Assembly: GCA_037179385.1 (NCBI GenBank)
Contig: CM074189.1
Location: 25,295,648 to 25,359,647 of the forward strand
Length of the DNA: 64,000 nucleotides
Direction: 5' to 3'
From: Holothuria scabra
Lineage: Eukaryota > Echinodermata > Holothuroidea > Aspidochirotida > Holothuriidae
Shown here: positions 1-64,000 of the stretch, piece after piece
How the letters are laid out: every line of letters begins with the position of its first letter
Position numbering within the stretch: position 1 is the first letter of the stretch
Translations under genes and position numbers: made by a program
The notes under the pieces: model-generated
What the model was told of the DNA's origin: nothing
Database searches by the model: none
The model's input: only the letters and a program-made list of their open reading frames with translations

Positions 1-248
1 GTTTTTAAAGGTGTAATATTATCCAGTATACCTTACCAATTTTCATTAACACACAGTACTATGGTCGCAAAGTGACCAACTGCAATTTGCAAATTTTATC
101 TTGATATGGCTACTGATGTCGTTTTAGCAATATTCCCTATTGGCATGCTTGTCCGACATGACTGAACTGTATATTTGACAAGAATCATGAACAACAAATT
201 TGAAGTATCATTGCACTGTTTACTCATTAAAGAACGTTTTTTCTTTAG

Positions 249-480
249 GTTGCTGGTTGCTTGATGTATTACGTTCTGTCCAACGGCCACCATCCTTTTG
301 AAGCTACATTCCCTTTTATCAATAACACTGGAAGTCTGATTCGTAATTTGGCAGAGGGCAACTATTCGTTGTCTCATATTGCAAATTACCCCGCTGAATG
401 TACAATTTTGCTGAAGAAAATGCTAGATAAAGACATGCTGAAAAGACCCTCAATAGATGCCTGCTTCAAGAAAATGGAAG
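249..480 (+). CDS. Exon: C-lobe of an IRE1/RNase L-type protein kinase
   Basis: The exon follows a pyrimidine-rich acceptor (TTTTTTCTTTAG) and ends at a consensus donor (GTAAGC at 481). It reads in frame from its first base and leaves one base at the end (phase 1). The 77 residues begin VAGCLMYYVLSNGHHPFE, the helix F/G part of a kinase C-lobe as found in IRE1 and RNase L, where an AGC-type motif precedes YYV(L/I)S-x-G-x-HPF. They end with MLDKDMLKRPS, which carries the invariant subdomain XI arginine. The N-lobe and catalytic loop would lie in exons left of the window. IRE1 family members sense ER stress and RNase L senses 2-5A, and both couple this kinase fold to a C-terminal RNase domain. 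That RNase domain is not visible here. Family assignment is by motif only. Confidence 0.75.
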
Positions 481-1377
481 GTAAGCATTTGTTTTTCAAT
501 CTATGAGAAGTATGAACTAATATTTGTTTTCTTTGAATGACAATCTTAAGTCTGAAACTATGACTAGCCATGTTCAATTATTCTTTATGCTACAATTATG
601 CAATCGTAAAAATATCGTAGGGCGATACTTCCATGATCCAGTAAGCTGTGTGGGAATGAAGGCTGTTGTCCTCTGCTTTGTAGTGTCTACCCATACCTGT
701 CTTATTAACTTGCCCAGTGGACTGCTTCAGGTCACTGGGCTGTTTAGGATATTCAGCAGGAGTACAATGTGAAGAGTAGAAATCTACCGACTGCTGGGTA
801 CGAGAAAAAGGAAAACTTCCTTATACATTACTCAGAGAAAATTTGTTAGCTATTTTTAAAGGAGGCTCTTTTATTCAGCATAGTGCCTGTCTATCAATAT
901 GGGTACAGTAACTTTCACTTATTACAGCATATTATGAGAAGGTGTTACCTGCTCCAATAGTTGAATTTTATATCCACTACAGAAAGTCCAAATTTGTAAT
1001 AAGGGCACTTCCAGTGCATGATGTGTTATGGAAGCAGCATTGCATTATGTTTAATTTAATGCCAACCAGAGAACAACATCAATTAAGGATTGCAAATTTC
1101 TACTATTTTGAACCGTTATTGTCTGGTGATGTTGTTTCCAATTTAATTTCAAATAAAAAGAGGATCATTCTAGTTTACTACTGATACACCCTTGTGGGTA
1201 ATTGTAGAAGCTCATAAAAACCTTAACATTAACATAACAATGTAATTAACATAACAAACATGTTACGTACTGTAGAACAAAGTTAAATATGTACAACAAC
1301 TGCCTGCAGGATGCATACATCATGTGTTCATGTGTCTAGAAAGGAGGTTTTCAGAGATGTAATATATTTTTTCACAG

Positions 1378-1424
1378 CTATCAGCTTTGCCTCAAAATCC
1401 ATAAAAAGTTTGACAAGTGTGGAG
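1378..1424 (+). CDS. Probable small exon continuing the kinase C-terminus
   Basis: The exon has a strong acceptor (TATTTTTTCACAG) and a consensus donor (GAG|GTGAGT). It is 47 nt long and enters in the phase left by the exon at 249-480 (1+2 bases, giving Ala), then leaves at phase 0. The 15 complete codons read ISFASKSIKSLTSVE. In IRE1 proteins the stretch just after the RPS motif is (HP)FFW-S-x-K-x-L-x-FL-x-SVSD, and this exon fits that spacing and pattern. The splice sites and phase are seen directly. The homology is inferred from a short, weak match. Confidence 0.5.
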
Positions 1425-1661
1425 GTGAGTACCCCTAATGTCAAAATTCTTTGTTTGTTCATAAACTATTATTGCAATTGCAAAGCAGCAGTGGAAAATT
1501 TAGTACAGTGGTTAGTTCAGAAAGTCAGAAAGGTAATGTTGGTTTTTAGTATGTCTGTTTTGTACTACGTTTATTTGACAAAGTCATGGTGCCAAAATAA
1601 TTTGTTTTAATCATATTTGATTTTGTAGAGGTCCTTACACTGATATCTAGAACTCTTCCAG

Positions 1662-1790
1662 GAAGAATATACGGGGCAGTTGGAACAACAGAATTCATCA
1701 CCTTTGTCGTTTCATACATTTAGACACACACCGTTAAACACTGCAGTAGAATGCCTTACTAGTGAGCAGCTTTTATTTAATGGGAGTTGA
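1662..1790 (+). CDS. Alternative terminal exon of the kinase gene (weak)
   Basis: After a reasonable acceptor (CTAGAACTCTTCCAG) the phase-0 frame stays open for 42 codons and stops with TGA at 1788-1790. It would follow the phase-0 exon at 1378-1424 and give a short tail beginning EEYTGQLEQQNSSPLS. I recognise no domain, and nothing in it resembles the IRE1/RNase L nuclease. It is listed because it competes with the exon at 5204 as the downstream partner. Confidence 0.2.
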   Translation, partial: EEYTGQLEQQNSSPLSFHTFRHTPLNTAVECLTSEQLLFNGS

Positions 1791-2516
1791 CTGGAAACAT
1801 TGAGTCTTGAAATGATCAAAACAGCTCTAATGAAATTCAAATTGGCACCAACGGTTTTGAGAGAAAGCGTTTATAGATGAAACTGGACAGCAAGTGATGG
1901 TGTGATTTTAATCAGCCGTGACTGGGGTTCCTTACCCTTTGTCTTTCAATTCTCTTGCTTTCCTAGGTATCATGGACGGTTTTACACATATTTGTATCTT
2001 TATTCTCGCAAATTCACTGAATATGAGGGTGTGAAATTCATGTAGACATTTAATGAAGACAATTTAATACTGGTGAACCCCGTTTATGGCTGCCTACAGT
2101 CGCTAAACACAAGCCACGATCAGGTTCGTCTATACAAGTACAAAATTATCAGAAATGCCTATCCACCATTTTTGTTTATAGAAATGGCTGATTTAAGTAG
2201 ATGTGACATGAAATTTGTACTGAAAAGGTTTGCAAAATGTTGCCAATGTAGATAGAATACATAATTCTGAAGAGCATGCATACAACAGCTTTTCTAAACT
2301 GAACTTTTTTGTGTGAATGTTGCTGAATTCACTACATACATTACATGATGAGGGTAGCTGTTATTGAAATAGTTCACTGAACAAGACAATATCTATTGGT
2401 TAGAAGGAATTACTTTTTTGTGCCATCATTCTCCCCATGAACTAAGTGGTGTAGAATACTTTCATGTTGTTGTTTTAATTACTTGCAGGCAAGGAATCGA
2501 TGCGATGGTGATGTCG

Positions 2517-2550
2517 TGTGTATGGGTGAGTGTGTGGGTGTGTGTGTGTG
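2517..2550. repeat. GT-rich microsatellite
   Basis: An imperfect run of TG/TGGG units ends in (TG)6. It directly precedes the tandem repeat that starts near 2551. Confidence 0.85.
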
Positions 2551-3180
2551 AAACTCTTCGGCTTGTAAACACGATTTCTCAAGAAGGGTAAGTGTGACAC
2601 ATTTTTGGTGTGTGGGTTTGTCATATTACGTAGATAATCCCTTTTGGTTCTGGTGGAGGTCAAAGGTCATTTGGGTCATAAGGGGTCAAAAGGTCAAAAC
2701 CTTGTAAAAACGATATCTCAAGCAAGATGCTCATCTTTGGGTAAGTTGGTTGGTTGTATTAAGCAGATGATCCTATTGATTAAAGCGGAGGCCAAAGGTC
2801 ATTTGGAGTCATGGCAGGTCAAAGGTCAAAACCTAGGGAACACGGTATCTCAAGTAAAATGCGTATGACTATTGCTCATGTTAAGTATGTGGGTTGGCAG
2901 TATTGAGATGGTGATCCCGGTTGATCTTCCAGAAGGTCAAGGTCATTTGGAGTTAGCAGTGTCAAAGTCTGAGAAACTTGCTTGCATAGTATTACTGTAC
3001 AAAAAGGTAACTTGTAAGATTCTCATACTTGACATGTAGATGATGCATGGTGAAAAATAATCCCAATAGTTTTTGGTGGAGGTCAAACCTCACTTTGGTT
3101 CACAAGGGGTCAAAGTCTCAATATTATATTTATGCAAATTTCCCTTGGTTGGAGTCTTGGATACTGCAAATTTTCACACA
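2551..3180 (+). repeat. Diverged tandem repeat, unit about 130-145 bp, rich in AGGTCA half-sites
   Basis: About four to five units can be followed by the recurring block AGGTCAAAGGTCATTTGG at 2657, 2789, 2934 and 3077 (increasingly diverged). Each is followed by a GGGTCAAAAGGTCAAAACC-like block and then by a ...CGATATCTCAAG...ATGC block (2570, 2710, 2845). Two units contain a perfect direct repeat of AGGTCA with a 1-bp spacer, at 2657-2669 and 2816-2828. That is the consensus DR1 site of RXR/HNF4/PPAR nuclear receptors. The repetition is seen directly. Receptor binding is only a possibility. Confidence 0.8.
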
Positions 3181-5203
3181 TAGTATGTGGATGTGATATC
3201 ATGAGCAGAACCCTAGTTCTTGTAGGGCGCTTTGATGCCTTGCATGTATACTTTGTGGGTGCACTACGGCGCACTGTCAATTTGAAAAAAAAATAGAGGT
3301 TTAAATTTCAGCGGCAAGGAATCACTAAGCCTTTGGGTTTTCTGGTTTTGTATAAACCAAACAGTTATCACCCTGAACAATTTTGTATTTGGACTATTTA
3401 TAACAGTGCTGAGTTATAAAAGATATTAAAGCTCCTTGCCGAATAGTTGTTGTTTTCAATCTGTGTACACACTGCATGCACGTCTTCGGCGACACAGCTA
3501 AAAAGGAAAACTTTTTTGATGGTTGAAGGGTAACGATTTATGTACCAAACACCAAAGAAAAAGCAGGGCCAATTTGTAACACGTACATTGTCTAGATTTT
3601 GATCATTTAAATTTGGTCTTTTAAAACAAATTTATTTGAACGGAGTAACATGAAAACGTCTAGATAAAAACAAACATGGCAAATTAAAACTTAAGATTGT
3701 TATTAATGCGTTTGCAACAAATTTCTGTCAAGCATCACAGTGTGAAATGCTCATGTTGGGAGGTGGAACTAGTTCTTAGTTGAGCCAAAGTCCTCCTCTC
3801 AACATGCAAAGAACCTCCGTGTATAGTTTGTGCCCTATGACTCATGAAAAATTAAATTTCTATGAGATAATTGCAAGCATGCTCCAAGTCAAAAACGTTT
3901 TTAAATGATGATATACAACAAATTGGACAAAGCCATTTTGTTAACCAGATGTTTTGTACTTGCAGGCAAGTATAGATCGCAGCCACTAAAGATTTTATGA
4001 AAAAAGTGGAAAAGCCTAGAAGCGGAAAATATTAGGGCCCGTTTCTAATTTCCATTCAGTACTAAAAACAAATGGCCTTCCATGCTAATTTCCCAAAGAA
4101 AAATTATCCCGCCACCAACTCAACTTTATGTATTGGGTAGGGGGGCTATAGACAGTTGTCAGAACTCAATATGGCAGATTCGAACATTTGCTTTATGTGC
4201 ATTCAGCTTGAGCTGAATTGGATATTAGTGACAGGCTAGCTTTTTAAACGAACAGATACTTTTGATGGTGAAGGAGTGGAGTCAGTGACAGTGGAAATCT
4301 GCATAGTGGCTTTTATATTTGGTAAATCGTTTGCAGTTAAAAGTATTAAAACGTGTTTCAACAATAATATTTCATCATAATGATAAAGTACTGGATAAAT
4401 AGGCCTATTAAATGCACCATATATATTTAGTATTGTTAGTGGGATACCAGTTCGAATATAAAATTCAAAATCCTTTGTTTCTTATGTATAGCTCTGTTCG
4501 CTATTCCAGCACATGTCTGTTTAATATGTGTGTTCGAGAATTTATACCAAGCTAAATTTATACCAAGCTTTAAAAAGAACAAAAAAAAAAAAAAAATCCC
4601 CTCTTATGCCCGTGTAGCTGTTAGGCATGCCAGTACCTCCATGTTGGACATGTAAGCGTGAGAATGTGTACTGAGCAATGTAATTGGTCAGAAAAAACAT
4701 GTGACAGCCAAAGCAATCCCTACAATTCGGTTTAGTAACAAAGCTAGGAGACGAATTTGATTTGAAATAAAGGAGCATTGGCATTTCAATAGATAAACAT
4801 GATCAAAAGGTATATATGAATGTTGACGGAGACAACTATCGAGTGAACTATCAGGGAAAGACCTATATTTCGAGCTAAGCTAAGCTATGCTGGTGTCGCT
4901 CTTTAGCAATGTGTACCTGGTCTTTCTATTAATTATGTGCCTAAAGTTTTATCTAATCCTGAACCATGTACACTTAATGGTTAGCTTTTAACCAGACATA
5001 ATCTGCTTGTCATAAAAATATAAAATGAAATAGCGATTAAAAAGGTGGAATCCTCCTTCCCTGTAGAGAAGTCAAATGTTTTATCCCAGCATTTATTTAT
5101 TTATCTTTATGCATCCACAATCAGAAAGGGCTTCTTCTAAAGATAAGTTTTAATTGATGTCTCTAATTTTTTTTAATGAGTTAGTTTATGTTCACGTTTA
5201 CAG
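3181..5203. other. Gene-free stretch (probable intron)
   Basis: No convincing exon or structured element is visible. An A16 run lies near 4580. Confidence 0.4.
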
Positions 5204-5267
5204 ATGGCATCGGTTGCAACTGTTTCTGTAGACAACATTTCTTACTTCTTAGAACATGAAATTGCCG
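5204..5267 (+). CDS. Probable exon encoding the start of a death-fold domain
   Basis: The sequence CACGTTTACAG|ATG gives an acceptor immediately before an ATG, and GCC G|GTAAGG at 5268 is a strong donor. The 64-nt exon encodes MASVATVSVDNISYFLEHEI-A and leaves one base (phase 1), which the GT opening of the exon at 15432 completes to a glycine codon. The exon starts at phase 0, matching the end of the exon at 1378-1424, so it could be internal. Because ATG is its first codon, it could also be the first coding exon of an independent small death-fold gene with an upstream 5'UTR exon. Confidence 0.6.
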
Positions 5268-5394
5268 GTAAGGAACTTTAAGGAAGTTTTTGTTCATTGC
5301 CAAAGTCGCTTGGTCCAGAAAAGCAAGTTAATAACTCGTGCTGATAATATAAGAAAATGCATCTGGATTTCCAAGGGACCTGAGCAATGTTAGA

Positions 5395-7270
5395 TAGCCC
5401 GGCTTCAGATTGAGGCAAGTGCCACCTGGAATGGTCATTAATGCCACCATGTTTTTTTCGATTCCCTGACTTGTCTATAAACAGAAAAACTCAGGTATAT
5501 GGGTATCTTCGGGTGGGTTGGGGAAATATAGGGGGGTATCTGCCAAGAGTCAGGGTGCTGAAAAATGAAACATTGAAGGGGTAAGGGAAAGTAAAATGGC
5601 TATTATTTTTCATATAGAAACTCGAGAGTTGCAAACTACCCTTCAAAATACTTGGAAAGAAATTTTCTTTTAGTTGATATAAAGATTTTGAGAATAACGT
5701 GACTTTTGAGGTCATTAAAAGTCAAAAAGGTACGAAATTTGACCTTTGACCTAAATCTTGACTATGCTGTTTTAAAACGTAATTGTGTACAGTAAATCGA
5801 TTCATTTATCCTAGTTTGACCTGAAATGATTTTATTACATGTGTTCAGACAATTTTAGGCTTCTAATCTTCCAGGGTTTGTATTTAGGAAGTACCAGCGT
5901 CGAACGAAATGTTACCTAGTAAAAAATTTGTTAGAAAAACATAGATTTCCAACCCGGAAATGACAATCTATTCATGGTTAATGAGCGTTACAAGCTGTTC
6001 ACCATCTCGAAATCATTTTTGTATCTATTTAAGCATTCCTTGTTATAGAAATATTATTTATTGCATATCTACATGTCTATATCGATACCCCTGTCCCTTC
6101 TTAGTACCTAAAAAGGTGCAAAACAATACAATGAAATATCAGTACTAATAGTTTCAAATTGGGCAGGAGATTGAGGTAAGTGCCATCTTGGGTGGTCATT
6201 ATAGGCTATGGCCAACATGCATCTCACAGGCAGCCCTACAACTCTCCGTCGCAATATTATTTGGAAAGTTACGATCCGCTGAACACTAAATCAAGTGGTA
6301 TTGGTAAATATTTTGGGTCTCGCCCGTTCAAAATGGCTGCCAAAAACAATGGTGGCGAACATTTTGAATATTTTGTATTAAATAATAATAAAGAAAATAT
6401 CCTTAAAAATATTTTGAGGGATCGACTTTTAAAATTTAGTCATATTTTATGACAAGTATTCCAGAATTAATATTTGGGACTGTTTGGTGAGATTTAGGTT
6501 AACCAAGATGGGGGAAAAATAACAAAATGACTGCCAAACTAAATGAAACATTTCCAAAAATTTCCACATTCCTCAATCACAATGATGAAAAATAATGTTT
6601 TCAAATAAAGGCGGAACTTGACAATCCTATATACAAGAGTATTTGCCACTCAATATGTCGGAAAAGCACTGAAGAAGTAAACACTAATTCCCCACAAAAA
6701 TTAGAAAATAATTAAAAAAATGCAAGTGAAAAATGTCAGAAAATAATCACTAAAAATATATTTCGACTAAAACTTTCTAATACCTTTGAAGAAAAGTGTA
6801 CATAATTCTCAAAACATAGTTTCTGTTTTTTTATGCAGGACCCCATACTAACCAAGATGGCGGAAACAACAATATGGCCGCCAATAAAACGATCATAATG
6901 TACAAAAAGTAAAAAGAAAAATATTCATTAAAAAAACTTTTGACACAGTTTCCCTTAATTTCTGGACAGAATTTATGACAAATAATCCTAATTTATTTTT
7001 TAAAATACTTCTTTTGAAACTCAGATCAACCAAAATGGTGAAAAAGCAAAGTGGCCGCCGATGCATTAATTATGTTGATATATCATAACGATAGGAAAAT
7101 AATCATTAAAAGTACTTTTGGCACAGGAAAACCTAACCTGTGTCCATTTTCTGTTGTAAATATTCACAAAGTATTTTTCTGGACATTTCTTTTAGGATCC
7201 AGGTCCACCAAGATGGCGGATATTGCAAAATGGCTGCTTATTTAAAATTTCAATTAATTATAATAATAGA
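5395..7270 (+). repeat. Left arm of the fold-back element
   Basis: It matches 12860-14735 in inverted orientation. From about 6500 to 7220 it carries subrepeats with the core CCAAGATGGCGG followed by a purine tract and ATGGCCGCC (6502, 6852, 7208; a weaker copy near 7024). The core matches the YY1 consensus. Open frames here (such as 5960-6148) are mirrored in the other arm with many amino-acid changes and are not genes. Confidence 0.85.
7253..7270. repeat. LINE target-site duplication, 3' copy
   Basis: ATTAATTATAATAATAGA, identical to 12477-12494. Confidence 0.9.
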
Positions 7271-7639
7271 TTTTTTTTTCGAACGCTTTCAAACATTCTT
7301 TTCTAGACAGTTACAATATATACATAGTTAACATAACATATACAGATCAGCATAAATACAGTTTAAAGTCAGATTATCTTTACATCGACCTAAAGTTACG
7401 TTTTGTATAACACTCGTTTATGAGAATACCAGCAAACACTTTTTCACCATTTGTCCTCAATATTTTAGATTAGTAAGATAAATTTAACAAAAGGCAGAGA
7501 ACATGACATCGCACATACATGAAGACATGAAGACATTCTCAATGAAGCATAAATCATATAACAGAGAACACCAGTAATTGATCAAATAAATTTCATTTAA
7601 TAGAGGAAAAATATGGCAAAAGGGGGAAAAAGAAAAAAT

Positions 7640-10600
7640 TTAGGGAGAATTTATTCGGAATGAGAGGGCATTTACAAGTTCATGATACCTTTTGACTCTT
7701 TTCGGAGAACAGCTGGGTTTGGAAAAAATATGGTTTTCTACTTTAAGTATAAATAACAGTTTATGGTAGGAACTCTTAAACTCAGGAATTACGGAGTTAA
7801 GTTTGCAACAATAAATAAAATGTTTACAATACAAACCAACAAAATTGTATGGGTGCTGTAGAAGGAGCTTATAACCAAAGAAAAAATCGGATTTACTTAA
7901 AATAAATTGCCTGCCAAAGGGATGCTGTTCGGTGTCTAACAGAAAGGAGGAAGTGAACGAGCAACTCCAAAATAGGTGCTCCAAAGTTTCGATTTCGGTT
8001 TTGCAAAATGAAGAGTGAGGGGAATCAATTTTTTTCATAGGAAACAGCAGCTTGTTGGTGGCAAGGATTCTATGCAAAAAGCGGAATTGGAAATAAATAA
8101 GCTTGCTATCAGAAAGGGAAGCGCGGGGGATAGTAAAAATTGTTTGCCAATCATCCTCTGTGAAGTTGAACGTGTCATTCCAATGAACAATACATCTAGA
8201 AGGCAAAACGATTTTATCAATAAGCTTACAATAAGAGAAATACGTGACCCGGGGATGATTAAGCGTAGCTCTAAACATAGAATCAGGATTATCGTTGTTA
8301 AAGGGGTTTTCTTTCCACTCCACTGGGATTGAAGCTAACAGTCCGAAAAAACTAGTAAAAGGATAACGTATTATATTAAATTTGTTACAAAAATCGACAT
8401 ATGAGATCAAGTTGTGGTTACCATCATATAGGTCCTTGACATATAACACACCAGAACTGTGAAGTTTTTTATCATACAAAATTTTACCATCAACTTTTAT
8501 AAAGTGATTGTTCCAGAGAACTTGATTACCATAGTTATTTACAGGTGTATGGAAATGCAAAGAACTCCATGCATTGCATACTTGTCTAATAAAAACATTG
8601 TGAACTGGACAAATGTCCTTGGCGGTGAAATTACACTGAAAGATAAGGCATTTACCGAACGAATTTAAATAGTGATCAAAGAATAATTTCCAAACAGCGT
8701 TACTTCCACCAAGATATCTTTTCACCCAAGAGATTTTTAAGGCATAAATAAAACTTCTTACATTAGTAATTTTTAGTCCGCCATTACTGTAATTGTTATA
8801 CATTGTCCTTCTTCTGATCTTGTCAGGGTTTTTTGACCATATAAAATCAAAAATAGCGGATTGTACATCGTTTATGAAAGAGTCCGGTGGATCAGGAAGA
8901 ACTTGAAATAGATAAACTAGTTGGGAAAGGGCAAAAGATGTTACATTGATATTTCTGCCAATTGGGGTAAGATCTCGAGACGACCATATATTCAAAATGG
9001 TTTTGAGGCGAGATAATTTTGTAACATAGTTTAGTCCATACAGGTCGTTGCCATTATGAAAAAGGGTAATTCCAAGAAATTTGATAGGATCAAGATGGAG
9101 TGACAAATTAAAATAAAACACAAAAGTTGGGTGGTTTGTAACAAAGGGACCTAATGGAAATAGATGAGATTTCTGAAGGTTTACTTTTAACCCAGAGGCT
9201 CGACGAAAATCATGAAGAAGCTGTATGGCTGACCCTAGTGACTGTTGGCTTCCGTTTAGAAAAAGAACTGTATCATCAGCATATTGCAATAGCTTTATTT
9301 CATTGCCAAAAATGTTGATACCTTGAATCTGGGCACTCTTAAGTATAATCTTTGCTAAAATTTCAGTACAGAGAATAAAGAGATAAGGGCCTAGAGGACA
9401 TCCTTGACGTACGCCTCTCTTAACTGAGTTTGTATTATTATAAAAGGTTCGTACCCAAGTCCTAAAGTCATTACCAAACTTAAAGTAATCAAGAGTAGCA
9501 TGAACGAAATTCCATTCTAAAGTATCAAATGCTTTTTCAAAATCAAGAAAAAACAAAAACCCAGGAATATTGTTAAGATTTGAAAACTCGATAATTTCTA
9601 GCACGAATCTTACATTCTCACCAATAAATCTGTCGCTCATAAAACCTGTCTGGGTGTTACCTATCAGTGAAGGGAGTATAGTTTTGAGCCTAGAAGCGAT
9701 GGCCTTTGCCGCAATCTTGTAATCTGTATTTAAAAGTGCAATAGGTCTGTAGTTTGTCACATCATGAGTGTCCTTCACAGGTTTTGGAATTAAAATGATT
9801 ATACCCCTTCTTTGTTCACAGGAAACGGTTTGCTGCTCAAATGCATAATTTAACGATTTCAAAACAAATATACCAATACGAGGCCAGAATTTTTTTATAG
9901 AAGTCCGTAGAAAAGCCATCGCTTCCAGGTGATTTGCCATTTGGCATACTAAAAAGTGCAGAACGGCATTCGTCAAGATCTAAAAGTCCCTCACATACAT
10001 TGTAATCGACGGTATTCTGAAATTCCGGGAGCAGAGAAATACAAACATGCGGGTTAGTGTAATGAGAGGAGTAAAGCTTAGAATAAAAATCACGAATATG
10101 ATTTAAAATATCAGAATTAGATGTGAGGGATGTACCTTGTAAGTCATTTTACTTATAAATGGTATTGTTTTGCTTATTCCGTTTTTCAAGAGAAAGAAAA
10201 TATTTTGAATTTTGCTCCCCTTCCTCCACCCATCTTGCCTTAGATCTGATCATTATACCTTCACGCCTTTTCTTATACAACAGATGGAGATTATTTCTGG
10301 CATCATTTAACTCGTTAAGCAAGTTTTCATTAGTAACAGAATCAGACTCTAACTTAGCAATTTGCTTAATTAAATTACTTTTATATATGCGAGAATTCTT
10401 TGCCTTTGATTTACTAAAACGAATGGTACTTTTTCGAATGGTGTACTTCAATCCCTCCCAGAAGCTCGCCGGGTCCCGGCTAGAATTGTATGGGTCTGCC
10501 GAATAAGTAGTTATTAAAGTGCTTACTAAATCTATGTAACAGGGGTCTAAAAGTAACGAATTATTGAATTTCCAATAGCCCGGACCCGTAGATTCTATCG

Positions 10601-11336
10601 AGGTGTCACATTGCATTATAACAATGTGGTGATCGGATTGAAGGGAAGGGTGGAAATAACAATCAGTGACTTTGTTAACTAATTTTTTAGATATAAGAAA
10701 AAAGTCTAGTCTGCAACGAATATTATCAATAGTAGAGGCCCACGTGAAGCTAGACGAGAGAGGGTTCCTTGTCCTCCAAATGTCATCAAGACTAAATTTA
10801 TCCATGTATGAGATACAGGCATCACGTGCCTTAAAACTGGTCTTTTGAACACCTCCGTATTTGCCTAAAGCTAGATTAAGAACAAAGTTAAAGTCGCCCC
10901 CACATGTAATATTATCGCACTGAAAACTTTCTACATGATTAAAGAGAGTATGAAAGAAAGTTGAATTATCGGTATTTGGTCCATATACAGAAACAAGCGT
11001 GAAGATTTCGTTGTTTACAGTAATATCTAAAATGATAAATCGGCAATGAACATCTGTCAACTTTTTCAACACGGTTAGAGTAAAACCGGCTCTGAAAAGA
11101 ATAGCTACTCCTTTGCTGGTATTCGTACCATGCGTAAAAAACATTTCATTCCCCCACTCTGTTCGCCAACGACGCTCGTCACTAAAAACACTGTGGGTTT
11201 CTGGTATAAAACTAATGTCTAATTTATGTCGGTGTAAATAAGCAAAACCCATTCGTCTTTTTTCAGTATGACGAAGCCCTCTACAATTATAACTTGCAAA
11301 TTTCAGGTGGCTAAGAGCCATTAAAAAAAAAGACAA
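7640..11336 (-). pseudogene. LINE ORF2: AP endonuclease plus reverse transcriptase (one stop, one frameshift)
   Basis: The N-terminal part (starting at 11336) is an exonuclease-endonuclease-phosphatase nuclease with SYNCRGLR near residue 15, GDFNFVL, and the SDHH motif. This enzyme nicks target DNA for target-primed reverse transcription. The reverse transcriptase follows: NYRPIALLNTDYKI, FLDFEKAFDTLEW, GVRQGCPLGPYLF and the catalytic YADD (LLQYADDTVLF). A long C-terminal region has cysteines and histidines near its end (CKTEIETLEHLFWSC), as in L1/Tx1-clade LINEs. The frame is interrupted by TAA at 10149-10151. It resumes through the pre-RT segment (MPNGKSPGSDGF, near 9930) and shifts at the T7 run 9890-9896. 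With both lesions ignored, it is a complete ORF2. Confidence 0.93.
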
Positions 11337-11431
11337 AAGAACAACACAAAAGACAAAAAAGGAAAAAAAATCTTAATTCAGCACAAAAACACAGGGATAA
11401 AAACTGAAAAAGGTCAGTAAAAGACCTTGGT

Positions 11432-12332
11432 TTAAGCCTGATATGACAACATACCGCATGAAACAAAACAATGGTAAATACGTCGTCCATGCAACGTCCA
11501 TGCAAACGTGTAGGGCTTTCCGGATCCGTCCCGCCATTTACCACCAGAGAAACGAAGCCTTGTACCACTGTCATACAGTTGCTTCACTTGCGGTGTCCAT
11601 TTCTTACGCTCAGCTAAATCCACCTTTGTCAGGTCATCAACGATGAAAAAGGACTTCCCGTTCAAAGCTGCTCTACGTTTTTTTCATAATGTCTATTTTC
11701 ATCAGGTACGAAAGACATCTAACTAAAATGTGTGGAGGGTGACCATAAGCTCCTCGCCCGTCTCTATGACAACGTTCTACAACAATATCCGGATTGTCGA
11801 AAAACGGCAGGATTTGATCTTGAGCAATGCCTTTAATGTTTTCTCCATTAGTATAGGGTACGCCGACGATGCGAAAGTTGTTGCGTCTAGACATTCTTTC
11901 CAACTTATTAATCTCCTCATCTTTCTTTAACAAAGCATCCTCCAACTGTGAAATTTTTGTACTAAAATTATCAGGATCGCTCACCATGGCCGCCATCTTT
12001 GCCTCAATTTCGTCAATTCGTTTACTTTGAAATTCGATGGCCTTGCCTAAATCGGCATGTAGCTGTTTTATTGCATCCTGTACTGATGTGATAGACCCCT
12101 CAACAACCGCCTTAAAAGAGTCAAATGCAGAATGCCAGGAAGGAATTTCGGTGTTATTCTGTTGATCGACCATAGCAGATCTAGTGCCTATCGAAAGTGT
12201 AGGCCTATGTCTAGGTGAAGCAGGCTGCCTGCTGTTAGGGCTTTCAATCCTCGATGTAAGGGGTGGTCGGCCTCTTGTCTTTTTTGACATTCTCAGTTGG
12301 TTTAGAGAAGTAAATTCAACTACACATAGCAC
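11432..12332 (-). pseudogene. LINE ORF1: coiled-coil RNA-binding protein (one frameshift)
   Basis: The N-terminal part is basic (SKKTRGRPPL). A coiled coil follows (roughly residues 85-150: SVQDAIKQLHADLGKAIEF... to LEDALLKKDEEINKLE), then an RRM-like segment (RRNNFRIVGVPYTNGENI). The frame shifts at the T7 run near 11678-11684 and continues to 11432 with the conserved C-terminal part (FIVDDLTKVDLAERKKW). L1-type ORF1 proteins trimerise by the coiled coil and coat the LINE RNA. It lies about 95 bp upstream of ORF2 on the same strand, the normal LINE order. Confidence 0.85.
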
Positions 12333-12429
12333 AAAACCATGGAGAAACTTACAGTTGGCCTCGAGAATAAGTAAATCTTAGTTCCAGCGGTCTCTCTTCG
12401 AACCACTACGCCGCCATGTCAGGCTCGAA

Positions 12430-12508
12430 CCAATTATAATTATAGAGGCAATATTTTTTTACGGATAATTATCTCTATTAATTATAATAATAGAGATAAT
12501 TATCCGTA
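12430..12508. repeat. Inverted filler at the LINE 5' junction
   Basis: The last 16 bp of the LINE side (ACGGATAATTATCTCT, 12461-12476) are the exact reverse complement of target sequence just past the junction (12493-12508). The match extends outward through an AATATTTTTT block, for about 27 bp in all. A TTATAATTATAG stretch at about 12434 also resembles the target. This looks like target DNA copied in inverted orientation when the LINE 5' end was joined. Confidence 0.7.
12477..12494. repeat. LINE target-site duplication, 5' copy
   Basis: ATTAATTATAATAATAGA, identical to 7253-7270. Joining the two copies restores a continuous fold-back arm. Confidence 0.9.
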
Positions 12509-12859
12509 AAAAATATTTTTTCTGACAGTTGCTCTTTATAAATGGCCTCCTTTTATGCCAAATAATTGAAACGTGTCTTTAAAACATTTTAGATGCAATT
12601 CAGGTCAATCAAGATGGCGGAAGAAGTAAAATAGCCGTCAGTGATATAATTACCGTATTTTTTAATAATAAAGAAAATAATCACTTCAGATATATATAAC
12701 ACATAAAAACCTAAAATGTGTCCATAATCTTTAATAGCCATCGAAAATGTATTTTGGGGGCAGATTTAAGGTTTAAATGTCTTAAATATTTAACATAAAA
12801 TATGGCCATTTATAAAGAGCAACTGTCAGGAAAAAGTAATTTTTATGGATTATTTTCTC

Positions 12860-14735
12860 TATTATTACAATATATTGAAATTTTACATTAGCAACCAATC
12901 TGCTATATTCCCATCTTGGTTGACCTGGATCCTAAAAGAAATGTCCAGAAAAATACTTTATGAATATTTACAACAGAAAATGAACACAGGTTAGGTTTTC
13001 CTGTGCCAAAAGTACTTTTAATGATTACTTTACTATCTTCATGATATATCAACATTTTGCTTTTCCGCCATTTTGGTTGATCTGAGTTCCAAAAGAAGTA
13101 TTTTGAAAAGTAAGTATGGATTATTTGTCATAAAATCTGTCCAGAAATAAGGGCAACTGTGTCAAAAGTATTTTTAATGAATATTTTTCTTATTATTTTT
13201 TGTACATAATGATCGTTTCATTGGCGGCCATATTGTTGTTTCCGCCATCTTGGTTAGTGTGGGGTCCTGCATAAAATACCAGAAACCATGTTTTGAGAAT
13301 TATGTACAATTTTCTATAAAGATATCAGAAATTTTTAGTCGAAATATATTTTAGTGATTATTTTCTGACATTTATTTGCATTTTTTTAAATTATTTTCTT
13401 ATTTTTGTAGGGAATTTTTACTATATATTGTTTTTACTTCTTCAGTGCATTTCCGACATATTGAACGACAAATACTCTTGTATACAGGATTGTCAAGTTC
13501 CGCCTTTTGTTTGAAAACATTATTTTACATCATTATGATTGAGGAAGGCGGGAATTCGCATTTTTTCACAATTTTTTGGAAATATTTCATTTAGTTTGGC
13601 AGCCATTTTGTTGTTTTCCGCCATCTTGGTAAACCTGAATCTCACCAAAACAGTCCCAAAAATTAGTTCTGGAATACTTGTCATAAAATATGACTAAATT
13701 TTAAAAGTCGATCCCTCAAAAATATTTTTTAAGAATATTTCTTTTATTATTATTTAATACAAAATATTCAAAATGTTTGCCACCATTTTGTTTTTGGCAG
13801 TCATTTTGAACGGGCGAGACCCAAAATATTTACCAATACCACTTGATTTCGTGTTCAGCGGACCGTAACGTTTCCAAATAATATTGCGACGGAAAGTTGT
13901 AGGGCTGCCTGTGAGATGCATGTTGGCCATAGCCTATAATGACCACCCCAGATGGCACTTACCTCAATCTCCTGCCAATTTGAAGCTATTAGTACTGATA
14001 TTTCATTGCATTGTTTTGCACCTTTTTAGGTATTAAGAAGGAACACTGGTATCGATATGGACATGTAGACGTGCAATTAATAAATTTCCTACAACAAGGA
14101 ATGCTTGAATAGATACAAAAATGATTTCGAGATGGTGTACAGCTTATAGCTCTCTTTAACCATGAATAGATTGTCATTTCCGGGTTGGAAATCTATGTTT
14201 TTCTAACAAATTTTTTACTAGTTAACATTTCGTTCGACGCTGGTACTTCCTAAATACAAACCCTGGAAGTAGTCTAAAATTGTCTGAAGACATGTAATAT
14301 AATCATTTCAGGTCACACTAGGACAAATGAATCGATTTAATGTACACAATTACATTTTAAAATAGAATAGTCAAGATTTAGGTCAAAGGTCAAATTTCGA
14401 ATCTTTTTGACATTTAATGACCTCAAAAGTCACGTGATTCTCAAAATCTTTATATCAACTAAAAGAAAATTTCTTTCCAAGTATTTTGAGGGGTAGTTTG
14501 CAACTCTCGAGTTTCTAGATGAAAAATAATAGCCATTTTACTTTCCCCTACCCCTTCAAGTTTTGATTTTTCAGCACCCTGACTCTTGGCAGATTCCCCA
14601 ACCCACCCGAAGATACCCATATACCTGAGTTTTTCTGTTTATAGACATGTCAGGGAATCGAAAAAAAAAAAACATGGTGGCATTAATGACCATTCCAGGT
14701 GGCACTTGCCTCAATCTGAAGCCGGGCTAAGAGGG
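12860..14735 (-). repeat. Right arm of the fold-back element
   Basis: Reverse complement of the left arm. The mirrored CCGCCATCTTGG motifs appear at 13241 and 13619, and another sense copy sits near the loop at 12609. The internal edge next to the loop has a further short inverted match (12495-12548 against 12800-12859), which is the part of the arm cut off by the LINE. Confidence 0.85.
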
Positions 14736-15134
14736 GTTCTCATCCAGCTTGGATTAAACCTGATTTGGAATTTACAGCACCCATGTTATGCGAAAAAGTT
14801 CAGAGCAGGCACATTGTAGTTTTCAAGAGTTAATTATTAGAGTTATTGGGTAAATCTACAAATTTAATTTCAGTGTCCATTGGTGTTACTTAGAACGTTG
14901 TTTACATTACGTTTCCATTTTTTTAACCAAATATGTATTAGTTATATTCTTAAGGATTTTTGGTTTGCTCCATTCTACTTCCATTCCATGTGTGTAATGG
15001 GTCTTTGGAGTTTTAATTAAAAGTTGGATGTTTGTTATGTGAATTGATGATATAATGTTTCACAAGATCAAAGTGGGATACAGCAAAGATGACCATTTAC
15101 AGGATATTTGTAATTTTTCTTTCAATGTATCCCT

Positions 15135-15148
15135 CCCCCCCCCCCCCC
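15135..15148. repeat. Poly-C run
   Basis: Uninterrupted C14. Similar C runs lie at about 20922 and 20961. Confidence 0.9.
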
Positions 15149-15431
15149 GAATGTACGCTTGTTCTGACTATGAATACGTTGAGGAAGTATCTTTTGGAGT
15201 GAACCCAGACTAAATCAGTTTATATCTAAAATTTTCAAAGTTGTGTAATCATGAAAAAAAACACCTATTCTTGGTACTTACCTCTGGGTTAGAAAAAAAT
15301 AAATCTACTAATTTGTTTAAATCATCTTACTATGTTTTGTTGAAATAACTTAATTAAAACTGTACTTTTTTTTTTTTTTGAAATATTAAGTGTTAAAACA
15401 TAACAAACTTTCTTTTACTTCTATTCTAAAG

Positions 15432-15745
15432 GTGAATTTTCAAGACTAATTGTGAAAATATCAACGAAACTCACGAGAACAAACTGTGTCTTCCTGGCAA
15501 GATATTTCAATTTTTCTCCAGCAAAAATTGCAATAATTAAAGAGGAAACTAATACACCTGGAATAGATTTGCTTGATACGATGGTTGAACACAATGACAT
15601 TAACAAGTATGATGTTACCTACTTGCAAAAGGCTTTGATAGACTTAGAACTCAACGATGTAAATGAGACACTAGTCATACCGTATCAAAGAATGATTGAC
15701 CCGCGAGCCCATGAAAAGCATAAAGTTCTACCACAGTCGCCTTAA
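15432..15745 (+). CDS. Terminal exon: death-fold (DED/death-domain-like) protein
   Basis: The acceptor is TTTACTTCTATTCTAAAG and the stop is TAA at 15743-15745. The exon supplies two bases that complete Gly, then 103 codons beginning EFSRLIVKISTKLTRTN. The pattern is that of a six-helix death-fold: a Cys-x-x-Leu-Ala pair in helix 2 (CVFLARYFNFSP), a charged turn (IIKEETNTPG), a Leu-Leu pair (IDLLDTM), then DVTYLQKAL and DLELNDVNETL. DED and death-domain proteins of invertebrate deuterostomes look like this. They act by homotypic assembly in apoptosis and innate immune signalling. About 20 residues of basic, proline-containing tail follow the domain. Whether it is a DED or a DD cannot be settled by eye. 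The upstream partner is either the kinase exons or only the exon at 5204. Confidence 0.7.
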
Positions 15746-15794
15746 AACGTGCCGTAAAACGCCATGAGTAGTTAAGTCGTCATTACCAAACAAT

Positions 15795-15800
15795 AATAAA
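15795..15800 (+). promoter_or_regulatory. Polyadenylation signal AATAAA
   Basis: A canonical AATAAA lies 50 bp after the stop codon of the death-fold exon, on the same strand. Confidence 0.5.
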
Positions 15801-16199
15801 CAAGGGCCTGTACCATTGAATCTATGCTATACTGGTTTTAAAGGACAATGACAACTGTAGAGTATAATCCAGGATCGTGTTTTTTATGCAGAAAAGTTGC
15901 CTTTTTACTTGGAGTGAAGATTATATTTAATCCATTATTGAACGGTTGTGTTTGATTGATGCAATGTATTGCATGGAGACGTTTCTCACTCACTACACTA
16001 CATAACCGTCGTTTAATTTATGACTTTATGCGTAGGCCTTTTCGTTTATAAATTGTATATATTTATTGTAGTTGGTCAACATCTTCGTTCTACAACACTT
16101 ATACTACCGATTGTAAAACCAATTTGTTCCAGTGAGGTCGAGTAAAAATTGTGAAGAGAACAATGTAACGGTATCTAAAAGGCTAGGTCACTCATTAAT

Positions 16200-16527
16200 T
16201 TATGGTACACCCCACGACAACTGGATTAAGAATGTATGGCAAACGTACTCAATTTTCAGGGCAAACCTGTTTACTTTGAAGTGAGGTGCAAACCAAAGAA
16301 CCTCTAGAAACTGGATCGTAAACCTTTCTTCATCTAACTCAGGAATTTTTTTTTCTTCGGAAGTCATTATCTCCTCTTTCGTGAAGGATTTCTTCCTTAG
16401 GTATAATATTGTTAACACTTCTATAGTAATTCTGTATCTGAAAAAAATCCTTTTCATTGATCACGTTTGACAGATGCTTATCTTCTACTGATTGCGTAAT
16501 CGTTAATTCTCTTGCAAAATTAAACAA
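16200..16527 (-). pseudogene. Possible decayed gene fragment (NLR-like?), frameshifted
   Basis: Two overlapping minus-strand frames give FARELTITQSVEDKHL... and then YLRKKSFTKEEIMTSEEKKI...DEERFTIQFLEVLWFA. Joined by a frameshift near 16400 they loosely resemble the region after a NACHT domain (K-x-S-F-T-x-E-E-I, then F-x-x-Q-F-L-x-x-L). The match is weak and no P-loop is present. It could equally be chance. It is noted because death-fold proteins and NLRs are often co-expanded in echinoderms. Confidence 0.2.
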
Positions 16528-17168
16528 TTTTTGCTATGAAAAACTTAATCGGAAAGGGAAAGAAGGTTTTGATGAATTGAGGCTGAAATGTACCTTATAC
16601 CTTAACTTTTGCCCCAGTTCAGATGAAAGTATTGGGTGAAAAACGTTTCTGGTTAAAAATTCACTTCCTTCAAGATAATCCAACAAAAGTTTTCTTCACC
16701 ACCCAGCCCCCTTACAACATAGAAATTAGAATGAGGGAATCATTACAGCCAATGTAATGTATTGTAAAAACTTGTGTTTGCTAAGTGAGAAATCTCTCCC
16801 CTTGAAGAAGTGCAGAACGAACTGGCCGACCAGGGCACGAAATGGCCGATTTTTTTATGCCATTTAACCACAACGATTGTTTACTTAGTCAGAACAAATA
16901 TTTACCCTGCATGTTTTAACGTCAGTTTATCCATGAAATTCAGTTTCAGCGAATAACTTTTTATTACTGAGAAAATAACGTCATTAAGCCTTAAGCCACT
17001 CGATGTCCACTGCAAGTGAGTTAACCGCAAAAATGTGAGAGGTTGAGTCCTTGAAGCTGGTGAAGGCAATTTTATGTTTCCTTCAAGGGAACGATTTTCC
17101 AATGTATCTATACCTTAAACTCACATCATCTATCATTACTGCATTTTAAAATATTATTGTTTAAAATA

Positions 17169-17440
17169 TTATCCCTTTTTGAATGCACTAAGAAAGGTGA
17201 TTGGGTATAATTTGAAGGCACTCTGGAGAAGACCCACCAGAATGGAGAAAAGGCAGAGCAGGGAAAGAAAGGAAGGACGAAAAAATAATAAATCGAGGAT
17301 AAGAGTGAGGCTTAGAGACCACTGTCCTAAGTCTCTTAAGTTTTCATTACCATTAAAAAACGCATCAAACCACTCTCCTGATGAAGTTTCCTTTAAAAGT
17401 TCCACCATTTGAAGAAGAAGACCAGATGCGTTGCCACGGA
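17169..17440 (-). pseudogene. Possible CARD-like fragment
   Basis: The minus-strand frame reads NASGLLLQMVELLKETSSG, then EWFDAFFNGNENLRDLG. This resembles the helix 4-5 part of RIG-I/MDA5-type CARDs (L-L-x-x-L-x-x-x-x-GWF-x-x-F-L-x-A-L). It then runs into a hydrophobic, non-CARD sequence. No good splice sites bound it, so if real it is a relic. Confidence 0.2.
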
Positions 17441-19238
17441 AACGGATTAGATGTCAGTTAGAGTCGCTCTTCTGCGTGACTGACAACGTAAAAAAAAAGA
17501 TAAGTCTAAGCAGTACTTTGAAAATAAAGAATGACTTCCTCCCCAGGTCCATTTTCTTGTTTGCCCTATACATTGGCACGCGATCACTGCAGACGTATCA
17601 ACTACGCAGGGCGTTTTCGCCACTTTGTTTTCCAGTGTTTCTATGAACAGAGGGAAGTTTCAATATCATGGTCTCATATTGCCTTAAATTTCATATTTAT
17701 TGCCTTGATTAAATGCAAATGATCTTCTCGTATCTACGTTTGGTTTTTAGTGGAGTAACGCACATAAAAAGATGAGAAAAATCCAGATTTGCCAAATAAT
17801 TCTTTCCTTATAATTTAAAGACCAGTGTTGTGGAATTGCCCAGCTCGGGTGAAAAGGACTGGTGAAAAGGCCTAGTCAAAGGGGATTCCTTTTTTTTTCA
17901 TATTTAAAAAAAAAAATCCCAGGATTATCTCAATTACCTTAATTTCTATATTCAATGCTTGGATTATTTAAAATTCATCATTTAGTTGTTTGTAGTTGGG
18001 CCTTCAGATTGAAGAAAAAATATCGAAGTTAGTAACATATAACGAGGCCCCTTTGGAAAATGTTTGCTTTTTGCTTTATAGGAGGGGATAAGATATGTAA
18101 AATGGTGCTATTTGAAAACATGTGGAAGCATATTGAAACATGCATAACGGCCGTCAGTTGTGGAATTTAGCTCCTACTGCTCGGACAAACTCGGTCAGAC
18201 TACTAACGTCCGACTGGAATTTCCCCTGACTTGCTGATTTTCCCCGACTAGCCGACTCCAGAATTGCATGGGGGTATGCGGCCCATGATGCCCCAGCCAA
18301 CGACTAGGCCTACTGCTCCGCAGCGCTTCAGTGATGATGATCTCTTTATGGGGAAATGAAAGTTTATGGTTGACCTACCTTTTGTGAAATCACACGGGTC
18401 TGCTCTATACGGTATAGTCCCCCATATCATATTGGTCCATCCATGGTCTCATTGACGGTCTTCCTAGCAACCCATTTGGATTAAGATAAGGGTTGTTGGT
18501 AATAGGTTATGATAGGGTCAAGTCTATGAGTTCGGGTAAAGAGGCAAAATCGCGTGAAAACCTAATGTCCGACCAATATCAGATGCAACAAAAGATTACT
18601 TGCTCGCATCTGGCACACATCGGATTTCAATGCACATTTCACATTTCAAGATCTTGGAATAATTAAGTACCCTTCAAGCATTTCAAAACTTATTTGTCCA
18701 AACCCAACCAAACTAGCCAATTCCGAGTCTTCAACGGAGACCGATCCCCAATTCAAGGGCAAGGGGCTTCGAAATGTACTTGCCTGCAAGTACAGCCTGT
18801 CTAGTTGGACCTTGGATCCAACTCTTTGCGGGTTGGTGGCCTTGCGCTTGCGCCGCCGTGAACGCTACATGTGAAGATCATTGCATTCAATTACAAAATT
18901 GATCTGCTAATTCTACCCTTACCTTACACACGGTTGCACCTCCTTTCAAATATTGAAAAATCCAGGATACGCCAATGCATAAGAACAAAACGGATGGAAA
19001 GCTGAATTGCTTACGGTATTTTCTTGATTACGGTACCTCAATTAGGTGGAAATGAGCTGTAACTAGAAAAAGCAATATAACGGAACTTATTGTGTAATAC
19101 CTGTTTACAAAATTTCAGCACTTTTACAGTTAAGCTTACCCAACGTTGGTGGAATATAACCAGATATTTTAAGGTTTGGCTAATATTTTCTTGATCAATA
19201 GTTCATGGGGACCACTTCGAATGAAATGAAATGAAAAG

Positions 19239-19271
19239 AAAAAAAAAAAAACACACACACACACACACACA
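19239..19271. repeat. Poly-A followed by (CA)10 microsatellite
   Basis: A12 runs directly into about ten AC units. Confidence 0.95.
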
Positions 19272-19369
19272 TAGCCCTCTTGGTTTATGGGGCGGTGTGA
19301 TGAACGTTCCTATAAATAAGTAAACATCTGCAGTCTCATGCGTACTCCAATTACAGATCTATCACGGGT

Positions 19370-19600
19370 TAAACATTTAAGGGCTAGTTTCCGATTGGTT
19401 CTTGTAAAACCAGCAAACAAAAATCTACAAATGAACACACAAAAATCAGCTTTATGTTACTCAACGCTGTTTGACCAAACGTCTGGTATGTGAAGCATAT
19501 GAAATAATCAAGAAACCCTTTGTATTAAATTGTAAAAGAGAAGAGGTTGCTATATCTCCCTTTTTTAATTTGAAAATGAAACATTTAAACCCGTCACGTA
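19370..19600 (+). repeat. Dispersed repeat, copy 1
   Basis: The segment from ATCACGGGTTAAACATTTAA through ACTCAACGCTGTTTGACCAA to the CATTTAAAC region matches 40225-40410 in the same order (ATTATCACGCGTTAACC..., ACTCAACGTTGTTTCATCAA...) at perhaps 70 percent identity. No ends or coding sequence were found. Confidence 0.5.
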
Positions 19601-20174
19601 TTAAAGAGAGGATCCTTGCATGTTTCAAAAGTCAAGTTGAACGTAAAAGCGAAAATAACATGTTTACGATTCGGCATGAGTAGACTATTGTTGGACCTTG
19701 TGACAGTGGCGGCTGTATAGTTTTGGTATGCTAGACCTGTAGGAGGTGTAAACTTCGGAAACGGGCTTTTTTAGTTGATTAACATTAAACAGTGGTTTAG
19801 TTAGTAACTAAGGTTTGAATAACGACGGACCTCTATGCTAATGTACGGTGATCAGCTTTAGCAAAGTAGTAGGGAAAAACGCCAGTGTGCCACAACTAGA
19901 AAGAATGAGTCCGTGGCCGGCCCGAATTAAACCAATTTCATGAATGGTTAGACACCAAGTCCTAAAAGTCCATCAAACTATCTGACTTGCTACTGGTGTA
20001 CGATCGGAGTGTAAATGTCATCATGTACAAACCCTCGAGTGCCCATCTTCATGTTGTGATGCACAGAACCAAAGTTGTTCATCCATAGACAAAATTCTTG
20101 ATTGTAAATTGAAAATGAGTTGGTTTGTTAATAACCACATAAAAACAGCACATCCCCGAGTTAATAAAGTATAT

Positions 20175-20597
20175 AAGGCAATTTCACTGACGCCATTAAG
20201 ACGGGCAAGCGTTTATTTTATCAACACGCGCAGTAAGAGTACTTGCAACGCGCGCAGTATATGTCTCAGTGGTTTCTATGGGAATACCGTCTGCGTCTGC
20301 TGTAAATACGCTTACCGCATGCGTGTTTTGCCCTTCAATAGACCTCGGTGCATTAACGACACATTGACGTCATACTTGGACGCAAAACAAAGGAACACGC
20401 TGCCACATGCATAAGAACTCGTCTACATGTGTAGCAGACTATGTGTGCATTTGACTGATTGACAAATCAGCTGTCTTCATTTGTCGGTGTTGGTTTGTTT
20501 TGCCCCTAAAGGAGAGTGTTCTCCCCGCTTTGTGACATCATATGCACAAGATCTATGACGTGCTAATTCAATCGGGTGACTTCACATGAAATTGCCT
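20175..20597. mobile_element. Possible non-autonomous DNA element with short inverted ends
   Basis: The left end AGGCAATTTCA and right end TGAAATTGCCT are perfect 11-bp inverted repeats, 423 bp apart. The interior is unusually rich in CpG and GCGC (ACGCGCGCAG twice), unlike its surroundings. No certain target duplication. Open frames inside show no domain. Confidence 0.4.
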
Positions 20598-20663
20598 AAT
20601 AGACGAATCCGATCCAACGCTTGTGTTAAGTGACTAGTACTGTAGGCAGCCATTAGTGGGGTC

Positions 20664-20698
20664 CATCAGCCTTAAATCGTCTTCATTTAAGGCTGATG
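20664..20698. other. Perfect 14-bp hairpin
   Basis: CATCAGCCTTAAAT and ATTTAAGGCTGATG flank a 7-nt loop. Function unknown. It lies in a gene-free stretch. Confidence 0.8.
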
Positions 20699-21642
20699 AA
20701 GGAATCAAGGTAAAGGTTAGTGTACAACCATCCATGGTACAGGTAAGCAAGGAAATTAAAAGGTGATAGACCCCAGTTATGGCCGACTGAAATCACACTA
20801 TCACTTGCTACCGGACTCGTGTATAGCTTGAGACTAGTTTGTTTTTCCATTTCTGCAAGCATATTCCAGGATGACACACGGTCACCTAAACGCAGTAGAT
20901 GAATGGACCTTGTGCATATGATGCCCCCCCCTCCCTTCGATTTTGGCATTCCTCCTTATCCCCCCCCCCCCCATTTGGTTAGTAAGGAGTTGGATTAACC
21001 GACAAAAGCACATAATGTGCCGCTCCAGAGACTTAAATTGTCATCAAAAGACATGCTTTAGACTCCGATTTTGCTCCCAAACATTACCTCTGCCGTTGGC
21101 CCCTCGAGTTTTGACACTCTGGCGCAGGAAGAACCTAGTAAAAGAGCCTCGACAAACCAATACGTCCAAAATATCCTACTTAATGACATTCTCATGTAAA
21201 CTGAGGTTTCGTGTTTCAAAAAAAGAAAAAAAAACACTTTCCCCAGTTTAGCCCATTTTCCTATTCCAACAACACAGGCAATATTAACCCCTTAAAATTA
21301 TGTAAAAAAATCAATAATTAAATATTTCTTTACAAAAACATTGACCTGATGCTGCAACTGCCCCCGGACATTTTTAAGTCGAAAATACACCAGTGCCTAA
21401 GGATGGTGGCGCCTTCTTTGGAAGTATCAAAGATATTATAAACATAGATACCAAACTTAAAATGGCGCGGTGACTCCTCATGGAGGCCGATTTGGAGGGG
21501 CCGAAGTGCTGATCACTGATCAGTTAATTGATATCTTCCGGTAGTATAAATACGTGTGATCTTAAAACATTCTTGCAAACGCCGTTCTTCAATAAATTTC
21601 ACTAACACGAAACAGTTTAAAGCTCCTTCGCCGGCTTTCCAC

Positions 21643-21946
21643 TTAAAGGCATATTTTCATCATCCCAAACAGTTCCAATTCTCCCAACCTACTTACTTCT
21701 AGCCCCTCCCTCATTTATCTAAAACTCATCTTTATCCAGACACAATCCTAGTTTATTGCTTCATGGCTTGTCCCAGTGGCCATACAAGGCCATAATGTGT
21801 AATCAAGACACTCCCAGGGCCAATGCTGTGTAAGTTATCTATGATGCATTGTTTGAATGTGATGCCAATCATAGAGCTGTACCAATTGAGAGTTTTGATA
21901 TATGTATACTGAAACTGTAGTTTGGGGTGACGAATGACTGCCTTCA
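21643..21946. mobile_element. TTAA-flanked MITE family, copy A
   Basis: Starts TTAAAGGCAT...CATCCCAAAC and ends GTTTGGGGTGAC...CCTTCAAG. Same family as 56045-56352 and 63404-63658: about 300 bp, imperfect inverted ends, with a conserved middle mentioning CAGACACAATC. Confidence 0.6.
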
Positions 21947-22825
21947 AGAACATTTGAACATTAACGCACAACGAAAGGTTTGAAGTTCATTTGCTTACTG
22001 ATTGGTCAGTTTCTATGGTATCTTCACAAGCCCACATCTATGCACGCGTTTACATTCTTACGCGCTTACAACACAAAATTAACTAAACAGCGTTTCCTTT
22101 CCAAGCACGCGGTAGTACGCGTCAATTACTCCGGACTTCACACGGAGAAATGCATTGTGCGCGTACAGAACTTACCTTAAAAACGTTATGGAGTACATGA
22201 AAAACTGAACAACCAAGTAAATCAACGAGTAAATTTGGTATCATGTTCATAACCAGCATCTTGCAAAGGAGTGCTGCTTCTTCGCACTTTACACTAAAAG
22301 GGAACGCATGTGGTGTGATACCATGATGCTAAATTAAATATCAGCTACCTTGTTATCCATGGACAGTTTCTTGCATTATTACGACCAGAAAAACATTCTC
22401 AGGTTCTATGGGGTTTGTGGTCAGGTTGCTCCTTACTTCTGAGTGTCATATTTTTTTTTTTTTTTAGAATTTGTAACGTGATAAAGAATCCCACATGGAA
22501 GTACATCATGGTGCAGTCTTGTACATGGCACGGTTACGAACATACAATGTGAAACCTATACAGGTAGTCAAAAGAAAAGACCGGTACGCGTTGCAATATG
22601 ACCGCCTGGAGGTGACAATTTATTACAAACTAGCACGATCAACAAAACCTTCCATGGTAGTTCAATCATTTTATGTACATTTCATTTATAACCAGTTTCG
22701 ATGCTCTTAATCGAAAAAAGACACATTTTAATAACTATAGCTGTAATTTCCATGGTAATTCGTTTTTTTTTTTTCTGTCATTTAAAACCTTTTTCGGTGT
22801 TCTCAGTCTAAAACTGGTACATTTT

Positions 22826-24285
22826 TCATATAACTACAGGTGTAGCTGTATTTCCTGTAAGGAAACGCTTTAAAATAGTAAAGAAACAAAGACTAGCCCC
22901 TATCGCAGCGACAACCGCCCCAGTTTTAATATACAAAGGAACGTCTTTCGTCTCCATAGTTTGTGACGATGTGGCAAAGGTAGTGATGCCAGTCGATATG
23001 GTAGCGACAGAGGTTTCCTCAAAGCAGGCTGTGTCAAATTTATGGGAAAGAAAATCGGTGATGTTTCATAACTCTGGAATGATGCAGACGATATCCTAGA
23101 AAAAATATCTTGTCCTTTAAGCCACTTTTGAAGGTAATAACTACCACAGTCACAAGTAAAATTATTACCGTCAAGAAGCAATGCAAAATCTTTGTCTATT
23201 GGATGAATTATGCCAGACGGAAAGGTCGTTAGGTCGTTAAATGTAAGATCGAGATGTTCCAGGTTTTGAAGTCCTTTTAAAGATTCTCCATAAATGTAAT
23301 GGATCTGATTATTCCTCAGATTTACACGTCTTAAATTAGCGTTTCGGATGAAGGCTTCTTTAAGGGATAACATTAAGTCGGTTCCATCCAAGGCCCAAGG
23401 TCTTTGAGTGCGGCAGTCTTCGCAGAAGAGATACTGGAATATTGGTTAATGCATTGTGATTAATATCCAGAACCGTTAAGTTATATGTTATCATTCCTGG
23501 AGAAAAGGAACCAATTTTTGATATTTCATTGTAACTAATAATAAGTTCTTTAATGCCTGGGAAAGTTCTTAAAACATGATCAACCATAAATTGTAAAAAG
23601 TTGTGCTGTATATGCAATCTTCCTACTGAATTTGAAAGAACTCCATTAGTCCTCATTAGCATGGTGATATAATTTTTTCCCAGGTAAATACCTGTCACTT
23701 TGGTAAGATGTTGTATTTCCTGGCTTGGAAAATGTCCCAAGGAATAGTTCGTTAATATGAGACGGCCTAAATTCTCGAGACCCGCAAAAGCATATTGCTG
23801 AATTTCCTGGATATCAATACTATCTAGAGAAATGTATTCTCGCGAAGGATTCCAACGAAAGCTGGAGGCATTAATTGAAACGATTTTGTTGGATGATAGA
23901 CCTAGGTACTTAAGTTTCGTTAGTTTTTTCAGAGGGTTAACAGGAATAACTGTTATTCTGTTGGATTGTAAGGACAATAACTCGATTTCCGGGTTATTAA
24001 GGATGATTTCTTGCTTGACAACTTGAACTCCATTAGAGTATAACCTCAAGGTAGTCAAATTAGGAAAATACGGAAGTGTTATGTTTCCATATTGCAAGGC
24101 TGTGAAACTTGTATGGAAGATGCTTAGCTCTCTTAGAAATATGAACATATTTTCAAGTACAATTTTGGCCCATTACAAGCCAGTCTGTCCCAAATAAAAA
24201 TACACTGAAAGGGCGCTGTAGGCATGATCGTAGAGAAAACAGCAAAGAAAACTGTCCAAATAAGTGACATATCCAACGTCGCCAT
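22826..24285 (-). pseudogene. LRR transmembrane protein, single exon, three 1-nt frameshifts
   Basis: ATG at 24285 begins a signal peptide (MATLDMSLIWTVFFAVFSTI), then a cysteine pair typical of an LRRNT cap (CIFIWDRLACNGPK). About ten leucine-rich repeats follow (24160-23240; L-x-x-L-x-L-x-x-N pattern), then an LRRCT cap (NNFTCDCGSYYLQKWLKG ... DTACFEE), a Ser/Thr stalk, a membrane helix (AVVAAIGASLCFFTIL) and a tail of about 11 residues ending in TGA at 22828-22826. The product would be a type I cell-surface LRR receptor like a TLR ectodomain without TIR. Three shifts are needed: near 24163-24168 (A4 run), 23360-23370, and 23038-23060. It is either a recent pseudogene or an unpolished assembly of an intact gene. 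Every domain is otherwise in place. Confidence 0.8.
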
Positions 24286-24789
24286 TTTTACAACTTCTTG
24301 ATGAAAAACTGACGCTTAAATGCATAGGTATAAGCCGCGGAATTTCGTCAGCTATTTCCAACCTGCTGGCTTTCTTTTAAATCCGAGTGTAGTTCTGCAT
24401 GAAATGTATTAAAGCGCATTTCACATAGGTATGTAAGTCTCAGTAGCCAGGTCCTCCTTATATCATGACAAATAGATTCAAGATCTGTTAAAAAAATAAA
24501 ATTAACGTTTTAATAAGAATGAAGTATTTATACATCAATGTTTATAACCCTGTGTGTCTCACTGGTTAACCGACTTGAAATTGAACCATGTAACACGCAT
24601 TGGTAACACGCTGTTATGGGTAAGACTAATATACCCCTTCCCCCGAAAATCAAAACCTTGTCTAAAAGAAACTTCAAAAAGTGTTAGCACGTTTCAAAGA
24701 TGCATTACCAGAAAATTTTTAAATCATAATTTAGAAAACAAAATGTTTAAGTACAACTTTCAAAGTCTGGCAAACGACATAATTAGCGA

Positions 24790-27450
24790 TATTGGAATGT
24801 AGAAAATTAATATTTAGAAAATTAATTCTCTTAAACATAGCAATTTCAAATAATTATTTAATTTTTCAATGGTTCGACATTAGCTATACGGATGCTGCTT
24901 CTGTTGTTGGTAATAGAGTCACTTCTCAAATGTTTTCTTTTTCGTTTTTAGAAAGAGGTTGTAGACAGGGTGATCCTTAATTTCCGTATCTGTTTGTCTC
25001 TTGTTCAAAATTATTAAATGTGGCTGTTCGTGATGATGACAATATTCAGGGTATCACTACTGGAGATCGGCAGTTTTATTTATGCCACTACACAGATGAC
25101 CATACTTTTCTAACTTACTAGATTAAGTGTCCTTTTGTTATATATTAAAGGTATTTGATAACTTTGTCTCAATTTCTTTCGTTTATACAAATCAGACTCA
25201 ATCCTTCTTGGTAACCACCTATTTATTTTTGGGATCAGTTTGGATTCTATGTAATGATGTGCAACGATTTCGTTTTCTTCGGTTTTACCTTTAAGTTTGA
25301 TTATACAAAAAATAACTGCAATATATTACATTAACAAATTTAGAAATCATTTTTAAATAAGTGGAAAAAACGTTCCTTGGAGGATAACTGTGTTTGTTAC
25401 GTCAATTACCATACCACAGTTAATAATTGTGTTGTCTTTTCCCCAGTCCCTCAGACAATTTCATTTCCAAATAAGAAGTTAACTTTTAAGATACCTTTTG
25501 AACAAACAGAGAGACAAAGTTTATTTTCTTTTTCCTTTTTTTTTTTGTGGGAATACGTTTTAGACAGGAAGACCTTCCATCTCCATCTTTTTATCCCCCT
25601 TTTTTTTTAAAACTATTACATATGGCTGTCCATAATGGTGACAATATTCAGGGTACACTGTTATTAATTTATTAAATTTATTGTTTTTTTTAAATTAACA
25701 CTAAACTTTTGTAGAATTTTCAAGATTCTTTCTTTTTTTCCCATTTGAGTATAACGTTCTGATTTTTACAGACGTTTTATGTACGTCATATGGTTTGGCC
25801 AAAACTAAGTTATTGTAAAACCAAATAAGTATTCACAGATAATATCTGTAAAATTTTTCAGAACATATCTGTTTTTCATATTTTCGAGAAAACTCTGTAC
25901 ATTTTTCTTTAAATTTAACAGACATTTTACATATTTTTAGCATAGATTTCTGACAAAATGTGTCTTGCGTATATAAATAAAGAGTAGATATAATTGTTCT
26001 AAAGATAGCATTGTAAACACTTTGCAGGAATATATATAGTTGATTAGACATATAACAATAAAACATTGTGTAATCTTGAATTAAGTGAAGACTAAAGTAA
26101 TTTCTTTTTAGGAATAGTTATTTTAGTGGGCGTAGCCAGAATTTGAAAGAAAAATATTAAACTGACCCCTAACTGGAACAGGTTTAAACTAGAAAGATCT
26201 GTAGCAACAGACACTTGTTAATAAAAGGCATTAAGAACTTTATCAACACCGATAAAGAATCTTAAGATGTATCGGCTTTATTTCTATCAAAATATGTCAT
26301 TAGTAACATTTTTCACAATGAACAACATGTCATAGAGGTGGTGCAGCCTAATTATGAAACATTAGACACAGGGACTGCTCAAGATAAATTCTGTCAGTTT
26401 TCCGCTCTGTTTATTTCCGAACAGCTTTCTGCTCGTAGATGGGTAGATCCCATCCACGCTGGTTCACAAAGTCTACACGGCGAGTAAACTACAATTGGTA
26501 ATTTTAAAGGGAACAATTGTTTTAAATAACAAGTTTCAGACATTTTGCGGAGTTTAAACTGTAAAAAATTACCGTAGTGTTACAGAAGAAAAAAATAAAG
26601 AGATAAGTAAGGATTTCATAAAAGTTCTGGAAACTTAATACCAGAACTTTTCTGTAATCTTCATATAATTTCTCTTTACTTTTTATATTGTAAATTTACA
26701 GCGATTTTGGGCCATTTTTTACAGTGTACAAGTCATGTCAAATCACAAAATGTTCTGGAAACTCTGCCGCCAGAAAAAAAAAATGTAAATTGTAAAAATA
26801 ACACTTGCATACTGTAAATTTTTTCTAGGATTTCTGTAATTTGAAGTAACAGAAATTTTCTGGAAACTCTGCTGCCAGGAAAAAGTCTGTAAGAATATTG
26901 TACATTTTTTATAGTGTAATAATGCCAGTTCACAGACGACCATTCCTATATTTAACCAGTAACCAGATTAAGTGTCATTTTGTTATTTATTTTCTGGCTT
27001 TTGGTTAAAACTTTCTCAAGTTCTATCGTTTATACAAATCAGAATAAATCATCTTGGTAGTTTCTTTTATTGGTACACTTGGGATTCCATGTATTGTGCT
27101 AGCAATTGCTTCGTTTTCTTCCGTATTACCTTTAAATTTGACTTTAAAAAAATAACGGCAAAATATTACATTTAGAAAAGGGGAAACTATTTTTAAATAG
27201 GTGGACAAAACGTAATCTTACGGTCCTATGAAAGATCACTATAATACCTGTGTCCCTTATTTTACAATTTAATCATTACCTCTCCTCACTCCCCGCTCAT
27301 TCCCTAAGACAATTTCATTTCCAAATTAAGAAGTTACCGTACGGTTTTTGATTTATTTTGAACAATAAGCCGGACAAAGTCACCCGAAATAATATTATTT
27401 CATTTAATTCTCTCTGGGGACTTAAGATGATAGATTTCTCGATGTATTGT
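24790..27450 (+). pseudogene. Decayed LINE reverse transcriptase with internal duplication
   Basis: At 24951-25120 the frame ERGCRQGDP-stop-FPYLFVSCSKLL...NIQGI...YTDDHTFL retains the RT motifs (R)QGDP...SPYLF and YADD (here YTDD). The region 25080-25480 is repeated in diverged form at 26920-27330 (TTTATACAAATCAGA, CAATTTCATTTCCAAAT). The second copy continues into a later RT region at about 27370-27450 (DKVTRNNIISFNSLWGLKMIDF). A third scrap, NIQG, occurs at 25616-25656. Many stops; clearly dead. It is a different lineage from the LINE at 7271. Confidence 0.7.
26557..26727. mobile_element. Palindromic MITE ending in CTGTAAAAAATT
   Basis: Left end AACTGTAAAAAATTACCG, right end CCATTTTTTACAGTG. 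The arms pair through AAAGTTCTGGAAACT / CCAGAACTTTT near the centre. A related unit, GTTCTGGAAACTCTGC(C/T)GCCAG, occurs twice just downstream (26751 and 26853), up to about 26917. The ends resemble CACTGTAAAA-type DNA transposons. Confidence 0.6.
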
Positions 27451-30400
27451 TCTGCCTTATAATGCAACTTTTTGAAAAATCGTCTCTCAAGTGAATCTTA
27501 AAAAAAGAGATATCACATTAACTCTGAAGATATTGGAAATAATGGTGATAATTTTATTGATCTCGCTAGATTAAAGTGACTAACTTTTTTCTGGAGGGAT
27601 GCTTTTCAAATAACAGAACCATAATTTGTTCTATACTCTAATTGTAATTTTCATTTTACAGTTAGAATTCTTACCTGCTTTATCGATCAAATTGGAACAA
27701 CAGCACTATCCAAGTTGTCAACAAATAACAACCAAGTGTGTACCGTTTTCCTATTTAACGTAGAGTTGACTTCATCAATGACCTATTTGAGTAGAACGGC
27801 ACCTTCCTTCAGCTGGATCAAGTGTCATAAAAATTTTCGTTAGTTTAGCACGCCCAGAAATATTTTATCGCTGCTTGTCCCCTTGGAAAGAGAGTGAATG
27901 TATCTCCACGCATATGTGTCAAAAGTGGTTTATGAAAATGTTGACACACAGTTTACTCCCTGAAACTAACTTGAACAGCGTTAACAAAGTTTCTCCTTTT
28001 TGTAATCACTCTTCATATTTTCAGTGCTTCTAATGGGGATCTGTCTCCTCAGTGTGTTCTGCATCAGTCTGTAATTACAAGATACCCTATCAACTAGTGA
28101 TGTCTGTATCACCAATCGGAACTCACAATGGATTGAGACTGCGCGACACGCGTCTTTAATGACATTAGCACTTGAAACTGAAAGCTGAGTTTCATCTGAA
28201 ATATTTCAATTGGTGCGTTAGTGAACTGTCACATGAACACAACTAAATTAAACGGTGGCCAAACTAAATTTTAAGAATGATAAGAATTTTAAAATGCTAT
28301 CATCACTTATAAAATAGCAATGCTAAGTAATTAAGAGAACCATTTTTGGGATACAGTCGGTTGAAAGACTAACTCAAAATACGCAAGAAAAGTTTTACAA
28401 ATGTTGGGTCGCGATGGTATAATAGGATTGATACTAAAACCGGGTTGCATGGGAACGAACATAGCTCTTAATGTAAGATGAGGGCTAAGGTTTGTGAAGG
28501 TAGGCTACATTTGGTGGACCAACTTTACCAAGTCCACATACACTGAAAGCTGAGTGATAATAATGCGGTTATTGACTTATGCATTCCAAAATCAAAAGAG
28601 TTATTGAATTCACTCCAAAAGAGTCTTTTTTTCCCCAAATATTCTCTCCTAAGTACGACCGAATTTCACCTGATGTGGAATGACAATTCACTCCAAATGG
28701 AAATTTTTCATTTCTCTTGTCTGACGTTTGGACGACATTCCTTGGATTAGTCGACTGGTAACAATTTTGTTTGAAAACATTTTTCACTATATTTGTTTAT
28801 GTGTGTGTTATTGCTTGTGTGTGTTATTGTTTGTGTGTATAGACTAACGTTGCTAGGCTTTTATTCCAGACTAGGGAAAGCTGTCCCATTTTATTAGAGT
28901 GTAAACATTTGCCAATAAGGGTTTGCAGAAGGTATTTTGAAAATATGAAGCTTGTTTAGGTTAAAAAAATTGAATTCTATGGATGAGATTTGAACACTTC
29001 AGGAAATTTGAAATGTTTGGATGTTATTAAAAAGCTGTCGTTATTTCACTAGCGAAATTATGGCAATGAAGATCATTTTCGTAACACATCGATTTCTTAG
29101 CCCCCTTGTTTGAGGCTCAGACAGGACGAACTTTTTAAAAAGGATGTAAATTTATTGCCGTTTTTAGAATCGTATTTTAAAATCAGGAGTTTATATTGGA
29201 GAAAATGTGGAATTTATTTCTTTTATTTTTCATTTCTTTTTTCTTTTGAGTGAGGTTGAGAAAAATCGCCACATTACCTTTTTCATTGTAGTTACGCCAC
29301 TGGACGGAAATAATTACATCTTGCTATTGTCTTTCATCCTATTTGCAGTATCAGATATATCATTGCTCACGCTATAAGATCTCGTAATTACTAAGCATTG
29401 GGACATGTAACGATGCGCAAATGTGGCTTCATGTTAGACAACAAACGAAGAAAAGGGTTTGCGTGGTCATCTATGTTATCATCAAAAGGCAAAAAACGCC
29501 TTATTTAAGTCTTAAGTTACAGGCCATGTCGAGAACGCTATTCCATGTTGCATTTACAAAGTAGTGGGTTCTCCCCTGCAAAAATCAAACATTGTTTAGT
29601 AATCAAGTAAATTTTTTATCGTGTTTGTAACTAGTACCCAAGGGCAAGAACAGTCACCCTACTTGAAGTAGTGTAGTAGACTGTCTTGTTTCACCATAGG
29701 GTGCTAAATGTCATGTGACAACTGTTTTTTCTTCAAATGAGAAATTTACTACAAGTTACTGCTTGGTTTACCTTGCATATGTATAAGTGAAGTCATAAAA
29801 TATTATGAAAGATTCTTTGAAGAGAAATAGGAGTAAAAGTGTGATATTTAGCTGTAACTTTAAAATTAGTTTGGTGGGACTGCTCTTGACCTTTAAGGAG
29901 AGCCAAATTTCTGTCCCACCTCACTTCACAAACAAGGTGACATGAAACAAGGACAATGGTCAACTGTTGTTAAAAGCTGCGTATTCCTATGATCCGAGTC
30001 CCTAGGAGATTAAATCCAAAGTTGCACAAGAAAAACCGTGTTTTCATGCACCCAAGTGATCACCAACATGAGCACCCAACCAACTTATGCGTACGTTTGT
30101 TATATTTGGAACGCCAAACATACGCAAAATGTATTTCAAAATCGTGAAACATACCGCTCAAGCTTAGCTTCCTTAGAAATGTGCCATATATCACGTTACC
30201 AAGTTGTAAAGAACGTATTTCCTACCGTACGATTGGTTGACGCAGGTCGATCACTTTATGCATTGATTACACGCTTTGCAACACCGAATTAATACGATTG
30301 ATAGATGAATTCGGTCTCAATAAAAATGATCCCTCAAAATACGTTTCCGTTGCTTCAGCTTTAATTACGACCTTTTAGATCAAATGATGATAACACAAAT

Positions 30401-31800
30401 CATATAAACGGATTCATTACCTAATGGGGAAATTTTCATCGAAAACTACCAAATGCAACGAAAACGAAAATAAAAAACTTAGGGATGGGGCTTGAACGGT
30501 CTGATCGTGTAGACTGTATGTAATACAATAGCGTCCGAGAAGTGATTTGAAAATTTAACAGCAGCCATGATTATCAAAATCCAGAATAAATTAAGAAACG
30601 AAAAGTGTTAAGACACTGAAAGTCAAGTGAAAAGATCACAATGGAATAGACCTAAGTAGCAATCCATCTCCATCTTTTCAGAAAATGCAACTAACAAACT
30701 TTAAAGGTCTTAGCTGACTTAGAATCTGTGTGCATTCTTGAATGTGTTATATATATGACGGTAAAAGATTTTTTTCTCAATTATACGGTTGAAATCGTTA
30801 ATTTTATACATTAACTGTGGCATTTGGTACACTTGGAGGCAGTCGAGACGGTTGCTCTCCTTGGGGTCAAAAATTACCATTGCCCCAATGCAGTTTAGTA
30901 TATATCTCTTTGCGAAAAAAACAAACAAACAAATAAACAAATTGAAGCTTCACTGCCTATTCTGCTGAGGGCTAATTGCCTTCTTGGTGTTTTTTTATTC
31001 GTAAGTTAACACTAAAAAACATGTTTCCATATTTTTAAATTTGTTTCAAAATAAGGATCAGTTTTTTAAATATGCTTACGTGGATTAATGAGCCGGAAGA
31101 GCTCCCAACTCTCAGTTCCTGGCTCTCTGCTTGGATTACGAATATTAGAATTGTCAGAATTTCAAAAAAGGGGCAGAATTTCACGAATTTGGAATTTCAG
31201 TTGTTACAAACTTTTAAGTTGTAATTGGTCACACTGGCTTGCGTCTTCCATTGCCACTCTAAGAAAACATCGGTACCCGCACGATCGTGCTGATAGAAAT
31301 ACAAATATGTATTTAATTAAGATAGGTTTCCCCGTTAAATTTTCATCTGAGAGAAATCCTTGTCAAGAGTTATTTTATTTTACTAGAGCTAAATCAATCA
31401 TTCACGTTGACGTGTCCTGAAAATATTTCAAAAAAGATTTAGAGTGAAATATTGTGTTTAAAAACCACGCTCACACAAAGAGTACAAAGAAAAAAGGTTC
31501 ACCCACTATCCAACAATTAAGTCTTAATCATAAACCCCAGCAATAGCTACATCTCTTCAAAATACTATTCACAAGAAGAACCATGAACATTGCATCATTT
31601 AAAATGTTGCAAGTTTGGGTGAAGAAATTATTATTTTTTTTAGCAACAAACAACTTAATTTCTATCTGTGGAAAACTTATTTCTTGAAAAGAAGGCTACC
31701 AAACTGCCTTATGTTTGATAATCTATCACCCTGTGTCAATAAATATTAGTTTTAAAAGGATAACTTTTTTTTTGCAAGACGAACGCAATATTTCCCTTGA
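27451..31800. other. No gene recognised
   Basis: AT-rich. Further LINE decay is possible up to about 28060. TG-rich minisatellite at 28797-28838. The open frame at 31088-31420 (110 codons, plus strand) has no recognisable domain or splice context. Confidence 0.35.
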
Positions 31801-34800
31801 ATATCAATTACACTACAAGTTTACTCTAGTGTATGCCACCCACATTAAAAGAAGAAAAAGGCTGAAAGTTGGTTGATTGTAAATAATGATGCCTTTACTG
31901 TCGGTAAACACATAATGCTGGTAGGTATACAGGAAAAGATAATACCCGAGTAGCCGATGCCGAAATATTCAAGTGTAAATTTGTATTTGAACTGAAGAGT
32001 CTTACTCACACTCGTTTTGCTTAGTACACAGGTCCTTGACAATCTCCGGTGCTTATTTGTGTCTGATATAGTGTTCAACGCAATACAATAATGCTGTTTC
32101 GACCGTTGTCATACAAAGTTGTTACCACACCACAACAGCAGGTCGTGGAATCCCTTTCTTTTACATTAGCAAGTGGCAAATGATGTTGGGATTTCACCAT
32201 GTGACGGGATGAAAGCTACATAATAAACATTACGACATCACTGCCGTTATATACTAACTTCGGGTCAGGCACGTAGTGGCGGGGGATGGGGCGATCCCCC
32301 CCCCCTACTTCTTAGGAATATTTTTTTGTATTTTCAATGTTTTTGCTTTCATTATCCCACAAGCAATTCATCTGCAGATTGGTTTACATGTTTTCAAATG
32401 AATGTGCATACCAAATTATGTAGGAAGGGCAATTTCCAGTGAGCTTAAATCATTTTCGGTCAAATTTTCATTGGGTACGATTCGCGCCAACACATATATC
32501 CTCCGATAGGTTTAAAGTTCCCTTTAAAAAAAAACAGCAACAACAACAACAACAACAGCTACGAACCACGGGCCTGCTAAAGATCTTTAAAGCGGCTCAT
32601 TGAGTTGGGTCATAAAATTCAACAAATTTTTCCAACCATGTTAAATTTTCTTCACATACCAATGACGAATGGTGAAACTTACAGTCTCTATATCCTGTAT
32701 ACAAATAACTTTTATGAGTTCACGGTTTAATTCGGTTTTCAAAAATTCGTGACTAGGCACTTTTCAAATTACGTACAAAACCGTTTCGAGTCAAGACACC
32801 ACAACATTCAGAATTTTCGCGTTTTCCGTAACTATTGGATAAGAAACTTGGCTCATTTTGCTGACTATGAGCATTGTCTTTTGGTGTTAACCCTTTAACA
32901 TTCTTATTAAGTTATCGATGGCGACTCAATAAACCCCTTCAATCGTCTGTCTTTACGTAACAAACGGCTGTAACGGTTATAAAATTATGTAATTTGTTTG
33001 ATAAGCAAGTCGCCAGTGGAATTGTCTCCAAATCAAAGAAAACCCTTTAACACCGTAACAAAATAACCTGTCAGGTATATCCCTGTGGTTCAAAGCCTCT
33101 GCCCACTCCGATGGTTTTAACATGTGGACGGATGAGTAGTAGCAAAAATTAAAAAGACCACCAGGAAATGTACGATGATATTAAAAGGTACAATAAAGGT
33201 ACAATACAAGATAATATCCGAATGGTGTACAAATCAAATGTCTGTGTTTGATACTTTAAGTTGAATGAATGACGTGCGCCTACCACGATCGAGGCGTACA
33301 TTCTTTGACGTCATTCTAAAAAGTTGTGTATACATATTTTTTCTTTGTGTGTGTGTGGGGGGGGGGGGTGGTTGGGGTATATCTACTGCCTTCTATCTAT
33401 TCAATGCTCATTTTTGGGTTTTGTCTGTCGTTGAAATCGTCAGCACAGCAAGTAAGGAGGAAGGTATCGTCAATTAATTAACATAATACTTTCAACTTAA
33501 TTTACCTGAACGCATGTTGCAAGACAAAAACGTGGAGTAACAGAATGATCCAATCTTTACCCCACTCATAACTAAGCAAATGACCGATGCGGCTGCTGGA
33601 AAATTGGATTTGATTAAGCATGGCTCACAGGTCCATAGTTATTGGTAATGCACTATTATCTTATTTAGTAATCAGTTGTAAGACCCACCCACTAACCAGT
33701 GGGTAATGTCTGTCAATCTTTAGGAGCGTATAACATTTTTGTGGATTGCCATCCGTCACGCAATTGACCCACTGTTTTAAAGACGTTAATGCACGTTCCT
33801 GTAAAATATGACGCACCATGTCCCCCTTTTTATGTTGCTTTGACACGTTTTGGAAACTTTGACACACACCTGTCTCGCAATTCAGACTTGCTTAATGCAC
33901 ATTTGCCTCACAACTGTCTGTGGGTCGGAGGGTACGTGTAACAACTGAAAAATGCATTATAAGGACTACAAAAGATTTATATTCGATCTCAAACTGTATG
34001 AGATTTACAATTTACCTTTAACACTATAGCATGTAATATTTAGTTTACACTAAGACCGGTTAGTTACAAATTGCTATTAAAAAAACGCACAAGGATAATT
34101 TAAAAAAAAAAAAAAACGTTATGATGTGATTTGATATCTGATTATGTGACAGGTGTATTACCCTGTATTCGTCTGGTTTTGATTAACTGACAAATTAATG
34201 ACTAGATTTAAGGTAGCTTTGCCTCTAGATGACCATACAAGAAACATCATACGTATCTGCGTCAGTTCAATGCCACCGTCTTCTCACCAAGCGGTAAAAG
34301 AGTCCATTATCAGATACGTTATCGCTTAGACTTGCTTGAGAGTTGATGAACTCCTCCAAAGTAAGCTACGAGAAATATAAAATAAAGACGAAATGCTCTT
34401 AATCATGCCAAGTATTCAAAGGGCAATCAAAAATTGTGTTAGGTTTTCCTCGACAAATCCTGCAGCAAAACCATTCATTTAATTAAAACGAATAAAATTG
34501 ACAGGTCATCATGGTCTGACGTTGTGATTGCTCAATGTATGGATGAGGTTGTCTAGTCTTGCATGGGTTGATTTTTTAACCGAACAATATTACGGATTTT
34601 TTTTATTCAACAGAAAATATCACATAATAAAAGTTTCTTTTCACTTACAAGACCTCTTTATTGACTGCTGATTCTGTAAAATAATCAGTTAAAACAGCGA
34701 AGTGCTAGAACAAAGAGTCTCTATTCATTGTCAAACTTTGATTTTCTGTTGTAAGTGTATCTCAAGTCTAAGATTTCAAAAATAGATATTACAAAGTTTG

Positions 34801-36190
34801 AAAAAATATTCCTACAGTCCAACCCCGTCTTCATTGGCTATTCCAGAGCTGAAGTTTAAAATGATGAAGTTCACACACTCGATTCAAAATAGCCTATTTG
34901 CGTATAAATTTGTGAAGTCATTGTTATACTACTCAATCACAGTCTTTGTATTTCTTTATTTTCTAAAAGTTACTGCACCTTGTGCCAAGGTGTGATAGTA
35001 CTCTTACTCTTTTGGGGTAATGTTATGAATTAGGTCCTTTGCTGCACAGCATGTTATGCAAGCAAACAGTAATCGTTCAAGGCAAGGTCATAAAACTTTC
35101 TAACATCAAAAGGGAAACAAAACAGGTAATGTTTGTTGTACAGCAAGAAATTCACAAATTATTGACCAATGTACTATTTTGATTTAGGTAATTATTTTTT
35201 AACAATTTAACATTTCAAAATGGAGCAAACTATGTCAATGGGAGTTATATGAATAAGATTCAATCTGTAACCTCTAAAATATATAGTTCAAAAACTCGAG
35301 ACTTGCGGTACTCTTCAAATCATGTTGGCCGTTCATGGAATAAGAAAAACTCATCAAAACTATAGAATGTGCTTTTTTGTCCAACATTTTGCGTCATAAT
35401 GTAAATATTGTGGCAACATATATCTTCTTACTCGTAAATTAGATGTTTTTTAGCCCTGAAATTCACCAAAAGAGTGCCGAAAGCACACTGTTTTGCCTTT
35501 CAAAACAAACATCGTCTTTATCCTCTGTAAACATCAAGTTTCGTTCTGAACCAGTTTACACTTTCTTAATCCTACTATGCAAATCTAAATACTGCTTTTC
35601 TTTCTACATCATTCTCAAACATCATTTACACTATCTTTTTCAACGATCAGTTGGGGATTGGTTCAGCTGCTGTCCATGTTTTAGCACCATTTTGTTGTAG
35701 TGAAGTGGATCTAAAGCTGATGGTGGATGGGACAGGGCTTCTCTGGCTCCAGCTCTATCGTTTAACACAGATTTGTATCTAGTGAAATGGATCTAAAACC
35801 GGTAGGTCCACCTATAATAAATCTCTTTTCAAACAGGAACTCAATGGAGAATTTCTCAAAAAAAGATTAAACTTGGTTACAACATGAACTAAATCTATTA
35901 GTTTCTGAACCACTTCTGATCCAGTCTACGGAAATATTCGCTTAGTGACCCTATGCAGTGCCTTTCTAAATTACAACAAAGTACGGTTCTGTGTTAAGAT
36001 CAACCAGAATACCAAACAGTTGTGACTTATTTTCATTTATATTAAAAACATCATTACTGTCCCCTACAATTTGAGCAAAAAAAGGTCATTGTGTCATTTA
36101 AGATGTTTTGCTTTGGAATAACTAGACCTGAATACTTGAAAATTTTCATGCTATTATGGGCAAAAAAATATCATGCATTCAATACAAAGA
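31801..36190. other. No gene recognised
   Basis: Contains a (CAA)n run, G and A homopolymers (33358-33369, 34109-34123), and a possible TE edge near 32270 (GTAGTGGCGGGGG). No exon pattern seen. Confidence 0.35.
32535..32559 (+). repeat. (CAA)n microsatellite
   Basis: About seven CAA units between two CAG triplets. Confidence 0.9.
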
Positions 36191-36199
36191 AAGATCCTA

Positions 36200-36375
36200 T
36201 TTTACTGATATAACACTGACTGGTAGCATGCAACCATCACCCACTAAATTTTTCTATTATGTAAACATAGTCACCCGTCCCAGCAAACTAAATTTTACTG
36301 ATATAACACTGACTGAATGTAGCATGCAACCATTTCCCACTAAATTTGTCTGTTATGTAAAGATAGTCACTCAGA
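36200..36375 (+). repeat. Tandem duplication, 93-bp unit, two copies
   Basis: TTTTACTGATATAACACTGA starts at 36200 and again at 36293. Both are followed by AGCATGCAACCAT and CACTAAATTT. The copies differ by a few bases and a small indel. Confidence 0.9.
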
Positions 36376-36404
36376 AAACTACATTTTCCCAATGGATCCC
36401 AACA

Positions 36405-36646
36405 TTCTAAATTGGTATAGCTTTTTGATTGACATCACATTCAAATTGCAAAGTAAGTCTATAAAACACAGCATGCACTGAGCTTGTATTGGTTACTCAA
36501 TAGGACCTTGTAAGCTCACCAGACCACGCCTTTAAAGCGTAAAATCTGAAACATGTTTAGGTAAGGAGAGGCAGCTATGAGAGAGGTTAAAAGTAAGTAA
36601 GTTGAAAGAATCGGATAAGTCTGGGGTGACGAATGTGTCTCTTTAA
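36405..36646. mobile_element. TTAA MITE family, copy B (5'-truncated)
   Basis: Right end CTGGGGTGACGAATGTGTCTC-TTTAA matches the family end. The interior (TAAAACACAGCATGCA, GCTTTTTGATTGACA) matches copies C and D. The left inverted end is not recognisable. Confidence 0.55.
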
Positions 36647-36799
36647 AGCATAGAGTATTTCATGTATTACGAAACATTCCCATGGTTTAATGCAAGAGCT
36701 GTTAACACAGATGACCTCAACTTTGTTAAACATCTTTTCCCTTGTATCACTTCTCAAGTCGAAATGAAGAATGACACAAAGTGCCAGAGACTACCTTAC

Positions 36800-37012
36800 C
36801 TTTCCGTCTATGACTCCATCTTTTTCCAAGTCCTTTATTAGATTGATCACGCTTTGTTCCTCTGACGTGGTACCGTCAGCTGAAATAGAGAACGGTAGTT
36901 GATCGAGGGCGTTTATTGCATCATCAACGGTAATAATACCATCTGTTGACAACTTATCTACTTCTTTGAAAACCATCTCAAGGATATTACGGTGAGCCTG
37001 TGATACAGAAAC
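36800..37012 (-). CDS. Exon with two EF-hand-like loops
   Basis: The minus-strand acceptor is TTTTTTACTTTTCCTAG and the donor is GGAAAG|GTAAGG. The 213 nt are open in phase 0 and leave at phase 0 (71 codons, starting VSVSQAHRNILEMVFKEV). Two loops with the Asp-Gly-x-Ile core of EF-hands are seen: KLSTDGIITVDD (residues about 19-30) and DLEKDGVIDGK (residues about 61-71), 42 residues apart, each preceded by an amphipathic helix. The second has good ligand positions (D1, E3, D5). The first lacks Asp at position 1. This suggests a calcium-binding or degenerate EF-hand protein. I cannot name the gene. Flanking exons lie elsewhere. Confidence 0.65.
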
Positions 37013-38130
37013 CTAGGAAAAGTAAAAAAGGAATAAAGGGAGAATTTAAAAAATTAAATGCCCCATCCAAATTATACCTTCAGTGATTCTCATCACTTAA
37101 TGCTGAAAACATCTATAGAGTCCAGTCTTTTTATTTTATTTTTCATTAAAAATCAATTTCAAGAGTATTTTCTCCGGACCCTACTCTTTACTATGCATCG
37201 TGTAGGCTGTCAAGAGTGTTCTTCTCGAGTTAGCCGGGACTACACGGTCAGTAAAAGAGGAGCGTTTGATTACGTCATTTGGTCAGATTGATCAATTTTG
37301 GGTAAACATTTATGCAGAACCGTCGAAATCGATGTTAGGGACCAAACTTACCGAGACCAAATGCACATGGACATTGCATTCATGGAAAAATGAAAAATAG
37401 AAAATGATTCATCGATTCAAAAATTGGTCAGACCAGTGATGAGAATCAAGGATCGTCCTCTTTTGAGAGGCATAACCACCCTTTTATCAGTAACCTTATT
37501 CAATTATCGATTGAAGGCCAAGTCTTTGAATGATTTTATTAGCTAACGCGACGGTAAGAGGAAAGTGTTGCTTTTGCTTGAGATGTAAACTTAATTGAGT
37601 CAGACACCCATCACAAAGATACAGTGACCTCTCCGTTTCTTCGTGTGTTGATATCTTGGCCCTGTAATACCAAGGGAGAAACTTATTTGCTAAGCAATCG
37701 ATTTTTTACATTCAGTTAACACTTTTCCTAAAGTACTCCCGACCCTGTTTCAAAGAGCCGTTCTTCGAAACCAAACAATAAACTGCTTTCCGAAGAAGCT
37801 ATTACGCCCACTGAAGGATAGCACATGACCAACCTCACCGCCCTCATACAATCTACATCATTGGTCTCTCATGTATGGCTCCATTCTAGACTGGATGAGA
37901 ACACAGATACTACATATAATTTTTGCCAAATGGCTAACTTTTAAGTAAATATAAAGAAATTTCATGAGTTGGTTTCTATACGCAACTTGTTGTCACCATT
38001 TTTGCTTTCTTCAAAGTACCTAGAACCAACATTTGCGAATTTAAATTTAACGTAAATTGATATATTGTGATTAAATCCGTCAATAGGAGAGCTCATCCCC
38101 CGAAATGGGACATAAATATCTTATTCTGTT

Positions 38131-38364
38131 TCTAGAGGAAGACGGAAAATTCACTCTTCCACGAGTGCCTGCAATGATCACTTTTTTAAGAGCGATCACT
38201 TTGGGCACTGCATTCACAGTTAAACTTCGCTCATTTTAAGGGAATTTCACGCTTTTTGGAGTGAGTTTTAATCTTCTTGGAGTGAATTATTACTATAATC
38301 TAGTGAATTCACACTTTTCACCCTATCACAGAGTGACTAAGTTCACTCCTTTGATTCTAGAGTG
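38131..38364. mobile_element. Partial CACTCTAAAA-type palindromic MITE
   Basis: Matches the centre and one arm of the larger palindrome at 44189-44591 (GAAGACGGAAAATTCACTCT, CACGAGTG, GAGCGATC, GAGTGACTAAGTTCACTC) and ends in TTCTAGAGTG. The other arm is mostly missing. Confidence 0.7.
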
Positions 38365-38420
38365 TACCTACGTTTATAGAGCAATCGAATTTATCCAAAG
38401 TGAGTCACTACTGTGTAGAT

Positions 38421-38862
38421 CAGTGCTTCTCAACCTCTATTATCCACTTCCCCACTTGGGAACAAATTTTTCCGCCATTACACCTGGTACTATAAAACAT
38501 CAAATTACTAAAAACTAGAACAGGCTAGAGTTAGATTTTGTTTCAAACTTATATTTAAAGAACACAGGCCACAAATTCACACATGAGCATATAACTGGAG
38601 AGGTGGTGTTTAGAATATCTCTCTAAACACCAACTATGTACAATTATACACGCTGTATTCTGACTGATGGCTACCGGTCAAATGAAGCTATGAATTTTCA
38701 ATTCTGAGTATGGAAACTCAAATCATGCACATTTTCCCCTATTCACAAGATCCCCCCCCCCCTTGTCTATAATTCACCCCAATTCCCCAATTTTCCAAAT
38801 TTCAGCCCGAGCACTTCGAATTCACTCTGAGGGTGCACTTGTGCCCCGGTTGAGAAGCACCG
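38421..38862. mobile_element. Non-autonomous hAT-like element
   Basis: Left end CAGTGCTTCTCAACC, right end GGTTGAGAAGCACCG (inverted). This is the widespread hAT terminal motif. Flanks GTGTAGAT (38413-38420) and GTATAGAT (38863-38870) form an 8-bp duplication with one mismatch, as hAT transposases make. 442 bp, no coding capacity. Confidence 0.8.
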
Positions 38863-38931
38863 GTATAGATTGTTATTTCCTATAGTTTTTGCCCACCATA
38901 AAAGAATATGCAAACATTTTCAACAACTTGC

Positions 38932-39216
38932 CTCTCCATTTTCTTCTGAGATCACCGTTTGTAGTAATACCAGGCAGAGAAGGGCGGTATAAGCAACGTT
39001 TCTGTTGTTCATAGTCAGATTTCTTTCGTATTCTACGAAATTCGTCTTGGTTGCTCACAAGAATTGTAATATAAGAATGCTTGACATGGTCTAAGATTAT
39101 ATCAGATCTCAAAGACTCTTTGACGCCTTTTCGTAAAAATACGGGTTCTTGAGCTATGACGTCAGGAAAATGTGGACATTTACGGGTATCACAAAAGGAA
39201 GGTTGTGTACTGGGTT
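38932..39216 (-). CDS. Exon of unknown gene with a GC donor
   Basis: The minus-strand acceptor is AATGTGCCCTCAG, and the donor is GAGAG|GCAAGT, the classic form of the rare GC-AG class. The frame is open through about 94 codons (for example TQPSFCDTRKCPHFPDVIA and LRSDIILDHVKHSYITILVS), entering with two bases and leaving with one. Codon use and the mix of charged and hydrophobic residues look coding, but I recognise no domain. The phase does not join directly to the exon at 36800-37012, so if they belong to one gene another exon lies between. Confidence 0.5.
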
Positions 39217-39632
39217 CTGAGGGCACATTTTATCATATTATTATCACACAGTTAATTTTGTATGATGACTAATGGAGTAAAAGGCTAATAACTTTTCTTT
39301 GGCTAGACTTGACATTTTTATTTAATTTGTTTTAAGCAAACTTGATTTGATAACAAAGTGCACAAATGACCTTCATAGCAAATGACTGTCAGCGTATGCC
39401 TGTTTGAAGATCCTGAACTCTACGCTCCTGAGATCACCCTAGAATTCATTTGAATCATTGTTGAGTACAAACGGGATGTATGCAAATATTGAGACCACTT
39501 CGTCGAATAGCTCGTGTGGACTGTGTGAGTGCATGTGAGTCTGTAATGTATAATGTCCAAAAGAAAACAACCGAACGTCATTTATTTTGCTATAATTTGC
39601 CCGTTCGGTGGGCCTGTATTACTCATTCAATT

Positions 39633-39680
39633 ATCGCTTCTCGGCCTATTGGCTAAGACCATGTCTAATATCTATGCTTT
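39633..39680 (+). pseudogene. U2 snRNA-derived 5' fragment
   Basis: The 5' end of U2 snRNA is recognisable: ATCGCTTCTCGGCCTATTGG then CTAAGACCATGTCTAATATC. It has substitutions in the first stem-loop and in the branch-site recognition segment (GTAGTA in real U2). Similarity ends near 39680 and no Sm site or 3' stem-loops follow. It is a truncated retrocopy or the head of a U2-derived SINE. CCGTTCGGT at 39601 and ACCGAACGG at about 39817 form an inverted pair around it. Confidence 0.7.
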
Positions 39681-40224
39681 TCTTCCAGTCTAGAATGAAG
39701 CCGTACATGGCAGACCTATGCTGTAAATGGTCTGACGACCGTGAGGTTGGTCAATTGTTGTCCTTCAGTGGACGTAATAACTTCTGCGGGATGTAGTTTT
39801 TAAAGTTTGGTTTTACCGAACGGCCCTTTGCCAGAGGGTCGGGAGGACTTAAGAAAAAGTACATTATTCATTCAATTATCTGCACCCGTAGAACATATTC
39901 GACATAGATAAGGTACGGTAACGACTAAATAATAAATTATGGGCCTGATATCTACTGGTTTTATTTTAAATGTTTCATTGTTTGAAAAAAACAAGGCCGC
40001 GTTGCCGACTAACTACCAATCATATTTAACATGTATACTCAAGTAATCAGACTGCTTTATACATTCAACGGAAATTTATGCTAAAAGAAACAACTATCTC
40101 ATGTAATATGGCATTTGAACAAGTCTTTGATTGAGACCTCTTACGTGCTTTCGAGGATACATTGCCTACCAATAAATATACTTGATATTGATGAAGAACC
40201 CTTAAGGTACTCTCACCACAGAAT

Positions 40225-40410
40225 TATCACGCGTTAACCAATAATAATACAACAATCAGCATTATGCTATACTCAACGTTGTTTCATCAAACGACTGGTG
40301 TTTGCAGTGTTTTGCAGCATCACAGGAGCCTTTGAACTTTGTACAGTAAAAGTTAACAGGTGGCTGCATCTCTCTTTTAAATCCCACAAGACATTCGTTT
40401 ACGTTTAACG
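40225..40410 (+). repeat. Dispersed repeat, copy 2
   Basis: Diverged copy of 19370-19600, shorter by internal gaps. Confidence 0.5.
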
Positions 40411-41662
40411 TCTTTTTTCTTTTTTTTTGTTGGATAATTTAGCAGTGCAACACGTTCCCCTATCAGAGAAATTCAGTAGACTCTCGACGGATCACGTGAC
40501 AGTAAAAAGTGACCCTTCACCAAAGTGTGTCATGAAAGGGACAAATTGACTTAGTTTTAGGATAGTTACTCACTTTTAATTTTCCGTATGGTTGTGTGCG
40601 AATTTTCGAGGAGCAATTCCAACGGCGTGGAAACACGCGTAAGTCTCCGGCAACCCGCTAGCATTACGGATGTATATGTCAGAGGGCTAAATATTAAGTA
40701 CAGTTACTAGAGAAAACTCCCAACCGTGCCCAAGTAATTAAAAAAACCGTTGGACCAAAATATCAATGTGTTTAATATTCATGGAAAAACTCTCATGAAA
40801 AATCACAAAGATTTCCTGATAATATCAAGTATATCCCATTCCCTCAGCTGATTGAAATACAATTATTTTCCTCTTCCTTACATGTTAGTCTTGGGCAACA
40901 CGCCCGAAATTGTAAACTATTATTAGGGTGAAAATTCGAGAAAGCTCAATCAGTATTTCGTAATTGTTGATCATGTTGCGATTCTCTTGTTCTCACTGAA
41001 ATGAAAATTTACATTTCATTGACGAATACTCGAATAATCTGTTTAGATTCTACTCACTTACAGGCATGGTGCCAAATTGTAACATTTCCTGTTGCCCGTA
41101 GGTACCTCGCTCTCCCCTTAATTGTTTGTTTGGCAGAACTCTATATTACGGGCAAATGATATTCTTCCATCCACAGACTTAAATTCAGTCATTTGCCAGT
41201 ATGATGATTTATAAACACAATGGTGCTTGTTCCTTGGAAATGACTTTCATCTGCTCTCTGGAATGCGCCTTTTAGGAGAATAAATGTTCATATTGAACAA
41301 TCTTTCGTAAGGTTTTACCTATAAGAGCCGGTCTTTTCTCACAAAAAAGGACCGAACCATGGCGACACTGTCCTTGGACCACACTGGGGCCCTTTACAGA
41401 CTCATTGACCCCTCACTGATGGAAAAGCACGTCATTCATCAAGTTTAACTGTTCTTGAAAATTTAAAGCGGTTTTTCTGCCATAAATCGATCAAAATTTT
41501 TACGGATCTAAAATTGAGATCCAATATTCACTACAAGAGAGTGAAACTGACTCTTGCTCGATTGTATTTTTTCAATTCAAATGAAGGGTTCCCCTTAACT
41601 TCATTTCATCAGAGCGTCTCCGTTTTTTTTTCATTGAATGTTTAAGAGAGTGATGTTAATCA

Positions 41663-41697
41663 TTCACCATGGTGAATTGGCATCGGTCACCATGGTG
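41663..41697. other. Two adjacent CCATGG palindromes
   Basis: TTCACCATGGTGAA and, about 12 bp on, TCACCATGGTGAAC. Short self-complementary sites of unknown role. Confidence 0.6.
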
Positions 41698-41893
41698 AAC
41701 ATCTATGTTCATGTAAGAGGGAACGATGATTAATTCATGAAATAATTTTCGTGTAACTGAAATAGGTTTTTTTGATTTGTTCAGAATAATCCTGACAGGT
41801 GACATATTGTTGTTGGGTGAGCCATATTTTTGTGGCACATAATTAATTTGACAAATTAAGTTTGTCAATATTAACCACCAAGAAAATAGACTA

Positions 41894-41932
41894 TAGGGTT
41901 AGGGTTAGCCCTAAAAACCCTACCCTAACCCT
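41894..41932. repeat. Short interstitial telomere-like repeat, head to head
   Basis: TAGGGTTAGGGTTAG is followed directly by CCCTAAAAACCC and then TACCCTAACCCT. This is animal telomere repeat on both strands, meeting at the TTAGCCCTAA junction. Only 39 bp. Confidence 0.7.
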
Positions 41933-42144
41933 GTCTGTGATTATTTTTAACGCATTCCACGAACGAAAACTCGGAAATAGACTTCCTTTGACTATTACGT
42001 CATAACTTTAATAAAAGACAAATCTATGAGTAATTACAATCTGGTCCCCTACATTGTCGTAACATTCATGTTATTCATCACATAACAACAAATCACGGCA
42101 TGTGAGTTGGGCTGAGAATAAATGATGACTTTCACTGACAACTT

Positions 42145-42394
42145 CACTCTAAAAAAATGTTGTGTAGAATTTGCACAACATTATGTGACTAGTCCACAAT
42201 CAACAAATGTGTAAAAAGTACACATGGTTGTGTAAAAAATTACACAATATGTGTATAAATTACACGGTGTTGTGTAAATTCTACACACGTTGTGTAAATT
42301 TTTTACACAACCATGTGTACTTTCTACACATTTGTTGATTGGTGGACTAGTCACACAATGTTGTGTAAATTCTACACAACCATTTTTTAGAGTG
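42145..42394. mobile_element. Near-perfect palindromic MITE (CACTCTAAAA ends)
   Basis: 250 bp, from CACTCTAAAAAAATG to CATTTTTTAGAGTG. The whole body is self-complementary, built from GTGTAGAATTTACACAAC-type units and CACATGGTTGTGTA blocks. Flanked by TT on both sides, a possible 2-bp duplication. Confidence 0.85.
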
Positions 42395-42572
42395 TTGCTT
42401 TCTCAGAGAATGGCATAGGAAGCAATATGAAAGGGGGGGGGGGGCAATTTTGAACCACGCACTTTACCCTACCCTATTGACCAAAACGGAAAAATTTTTA
42501 TGCTAAATGTTTTCTCTTTTTTCTCCTCGCAAGAACAATTTTTTAAAAAGTAAGGAAAAATCTGATTTTTTC

Positions 42573-42833
42573 TTAACCCTTTACCGTTGTGCTCCAATCG
42601 TGGCATATTCGCGCGCCTCGGGAGTGGGCGGAAAAGCGGAGGTAGCACGCCCCGCTTCAGCTTCCGTAGGTTATTGGCCCCGTGACCTTAAACTATATTG
42701 TCCCTCTCGTTGTTGTGGCCGAATTTTCGGTTAGCTACTCGAAGTTTCGAGCTCCGCGTGAAACAGTAAAGATTGGTGACAGCCGCGCTCTCTCTATGGG
42801 TCCAAATGGACCCAAACAACGGTGAAGGGTTAA
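42573..42833. mobile_element. piggyBac-like MITE, copy 1
   Basis: TTAA then CCCTTTACCGTTGT at the left, ACAACGGTGAAGGG then TTAA at the right. 261 bp including both TTAA sites. Terminal CCC next to TTAA is the piggyBac hallmark. The interior is GC-rich (CGCGCGCCTCGGGAG, CGAGCTCCGCGTGAAAC) and matches copy 2 at 52250-52509 in the opposite orientation. No transposase. Confidence 0.88.
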
Positions 42834-43389
42834 GCCTGAACACTACTGTCATCGGAGCGTAATTTGCGGTGCTCTTGAAAATTTGGGTCCTTTCACACAT
42901 TTGTAAATATGGAGCTTGTATTGCAAAAGAATAGTTTAGACTCATGGTTTCCAGTAAGGAAATTTGAATATTTGGGGACTATCGAAGAATCTGCGTTTCC
43001 TATTAGCATATATATGAGATAGCATGTCGACTAAAGAAGATCATTGTTGCTTTCTGAGGAGTGCGGATTGTGGCTCCTCGACGACACTCAAAGAGCACCC
43101 GAAACTTTGTTGTCATTTTAGGACAAAATATTTCAAGATTACAAGCCTTTAACGAAAAAAGCACTGTAGCGGCTCGGAAAGTTTATTTCTGACTGCTTTA
43201 TGGGCGTTCAATTACTGCATTATGGACTGAACTGTACGCACGGCGCGCGCCGAAATTTTTGCTTTTTTAAAACTTTTAATTATAATTATGGAGCCTTTAT
43301 TAGTACGAATTCGGAATTTTATGGAGCAAAAGTTGAGAAAACCGCACTGTATTTGACGAGTGTTAAAATGACAAATTTCCGAATTTTAT

Positions 43390-43450
43390 ATTTTTCCGAG
43401 CCAGGGGGAAATGGCCCCCCTGTCTCCTGTAGCTACGTCACTGCTCTGCA
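43390..43450. mobile_element. End of a CAGTGGCGTAG-type transposon relic
   Basis: AGCTACGTCACTG is the reverse complement of CAGTGACGTAGCT. The related words CAGTGGCGTAACT (29288), GTGGCGTAGCC (43631), CTACGCCACTG (50530) and GCGCCGCCACTGG (49840) recur in the window next to C/G-rich stretches. They look like shared terminal motifs of old DNA elements. Full boundaries not found. Confidence 0.35.
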
Positions 43451-44188
43451 ACATTGTGGACATTGATTTCATTTTACACTTCAATAACTATAAAGAATAC
43501 ATCTAAACAGATTACTCAACTGACAGGGTTGAAAGGTATCTGATGATAGGTATATATATGAGAGTATTTGAGAAAGGTAGGCCAATGGTTCCTGCCTGGA
43601 ATATGAAAGTCTTCCTCGGAAGACTTTCTTCAGCTGGCTCGTGGCGTAGCCTACAGAAAATTTTGAAAAAATCGTGACCCCTGAGACAGCCGGAAATGGC
43701 ATATCTTGGGCTTGTAAGAAGAAGGTAAGCTTTCCGATTTTTCCTTTTAAGTTAAAACACCACTGCATCAGGGACGTATTGCCGCGCGCGAAGCTCGCCA
43801 AAATTTTTGCCCCTTTTATACAAATATATGTAGATAAGGAGCTTGTATTCCAGAAAGCTTTGGATTCTGGATTTTCTGTTAGGAAATTTAAAGAGTTGTG
43901 GGACTACTGAAGAATCTTCACTTTTCCATATACTGGTGGCAAATCTGAGAATGACTGCAAGACGACTAAATCGTTGTTGCTATATAATGTTATCTAAGGC
44001 CCACCAACTGACACTCTCCGATGACATTTCAAAAGTTTCCCAAACTTTGCGGCCCTTTTTAACAAATTATATTAAAATCAAGAGCTTTCATTGAAGAAAA
44101 TTTAAAGTTCTATGAAAGACAGTTTACAAAAATAGCAATATATCCGCCTGTGTTTCAATATATCTCCCTGCCTGTGGTATCATATTTG

Positions 44189-44591
44189 CACTCTAAAATC
44201 AATAGAGTGAACGAAGTCACTCTTTGATCGAGTGAAAAGTGTAAATTCACTCCATTTAGAGTGATAATTCACTGCAAGAGGAGCGAAGTTCCCTCGAAAA
44301 AGAGTGAAGTTCACTCCAAAAAGAGTGAAATTCCCTTAAAACGAGCGAAGATTCACTCTTAATGGAGTGCCCACAATGATCGCTCTTAAAAAAAGAGCGA
44401 TCATTGCAGACACTCGTGGAAGAGTGAATTTTCCCTCTTCCTCTAGTGAATTTCACTCTTTTTGGAGGGAACTTCACTCTTTTCGGAGGGAACTTCACTC
44501 CTCTTGGAGTGAATTATCACTCTAATGGAGTGAATTTACACTTTTCACTCGACCAAAGAGTGACTAAGTTCACTCGTTTGATTTTAGATTG
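44189..44591. mobile_element. Large palindromic MITE (CACTCTAAAA ends, 403 bp)
   Basis: Left end CACTCTAAAATC, right end GATTTTAGATTG. The two halves pair around GATCGCTCTTAAAAAAAGAGCGATC-like sequence near 44387 (stem shown by GAGCGATC on either side). The body is made of AGTGAATTCACTC-type units. The same family is truncated at 38131-38364. Long open frames through it come from its repetitive make-up. Confidence 0.85.
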
Positions 44592-45009
44592 CGGTAAATA
44601 TCGATTTTGTCAATTCCAGAGGACGGAAACGTTTGCAAAATTGATTTTCGAGAGAGAACTAATGTATTCTATTGTGCATTTTGCCGCGCGGGAAATGCGC
44701 CAGAAATTTTGCGTCTTTCAAGATATAGAAAATGGAAAAAGTGGTTTTCTGACCCGGGAAGGGGGGGATGAAAGCTTTCACTGGGGGCTATCGCCCCAAA
44801 GCCCCCTCCTTCCTGCGCCTATGGATCTCAGAGAAAAAAATCTTAAAATTGCCCAACTCCCTACACTGTATCTCAAAGAGACTCACGTTATAAAAAAGAA
44901 CTATATTATTATGACTCTTTGGACTTATTGTGGATCATATCTATACATTACACAATTGTTACAAATTGTCGCTGATATACAAATTATCATATTTGATTCA
45001 CTCACATGA

Positions 45010-46500
45010 ATGAATTAAATATTCTCAGAATAATATGTATCTTGACAATAATTGCATACCGTGGTTATGGTAAAGCGAGTTAATGTGTTGGGTAAACGAC
45101 TTCTTGATGTCAAACTACATTGTTTGGCATAACGCAACGTTAACTTTTCGAGTCAAATTGGAGAAATATCTTTGACGCATACATTCAATGCAGATTTGGT
45201 ACTGTAAAATATGCGTGTAGTTGGATACGATAGCAATGACCTTGAATAGTAATTTCAGAAAGTAATATGACAAAAAACCGATTTACGAACATTAAGATAA
45301 AAATTATCTGCCATTAACCAGTCAATTGTTATGTCAAATTTGAAGTTATATTAAGTAACAAGAATATCCGAGTGTTTTCTGTTATTGTGGTCTTGTACAT
45401 GACTGCCCCAGAATCAATACCTCCCGATACGGCTGGAGCCAAATGGTTGATAGAAACCCAGATTGGTCTGCTGACTGGACAAGTCACATGGTGGGCTTTT
45501 AAAGATCGGACCCGTCAAAGGACCATCAGCGAGCCACCGGACATTTATGAATAATTCGACACAAAGGCTGGAAACTATACATTAGGGGTTCATATAGAAT
45601 GCTTTAAAATGCTTTGGAACGAAATGAATTTATTCTTTCAAACTGAAAGTTTGTACAGCACTCTTTGAACAAGGATTTCGTTCGGTCTATGGACCTAAAT
45701 ATCAGATGTAAATGATATTTGGTATACACTCACCTGGATAACAAACAAACAAGTCTACCTCCTCATGTTCCTACAAGGGTAAGTAATTTACTTTAATACG
45801 AACTTTGGACAGTAAGCAATGCACTTCAGTTGCCATCGTATTAAACAAATAATTAAAATTTCAAAATTGACTCAATGCTAGTTTTTTAAAGGGGGTGCTG
45901 AACATTTGAATCTAAAGCAACCAATTAGAGGGGCAAACAATTTTGGAACACAGGGACTATCAATCGAGACAATGACAACTTCAGATTACCCCCGCCGACA
46001 ATATTAACATTCAGAAACCGAAACTTTTAAAAGCAACTTTGTATGTAATGATATACCATTGGTTGCCATTTCTCTATCCGCTGAACAACACATCGATCTA
46101 CCATTGGTCATAAAGTTTAGGAGAAAAAATAGGATCGGCCTAAATTAATGTTCTAAAGTAGGTCGGAGTAGTAGTTTGCAAAAATTCGTAGGAATAGTTT
46201 AACGGGTTCAGTGACATGTCGACATTTTCCGAAGAAAAATTCCTAGGCAGGTAGGAATGACTACAATATTTTGAATAAGTTCGCTAAGTCTACACGTTTT
46301 AGGTTTCAACGTTTTTGAAGAAGCATAGATCCGATTTTACCAAAATATATATCTATCAGTTTTTATAACAATCTTATTATTTTTTATTTAATTACTCATC
46401 ACATTGTTAACAGTTTTAAGAGTGATACGTACTAATGTTTGTCAAGGACGCAACTTTAAAATATGAAATCAAACCCTCAGGGTTTTGTAACGATTTTTCT
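45010..46500. other. No gene recognised
   Basis: One open stretch (45372-45554, plus) ends GQVTWWAFKDRTRQRT...; it has no recognisable family or splice sites. Confidence 0.35.
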
Positions 46501-46513
46501 TGAGATAAAAGGT

Positions 46514-46840
46514 AACCAAAACAAAGGATAACAATAGCAATATTGTTTTCTTTCTCTTGACATCACAAATATAACGACTGTCTTTGAAATAAAGTGAGCC
46601 AAAACAAAGGATTACAATAGCAATATTTCATCACCCTCTTCCTCTTTTAATGAAAAATTTGCTCACAAAACTCAATTTTAATTATGATAAAAGACACGGC
46701 AAAACAAAGTTTATCCTCTGTAATATAATATTTGTTTTGATGGGGATTGTGTCATTTAAAGCATTTCATAACAAATATGTAACTATCGCATGTGACCAAA
46801 CATACGTGATAAAAGACACTGCAAAACAAAGCTTATCCTC
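46514..46840 (+). repeat. Short local tandem duplications
   Basis: CCAAAACAAAGGATAACAAT at 46516 recurs as CCAAAACAAAGGATTACAAT at 46599 (83 bp apart). ATAAAAGACACGGCAAAACA at 46685 recurs as ATAAAAGACACTGCAAAACA near 46808. Confidence 0.8.
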
Positions 46841-47557
46841 TACAAAGTGGTCAATATTTAAACTTTACTCTATGGTCTCTTTGCAGTGCAGGGGCGTCGA
46901 TGCTTGGAGCAGGAACCAACCCCAAGTGTCCCCAGCTAACTTTGGGGGAAACATGTTGTTTTTCCCGCCATTATTCATGCAACTTACAAAAAGGCAGATT
47001 AAATAAACAAAATAAAACATTGTGGTGTACAGATGATGTAAGTGCCCGTGTCTCTGTGAGTGAGTGAGTGTGTGCGCTTGCGTGTATACGTGAGGGTTCG
47101 AGTGCACGTGGGCTGATTGCTTATAAACGGGTCCAGTCCAGGACACTATCCAGGGTTCCGGTTGTTGAAAAAATATTGCTTCCCCCACCAGTCCATAAAC
47201 CAGATCCATGTCCCTGATGCAGGAAGCTAACCTTACATATTTCCCGAACTCAGTTTTTGTTCCCTTATCCACACTCCCTTTAAACTGTTTTCGTGACAAT
47301 ATATGATAAGAGTCGTACCACGAGCTCAGTCTAACATGAAAGTAAACATCAACCAACCAATAGAATTACATATTCAGTATAATATTTTACCTTTGGACCA
47401 TTGCGTCAGATGATAAGAGACACGTATAGAATACAATGTGCTAACATCGTTTCACCAAAAGCTGTGTTTCAGGTATTACGTTCGTATTGATACAAAGCAA
47501 GACTACACCCTTGTGTCTCTTCCGCCATTTTGTTGATGCCACATCAGTGCTATGTAC

Positions 47558-47735
47558 TTCTGTTTCAAGTTCATTTGGAATCCTCGAACAACCCGGCCAC
47601 GAGATTGATGAACAAGACTGTAAGTCGTCACTGTTAGTATATATTTTCTGTTTCAAGTTCATTTGGAATCCTCGAGAAACCCGGCTACGAGATTGATGAA
47701 CAAGATTATAAATCGTCACTGCTAATACATTTTCG
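47558..47735 (+). repeat. Tandem duplication, 88-bp unit, two copies
   Basis: TTCTGTTTCAAGTTCATTTG starts at 47558 and 47646, each followed by GGAATCCTCGA, CCCGGC, ACGAGATTGATGAACAAGA and TCGTCACTG. About 90 percent identical. Because 88 is not a multiple of three, the long minus-strand frame across it is not a repeat protein. Confidence 0.9.
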
Positions 47736-49193
47736 ATTTGAGATCTGCAAGTTTTAATCTTTAAGCCGGACTTGATCATATTTGGAATTCCTAAAGCATC
47801 CCAACCAATATCTCGTCGGTTGAATACACAGATTTACGAAAGAGCATTAAAAAGTGAGTTTTAAAGCTTAAGTCTTTTTTAGTCAATGACAGAATAAGTT
47901 TGTTTGTTGTTATATGTAAAACCATTAATTTCATTAAAAGGTAGAACACTTGTTTGACAAACCAAACAACTTCCAGCTGAAATTTGTTATCTTTAGATCA
48001 AATAAACGTGTTTCTTTCAAATAGGCTCTTGTCTGAAATATTCATAGAAACATTCATGGGCATTTGCAGAAAAAATAAAAATGTGGAAGGGCAAAACAGT
48101 TGATAGAGCAAACATGGTGATTTTCTTTTTACTGCTACGAAAAACGTATCTAGTAGTGTTTGAGCTAATTTCAAAAATAGGGGTACGAGGACAATAAACC
48201 TGAAAACCTGAGAAAGGCAATGTATTGCCTCCAAAATGAAACGATGGGGGCGGGGGATTGCGCGCGCGAAGAGCCATGAAAACGTTTGGATTGAAATACA
48301 TAATAACTGAAAAAATTTAAATCTAAGAGTTTTTAATAGATGAAGTCAATGTTTTCTTCCAAAATGATGAAAGATCCGGGGAACTGAATTAAATATTTAT
48401 CTCATATGGGCAGACTTCTTCAACTGGGCGAAAAATTTGCTAGTGGAAGAAATTCTAGTCGGAATATCTTACTATACTATGTAGCGTAGACCCGTCATAC
48501 TTTGGCAAGAATCACCAAGACAAATTTTAGTCAAAATTGTAATTCAGAAAATGCTAAAAATGGCACTTCCTACACTGGCCTCAGTATTATTCTCCATTTT
48601 TTATTTTAAATTTTTTGGAAAGTGTACCTATTACCCAAACTTGCCAACGTTCATGAGAGCGTTGATTCCAAAATAAAGTAGGCATTCTACTCCCTCTCTT
48701 TATTTGACGAATGATGAAGTCAATAGGAGAGCTGCAATGTGTATGATTAAATATTGAACCCCAACTGTGGGGACGGGTCCTTTATAGTTTGACGCACCCC
48801 CCCCCCTAGAAAATTTTGGTCAAACTGCACCTTAATAAAAATGTTGATGTTGTTTTTATCTTAAACTTGGTTTTATACATGTTTATCTTCCAAGGCAGTA
48901 CAAAAGAGCGCCCTCCTTCTACCTACTTGCGGGCGCTCAAGAGAGTGTTGATTCTCTTCCCCCTTCCATACTGGGATATTTTTTAAGTTACTAGGAGGGA
49001 CGTATTGCGTTTGATTAAATATTGATGTTCCCGTAACGGCAAGACCCCCCTAAGTTTTTTATTTTCTTTCTAATGAAAACTCACGGAGTGTAAATTTCAC
49101 TTAATTTAGTCTGGTGTTGTCTTTTAAACACCAAATTTCTATTTCGCTAATGCATTTCCAAATTCTTGCTTCTTTCCCGTGGTTTTCGTTCAG

Positions 49194-49328
49194 TATATCT
49201 GGGGTTGAGATCACTGTTCCTAACCATGTCACCCCTCGTCCTTCCGGCCGGTCCTGGTGCCACTCTTGGAAATGAAGACGAAATAAACAGTGCCTTTATG
49301 GATTTAATCAGTCAATCAATGATGGACG
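49194..49328 (+). CDS. Weak exon candidate with a GoLoco-like peptide
   Basis: Acceptor GTTTTCGTTCAG, ATG at 49226, possible donor GACG|GTAGAG. The peptide MSPLVLPAGPGATLGNEDE then INSAFMDLISQSMMDG is less biased than its surroundings. FMDLIxxxMMDG is reminiscent of a GoLoco motif (FFDLIxxxQxxRMDDQR) but lacks the QxxR part. A G-rich run follows at once. Could be chance. Confidence 0.2.
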
Positions 49329-50043
49329 GTAGAGATTTTAAGGACGATGGTGGGGGCGGGGGGGGGGGGGGGAGTGTCACATTGATCTCCAGGTGAATGG
49401 GAGTATAATCATTCATTTTGAAAATAAATCATTTTAAATTTATGGATCTCGATTATAACGGAGATCTTTTGGAATCTTTCAAAGAAATTTTGGGTTTTAC
49501 AATGACAAATTTGTAGGAAATTTGGAATTTTATGGAGATTTTGGAAATCGCATAGTGATGGAAAGGTTTCACTTAATAATCTGGTGTCGGATATGATAAA
49601 TGTCCGATCTTTTTACTCTTCACAACCAGGGGACAACTTGCTACCTAAGTTTTTGTCGCTATATCACTGGCAGCAGAGACGCCAAAATATCAAAGTTGGC
49701 TGGGTGCAAACTGAGGGCAAAGGGTAATGCATGGGCAAAACTTTTCGGGCGCAGCACGAAGCCGAGTACAAAGCGCCAGTTCCTGGGTGGGGGACCCTTG
49801 ACACAAAATATGGGGACAAATGCCCCCTCTTGCCCCCGTAGCGCCGCCACTGGTCACTGGTAATTTACATGATTGCTGTCCTATACGACTATGAAGGAAA
49901 GTTTCAAGCTGATTGTATCCGTATAAATATTTGAACTTAGTGATAGGGCAAGAAACTCTAAAATAGTCGTTAGAGCTGTGTTCTCCGGGCCACTTCAAGA
50001 AGTCAACAAGAAGAAGAAAAATACAGCTCTCAGTCTACTTTGT

Positions 50044-51024
50044 CAGTGATTCTCAGCCTGGGGTTCACGGACCCCCAGGGCGTCGGTGAAGCTTGTTTGG
50101 GGATCCGCGGAGAGCAAACTAGGGGTCCTTGGGGAACTGTGGAAAAATAGGGGTCCCTAGGAAAATTAGGGGTCCGCAAAAGCTAAGGTGCTTTCAAAAA
50201 TTCATCCGGAAAATCGTGGGCCTAAAGTAAAATTATAATATACACCTCATACAGCAACCCGTAACCACTAGTAAGAGTTTTCGTGGCTTGAATAATTTTT
50301 TGCTAGTCATGATAGCTGATTAATTAACTCCCTTTGATTCATCAAACAATTTAAGTTAATACAAAATGTCATGCAATACAAGATCAGCATTTCCCAATAT
50401 TTGTCTAAAAAGGGGAAATTTCGGCGCGCTTGGCCAACGGCAAACTACATTCCTATACAGTGTGGTTCATACTTAAAAAAATCGGAGAGTCATTTGGGTG
50501 CTTGCTCCCTGGAAAATTGTTTAGACTAGCTACGCCACTGCCATAGCCCATAAAACACAACATGCATAGTGATGTAGTGAGAGTGTTTTGGTAACACATT
50601 GCAGTCTTGTATAATTACCCTGAAGCAATAACTAAGCTGAGATTGTGTAATGGATGGGCATGAATTTTAGACAGTTGTAAGAGTTACTCAAGGTACTAAG
50701 TAGATTAAGTGAGTTGGAACTTTTTGGGGTGAGAGGAGTGGGTCTTTAATGATACCAAATTTTATAACTGTTTGCATTGCACATACCTTCATGACGAGAT
50801 TACATTTCCACCAATATGCGTACACAGTGTAAATATAATTATGCAAAAACCTCTATTTTCAATTTAATTTCAATTGACTTTTCTAAAGACTTGAGTAAAA
50901 CTATCCGTTTTCCATAATTCGTATGTCGTGGCTCAATTAAGGGATTATCTTTGTCCAGGGGGTTTGCGCCAAAAATGTGGAGCATCGTAAGGGGTCCGGG
51001 GATAAAAACAGGTTGAGAACCTAG
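50044..51024. mobile_element. hAT-like element, non-autonomous, with nested MITE
   Basis: Left end CAGTGATTCTCAGCCTGGGG, right end CCCCGG...AGGTTGAGAACCTAG, inverted and of hAT type. Flanks TACTTTGT and TTCTGTGT (51025-51032) match at 6 of 8 positions. The subterminal region repeats GGGGTCC(C/G) at both ends (50090-50170, 50995). A TTAA-family MITE and a CTACGCCACTG motif lie inside. Confidence 0.65.
50545..50749. mobile_element. TTAA MITE family, copy C (nested)
   Basis: The interior ATAAAACACAACATGCA and CCCTGAAGCAATAA matches copies B and D, and the right end is TTTTTGGGGTGAGAGG...GGTCTTTAA. The left end is lost. It lies within the hAT-like element. Confidence 0.6.
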
Positions 51025-51434
51025 TTCTGTGTTGACGTTGTTAAATAAATCTGATGACGGTATGGAAGTAAATACTTGACAAACTTTTGTGTACACTCGT
51101 TCATTTTGAAAATAAATAGGATGCCCCTACTTTTTACAGAACTCTAATAAAGTAAAGACACAAAAGTATAATTTTCATAGATTCCGATTTTGGTTCATTG
51201 AATGAAATCATACTTTAATATAGTATAAAAATGTCCCGAATTGCTTCAAATTGCACCTTCATGTGTGCTAGAGACGTTCAGCAATCTTAGGATCAATACT
51301 TTCTTGCATTACGGTTAAGTCCATTATCTTCTAGTTATGAGAACACGGCCGTCTGAGCCTTTACTATAACAATCAAAAGTTTTCACTAGTTTGTAAACAT
51401 GCTAGATTTAAACTTTGCCTTGTCATTTTTGCAG

Positions 51435-51522
51435 AGAAAACCGTTGAGTTTCCTATTGGTTCTGAAAGCGGGATATTTTGGAAGAAGTAACTCAGAATGG
51501 CTCAACAATTATCAGCTGCTCC
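51435..51522 (+). CDS. Candidate first coding exon (ATG plus donor)
   Basis: Acceptor CATTTTTGCAG, ATG at 51497 with context CAGAATGGC, and a perfect donor CC|GTAAGT at 51523. It encodes only MAQQLSAA plus two bases of the next codon. The preceding 62 bases contain a stop (TAA) in this frame, so they would be 5'UTR. No downstream exon in the window has both a matching phase and a recognisable protein. Confidence 0.4.
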
Positions 51523-51763
51523 GTAAGTATCATCAGAAATTACAATGCAGTACCAAGCAATCAAATTAAATTGGATACTATATAGATCTACTTCAAATAT
51601 ACAAAAAATCATAAATGTACGAGTGGATTTCCATGTAGGACATTAAGACTCGGAGAGGTATTCTGGAAGCATTTAACTAGGTTCTTGTATGAAAGAGAAA
51701 AACATTTAAGACCATGTCCTTCAAACCCTGTAGCAATGCCATTTACCCTCCTCAAGATATCTC

Positions 51764-51828
51764 AAAAAAAAAAAAAAAAAAAAAAGCCCCCCCCCCCCCA
51801 AAAAAAAAGGAAAAAAAGAAAAGAAAAA
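51764..51828. repeat. Low-complexity A/C/A tract
   Basis: About A22, then GCCCCCCCCCCCC, then A8 and purine-rich sequence. Confidence 0.95.
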
Positions 51829-52249
51829 ATTTCCACTTTCTAACAAGGTAACAGGATTTTACTTAGAAGTTGGCATATTGCTTCAGATTCTTGTTGTTTT
51901 TCGTTTTAATTGAATGTCTTGTTTGTGCTTGACACTCCTTAAAAGTTTGGATGTCTTTTTCCGTAGATTAAGTATAACCATGCAACGCATGTACGGAATA
52001 GCAAACAATGTTGCTAAATGTTCCTAGTAGCAGCGTAATTGATGCAAATGTCAAATTGATATCACAGATGACATCACAGATTCCCCCAATGCAGTTTACT
52101 TGAAGTAAAATTGCAGGTCTTTTATGTTCTGAAAGCTAAATGTTATTGAGATGAAGTTTTCACCCCTGACAGAAAAGTTAGCTTTACATTTTAAATTCAA
52201 TATATTTTGTCACCCAAAGATGCTTTAAAGGCCAAAATACAAACCAACT

Positions 52250-52509
52250 TTAACCCTTTACCGTTGTTTGGGTCCTTCTGGACCCATACGGAGAGCGCGG
52301 CTGTCACCCATCTTTACTGTTTCACGCGGAGCTCGAAACTGCGAGTAGCTAACCGAAAATTCGGCCACAACAACGAGAGAGACAATAGCTTAAGGTCACG
52401 GGGTCAATAGCCTACGGAAGCTGATGCGTGGCGTGCTGTGTCCGCTTTTCCGCCTGACTCCCGAGACGCGCAAATATGCCCCGATTGGAGCACAACGGTA
52501 AAGGGTTAA
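52250..52509. mobile_element. piggyBac-like MITE, copy 2
   Basis: Reverse-complement copy of 42573-42833: TTAACCCTTTACCGTTGT on the left and ACAACGGTAAAGGGTTAA on the right. Here the 14-bp inverted ends are perfect. 260 bp. Confidence 0.88.
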
Positions 52510-53399
52510 ATATCTGGCCAAAAAAGAAGGCTAAATAAATTAACAGTTCACCTCACCGTTTTAGTCACATGCATAGGGAGCTCCTTTTGACGGAAGGTAG
52601 TCAGGCCATGGTTCATCCTGCGTAATAAATAGTTTTCTTTGGAAAGACCCGTCTTTATACTTTTGAAATGTTTAAAATATTTTAGGAATCCTATAGACAA
52701 AGGTGTGGGTAACTCCTTTTTTATTTTTGTATTTCTTTTACATTGGACGAGTCAGATGTGAGGAATGAAAAAATGATTTGGTCACTCTTAACCACCGACC
52801 TGCTATTTATTTTAAACGTGTAATTCTAAGCAATACAAATCTTAATTCACAAAAATTGTGCTGTGAACATAGTGATGTAGATCAGTATTAAGAAATGCAG
52901 ATCAAGCTTAAGCTAAGTGACTTCCCTATCCAAATGTCATTGTTTGTGTGCCCATCCGCATCCCTGTCCTGCTTCATGCGCCACTGTTTTGAAATGGACT
53001 TTTCCTTGAGAACACGTATGATTGCCCCCTATTTTGTCGTAAGTACGGACCGTAGGAATACTATGTATCTATTGAATAACTTAAATATTTGTTATTTGCA
53101 CCCCATAATTGAAGGGTTATTTTACATTTTCGTATAGCGCCCTCTACTTCACTTTCTGTTTCTTGCTTGTTGTAAGGCGGCGAAATTGAAATTGCACTGG
53201 TCATCGTCCGCGTCTAAAATAATCGTCAAGAATTGTCACTATCTTATGAACTGAAACCACCTGGCCCAGGGCCTACGTCCACGTTCAAGCCATGATGATC
53301 GATAACCACGGCGACTGGAGAGAAATTTTTGGAACGAACGTCACATGAAGGACAAGGTGATTCTGATGCCAATGGTGTTTGTATTTGTAACGTTAACGT

Positions 53400-53475
53400 A
53401 GGCCCAACATTAACTTAATCTAGGCCTAGGCCTAAGCCTAACGTTAGGCCTAAAGTTAGGCCTAGGCTACACTGT
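53400..53475. repeat. AGGCCTA-rich cluster
   Basis: Overlapping copies of TAGGCCTA / CCTAGGC / AGCCTAACGTTAGG. A similar cluster lies at 55290-55365, in the same style, on the far side of the 54041-55270 element. Confidence 0.7.
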
Positions 53476-53657
53476 TAGTGTTAGTGTGAACGTTTATTGT
53501 GGTGTACACAAGACATGATATAAATTATTAGCCTAGCCTAACTAGCACTCTTCTTCTTCTTCTTTTTCTTCAATAAAGGTGACACATCCAAAGGACATTC
53601 TTTCACCACGCATGCGTCGAGAGGCTAAATATGCCCAGTAATATATGTAATAGCCTA

Positions 53658-53988
53658 CACTGTAAAAAAAAACCTCATAATTTAAGTAAAAACTCTTAAA
53701 TTAATGGTGTCATTTCAAGAGGTCAAGGTACTTGAATTTAGTGTTTAACTTCTTAGAATAAGTGCTATTTCTCTTAAATCAAGGGAAAAACTCTTAAATT
53801 AATGGTGTCATTTCAAGAGGAATAAGGCACTTAAATTTAGTGACACTTAATTGCAGTATTTTTCAACTGAATTTAAGAAGCAAATCTGGCAAAACAGGCA
53901 ACATTGGTGAAACAGGCAACACTGTCACTGGATTCAAGAGGGGCTGAAATTCCAAGCTCTAGATTGAAGAGCAGTTTTTTTTACAGTG
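53658..53988. mobile_element. CACTGTAAAA-type MITE
   Basis: CACTGTAAAAAAAAA at the left, TTTTTTTTACAGTG at the right, flanked by TA on both sides. 331 bp. The interior has a 98-bp tandem duplication (ACTCTTAAATTAATGGTGTC at 53692 and 53790). Ends are typical of EnSpm/CACTA-like or similar non-autonomous elements. Confidence 0.75.
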
Positions 53989-54040
53989 TAGGGTCCAGGG
54001 TTGTGTGTTAGCTCCTCGCACATGTGTTGTGAGAGGAATG

Positions 54041-55270
54041 AGCCTAGGGTAGAGGCACCAGTATTCAACCCCTAAGGTATACCTGTATTAATTCACCATT
54101 TTTCAGTGAACTAAGGCTCCATTCTACATAAGATTATACCAAAGGTCAAAATAACTTCTCTGCTTAGGCCTATGCCTAATTGCCATCCACTTCTGTGAAA
54201 CTGATTTGCAGATAATACCTTTTGGAGATATTTGTATGCAAGAATTTGGGGAATGTTTTTGAAAACAGCTATTCTTAAAAGGTCATGTTATTAGGCAAGA
54301 TGGTTAAATTAGGGAAGCCGCACAGCCTGTGACGTCATACCATACTTAGTGCGGATTTCTGTTTGACGACACAATTAGTGTACAAAGATCGTAACTTTTG
54401 CTGAGAATAATCATGATGAAATGAACATCAAATTATCATCAAAGCAATGTAATTTTCTGTTATCCATTTAAAAAGAGACTGGTTTAAGAAATAGTGAAAT
54501 GTCAAGGCTAATATTTCATCATTGTAGCAATTTATAAACAAATTTTAGAACCACAGTGAAATTACGGAAAATTTGGAGGGAAATTTGAAGAGGGTTGAAT
54601 ACTAGTGCCGCAGTCTTTATCTGCTAGGCCTACAGTACCCAGTATTCAACCCCCTGGTACATTTATGGAACCAAAGATGTTGTGAATGAAATCCAGTAGG
54701 ATTTTCTGGTCATTTCTCAAAGAAGTCACTAATGTTTAGTTATTTACCATGTAGTTCTGTAAAAATATTCTGGGTTTTTTAGAAAATATTGTAGAATCAA
54801 TAGTTTTGCACTGAAATGTGTGTTATTTGCCCCTACTGACCTAATAAAAGCAAACAGACATAACAGCAAGGTGAAATTTCCCTCAAAACTGCATCAAAAA
54901 GTTGTACAAGAATCAAATACTGAACAAAAGTAATGAAGGTAGTTTATATTTTCATCCTGTTAACATTTTATTTAAATTGTACTTTATTAAATAATTTTTT
55001 GGGGTATAATGATCTGGGGGTTGAATACTGGACCCAAAATTGAATACTAGTGACAGGGGGTTGAATACTGGGTAGGCAAATCCAAACTTTTATGGTGAGC
55101 TATTTCTGAGAGAAATAACTAGGCTAAATCCAATATTTTTCTATGGTAACATGTTAGCCATCATAATATCTAACAAACACATTTAGAGCTATATGATTCC
55201 ACTTTATCTGGTAGGAAAATTTTCAAGAAATTCCTTAAAGGGTTGAATACTGGTTCCTCTACCCTAGGCT
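54041..55270. mobile_element. 1.23-kb DNA element with 35-bp inverted ends
   Basis: Left end AGCCTAGGGTAGAGGCACCA then GTATTCAACCCCT; the right end is its inverse (GGGTTGAATACTGGTTCC then TCTACCCTAGGCT) with two or three mismatches. ATG flanks it on both sides (54038-54040, 55271-55273), a possible 3-bp duplication. The word GTTGAATACT(G/A) recurs inside at least four more times, in both orientations (54593, 54649, 55020, 55039, 55060), like subterminal transposase sites. No transposase reading frame. Confidence 0.75.
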
Positions 55271-55389
55271 ATGTAACGAACACACAACTCTGTTGGAGGG
55301 CTAGGCCTAAGCCTAACCTAGCCTAGGCTGCATGTACATGTTATTGTTAGGCCTAAAGTTACTTACTATTAAGCTTACTATAAGTTGAA

Positions 55390-55587
55390 CTAGCCCTCTA
55401 ACAGGGCGGTACGTAGGTTTGTGACATGGTCTAGGCTCATTCCACTCACTGTCACAACACAGCCCTTGCGCGGATGACGTTCACAAATGTAGTCACAAGC
55501 CCAGGACGCCCACAGAACGTCATCTCTTGTGTCCCCAAGTAACAAAATATTCTCATCAAACTTCACACAGATGATCTCTGACACCAC
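55390..55587 (-). repeat. Dispersed repeat segment with an open frame
   Basis: The minus strand is open (SEIICVKFDENILLLGDTRD then DVLWASWACDYIC...), but the segment TTTGTGAACGTCATCCGCGC-AAGGGCTGTGTTGTGA is paralogous to 56420-56480 and to the flanks of the element at 54041 (54000-54040). It is therefore a repeat, possibly derived from a gene. No domain recognised. Confidence 0.45.
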
Positions 55588-56044
55588 ATTTACAGTACCT
55601 TTTGGCTAAAGATGTTCACAAAGTTTTGTCAAAAAATGGCCAAATTTTCACTGCCCATTTTGACTGTAGCAGTTACTGTAGTCAATGGGTCATATATTTG
55701 AGTTCTCAACAACTGTTCTCAGTAGAAGCCAAAGGTAACGAGGGCAAAACGGGATACTTTATTGGTGTAACTGTCTTCATATTACAGTACTATCTTTCAT
55801 TCAGTAACAATAAGAAGTGAATGTTATTTGAAATGCCATGTAGACTACAGTATAAGCCTCTGTCACTTAGCAAACTGCATTCCAATCCAATATACACCAA
55901 AAGAAAATGGCCACTACCGTACTTGTGCAGAAGACGACATGACGCAACAAAATTTTTTTTTATATCTTGTTCCAAATGATCCCTTTTTGCTATTATGTTG
56001 GTGAGATTTCAACCATCACACATTTTTCGTTCATTGTATGATAC

Positions 56045-56352
56045 TTAAAGGGCCAAACCTCTCACCCCAAACTACAATTTTGGTACCTGGGTACCAAAAT
56101 TCTCAATTGACTGAGCTCTTTGATTGACAGCTAATTCAAACAATGCAGAGTGCCAAAGCTTTAATATATTACACAGCATGAATGGTACTGAGGGTTTTTT
56201 GATTAAATAAATTGTGTTTTTCTATACCCACCCTGAAGCAATAAACTGCAGATTGTGTCTGGATGAGGGTGAATTTCAGACAATTGTGGGAGGGGTTTCA
56301 GTATAGGTTAGGAGAATTGGTACTGTTTGGGGTGAGAGAACTGGGCCTTTAA
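56045..56352. mobile_element. TTAA MITE family, copy D (most complete)
   Basis: TTAAAGGGCCAAACCTCTCA then CCCCAAAC at the left, GTTTGGGGTGAGAGAACTGG then GCCTTTAA at the right. 308 bp including the TTAA at both ends. The inverted ends are about 28 bp with a few mismatches. The interior includes CCCTGAAGCAATAAACTGCA. Within it, TTTTGGTACC/GGTACCAAAA forms an extra small palindrome (56080-56100). Confidence 0.8.
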
Positions 56353-56409
56353 ACTTGTAAAAGTATTAAACCAGGTCAGTAATTTCATATTTTCAAATTC
56401 GTGCATCCT

Positions 56410-56525
56410 TGTAAGTGACTAGGTTTGTGAACGTTATCCATGCAAGGGCTCTGTTGTGAGAGGAATGGGCCTAGGGCCTAGGCCATTAACGAACAGACAG
56501 CCCTGTTTGTGGGCTAAAGTTGAAC
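56410..56525 (+). repeat. Dispersed repeat copy resembling an empty insertion site
   Basis: TTGTGAGAGGAATGGGCCTA then GGGCCTAGGCCATTAACG aligns with the left flank (TTGTGAGAGGAATG) and right flank (ATGTAACGAACACACA) of the 54041-55270 element, without the 1.2-kb insert. Confidence 0.6.
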
Positions 56526-56999
56526 CAACTTTCAGCGTAACAAGACTGTAGGTCTACAGTACTAGGCTAATTGGGTTTCTGTACCCTGAAGTGACATAAT
56601 AGGGGTATACTGAATTCACAACTTTAAATGAGGGCACTAAAACATATAGTTTTCAGAAAATAGGCTAGTTTTTTAGGAACTTACAGTAAGCAAGATTTGT
56701 ATTCCACTGTGCACCAAAGAGCTGTCTCACTTTAAGATTTTAACAGGATATGTTAGTGCAGATGCCCACTCCACAGGCTGGCAAGCTTGACTGCACCTCA
56801 TCATACTGTGGAGAGAAGTGAAAGGTTAGTGCTGTGGAAGAAAGAAAAGCATTGGTAGTACTGGGACCCAAGTCCTTGACCCTAGGGGTATACTGTAGCA
56901 TCATGACCAGTGCCTGCCTAGTATAAGCACCGTTGCTGGTGGATATACTGTACATACAGTACCGTCTATATTATGACTTCACTTGCTGAAAAATCAGGA

Positions 57000-59920
57000 A
57001 ACTCTGACCAGACCCCACAAAGGGGAGGTCAGCTGGTCAGGTGTAATGAAATCCTCTTTATCTTTTCATCTATTTGTTGTAAGAGACCATTTTCACGTCT
57101 GGAATACTGTAGCACTTGACCCCTGGCCTGTGAGGAACTTTCTCCAGTTGATTTCACAGCCTAAAATTCCCAATAATACAGCAGATAAAATGGAAGCTAC
57201 TGCAAATGTGCGTGATGCTAGATGCATTTAAGCAATGGGGTAGGGAAAACAAGGCAATGAGCCACAACATGGAAAAAGACTGTGGACGGCTTGACTTGAA
57301 CCAATACTGTAGGTTGGAAATGGGGCCTTACTACATAAAACTCTGTCTAACCAACTAAGACACTAACTACAGTAACTACTGTAACTATTACACAGCAGAT
57401 TTATAAGCTACTGAAATATCCAGTAAATGCAGAGTTTAATCTTTTGTTTAGATTATAATCCAGGGAAAATGGGAGGGGGGTTTCCAGCAGGGTGGGGGTT
57501 TCCAGCACCCTGGTTACAGTTAGTTCAGTGCACTGTGAACCTACAGTAAGGCTTCGAGTTTACGTGCATGAAATCAAGTGCAAGTATTGTCGTTAATTTG
57601 GTTTTCTTTCATTTGGTGTGCAAATATTGCAGATTTACAGTATGCTCATTTATGATGAAAAATCCAGAAGTGTGGGTTACCTACAGTACATCACATTTAT
57701 TGAACTTTGGGCCTCTTACTGTAACTTCAGAGATAAGAAAATCACTATTTTCATACATACAGAACTAAAGTGAATTTCTTCATCTGTGAATTTCATCCCA
57801 AGGTAACTAAACTTCAAAAATTTATATTGGCAATAACTTTTCATCTAAAATTCTTAACTGCTGTGGTGTTGTGCCTACTTTCTGGGGTTGGAGTGCAGGG
57901 TGCTGAAAACACCCTCACCAAAATGGAGGTGTTTCAGCACCCTTGTGCTATTTTAAGGTGCTATTATTGTCACTTAAAAAAATTCAATGATTAATTGTGA
58001 AATCATGTACTATTATGACCTTTGCCTTTGAAAAAAGCCATTTTTCATTTCTTTTGACAACATTAATAATGATTATTTTAGATTACTGTAAGGCTAAGAT
58101 ATGACACTGGGTTACAAAAGCCTGACATGCAGGGGGAAAATTGAAAATCCCCAAATCACACTTTTGAATATTATTTTACAGGACATTATAAATGAAGTCC
58201 AAATTTTAACTAAATTAGTTGAAGGATAAAAAAGTATCAGGAAGTTGACATGTGGTGCTAAAATAAACTATGTGACAGTTAATGTAGGTAACTTGGTGTC
58301 CAAAGTTGTGTATGGATTAATTATTCTTTCTTGGCCATAATTGGGTGAAGGATGTGAATTTTAACTTTTCAGAATATATCTGCTCAATGAGGAAACTAAA
58401 TACGTTCATTTTAGATTACTTTTACAAAGGAACAATATAGATAGTTTCATTGGACACTGTTGCATAGTTGCAAATAAAGATAAAATGCTGTTCCACTAGC
58501 ACAAGAAGGGAATTTCGGGGCTTGTTACATTTTATTTGTTTTAATTTTGTTAGCAAAGGATTTCTGATTTTGCAAAAATCAGCATTCCTGCTTTTTTTTC
58601 CCAGAGTCAAACTGCATTTTTTTTCAACGTACAGTACTGTACATATGTTAACAAAAGTTACCAAAGATCAGACACATCTCTTTAAGTTGTGAATTTTAAT
58701 TTTGTTTAAATTGCAAAGAGTTAGCAACATGTCTACTGGATGAAACACATCAAAAGAATCAGGATAGGTTGGTTTTACTAGAAGTTTCCAATGGTTAACT
58801 CAGTGGTGTTTAATGGATGTAACAGTGTCTAACAAGTGGATACCAAACATTGATTGCTGTAGACCAGGCTGTGTCATGAGATTTTGAAAATTTTGGAAAT
58901 CCTCATAGTTTATCATCACTACCTACTGCATCCTTACCTTCTCCTGTAAAATCATCATTTCATGCTACAGTATTGAAGAGTGACAAAATGGTCACCTGCA
59001 ATCAGTATTTAACACATGTAACAGAGTGGACACCAGACAGAAAACACTATTTGAACAAGCTCACAAATTATCATTATCAAATTAGGGGTCACACTGTTCA
59101 CAGTGCACCAGGTGTCTGTTTAATGGTATGTCACTTTGAAGAAAATTCAACCCCCCCCCCCATTTAACGGACGTAGGGCCAGTGGACACCAAGAGTTAAT
59201 CCATGAACTGTTATTGATAATTTTTTTAAGTCATTGAGCATATACTATACTGTATTCATGAATTGTGTGAGTCAATTTGAAGGAGTACTCTTCAAAAAAA
59301 AAAAGATAAATATGAGGACACATCAATACTGTATTTAAGATAGGCAAAAGTGTGAGTTTTCTGCAGCACTCATTTTTATGTCACATTTTGGTGTCCTAAA
59401 TAACATACTTACATTTTTGGCGGAAAAACTGTAATTACTTTGCACACATGTACAAATTGTGTGGTCAAATAATTATCTCTGTTATGTATTACGATACTGT
59501 TAAACAGAATGAAAAAGGAAACTGATATGAATGATTGTCCCTTTAAAAAAACAGCAGTGTATGGTTTATTCAAAACTTAGCTCTCCAGTGTACAGTATCT
59601 TTATATATTACTGACTAAGGACAATAAAATAGGCCTAAGGGATTTTACAGCACTGGTTAAGCCATTTATTTAATTCTCTTGCGATATCTTATCTTGACAA
59701 AATTTGGGTTGATATTGTCGGCATAAAAATATATCTAGAGGATATTTCGATTATTGTGACAGCCCGAACTATTGGCCTGATATGCAATTAGTACTTGTTT
59801 TATGAATCCCACAGTTTGTCTAAAACATCTAAGAAAGGCTTTTGCAAAAACTTTTGTTGGAAAGTTTGGTTGGAGGAAACATTGTGAGATTATTTTTTTG
59901 CATGCTTTCATATGATTTCA
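57000..59920. other. No gene recognised
   Basis: Contains only the TACTGTA words and a GGGTTTCCAGCA duplication (57479-57510). Confidence 0.35.
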
Positions 59921-59921
59921 G

Positions 59922-60060
59922 ATTTTGCAAACCAGCTGCAATTGCATCCAGAGCATTATCAGAATGATGTCGTCATTGTAGAACTCTGGGAGATTGTGAA
60001 GAAACCCTCCTGCATGAAGAAAAGAGTAATATACTGTACAATGGGTGGACTTACAGAGCT
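59922..60060 (+). CDS. Exon candidate, unknown protein
   Basis: Acceptor CATATGATTTCAG and donor GAGCT|GTAAGG. In one phase the 139 nt are open: FANQLQLHPEHYQNDVVIVE then LWEIVKKPS...MGGLTE. The peptide is well mixed and begins with a plausible amphipathic helix, but I recognise no family. Phase does not match the exon ending at 51522, so they are not directly joined. Confidence 0.4.
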
Positions 60061-60457
60061 GTAAGGCTAGCCATTTTTATTTCTTTAACCTGTGCTATGT
60101 TTTGTGAGGGGTAGTAATGCTGATTTTGACTCTGGTGAGTGTACCGTACTGCAATGTGATGACTCTAACTGTCAATTTACTGTCTAAGCGAGAAATGTTG
60201 ATTGGTCTTTTAACAAAGAGTTGCAGACCATGTACTGTAAGTTAATGTTTGTTGTATGGAGCAGCATATAAGCCAGCAAATTTGATAACAAAAGTGTTGC
60301 CTTTAAGAAGTGTAAGATGGACTTGATAAACCTTTTTGTGTCAAATAAAGCAAATAATCTTCACACATGAGCAGTTTCAGTCTTTGAAAAAGTCGGAAGG
60401 GCCTTGCATGTTGGCTACTGCATTTATTTAGCCTGTGACATGTTAAGTAATTTGGAA

Positions 60458-60693
60458 GCAGGGTCATGGAGTGGCAGAGTGGTCTATTCCAGCTGCTGTG
60501 TACCAATGTGTCTCGCATGTGCATGGGTTCAAGTCCCGCTCGATGTACGTGGGTTTTTCTCCGGGTACTCCGGCATTCCTCCCCCTTGGCATAGGCTTGC
60601 CACTAAAATCGGTTGCCCGGCCGGTTGCATGCCGGACTGAAGCACCTTCGGGTGGACCAGTTAACCAGCCGACTTTGCTTTTTTTTGAAGTAC
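60458..60693 (+). mobile_element. tRNA-derived SINE with 12-bp target duplication
   Basis: Pol III box A TGGCAGAGTGG (60472-60482) and box B GGTTCAAGTCC (60526-60536) mark a tRNA-like head with a long variable arm, as in Ser/Leu tRNAs. A body follows with TTTTTCTCCGGGTACTCCGG, a segment resembling the conserved central domains shared among invertebrate SINEs, then a T-rich tail. AGTAATTTGGAA flanks it exactly at 60446-60457 and 60694-60705. Transcribed by Pol III and mobilised by a partner LINE. Confidence 0.9.
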
Positions 60694-61021
60694 AGTAATT
60701 TGGAAACAATTTGTGTGCTATACAGGAGACCAAAAATTTCATTAAAGGGGATGTTTTAAGCAAAACTTAGATTTTCATGTGAAAGAGCCTGAATCAAATG
60801 TACACATTATTTTGAAAGTTCCATTCAGTCAGATCTGACATGTATTTCTCTAGATATCAGTAAATGAAGTCAGTAGACTGATGTTCCAAATTGAGTTTTG
60901 ACGGCAGCAGAGCTTACATCACTTCCTCACATTGACAAGGAATGTTTTGTTTCCCTTTGTTTTTTTTTTTTTTCAGACTGTTGTTCTGACTTTGAAATTA
61001 ATAGTGATAGGACCTCCTTGT

Positions 61022-61036
61022 GGGGGGGGGGGGGGG
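61022..61036. repeat. Poly-G run
   Basis: G15, preceded by a T13 run at 60961. Confidence 0.95.
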
Positions 61037-61039
61037 TGT

Positions 61040-63400
61040 GCAAAGTTCTCCTGCCACTTACATTATGCAATCACATTATAAAATATGGGATTGTTGAGGA
61101 GAAAATTTACTCTAAATTTTAAAGAACATCAAAACACTGTGCACTAACGAGGGGATGTGATACGTGCTTGCCTCAAGTTCACTTTTTGTTGAAAATGAGA
61201 AAATTTTACCGGTTCATTTAGCACAGTATCTTGAGAACCACACATCAGATTTCAAAGCAAATGTCACCAAAATGCTTAGAATAAGTACAGACCAAATCGT
61301 GCCATTGTGTTGAACAAAAAACTTACATTTACTAGGGAACATCAGCTACTGTACTAGTGTCTGTAAAATACTGTACATGTATGCAATCAATAGAAAGGTG
61401 CACTTGGATGTTCAGAAAATCATGAGTTAGCATACTGGATACCTTTTAAACAATGGGTGACTGCATAATCCCTTCACAGGAACGAATTTCTCATAGCATC
61501 AGAGCATATAATGCACTTATCAGGCCTGTAGTCAAGCAGTTCACCAGTGGGGGGCCAAAAACCTTTCAGACGGCGGGGGGTGGGGAGGTGGGGTAAGAAT
61601 TTTTCAGGGGCGCCCAATTTGTACAAATAGTTAATGGGAAACATCAAAATCTATGTAGGCAAAAAACATCTGGGGACCCCCCTTAGCTTCTGGCCTGGTA
61701 CTGAAAGACACTCTCTCTAACTCCTACAGTAGCAGTGGTAAGTCAAATCATGTCGGAAAAAATACCCTTAGAACAATCTCGTCAGGAGCTGTTCTCAGTA
61801 CTTACGTAATTATATGCCCATTAAAGCATTTGAAAATGACCATGAATGTTGACATTTGATAGCACTTTGTCTCAGAATAACCTGAAAGGGGATGTACTGT
61901 ACAGTAGCCCTTCGGTGCACTTTAAGTAATTTGATTCCCTTTTTGCCAGCACTTAGGTATTTCAGGATTTGTTGTAAGTTGTTATTTGAACCCCAAGGTT
62001 GTTGGGCTTTCATTTTACAAGAATGGTAATCAAATCTACTGCTCACTGAAGCAGCTAATAGGAGTAATGAACCAGTGGTCGGGTACTATAATTGGGAATG
62101 GCAGTTTTTCCCTAAAAACTGTGGTAGCCATGACGCATGTCCGTAAAGGCTAATATCCCGTAATGTGTATGTCATGTCAGTCTGAGGTGCTATACAGGTG
62201 CATGTCAAAGTTTGTTATATAAACTTCATGTAAGCCAGCCTCAAACTGAAGTGGAAGTGAGTAGACACCAACTAATCCCATATTCACCATAGGCTGTTCA
62301 GCCTATTCATCTCTCCTCAATACAGTGGTGTATTCACCTCAGTTTGAGGTAGCCTAACATGAAGTATCTCCCCAAAGTTCTCCAATCAATATACAGTAGG
62401 CCTACTGTCAAAGCAACAAACAACATGAGGCATATTCTGCAGGAAAGATGTGTTAATATCTACTGTATTAATGTTAAATGACAAAAAGGTGTATTAATGC
62501 ATAAAAATGGTTGATGCTCCTACCAAACATTGACAGACCTTGTTTATTGGTCAGAGGGTGAGTTTGACAGTTGATAAGTGCATAATAAATGAATGAAACC
62601 TCAATTTACTGTAAAATTTCAGATTCCAGGCTCCTGTAAGCCAAATTACTGATTCCCACTTTGACTGTGTGGAGTTCTGTTTTGCATTGATGTGATAAAA
62701 TAAAAGATTGTGACAAATTGTTACAGACAATAAAAGCATATGTAGTGGTAGTGTTCTATGTGGCATACAACTACTACTGTACCTGTATGAGAGGAAAGTT
62801 GTTTGATGGATTACCTACTGTACATGTGACATGTGTACATGTCACTTTTTACACTAGTGAAGTATCATTGGTTTTTCTTTACAAAAACAGGCATTGAGGC
62901 AATACAATATCTACTCTGTGTCTGAGATGGAAACTCATCGCCACATCACAAGGTTTTACTGACTACTTTGTAAGCTGGTTATTGGAACTGGATTTAATGT
63001 CTTTCTGATTGCCTTTAAGTGACGGATCTTCATATGCATCAGGAAATTCCAATAGGCATGAGACGGTATAGTATTTTATTGTTCAGTGTGGATTTGTGGA
63101 CCTTCCTCTTAGGGTCCTTTTTATTTTGTTTTTGTACTGTACTTCACATGAGTGTCAAAAATCAGTTTACCCAATCTAGATCAGCTGTGCAGCACAGAAC
63201 TTATAAACACTTTTGCTTCTAAACTACTGTACTTTCCTTAGTTTAAACATTTGAAACTATTGAAATATAAAATTCAGAGTACAAGAAATCTTCAAGATAA
63301 CGTGGACACAAAATTGCTTTGAAAATCCATCTCACTCTAAGGACTACAGTATACTGTAGCATCATTTAAAGGGATTTGTCCCTGGTTTGCAAATTCAATT
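61040..63400. other. No gene recognised
   Basis: A G-rich transposon-like scrap (GGGGGGCCAAAAACC...GGGGACCCCCCTTAGC, 61550-61690) is the only structured sequence. A 62-nt open interval at 62891-62952 has an acceptor but a poor donor. Confidence 0.35.
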
Positions 63401-63403
63401 ATA

Positions 63404-63658
63404 TTAAAGGCCTAATCCTCTCACTCCAAACAAGTCCAATTTCCCTACCCTACTTGCTTTAAGTCCCTCCTGGAAGTTCTCGAACTGTCTAAAACTGATC
63501 CTCAGTCAGACACCATCTCAGTATAGTGAGGGCTGTATAATATGAGCTACAACACTCTGCATGTTTAAAACCTGCTGCCTATCTAAGATCTATGCCAATT
63601 GAAAATTTCCCTAGACTGGTCTACAAAAATTTCAGTTTGAGGTGAGAGGAGACTTTAA
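63404..63658. mobile_element. TTAA MITE family, copy E
   Basis: TTAAAGGCCTAATCCTCTCA then CTCCAAAC at the left, GTTTGAGGTGAGAGGAGACT then TTAA at the right. 255 bp, with the shared interior GTCAGACACCATCTCAG. Confidence 0.75.
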
Positions 63659-64000
63659 AAAAAATGCAGGTTTATACCAGCTTTCAAAATCTGCATTTAA
63701 ATAGTATGTACAGTAAGCACTGTATGACTTCTGGAAGACCATTCAATAAACCAACAGCAATTTCAGTAAGGAAGCATGAAGCCATATAATTCCCTTTCCA
63801 TTATATTAAAAAATTATGTAGAACTCTGCCCCCATTAAAGACCTCACATTTTTCAGTTTTATGAAATCTGTCAAACCTTTTTAATAATACATAACTTTTT
63901 GCACTTCATAGGCAAAATGGCTGTAGAAATCTAGTGACAAATTTAATTCAGACCATGAAATATTGAAGAAAAAATAACCCTCAAATAATGACTTGGGAGG

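Follow-up and report, generated by a model that had tools for sequence, protein, structure and literature searches.

The window, that is, the whole 64 kb stretch of DNA analysed here, appears from protein comparisons to hold the 3' half of one gene, which would belong to a small family with the order DED-like domain, IRE1-type kinase, DED-like domain, filed in databases only as 'IRE1/IRE2'. The features of this gene are as follows.

249 to 480, plus strand: exon 1, the first inside the window, IRE1-type kinase C-lobe, phase 0 in and 1 out (AG/GT borders)
1378 to 1424, plus strand: exon 2, a 47-base linker exon, phase 1 in and 0 out (Holothuria match, bridging comparison)
5204 to 5267, plus strand: exon 3, linker preceding the DED-like domain, begins with ATG (Holothuria match)
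5268 to 15431, plus strand: intron 3, enlarged by mobile DNA insertions (inverted repeats, open reading frames)
15432 to 15745, plus strand: exon 4, the entire predicted DED-like death-fold domain with tail and stop codon (Holothuria match, DED profile, fold search)
15795 to 15800, plus strand: AATAAA, possible polyadenylation signal 50 bases past the stop (pattern scan)

The four exons lie where the original prediction had placed them; their borders are AG/GT, their phases are 0>1, 1>0, 0>1 and 1>stop, and once joined they form a single open frame of 218 amino acids ending in the TAA at 15743-15745; read-through of the exon frames meets stops at 504, 1608 and 5279. A loose scan of 481-15431 returned 16 phase-1 cassettes, six of which (the proposed exon 2 and five others) begin before 5204 and enter exon 3 in phase 0. 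The bridge via exon 2 is not special on splice signals alone, and it is homology that decides the joining.

The evidence for the joining is protein conservation across species. The joined protein aligns end to end with P0002, a predicted protein of Holothuria leucospilota (146/219 identical, with one gap of a single residue), and P0002, P0003 and P0004, all from Holothuria, share 66-67% identity along its length, finish at the same end and span all three junctions. Each of the three matches 59/77 residues of exon 1, 7/15 of exon 2 and 11/21 of exon 3, while in exon 4 the identities are 68, 68 and 66 of 103 (P0002, P0003 and P0004, respectively); the first split codon is identical and the second different in all three. 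Exons 2 and 3 gave no separate tblastn hits because they are too short. Among seven bridging options (six candidates and no exon) the proposed exon 2 had the top score, and when exon 2 or exon 3 was shuffled 2000 times, no shuffle scored as high as the real exon against any of the three Holothuria proteins. These comparisons indicate that the joining of kinase to DED-like domain is real and that the four exons make up a single conserved coding sequence; the same order of kinase and death-fold domain is present in these three predicted proteins, which come from another species.

It had also been considered that the locus could comprise two neighbouring genes, one for the kinase that ends close by and a small one for the DED that starts at the ATG at 5204, with a transcription start just upstream; this ATG lies exactly at the exon 3 acceptor, and introns 2 and 3 are long. 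However, in the three Holothuria proteins, which run unbroken from the kinase into the DED-like domain, both linker exons (2 and 3) are conserved, whereas the ATG has no counterpart: it is aligned with Gln in two of these proteins and with Arg in the other, and therefore is not a gene start. Two separate genes are thus very improbable. The first protein search with the joined query had returned a single protein among 117 candidates, P0001, which has 60% identity to exon 1, matches the kinase exon only and continues past the same exon end, and the exon 4 frame used alone as query gave no match; the searches with these two queries covered proteins of at most 1.75 times the query length, and the full-length relatives are longer.

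In P0002-P0004 a DED-like domain precedes the kinase and a related one follows it (probability 93.7 in an hhalign comparison of the N-terminal with the C-terminal domain), and by analogy with these relatives the first DED-like domain and the kinase N-lobe of the present gene would lie off the window. The gene structure and architecture described here are hardly in doubt. Of the earlier idea of a possible new fusion, the fusion itself stands, but it is not unique to the window, since databases contain relatives named IRE1 and IRE2. It is improbable that this copy, as one member of a multigene family, is a pseudogene or decaying paralogue: three Holothuria proteins of the same type lie on contigs that differ in length (they may include alleles), the 5' part of the gene is outside the window and intron 3 is filled with mobile DNA, comprising inverted repeats at 5395-7270 and 12858-14729 (89% identical) and minus-strand open reading frames for reverse transcriptase and endonuclease, but the four exons, their phases and splice borders are intact, the stop position is conserved and an AATAAA follows. 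No second copy of the gene was found in the window by tblastn of P0001-P0004.

The kinase is of the IRE1 type. The Pfam Pkinase match to exon 1 (5.9e-05, 23 bits) did not reach the cut-off of 31.7 bits, and against the PDB 16 of the 18 rows of the joined protein were IRE1, three yeast rows being near 2e-05 (best 2.1e-05) and the rest at 0.029-0.053. With P0004 as query, IRE1 filled the top 16 PDB rows, with E down to 3e-30 and the next family at 4e-17, and the best match extends only to residue 392, the point at which KEN would begin. The GxGxxG, VAVKK, HRDLKPSN and DFG motifs are intact in all three Holothuria proteins, with the kinase adjoining the C-terminal DED-like domain. Neither RIPK nor IRAK was present among the best 60 of 1817 PDB matches of P0004. 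RNase L follows the IRE1-type kinase plan in general; it was absent from the same best 60 matches, and P0002-P0004 differ from it in having no ankyrin or KEN Pfam rows, so that membership of RNase L was rejected and, of the proposed 'IRE1/RNase L-type' assignment, only the IRE1 part is retained. Stress or nucleotide sensing of the IRE1 or RNase L kind, as had been suggested, is not supported, because the Holothuria proteins have no membrane-span-like stretch (best 19-residue hydropathy mean 1.10-1.22, a crude test) and no ankyrin Pfam hits; likewise, no Pfam rows for caspase, protease or nuclease were obtained for P0002-P0004.

The absence of a KEN nuclease, predicted both between the C-lobe and the death-effector-like domain and after the latter, held up in the three homologous predicted proteins and in a six-frame search of the window. 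PF06479 (KEN) gave no Pfam row at E up to 10 in any of P0002-P0004. In the window, a three-sequence profile run over 3552 stop-to-stop segments in six frames went no lower than E 0.36, and the best tblastn match had an E of 0.21, with an alignment running through stop codons; such a search would miss KEN exons that are short or very divergent. A KEN domain elsewhere in the window was rejected, with nothing above chance in the six frames. That the gene is an ordinary IRE1, with KEN exons in an alternative transcript, is suggested by the IRE1/IRE2 names of the relatives, but no KEN signal is present on either strand of the 64 kb and none in the three relatives, which leaves very little room for this explanation.

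The C-terminal domain is best described as DED-like, by profile comparison and a modelled death fold. Pfam DED matched window exons 3-4 at E 0.069 (13.8 bits, below the curated cut-off of 35.9 bits), no DED row appeared in the Pfam scan of the joined protein, and P0002, P0003 and P0004 gave 6.9e-05, 2.8 and 0.0012 (23.4, 8.7 and 19.4 bits, all under the cut-off). In hhalign the domain matched DED, DD and CARD profiles with probabilities of 80.7, 0.15 and 0.15, respectively, profiles that comprised 6, 3 and 1 unchecked reference sequences. Structure modelling from one sequence gave a poor result (pLDDT 48.0), and an AlphaFold2 model with four sequences (pLDDT 64.8, pTM 0.57) placed six helices in residues 7-89, supporting a six-helix death fold with moderate confidence. 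Death-fold structures led both fold searches, with the PEA-15 DED among the best matches: in Foldseek, DED structures were the first 11 of the best 50 rows (probability 1.00 but E 0.042), and in VIA-align DED and DD tied. RxDL is a charge motif in DED helix 6, found in five of six aligned human DEDs (RHDL, RPDL, RLDL, RFDL and RIDL; caspase-8 DED2 has no motif), and it is not kept in the window and Holothuria proteins, which read LNDV, LNEI, LNGI and LNEI. The only two PDB rows for window exons 3-4 were L-amino-acid oxidase (E 0.5-1.1), taken as chance.

Compared with known systems, the proteins resemble IRE1 (ERN1) in the kinase domain, as does, more weakly, the window C-lobe, and differ from it in that DED-like domains flank the kinase and neither a KEN RNase nor a membrane span was detected. 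They share a DED-like fold with tandem-DED (caspase-8, c-FLIP) and single-DED (FADD, PEA-15) proteins, but unlike in the tandem-DED proteins a kinase stands between the two domains, with no caspase row and no RxDL. In RIPK1/RIPK2, IRAK and Pelle a kinase is joined to a death-fold domain, and their working mode is likely the relevant one; RIPK1, however, has a death domain and RIPK2 has a CARD, rather than DEDs (PMC11507063), and the main text of this H. leucospilota RIPK survey contains no occurrence of IRE1 or death effector. In the available text on amphioxus, hybrids termed 'direct connector', DED-NACHT among them, illustrate how domain shuffling joins a sensor or enzyme directly to a death-fold domain, and the hybrids named there involve NACHT, TIR, LRR, TNFR and caspase, with no IRE1-type kinase among them (PMC2575513). 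The KEN fusion partners tabulated in the accessible part of PMC3710099 are kinase, ankyrin, CCCH, UBI and BRCT, not DED. A DED-IRE1-kinase protein was not described among the literature matches listed, a scope largely outside subscription journals, nor in the accessible parts of PMC3710099, PMC8195603, PMC2575513, PMC11507063, PMC8913654, PMC2246300 and PMC9657328.

Overall, we somewhat favor a gene for a DED-like/IRE1-type kinase/DED-like protein that acts as a kinase-controlled death-fold switch. As for its mechanism, where the odds are slightly below even, a cytosolic kinase would, by analogy, be activated and dimerise in the manner of IRE1, dimerisation would cluster the DED-like domains, and these, together with a caspase or a DED adaptor, would start a death-fold assembly, much as RIPK1 and IRAK kinases assemble via their death domains; the kinase state would then set death or immune signalling directly, replacing the RNA cleavage of IRE1. 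Alternatively, the protein could be a regulator rather than a trigger, its DED-like domains serving as FLIP-like or PEA-15-like decoy or scaffold while the kinase phosphorylates DED partners. The PEA-15 match, the lack of an evident protease or nuclease domain and the missing Arg of RxDL, because of which canonical filament contacts may be lost, would suit such a role, but two related DED-like domains flanking a kinase suit multivalent assembly, and we regard the regulator as unlikely, if far from negligible.

IRE1 is usually regarded as a kinase combined with an RNase. A family in which the kinase is retained, with death-fold-like domains in place of the RNase, would mean that another output can be wired to the IRE1 kinase module, and it offers a testable case of stress-type kinases becoming linked to death-fold assembly; the presence of both parts in one gene suggests a direct link from kinase to cell death. 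No endoribonuclease domain is detectable in the Holothuria proteins named 'endoribonuclease IRE1/IRE2', so counting them as IRE1 could mislead work on stress in sea cucumbers. More speculatively, in a sea cucumber multigene family an IRE1 kinase might have lost its ER sensor and RNase and become the core of a DED-kinase-DED switch, in which dimerisation of the kinase in IRE1 fashion directly seeds a caspase-recruiting DED filament; if true, this would be a one-protein shortcut for what vertebrates achieve with several proteins. The additional 305 N-terminal residues of P0003, in which Pfam identified nothing clear, may add a sensor.

The four exons of the original prediction match the sequence in their borders, lengths and phases, and when joined they give an open frame of 218 residues ending in a TAA at 15743-15745:

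249-480, plus strand, exon 1, 232 nt
1378-1424, plus strand, exon 2, 47 nt
5204-5267, plus strand, exon 3, 64 nt
15432-15745, plus strand, exon 4, 314 nt

A loose splice scan of 481-15431 listed 16 phase-1 cassettes, and in the same scan exon 3 was reachable in phase via five cassettes other than exon 2, so that the splice signals are not in themselves proof of the bridge. The joining into one coding sequence, previously put forward as an inference, is settled by homology to Holothuria proteins matching across the joined stretch. When the joined protein, padded with unknown residues for the off-window part, was used as query (1110 candidates, E up to 10), three proteins were returned, all predicted from the sea cucumber Holothuria leucospilota and named IRE1 or IRE2 in the database:

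P0002, 762 aa, E 1.5e-94, 67% identity along the joined stretch
P0003, 863 aa, E 5.2e-94, 67% identity along the joined stretch
P0004, 537 aa, E 2.7e-88, 66% identity along the joined stretch

Identity by exon (P0002, P0003, P0004)
Exon 1: 59/77 each
Exon 2: 7/15 each
Exon 3: 11/21 each
Exon 4: 68/103, 68/103, 66/103

Pairwise alignment with P0002 covered residues 1-218, with 146/219 identities, one gap and a common end point. Compared with the Holothuria proteins, the codon split between exons 1 and 2 is identical and that between exons 3 and 4 is different. Against the three Holothuria linkers exon 2 scored 125, 136 and 126 (top of six other options 87, 108 and 96), and with exon 2 or exon 3 shuffled, 0 of 2000 reached the observed scores. 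Opposite the ATG that begins exon 3, the Holothuria proteins have Gln (P0002, P0003) or Arg (P0004). A further relative, P0001, is 60% identical over exon 1 and continues beyond the end of this exon, apparently into the intron. As the named relatives are holothurian by taxonomy, the window probably comes from a sea cucumber or a close relative, and an identity of 67% makes it unlikely that the gene is the matched H. leucospilota gene itself.

The predicted passage from an IRE1-like kinase C-lobe to a death-fold domain without the KEN nuclease was supported and could be extended. P0004 comprises an N-terminal helical-looking domain, a kinase (Pfam Pkinase, 135-392), a linker and a C-terminal domain resembling the death effector domain (DED; Pfam DED 436-508), which forms the C-terminal end of the Holothuria proteins; in all three, the preceding kinase has GxGxxG, VAVKK, HRDLKPSN and DFG. 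When P0004 was compared with PDB sequences, IRE1 filled the top 16 rows (3e-30 to 5.2e-27), followed by PLK1 (4.3e-17), and RNase L was not among the best 60 of 1817 rows. For the joined window protein, IRE1 accounted for 16 of 18 rows (3 near 2e-05, 13 at 0.029-0.053). KEN (PF06479) was absent from the Pfam scan of P0002-P0004. Over the whole window, on both strands, a KEN profile combining the IRE1 sequences of human and yeast with human RNase L reached an E of 0.36 at best (3552 stop-to-stop segments, minimum length 12 residues). The best tblastn alignment, at an E of 0.21, passed through stop codons; KEN exons that are very short or divergent would go undetected in this search.

The N-terminal domain of the Holothuria proteins is, judging from alignment, related to the C-terminal DED-like domain (hhalign probability 93.7), and the window C-terminal domain matches the P0002 N-terminal domain with a BLASTP E of 6e-07 for that pair; scanned alone against Pfam, the N-terminal domain gave no DED row. 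We infer that the window gene too carries an N-terminal DED-like domain. P0002 residues 1-200 hold a second, truncated kinase (HCDLKPSN, HCD replacing HRD) that stops at ...KKESDVQ, the start point of window exon 1, and P0002 is therefore probably two tandem genes fused by the gene predictor. P0003 has an N-terminal extension (residues 1-305) with no clear match in Pfam, perhaps propeller-like by eye, which could be a sensor or a merged neighbouring gene.

The window gene is thus predicted, with good sequence support, to combine known kinds, an IRE1-type kinase and DED-like domains, in one surprising architecture, for which no description was found among the full-text literature matches listed. 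Neither "IRE1" nor "death effector" is mentioned in the main text of a survey of sea cucumber RIPK/MLKL (PMC11507063).

Since no likely membrane span was found in P0002-P0004, the family is probably cytosolic and unable to monitor the ER lumen in the manner of IRE1. Kinases of the IRE1 type work through dimers and oligomers driven by the kinase. We propose that, if IRE1-type dimerisation is kept, activation would gather two DED-like domains per chain, and that these might seed death-fold assembly; alternatively, the DED-like domains may have a regulatory role, as decoy or scaffold.

Intron 3 owes its length of 10.2 kb to inverted repeats and a LINE-like element inserted in it:

5395-14729, inverted repeat pair with edges TAGCCCGGCTTCAG, each repeat about 1.9 kb, identity 89%, flanking a minus-strand LINE-like element
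7643-9979, reverse transcriptase ORF of the element
10152-11372, endonuclease ORF of the element
11676-12377, coiled-coil-like ORF of the element

Intron 2 contains short direct repeats (2562-2967, 69% identical) rich in AGGTCAAAGGTCA-like stretches. Elsewhere in the window, leucine-rich-repeat ORFs on the minus strand (22829-24315, LRR_8 3.7e-29, split over frames) resemble a section of a Toll-like receptor ectodomain, although the Pfam scan, which covered two ORFs, listed no TIR domain. Repeats at 42573-42833 and 52250-52509 lie in inverted orientation and are 91% identical.
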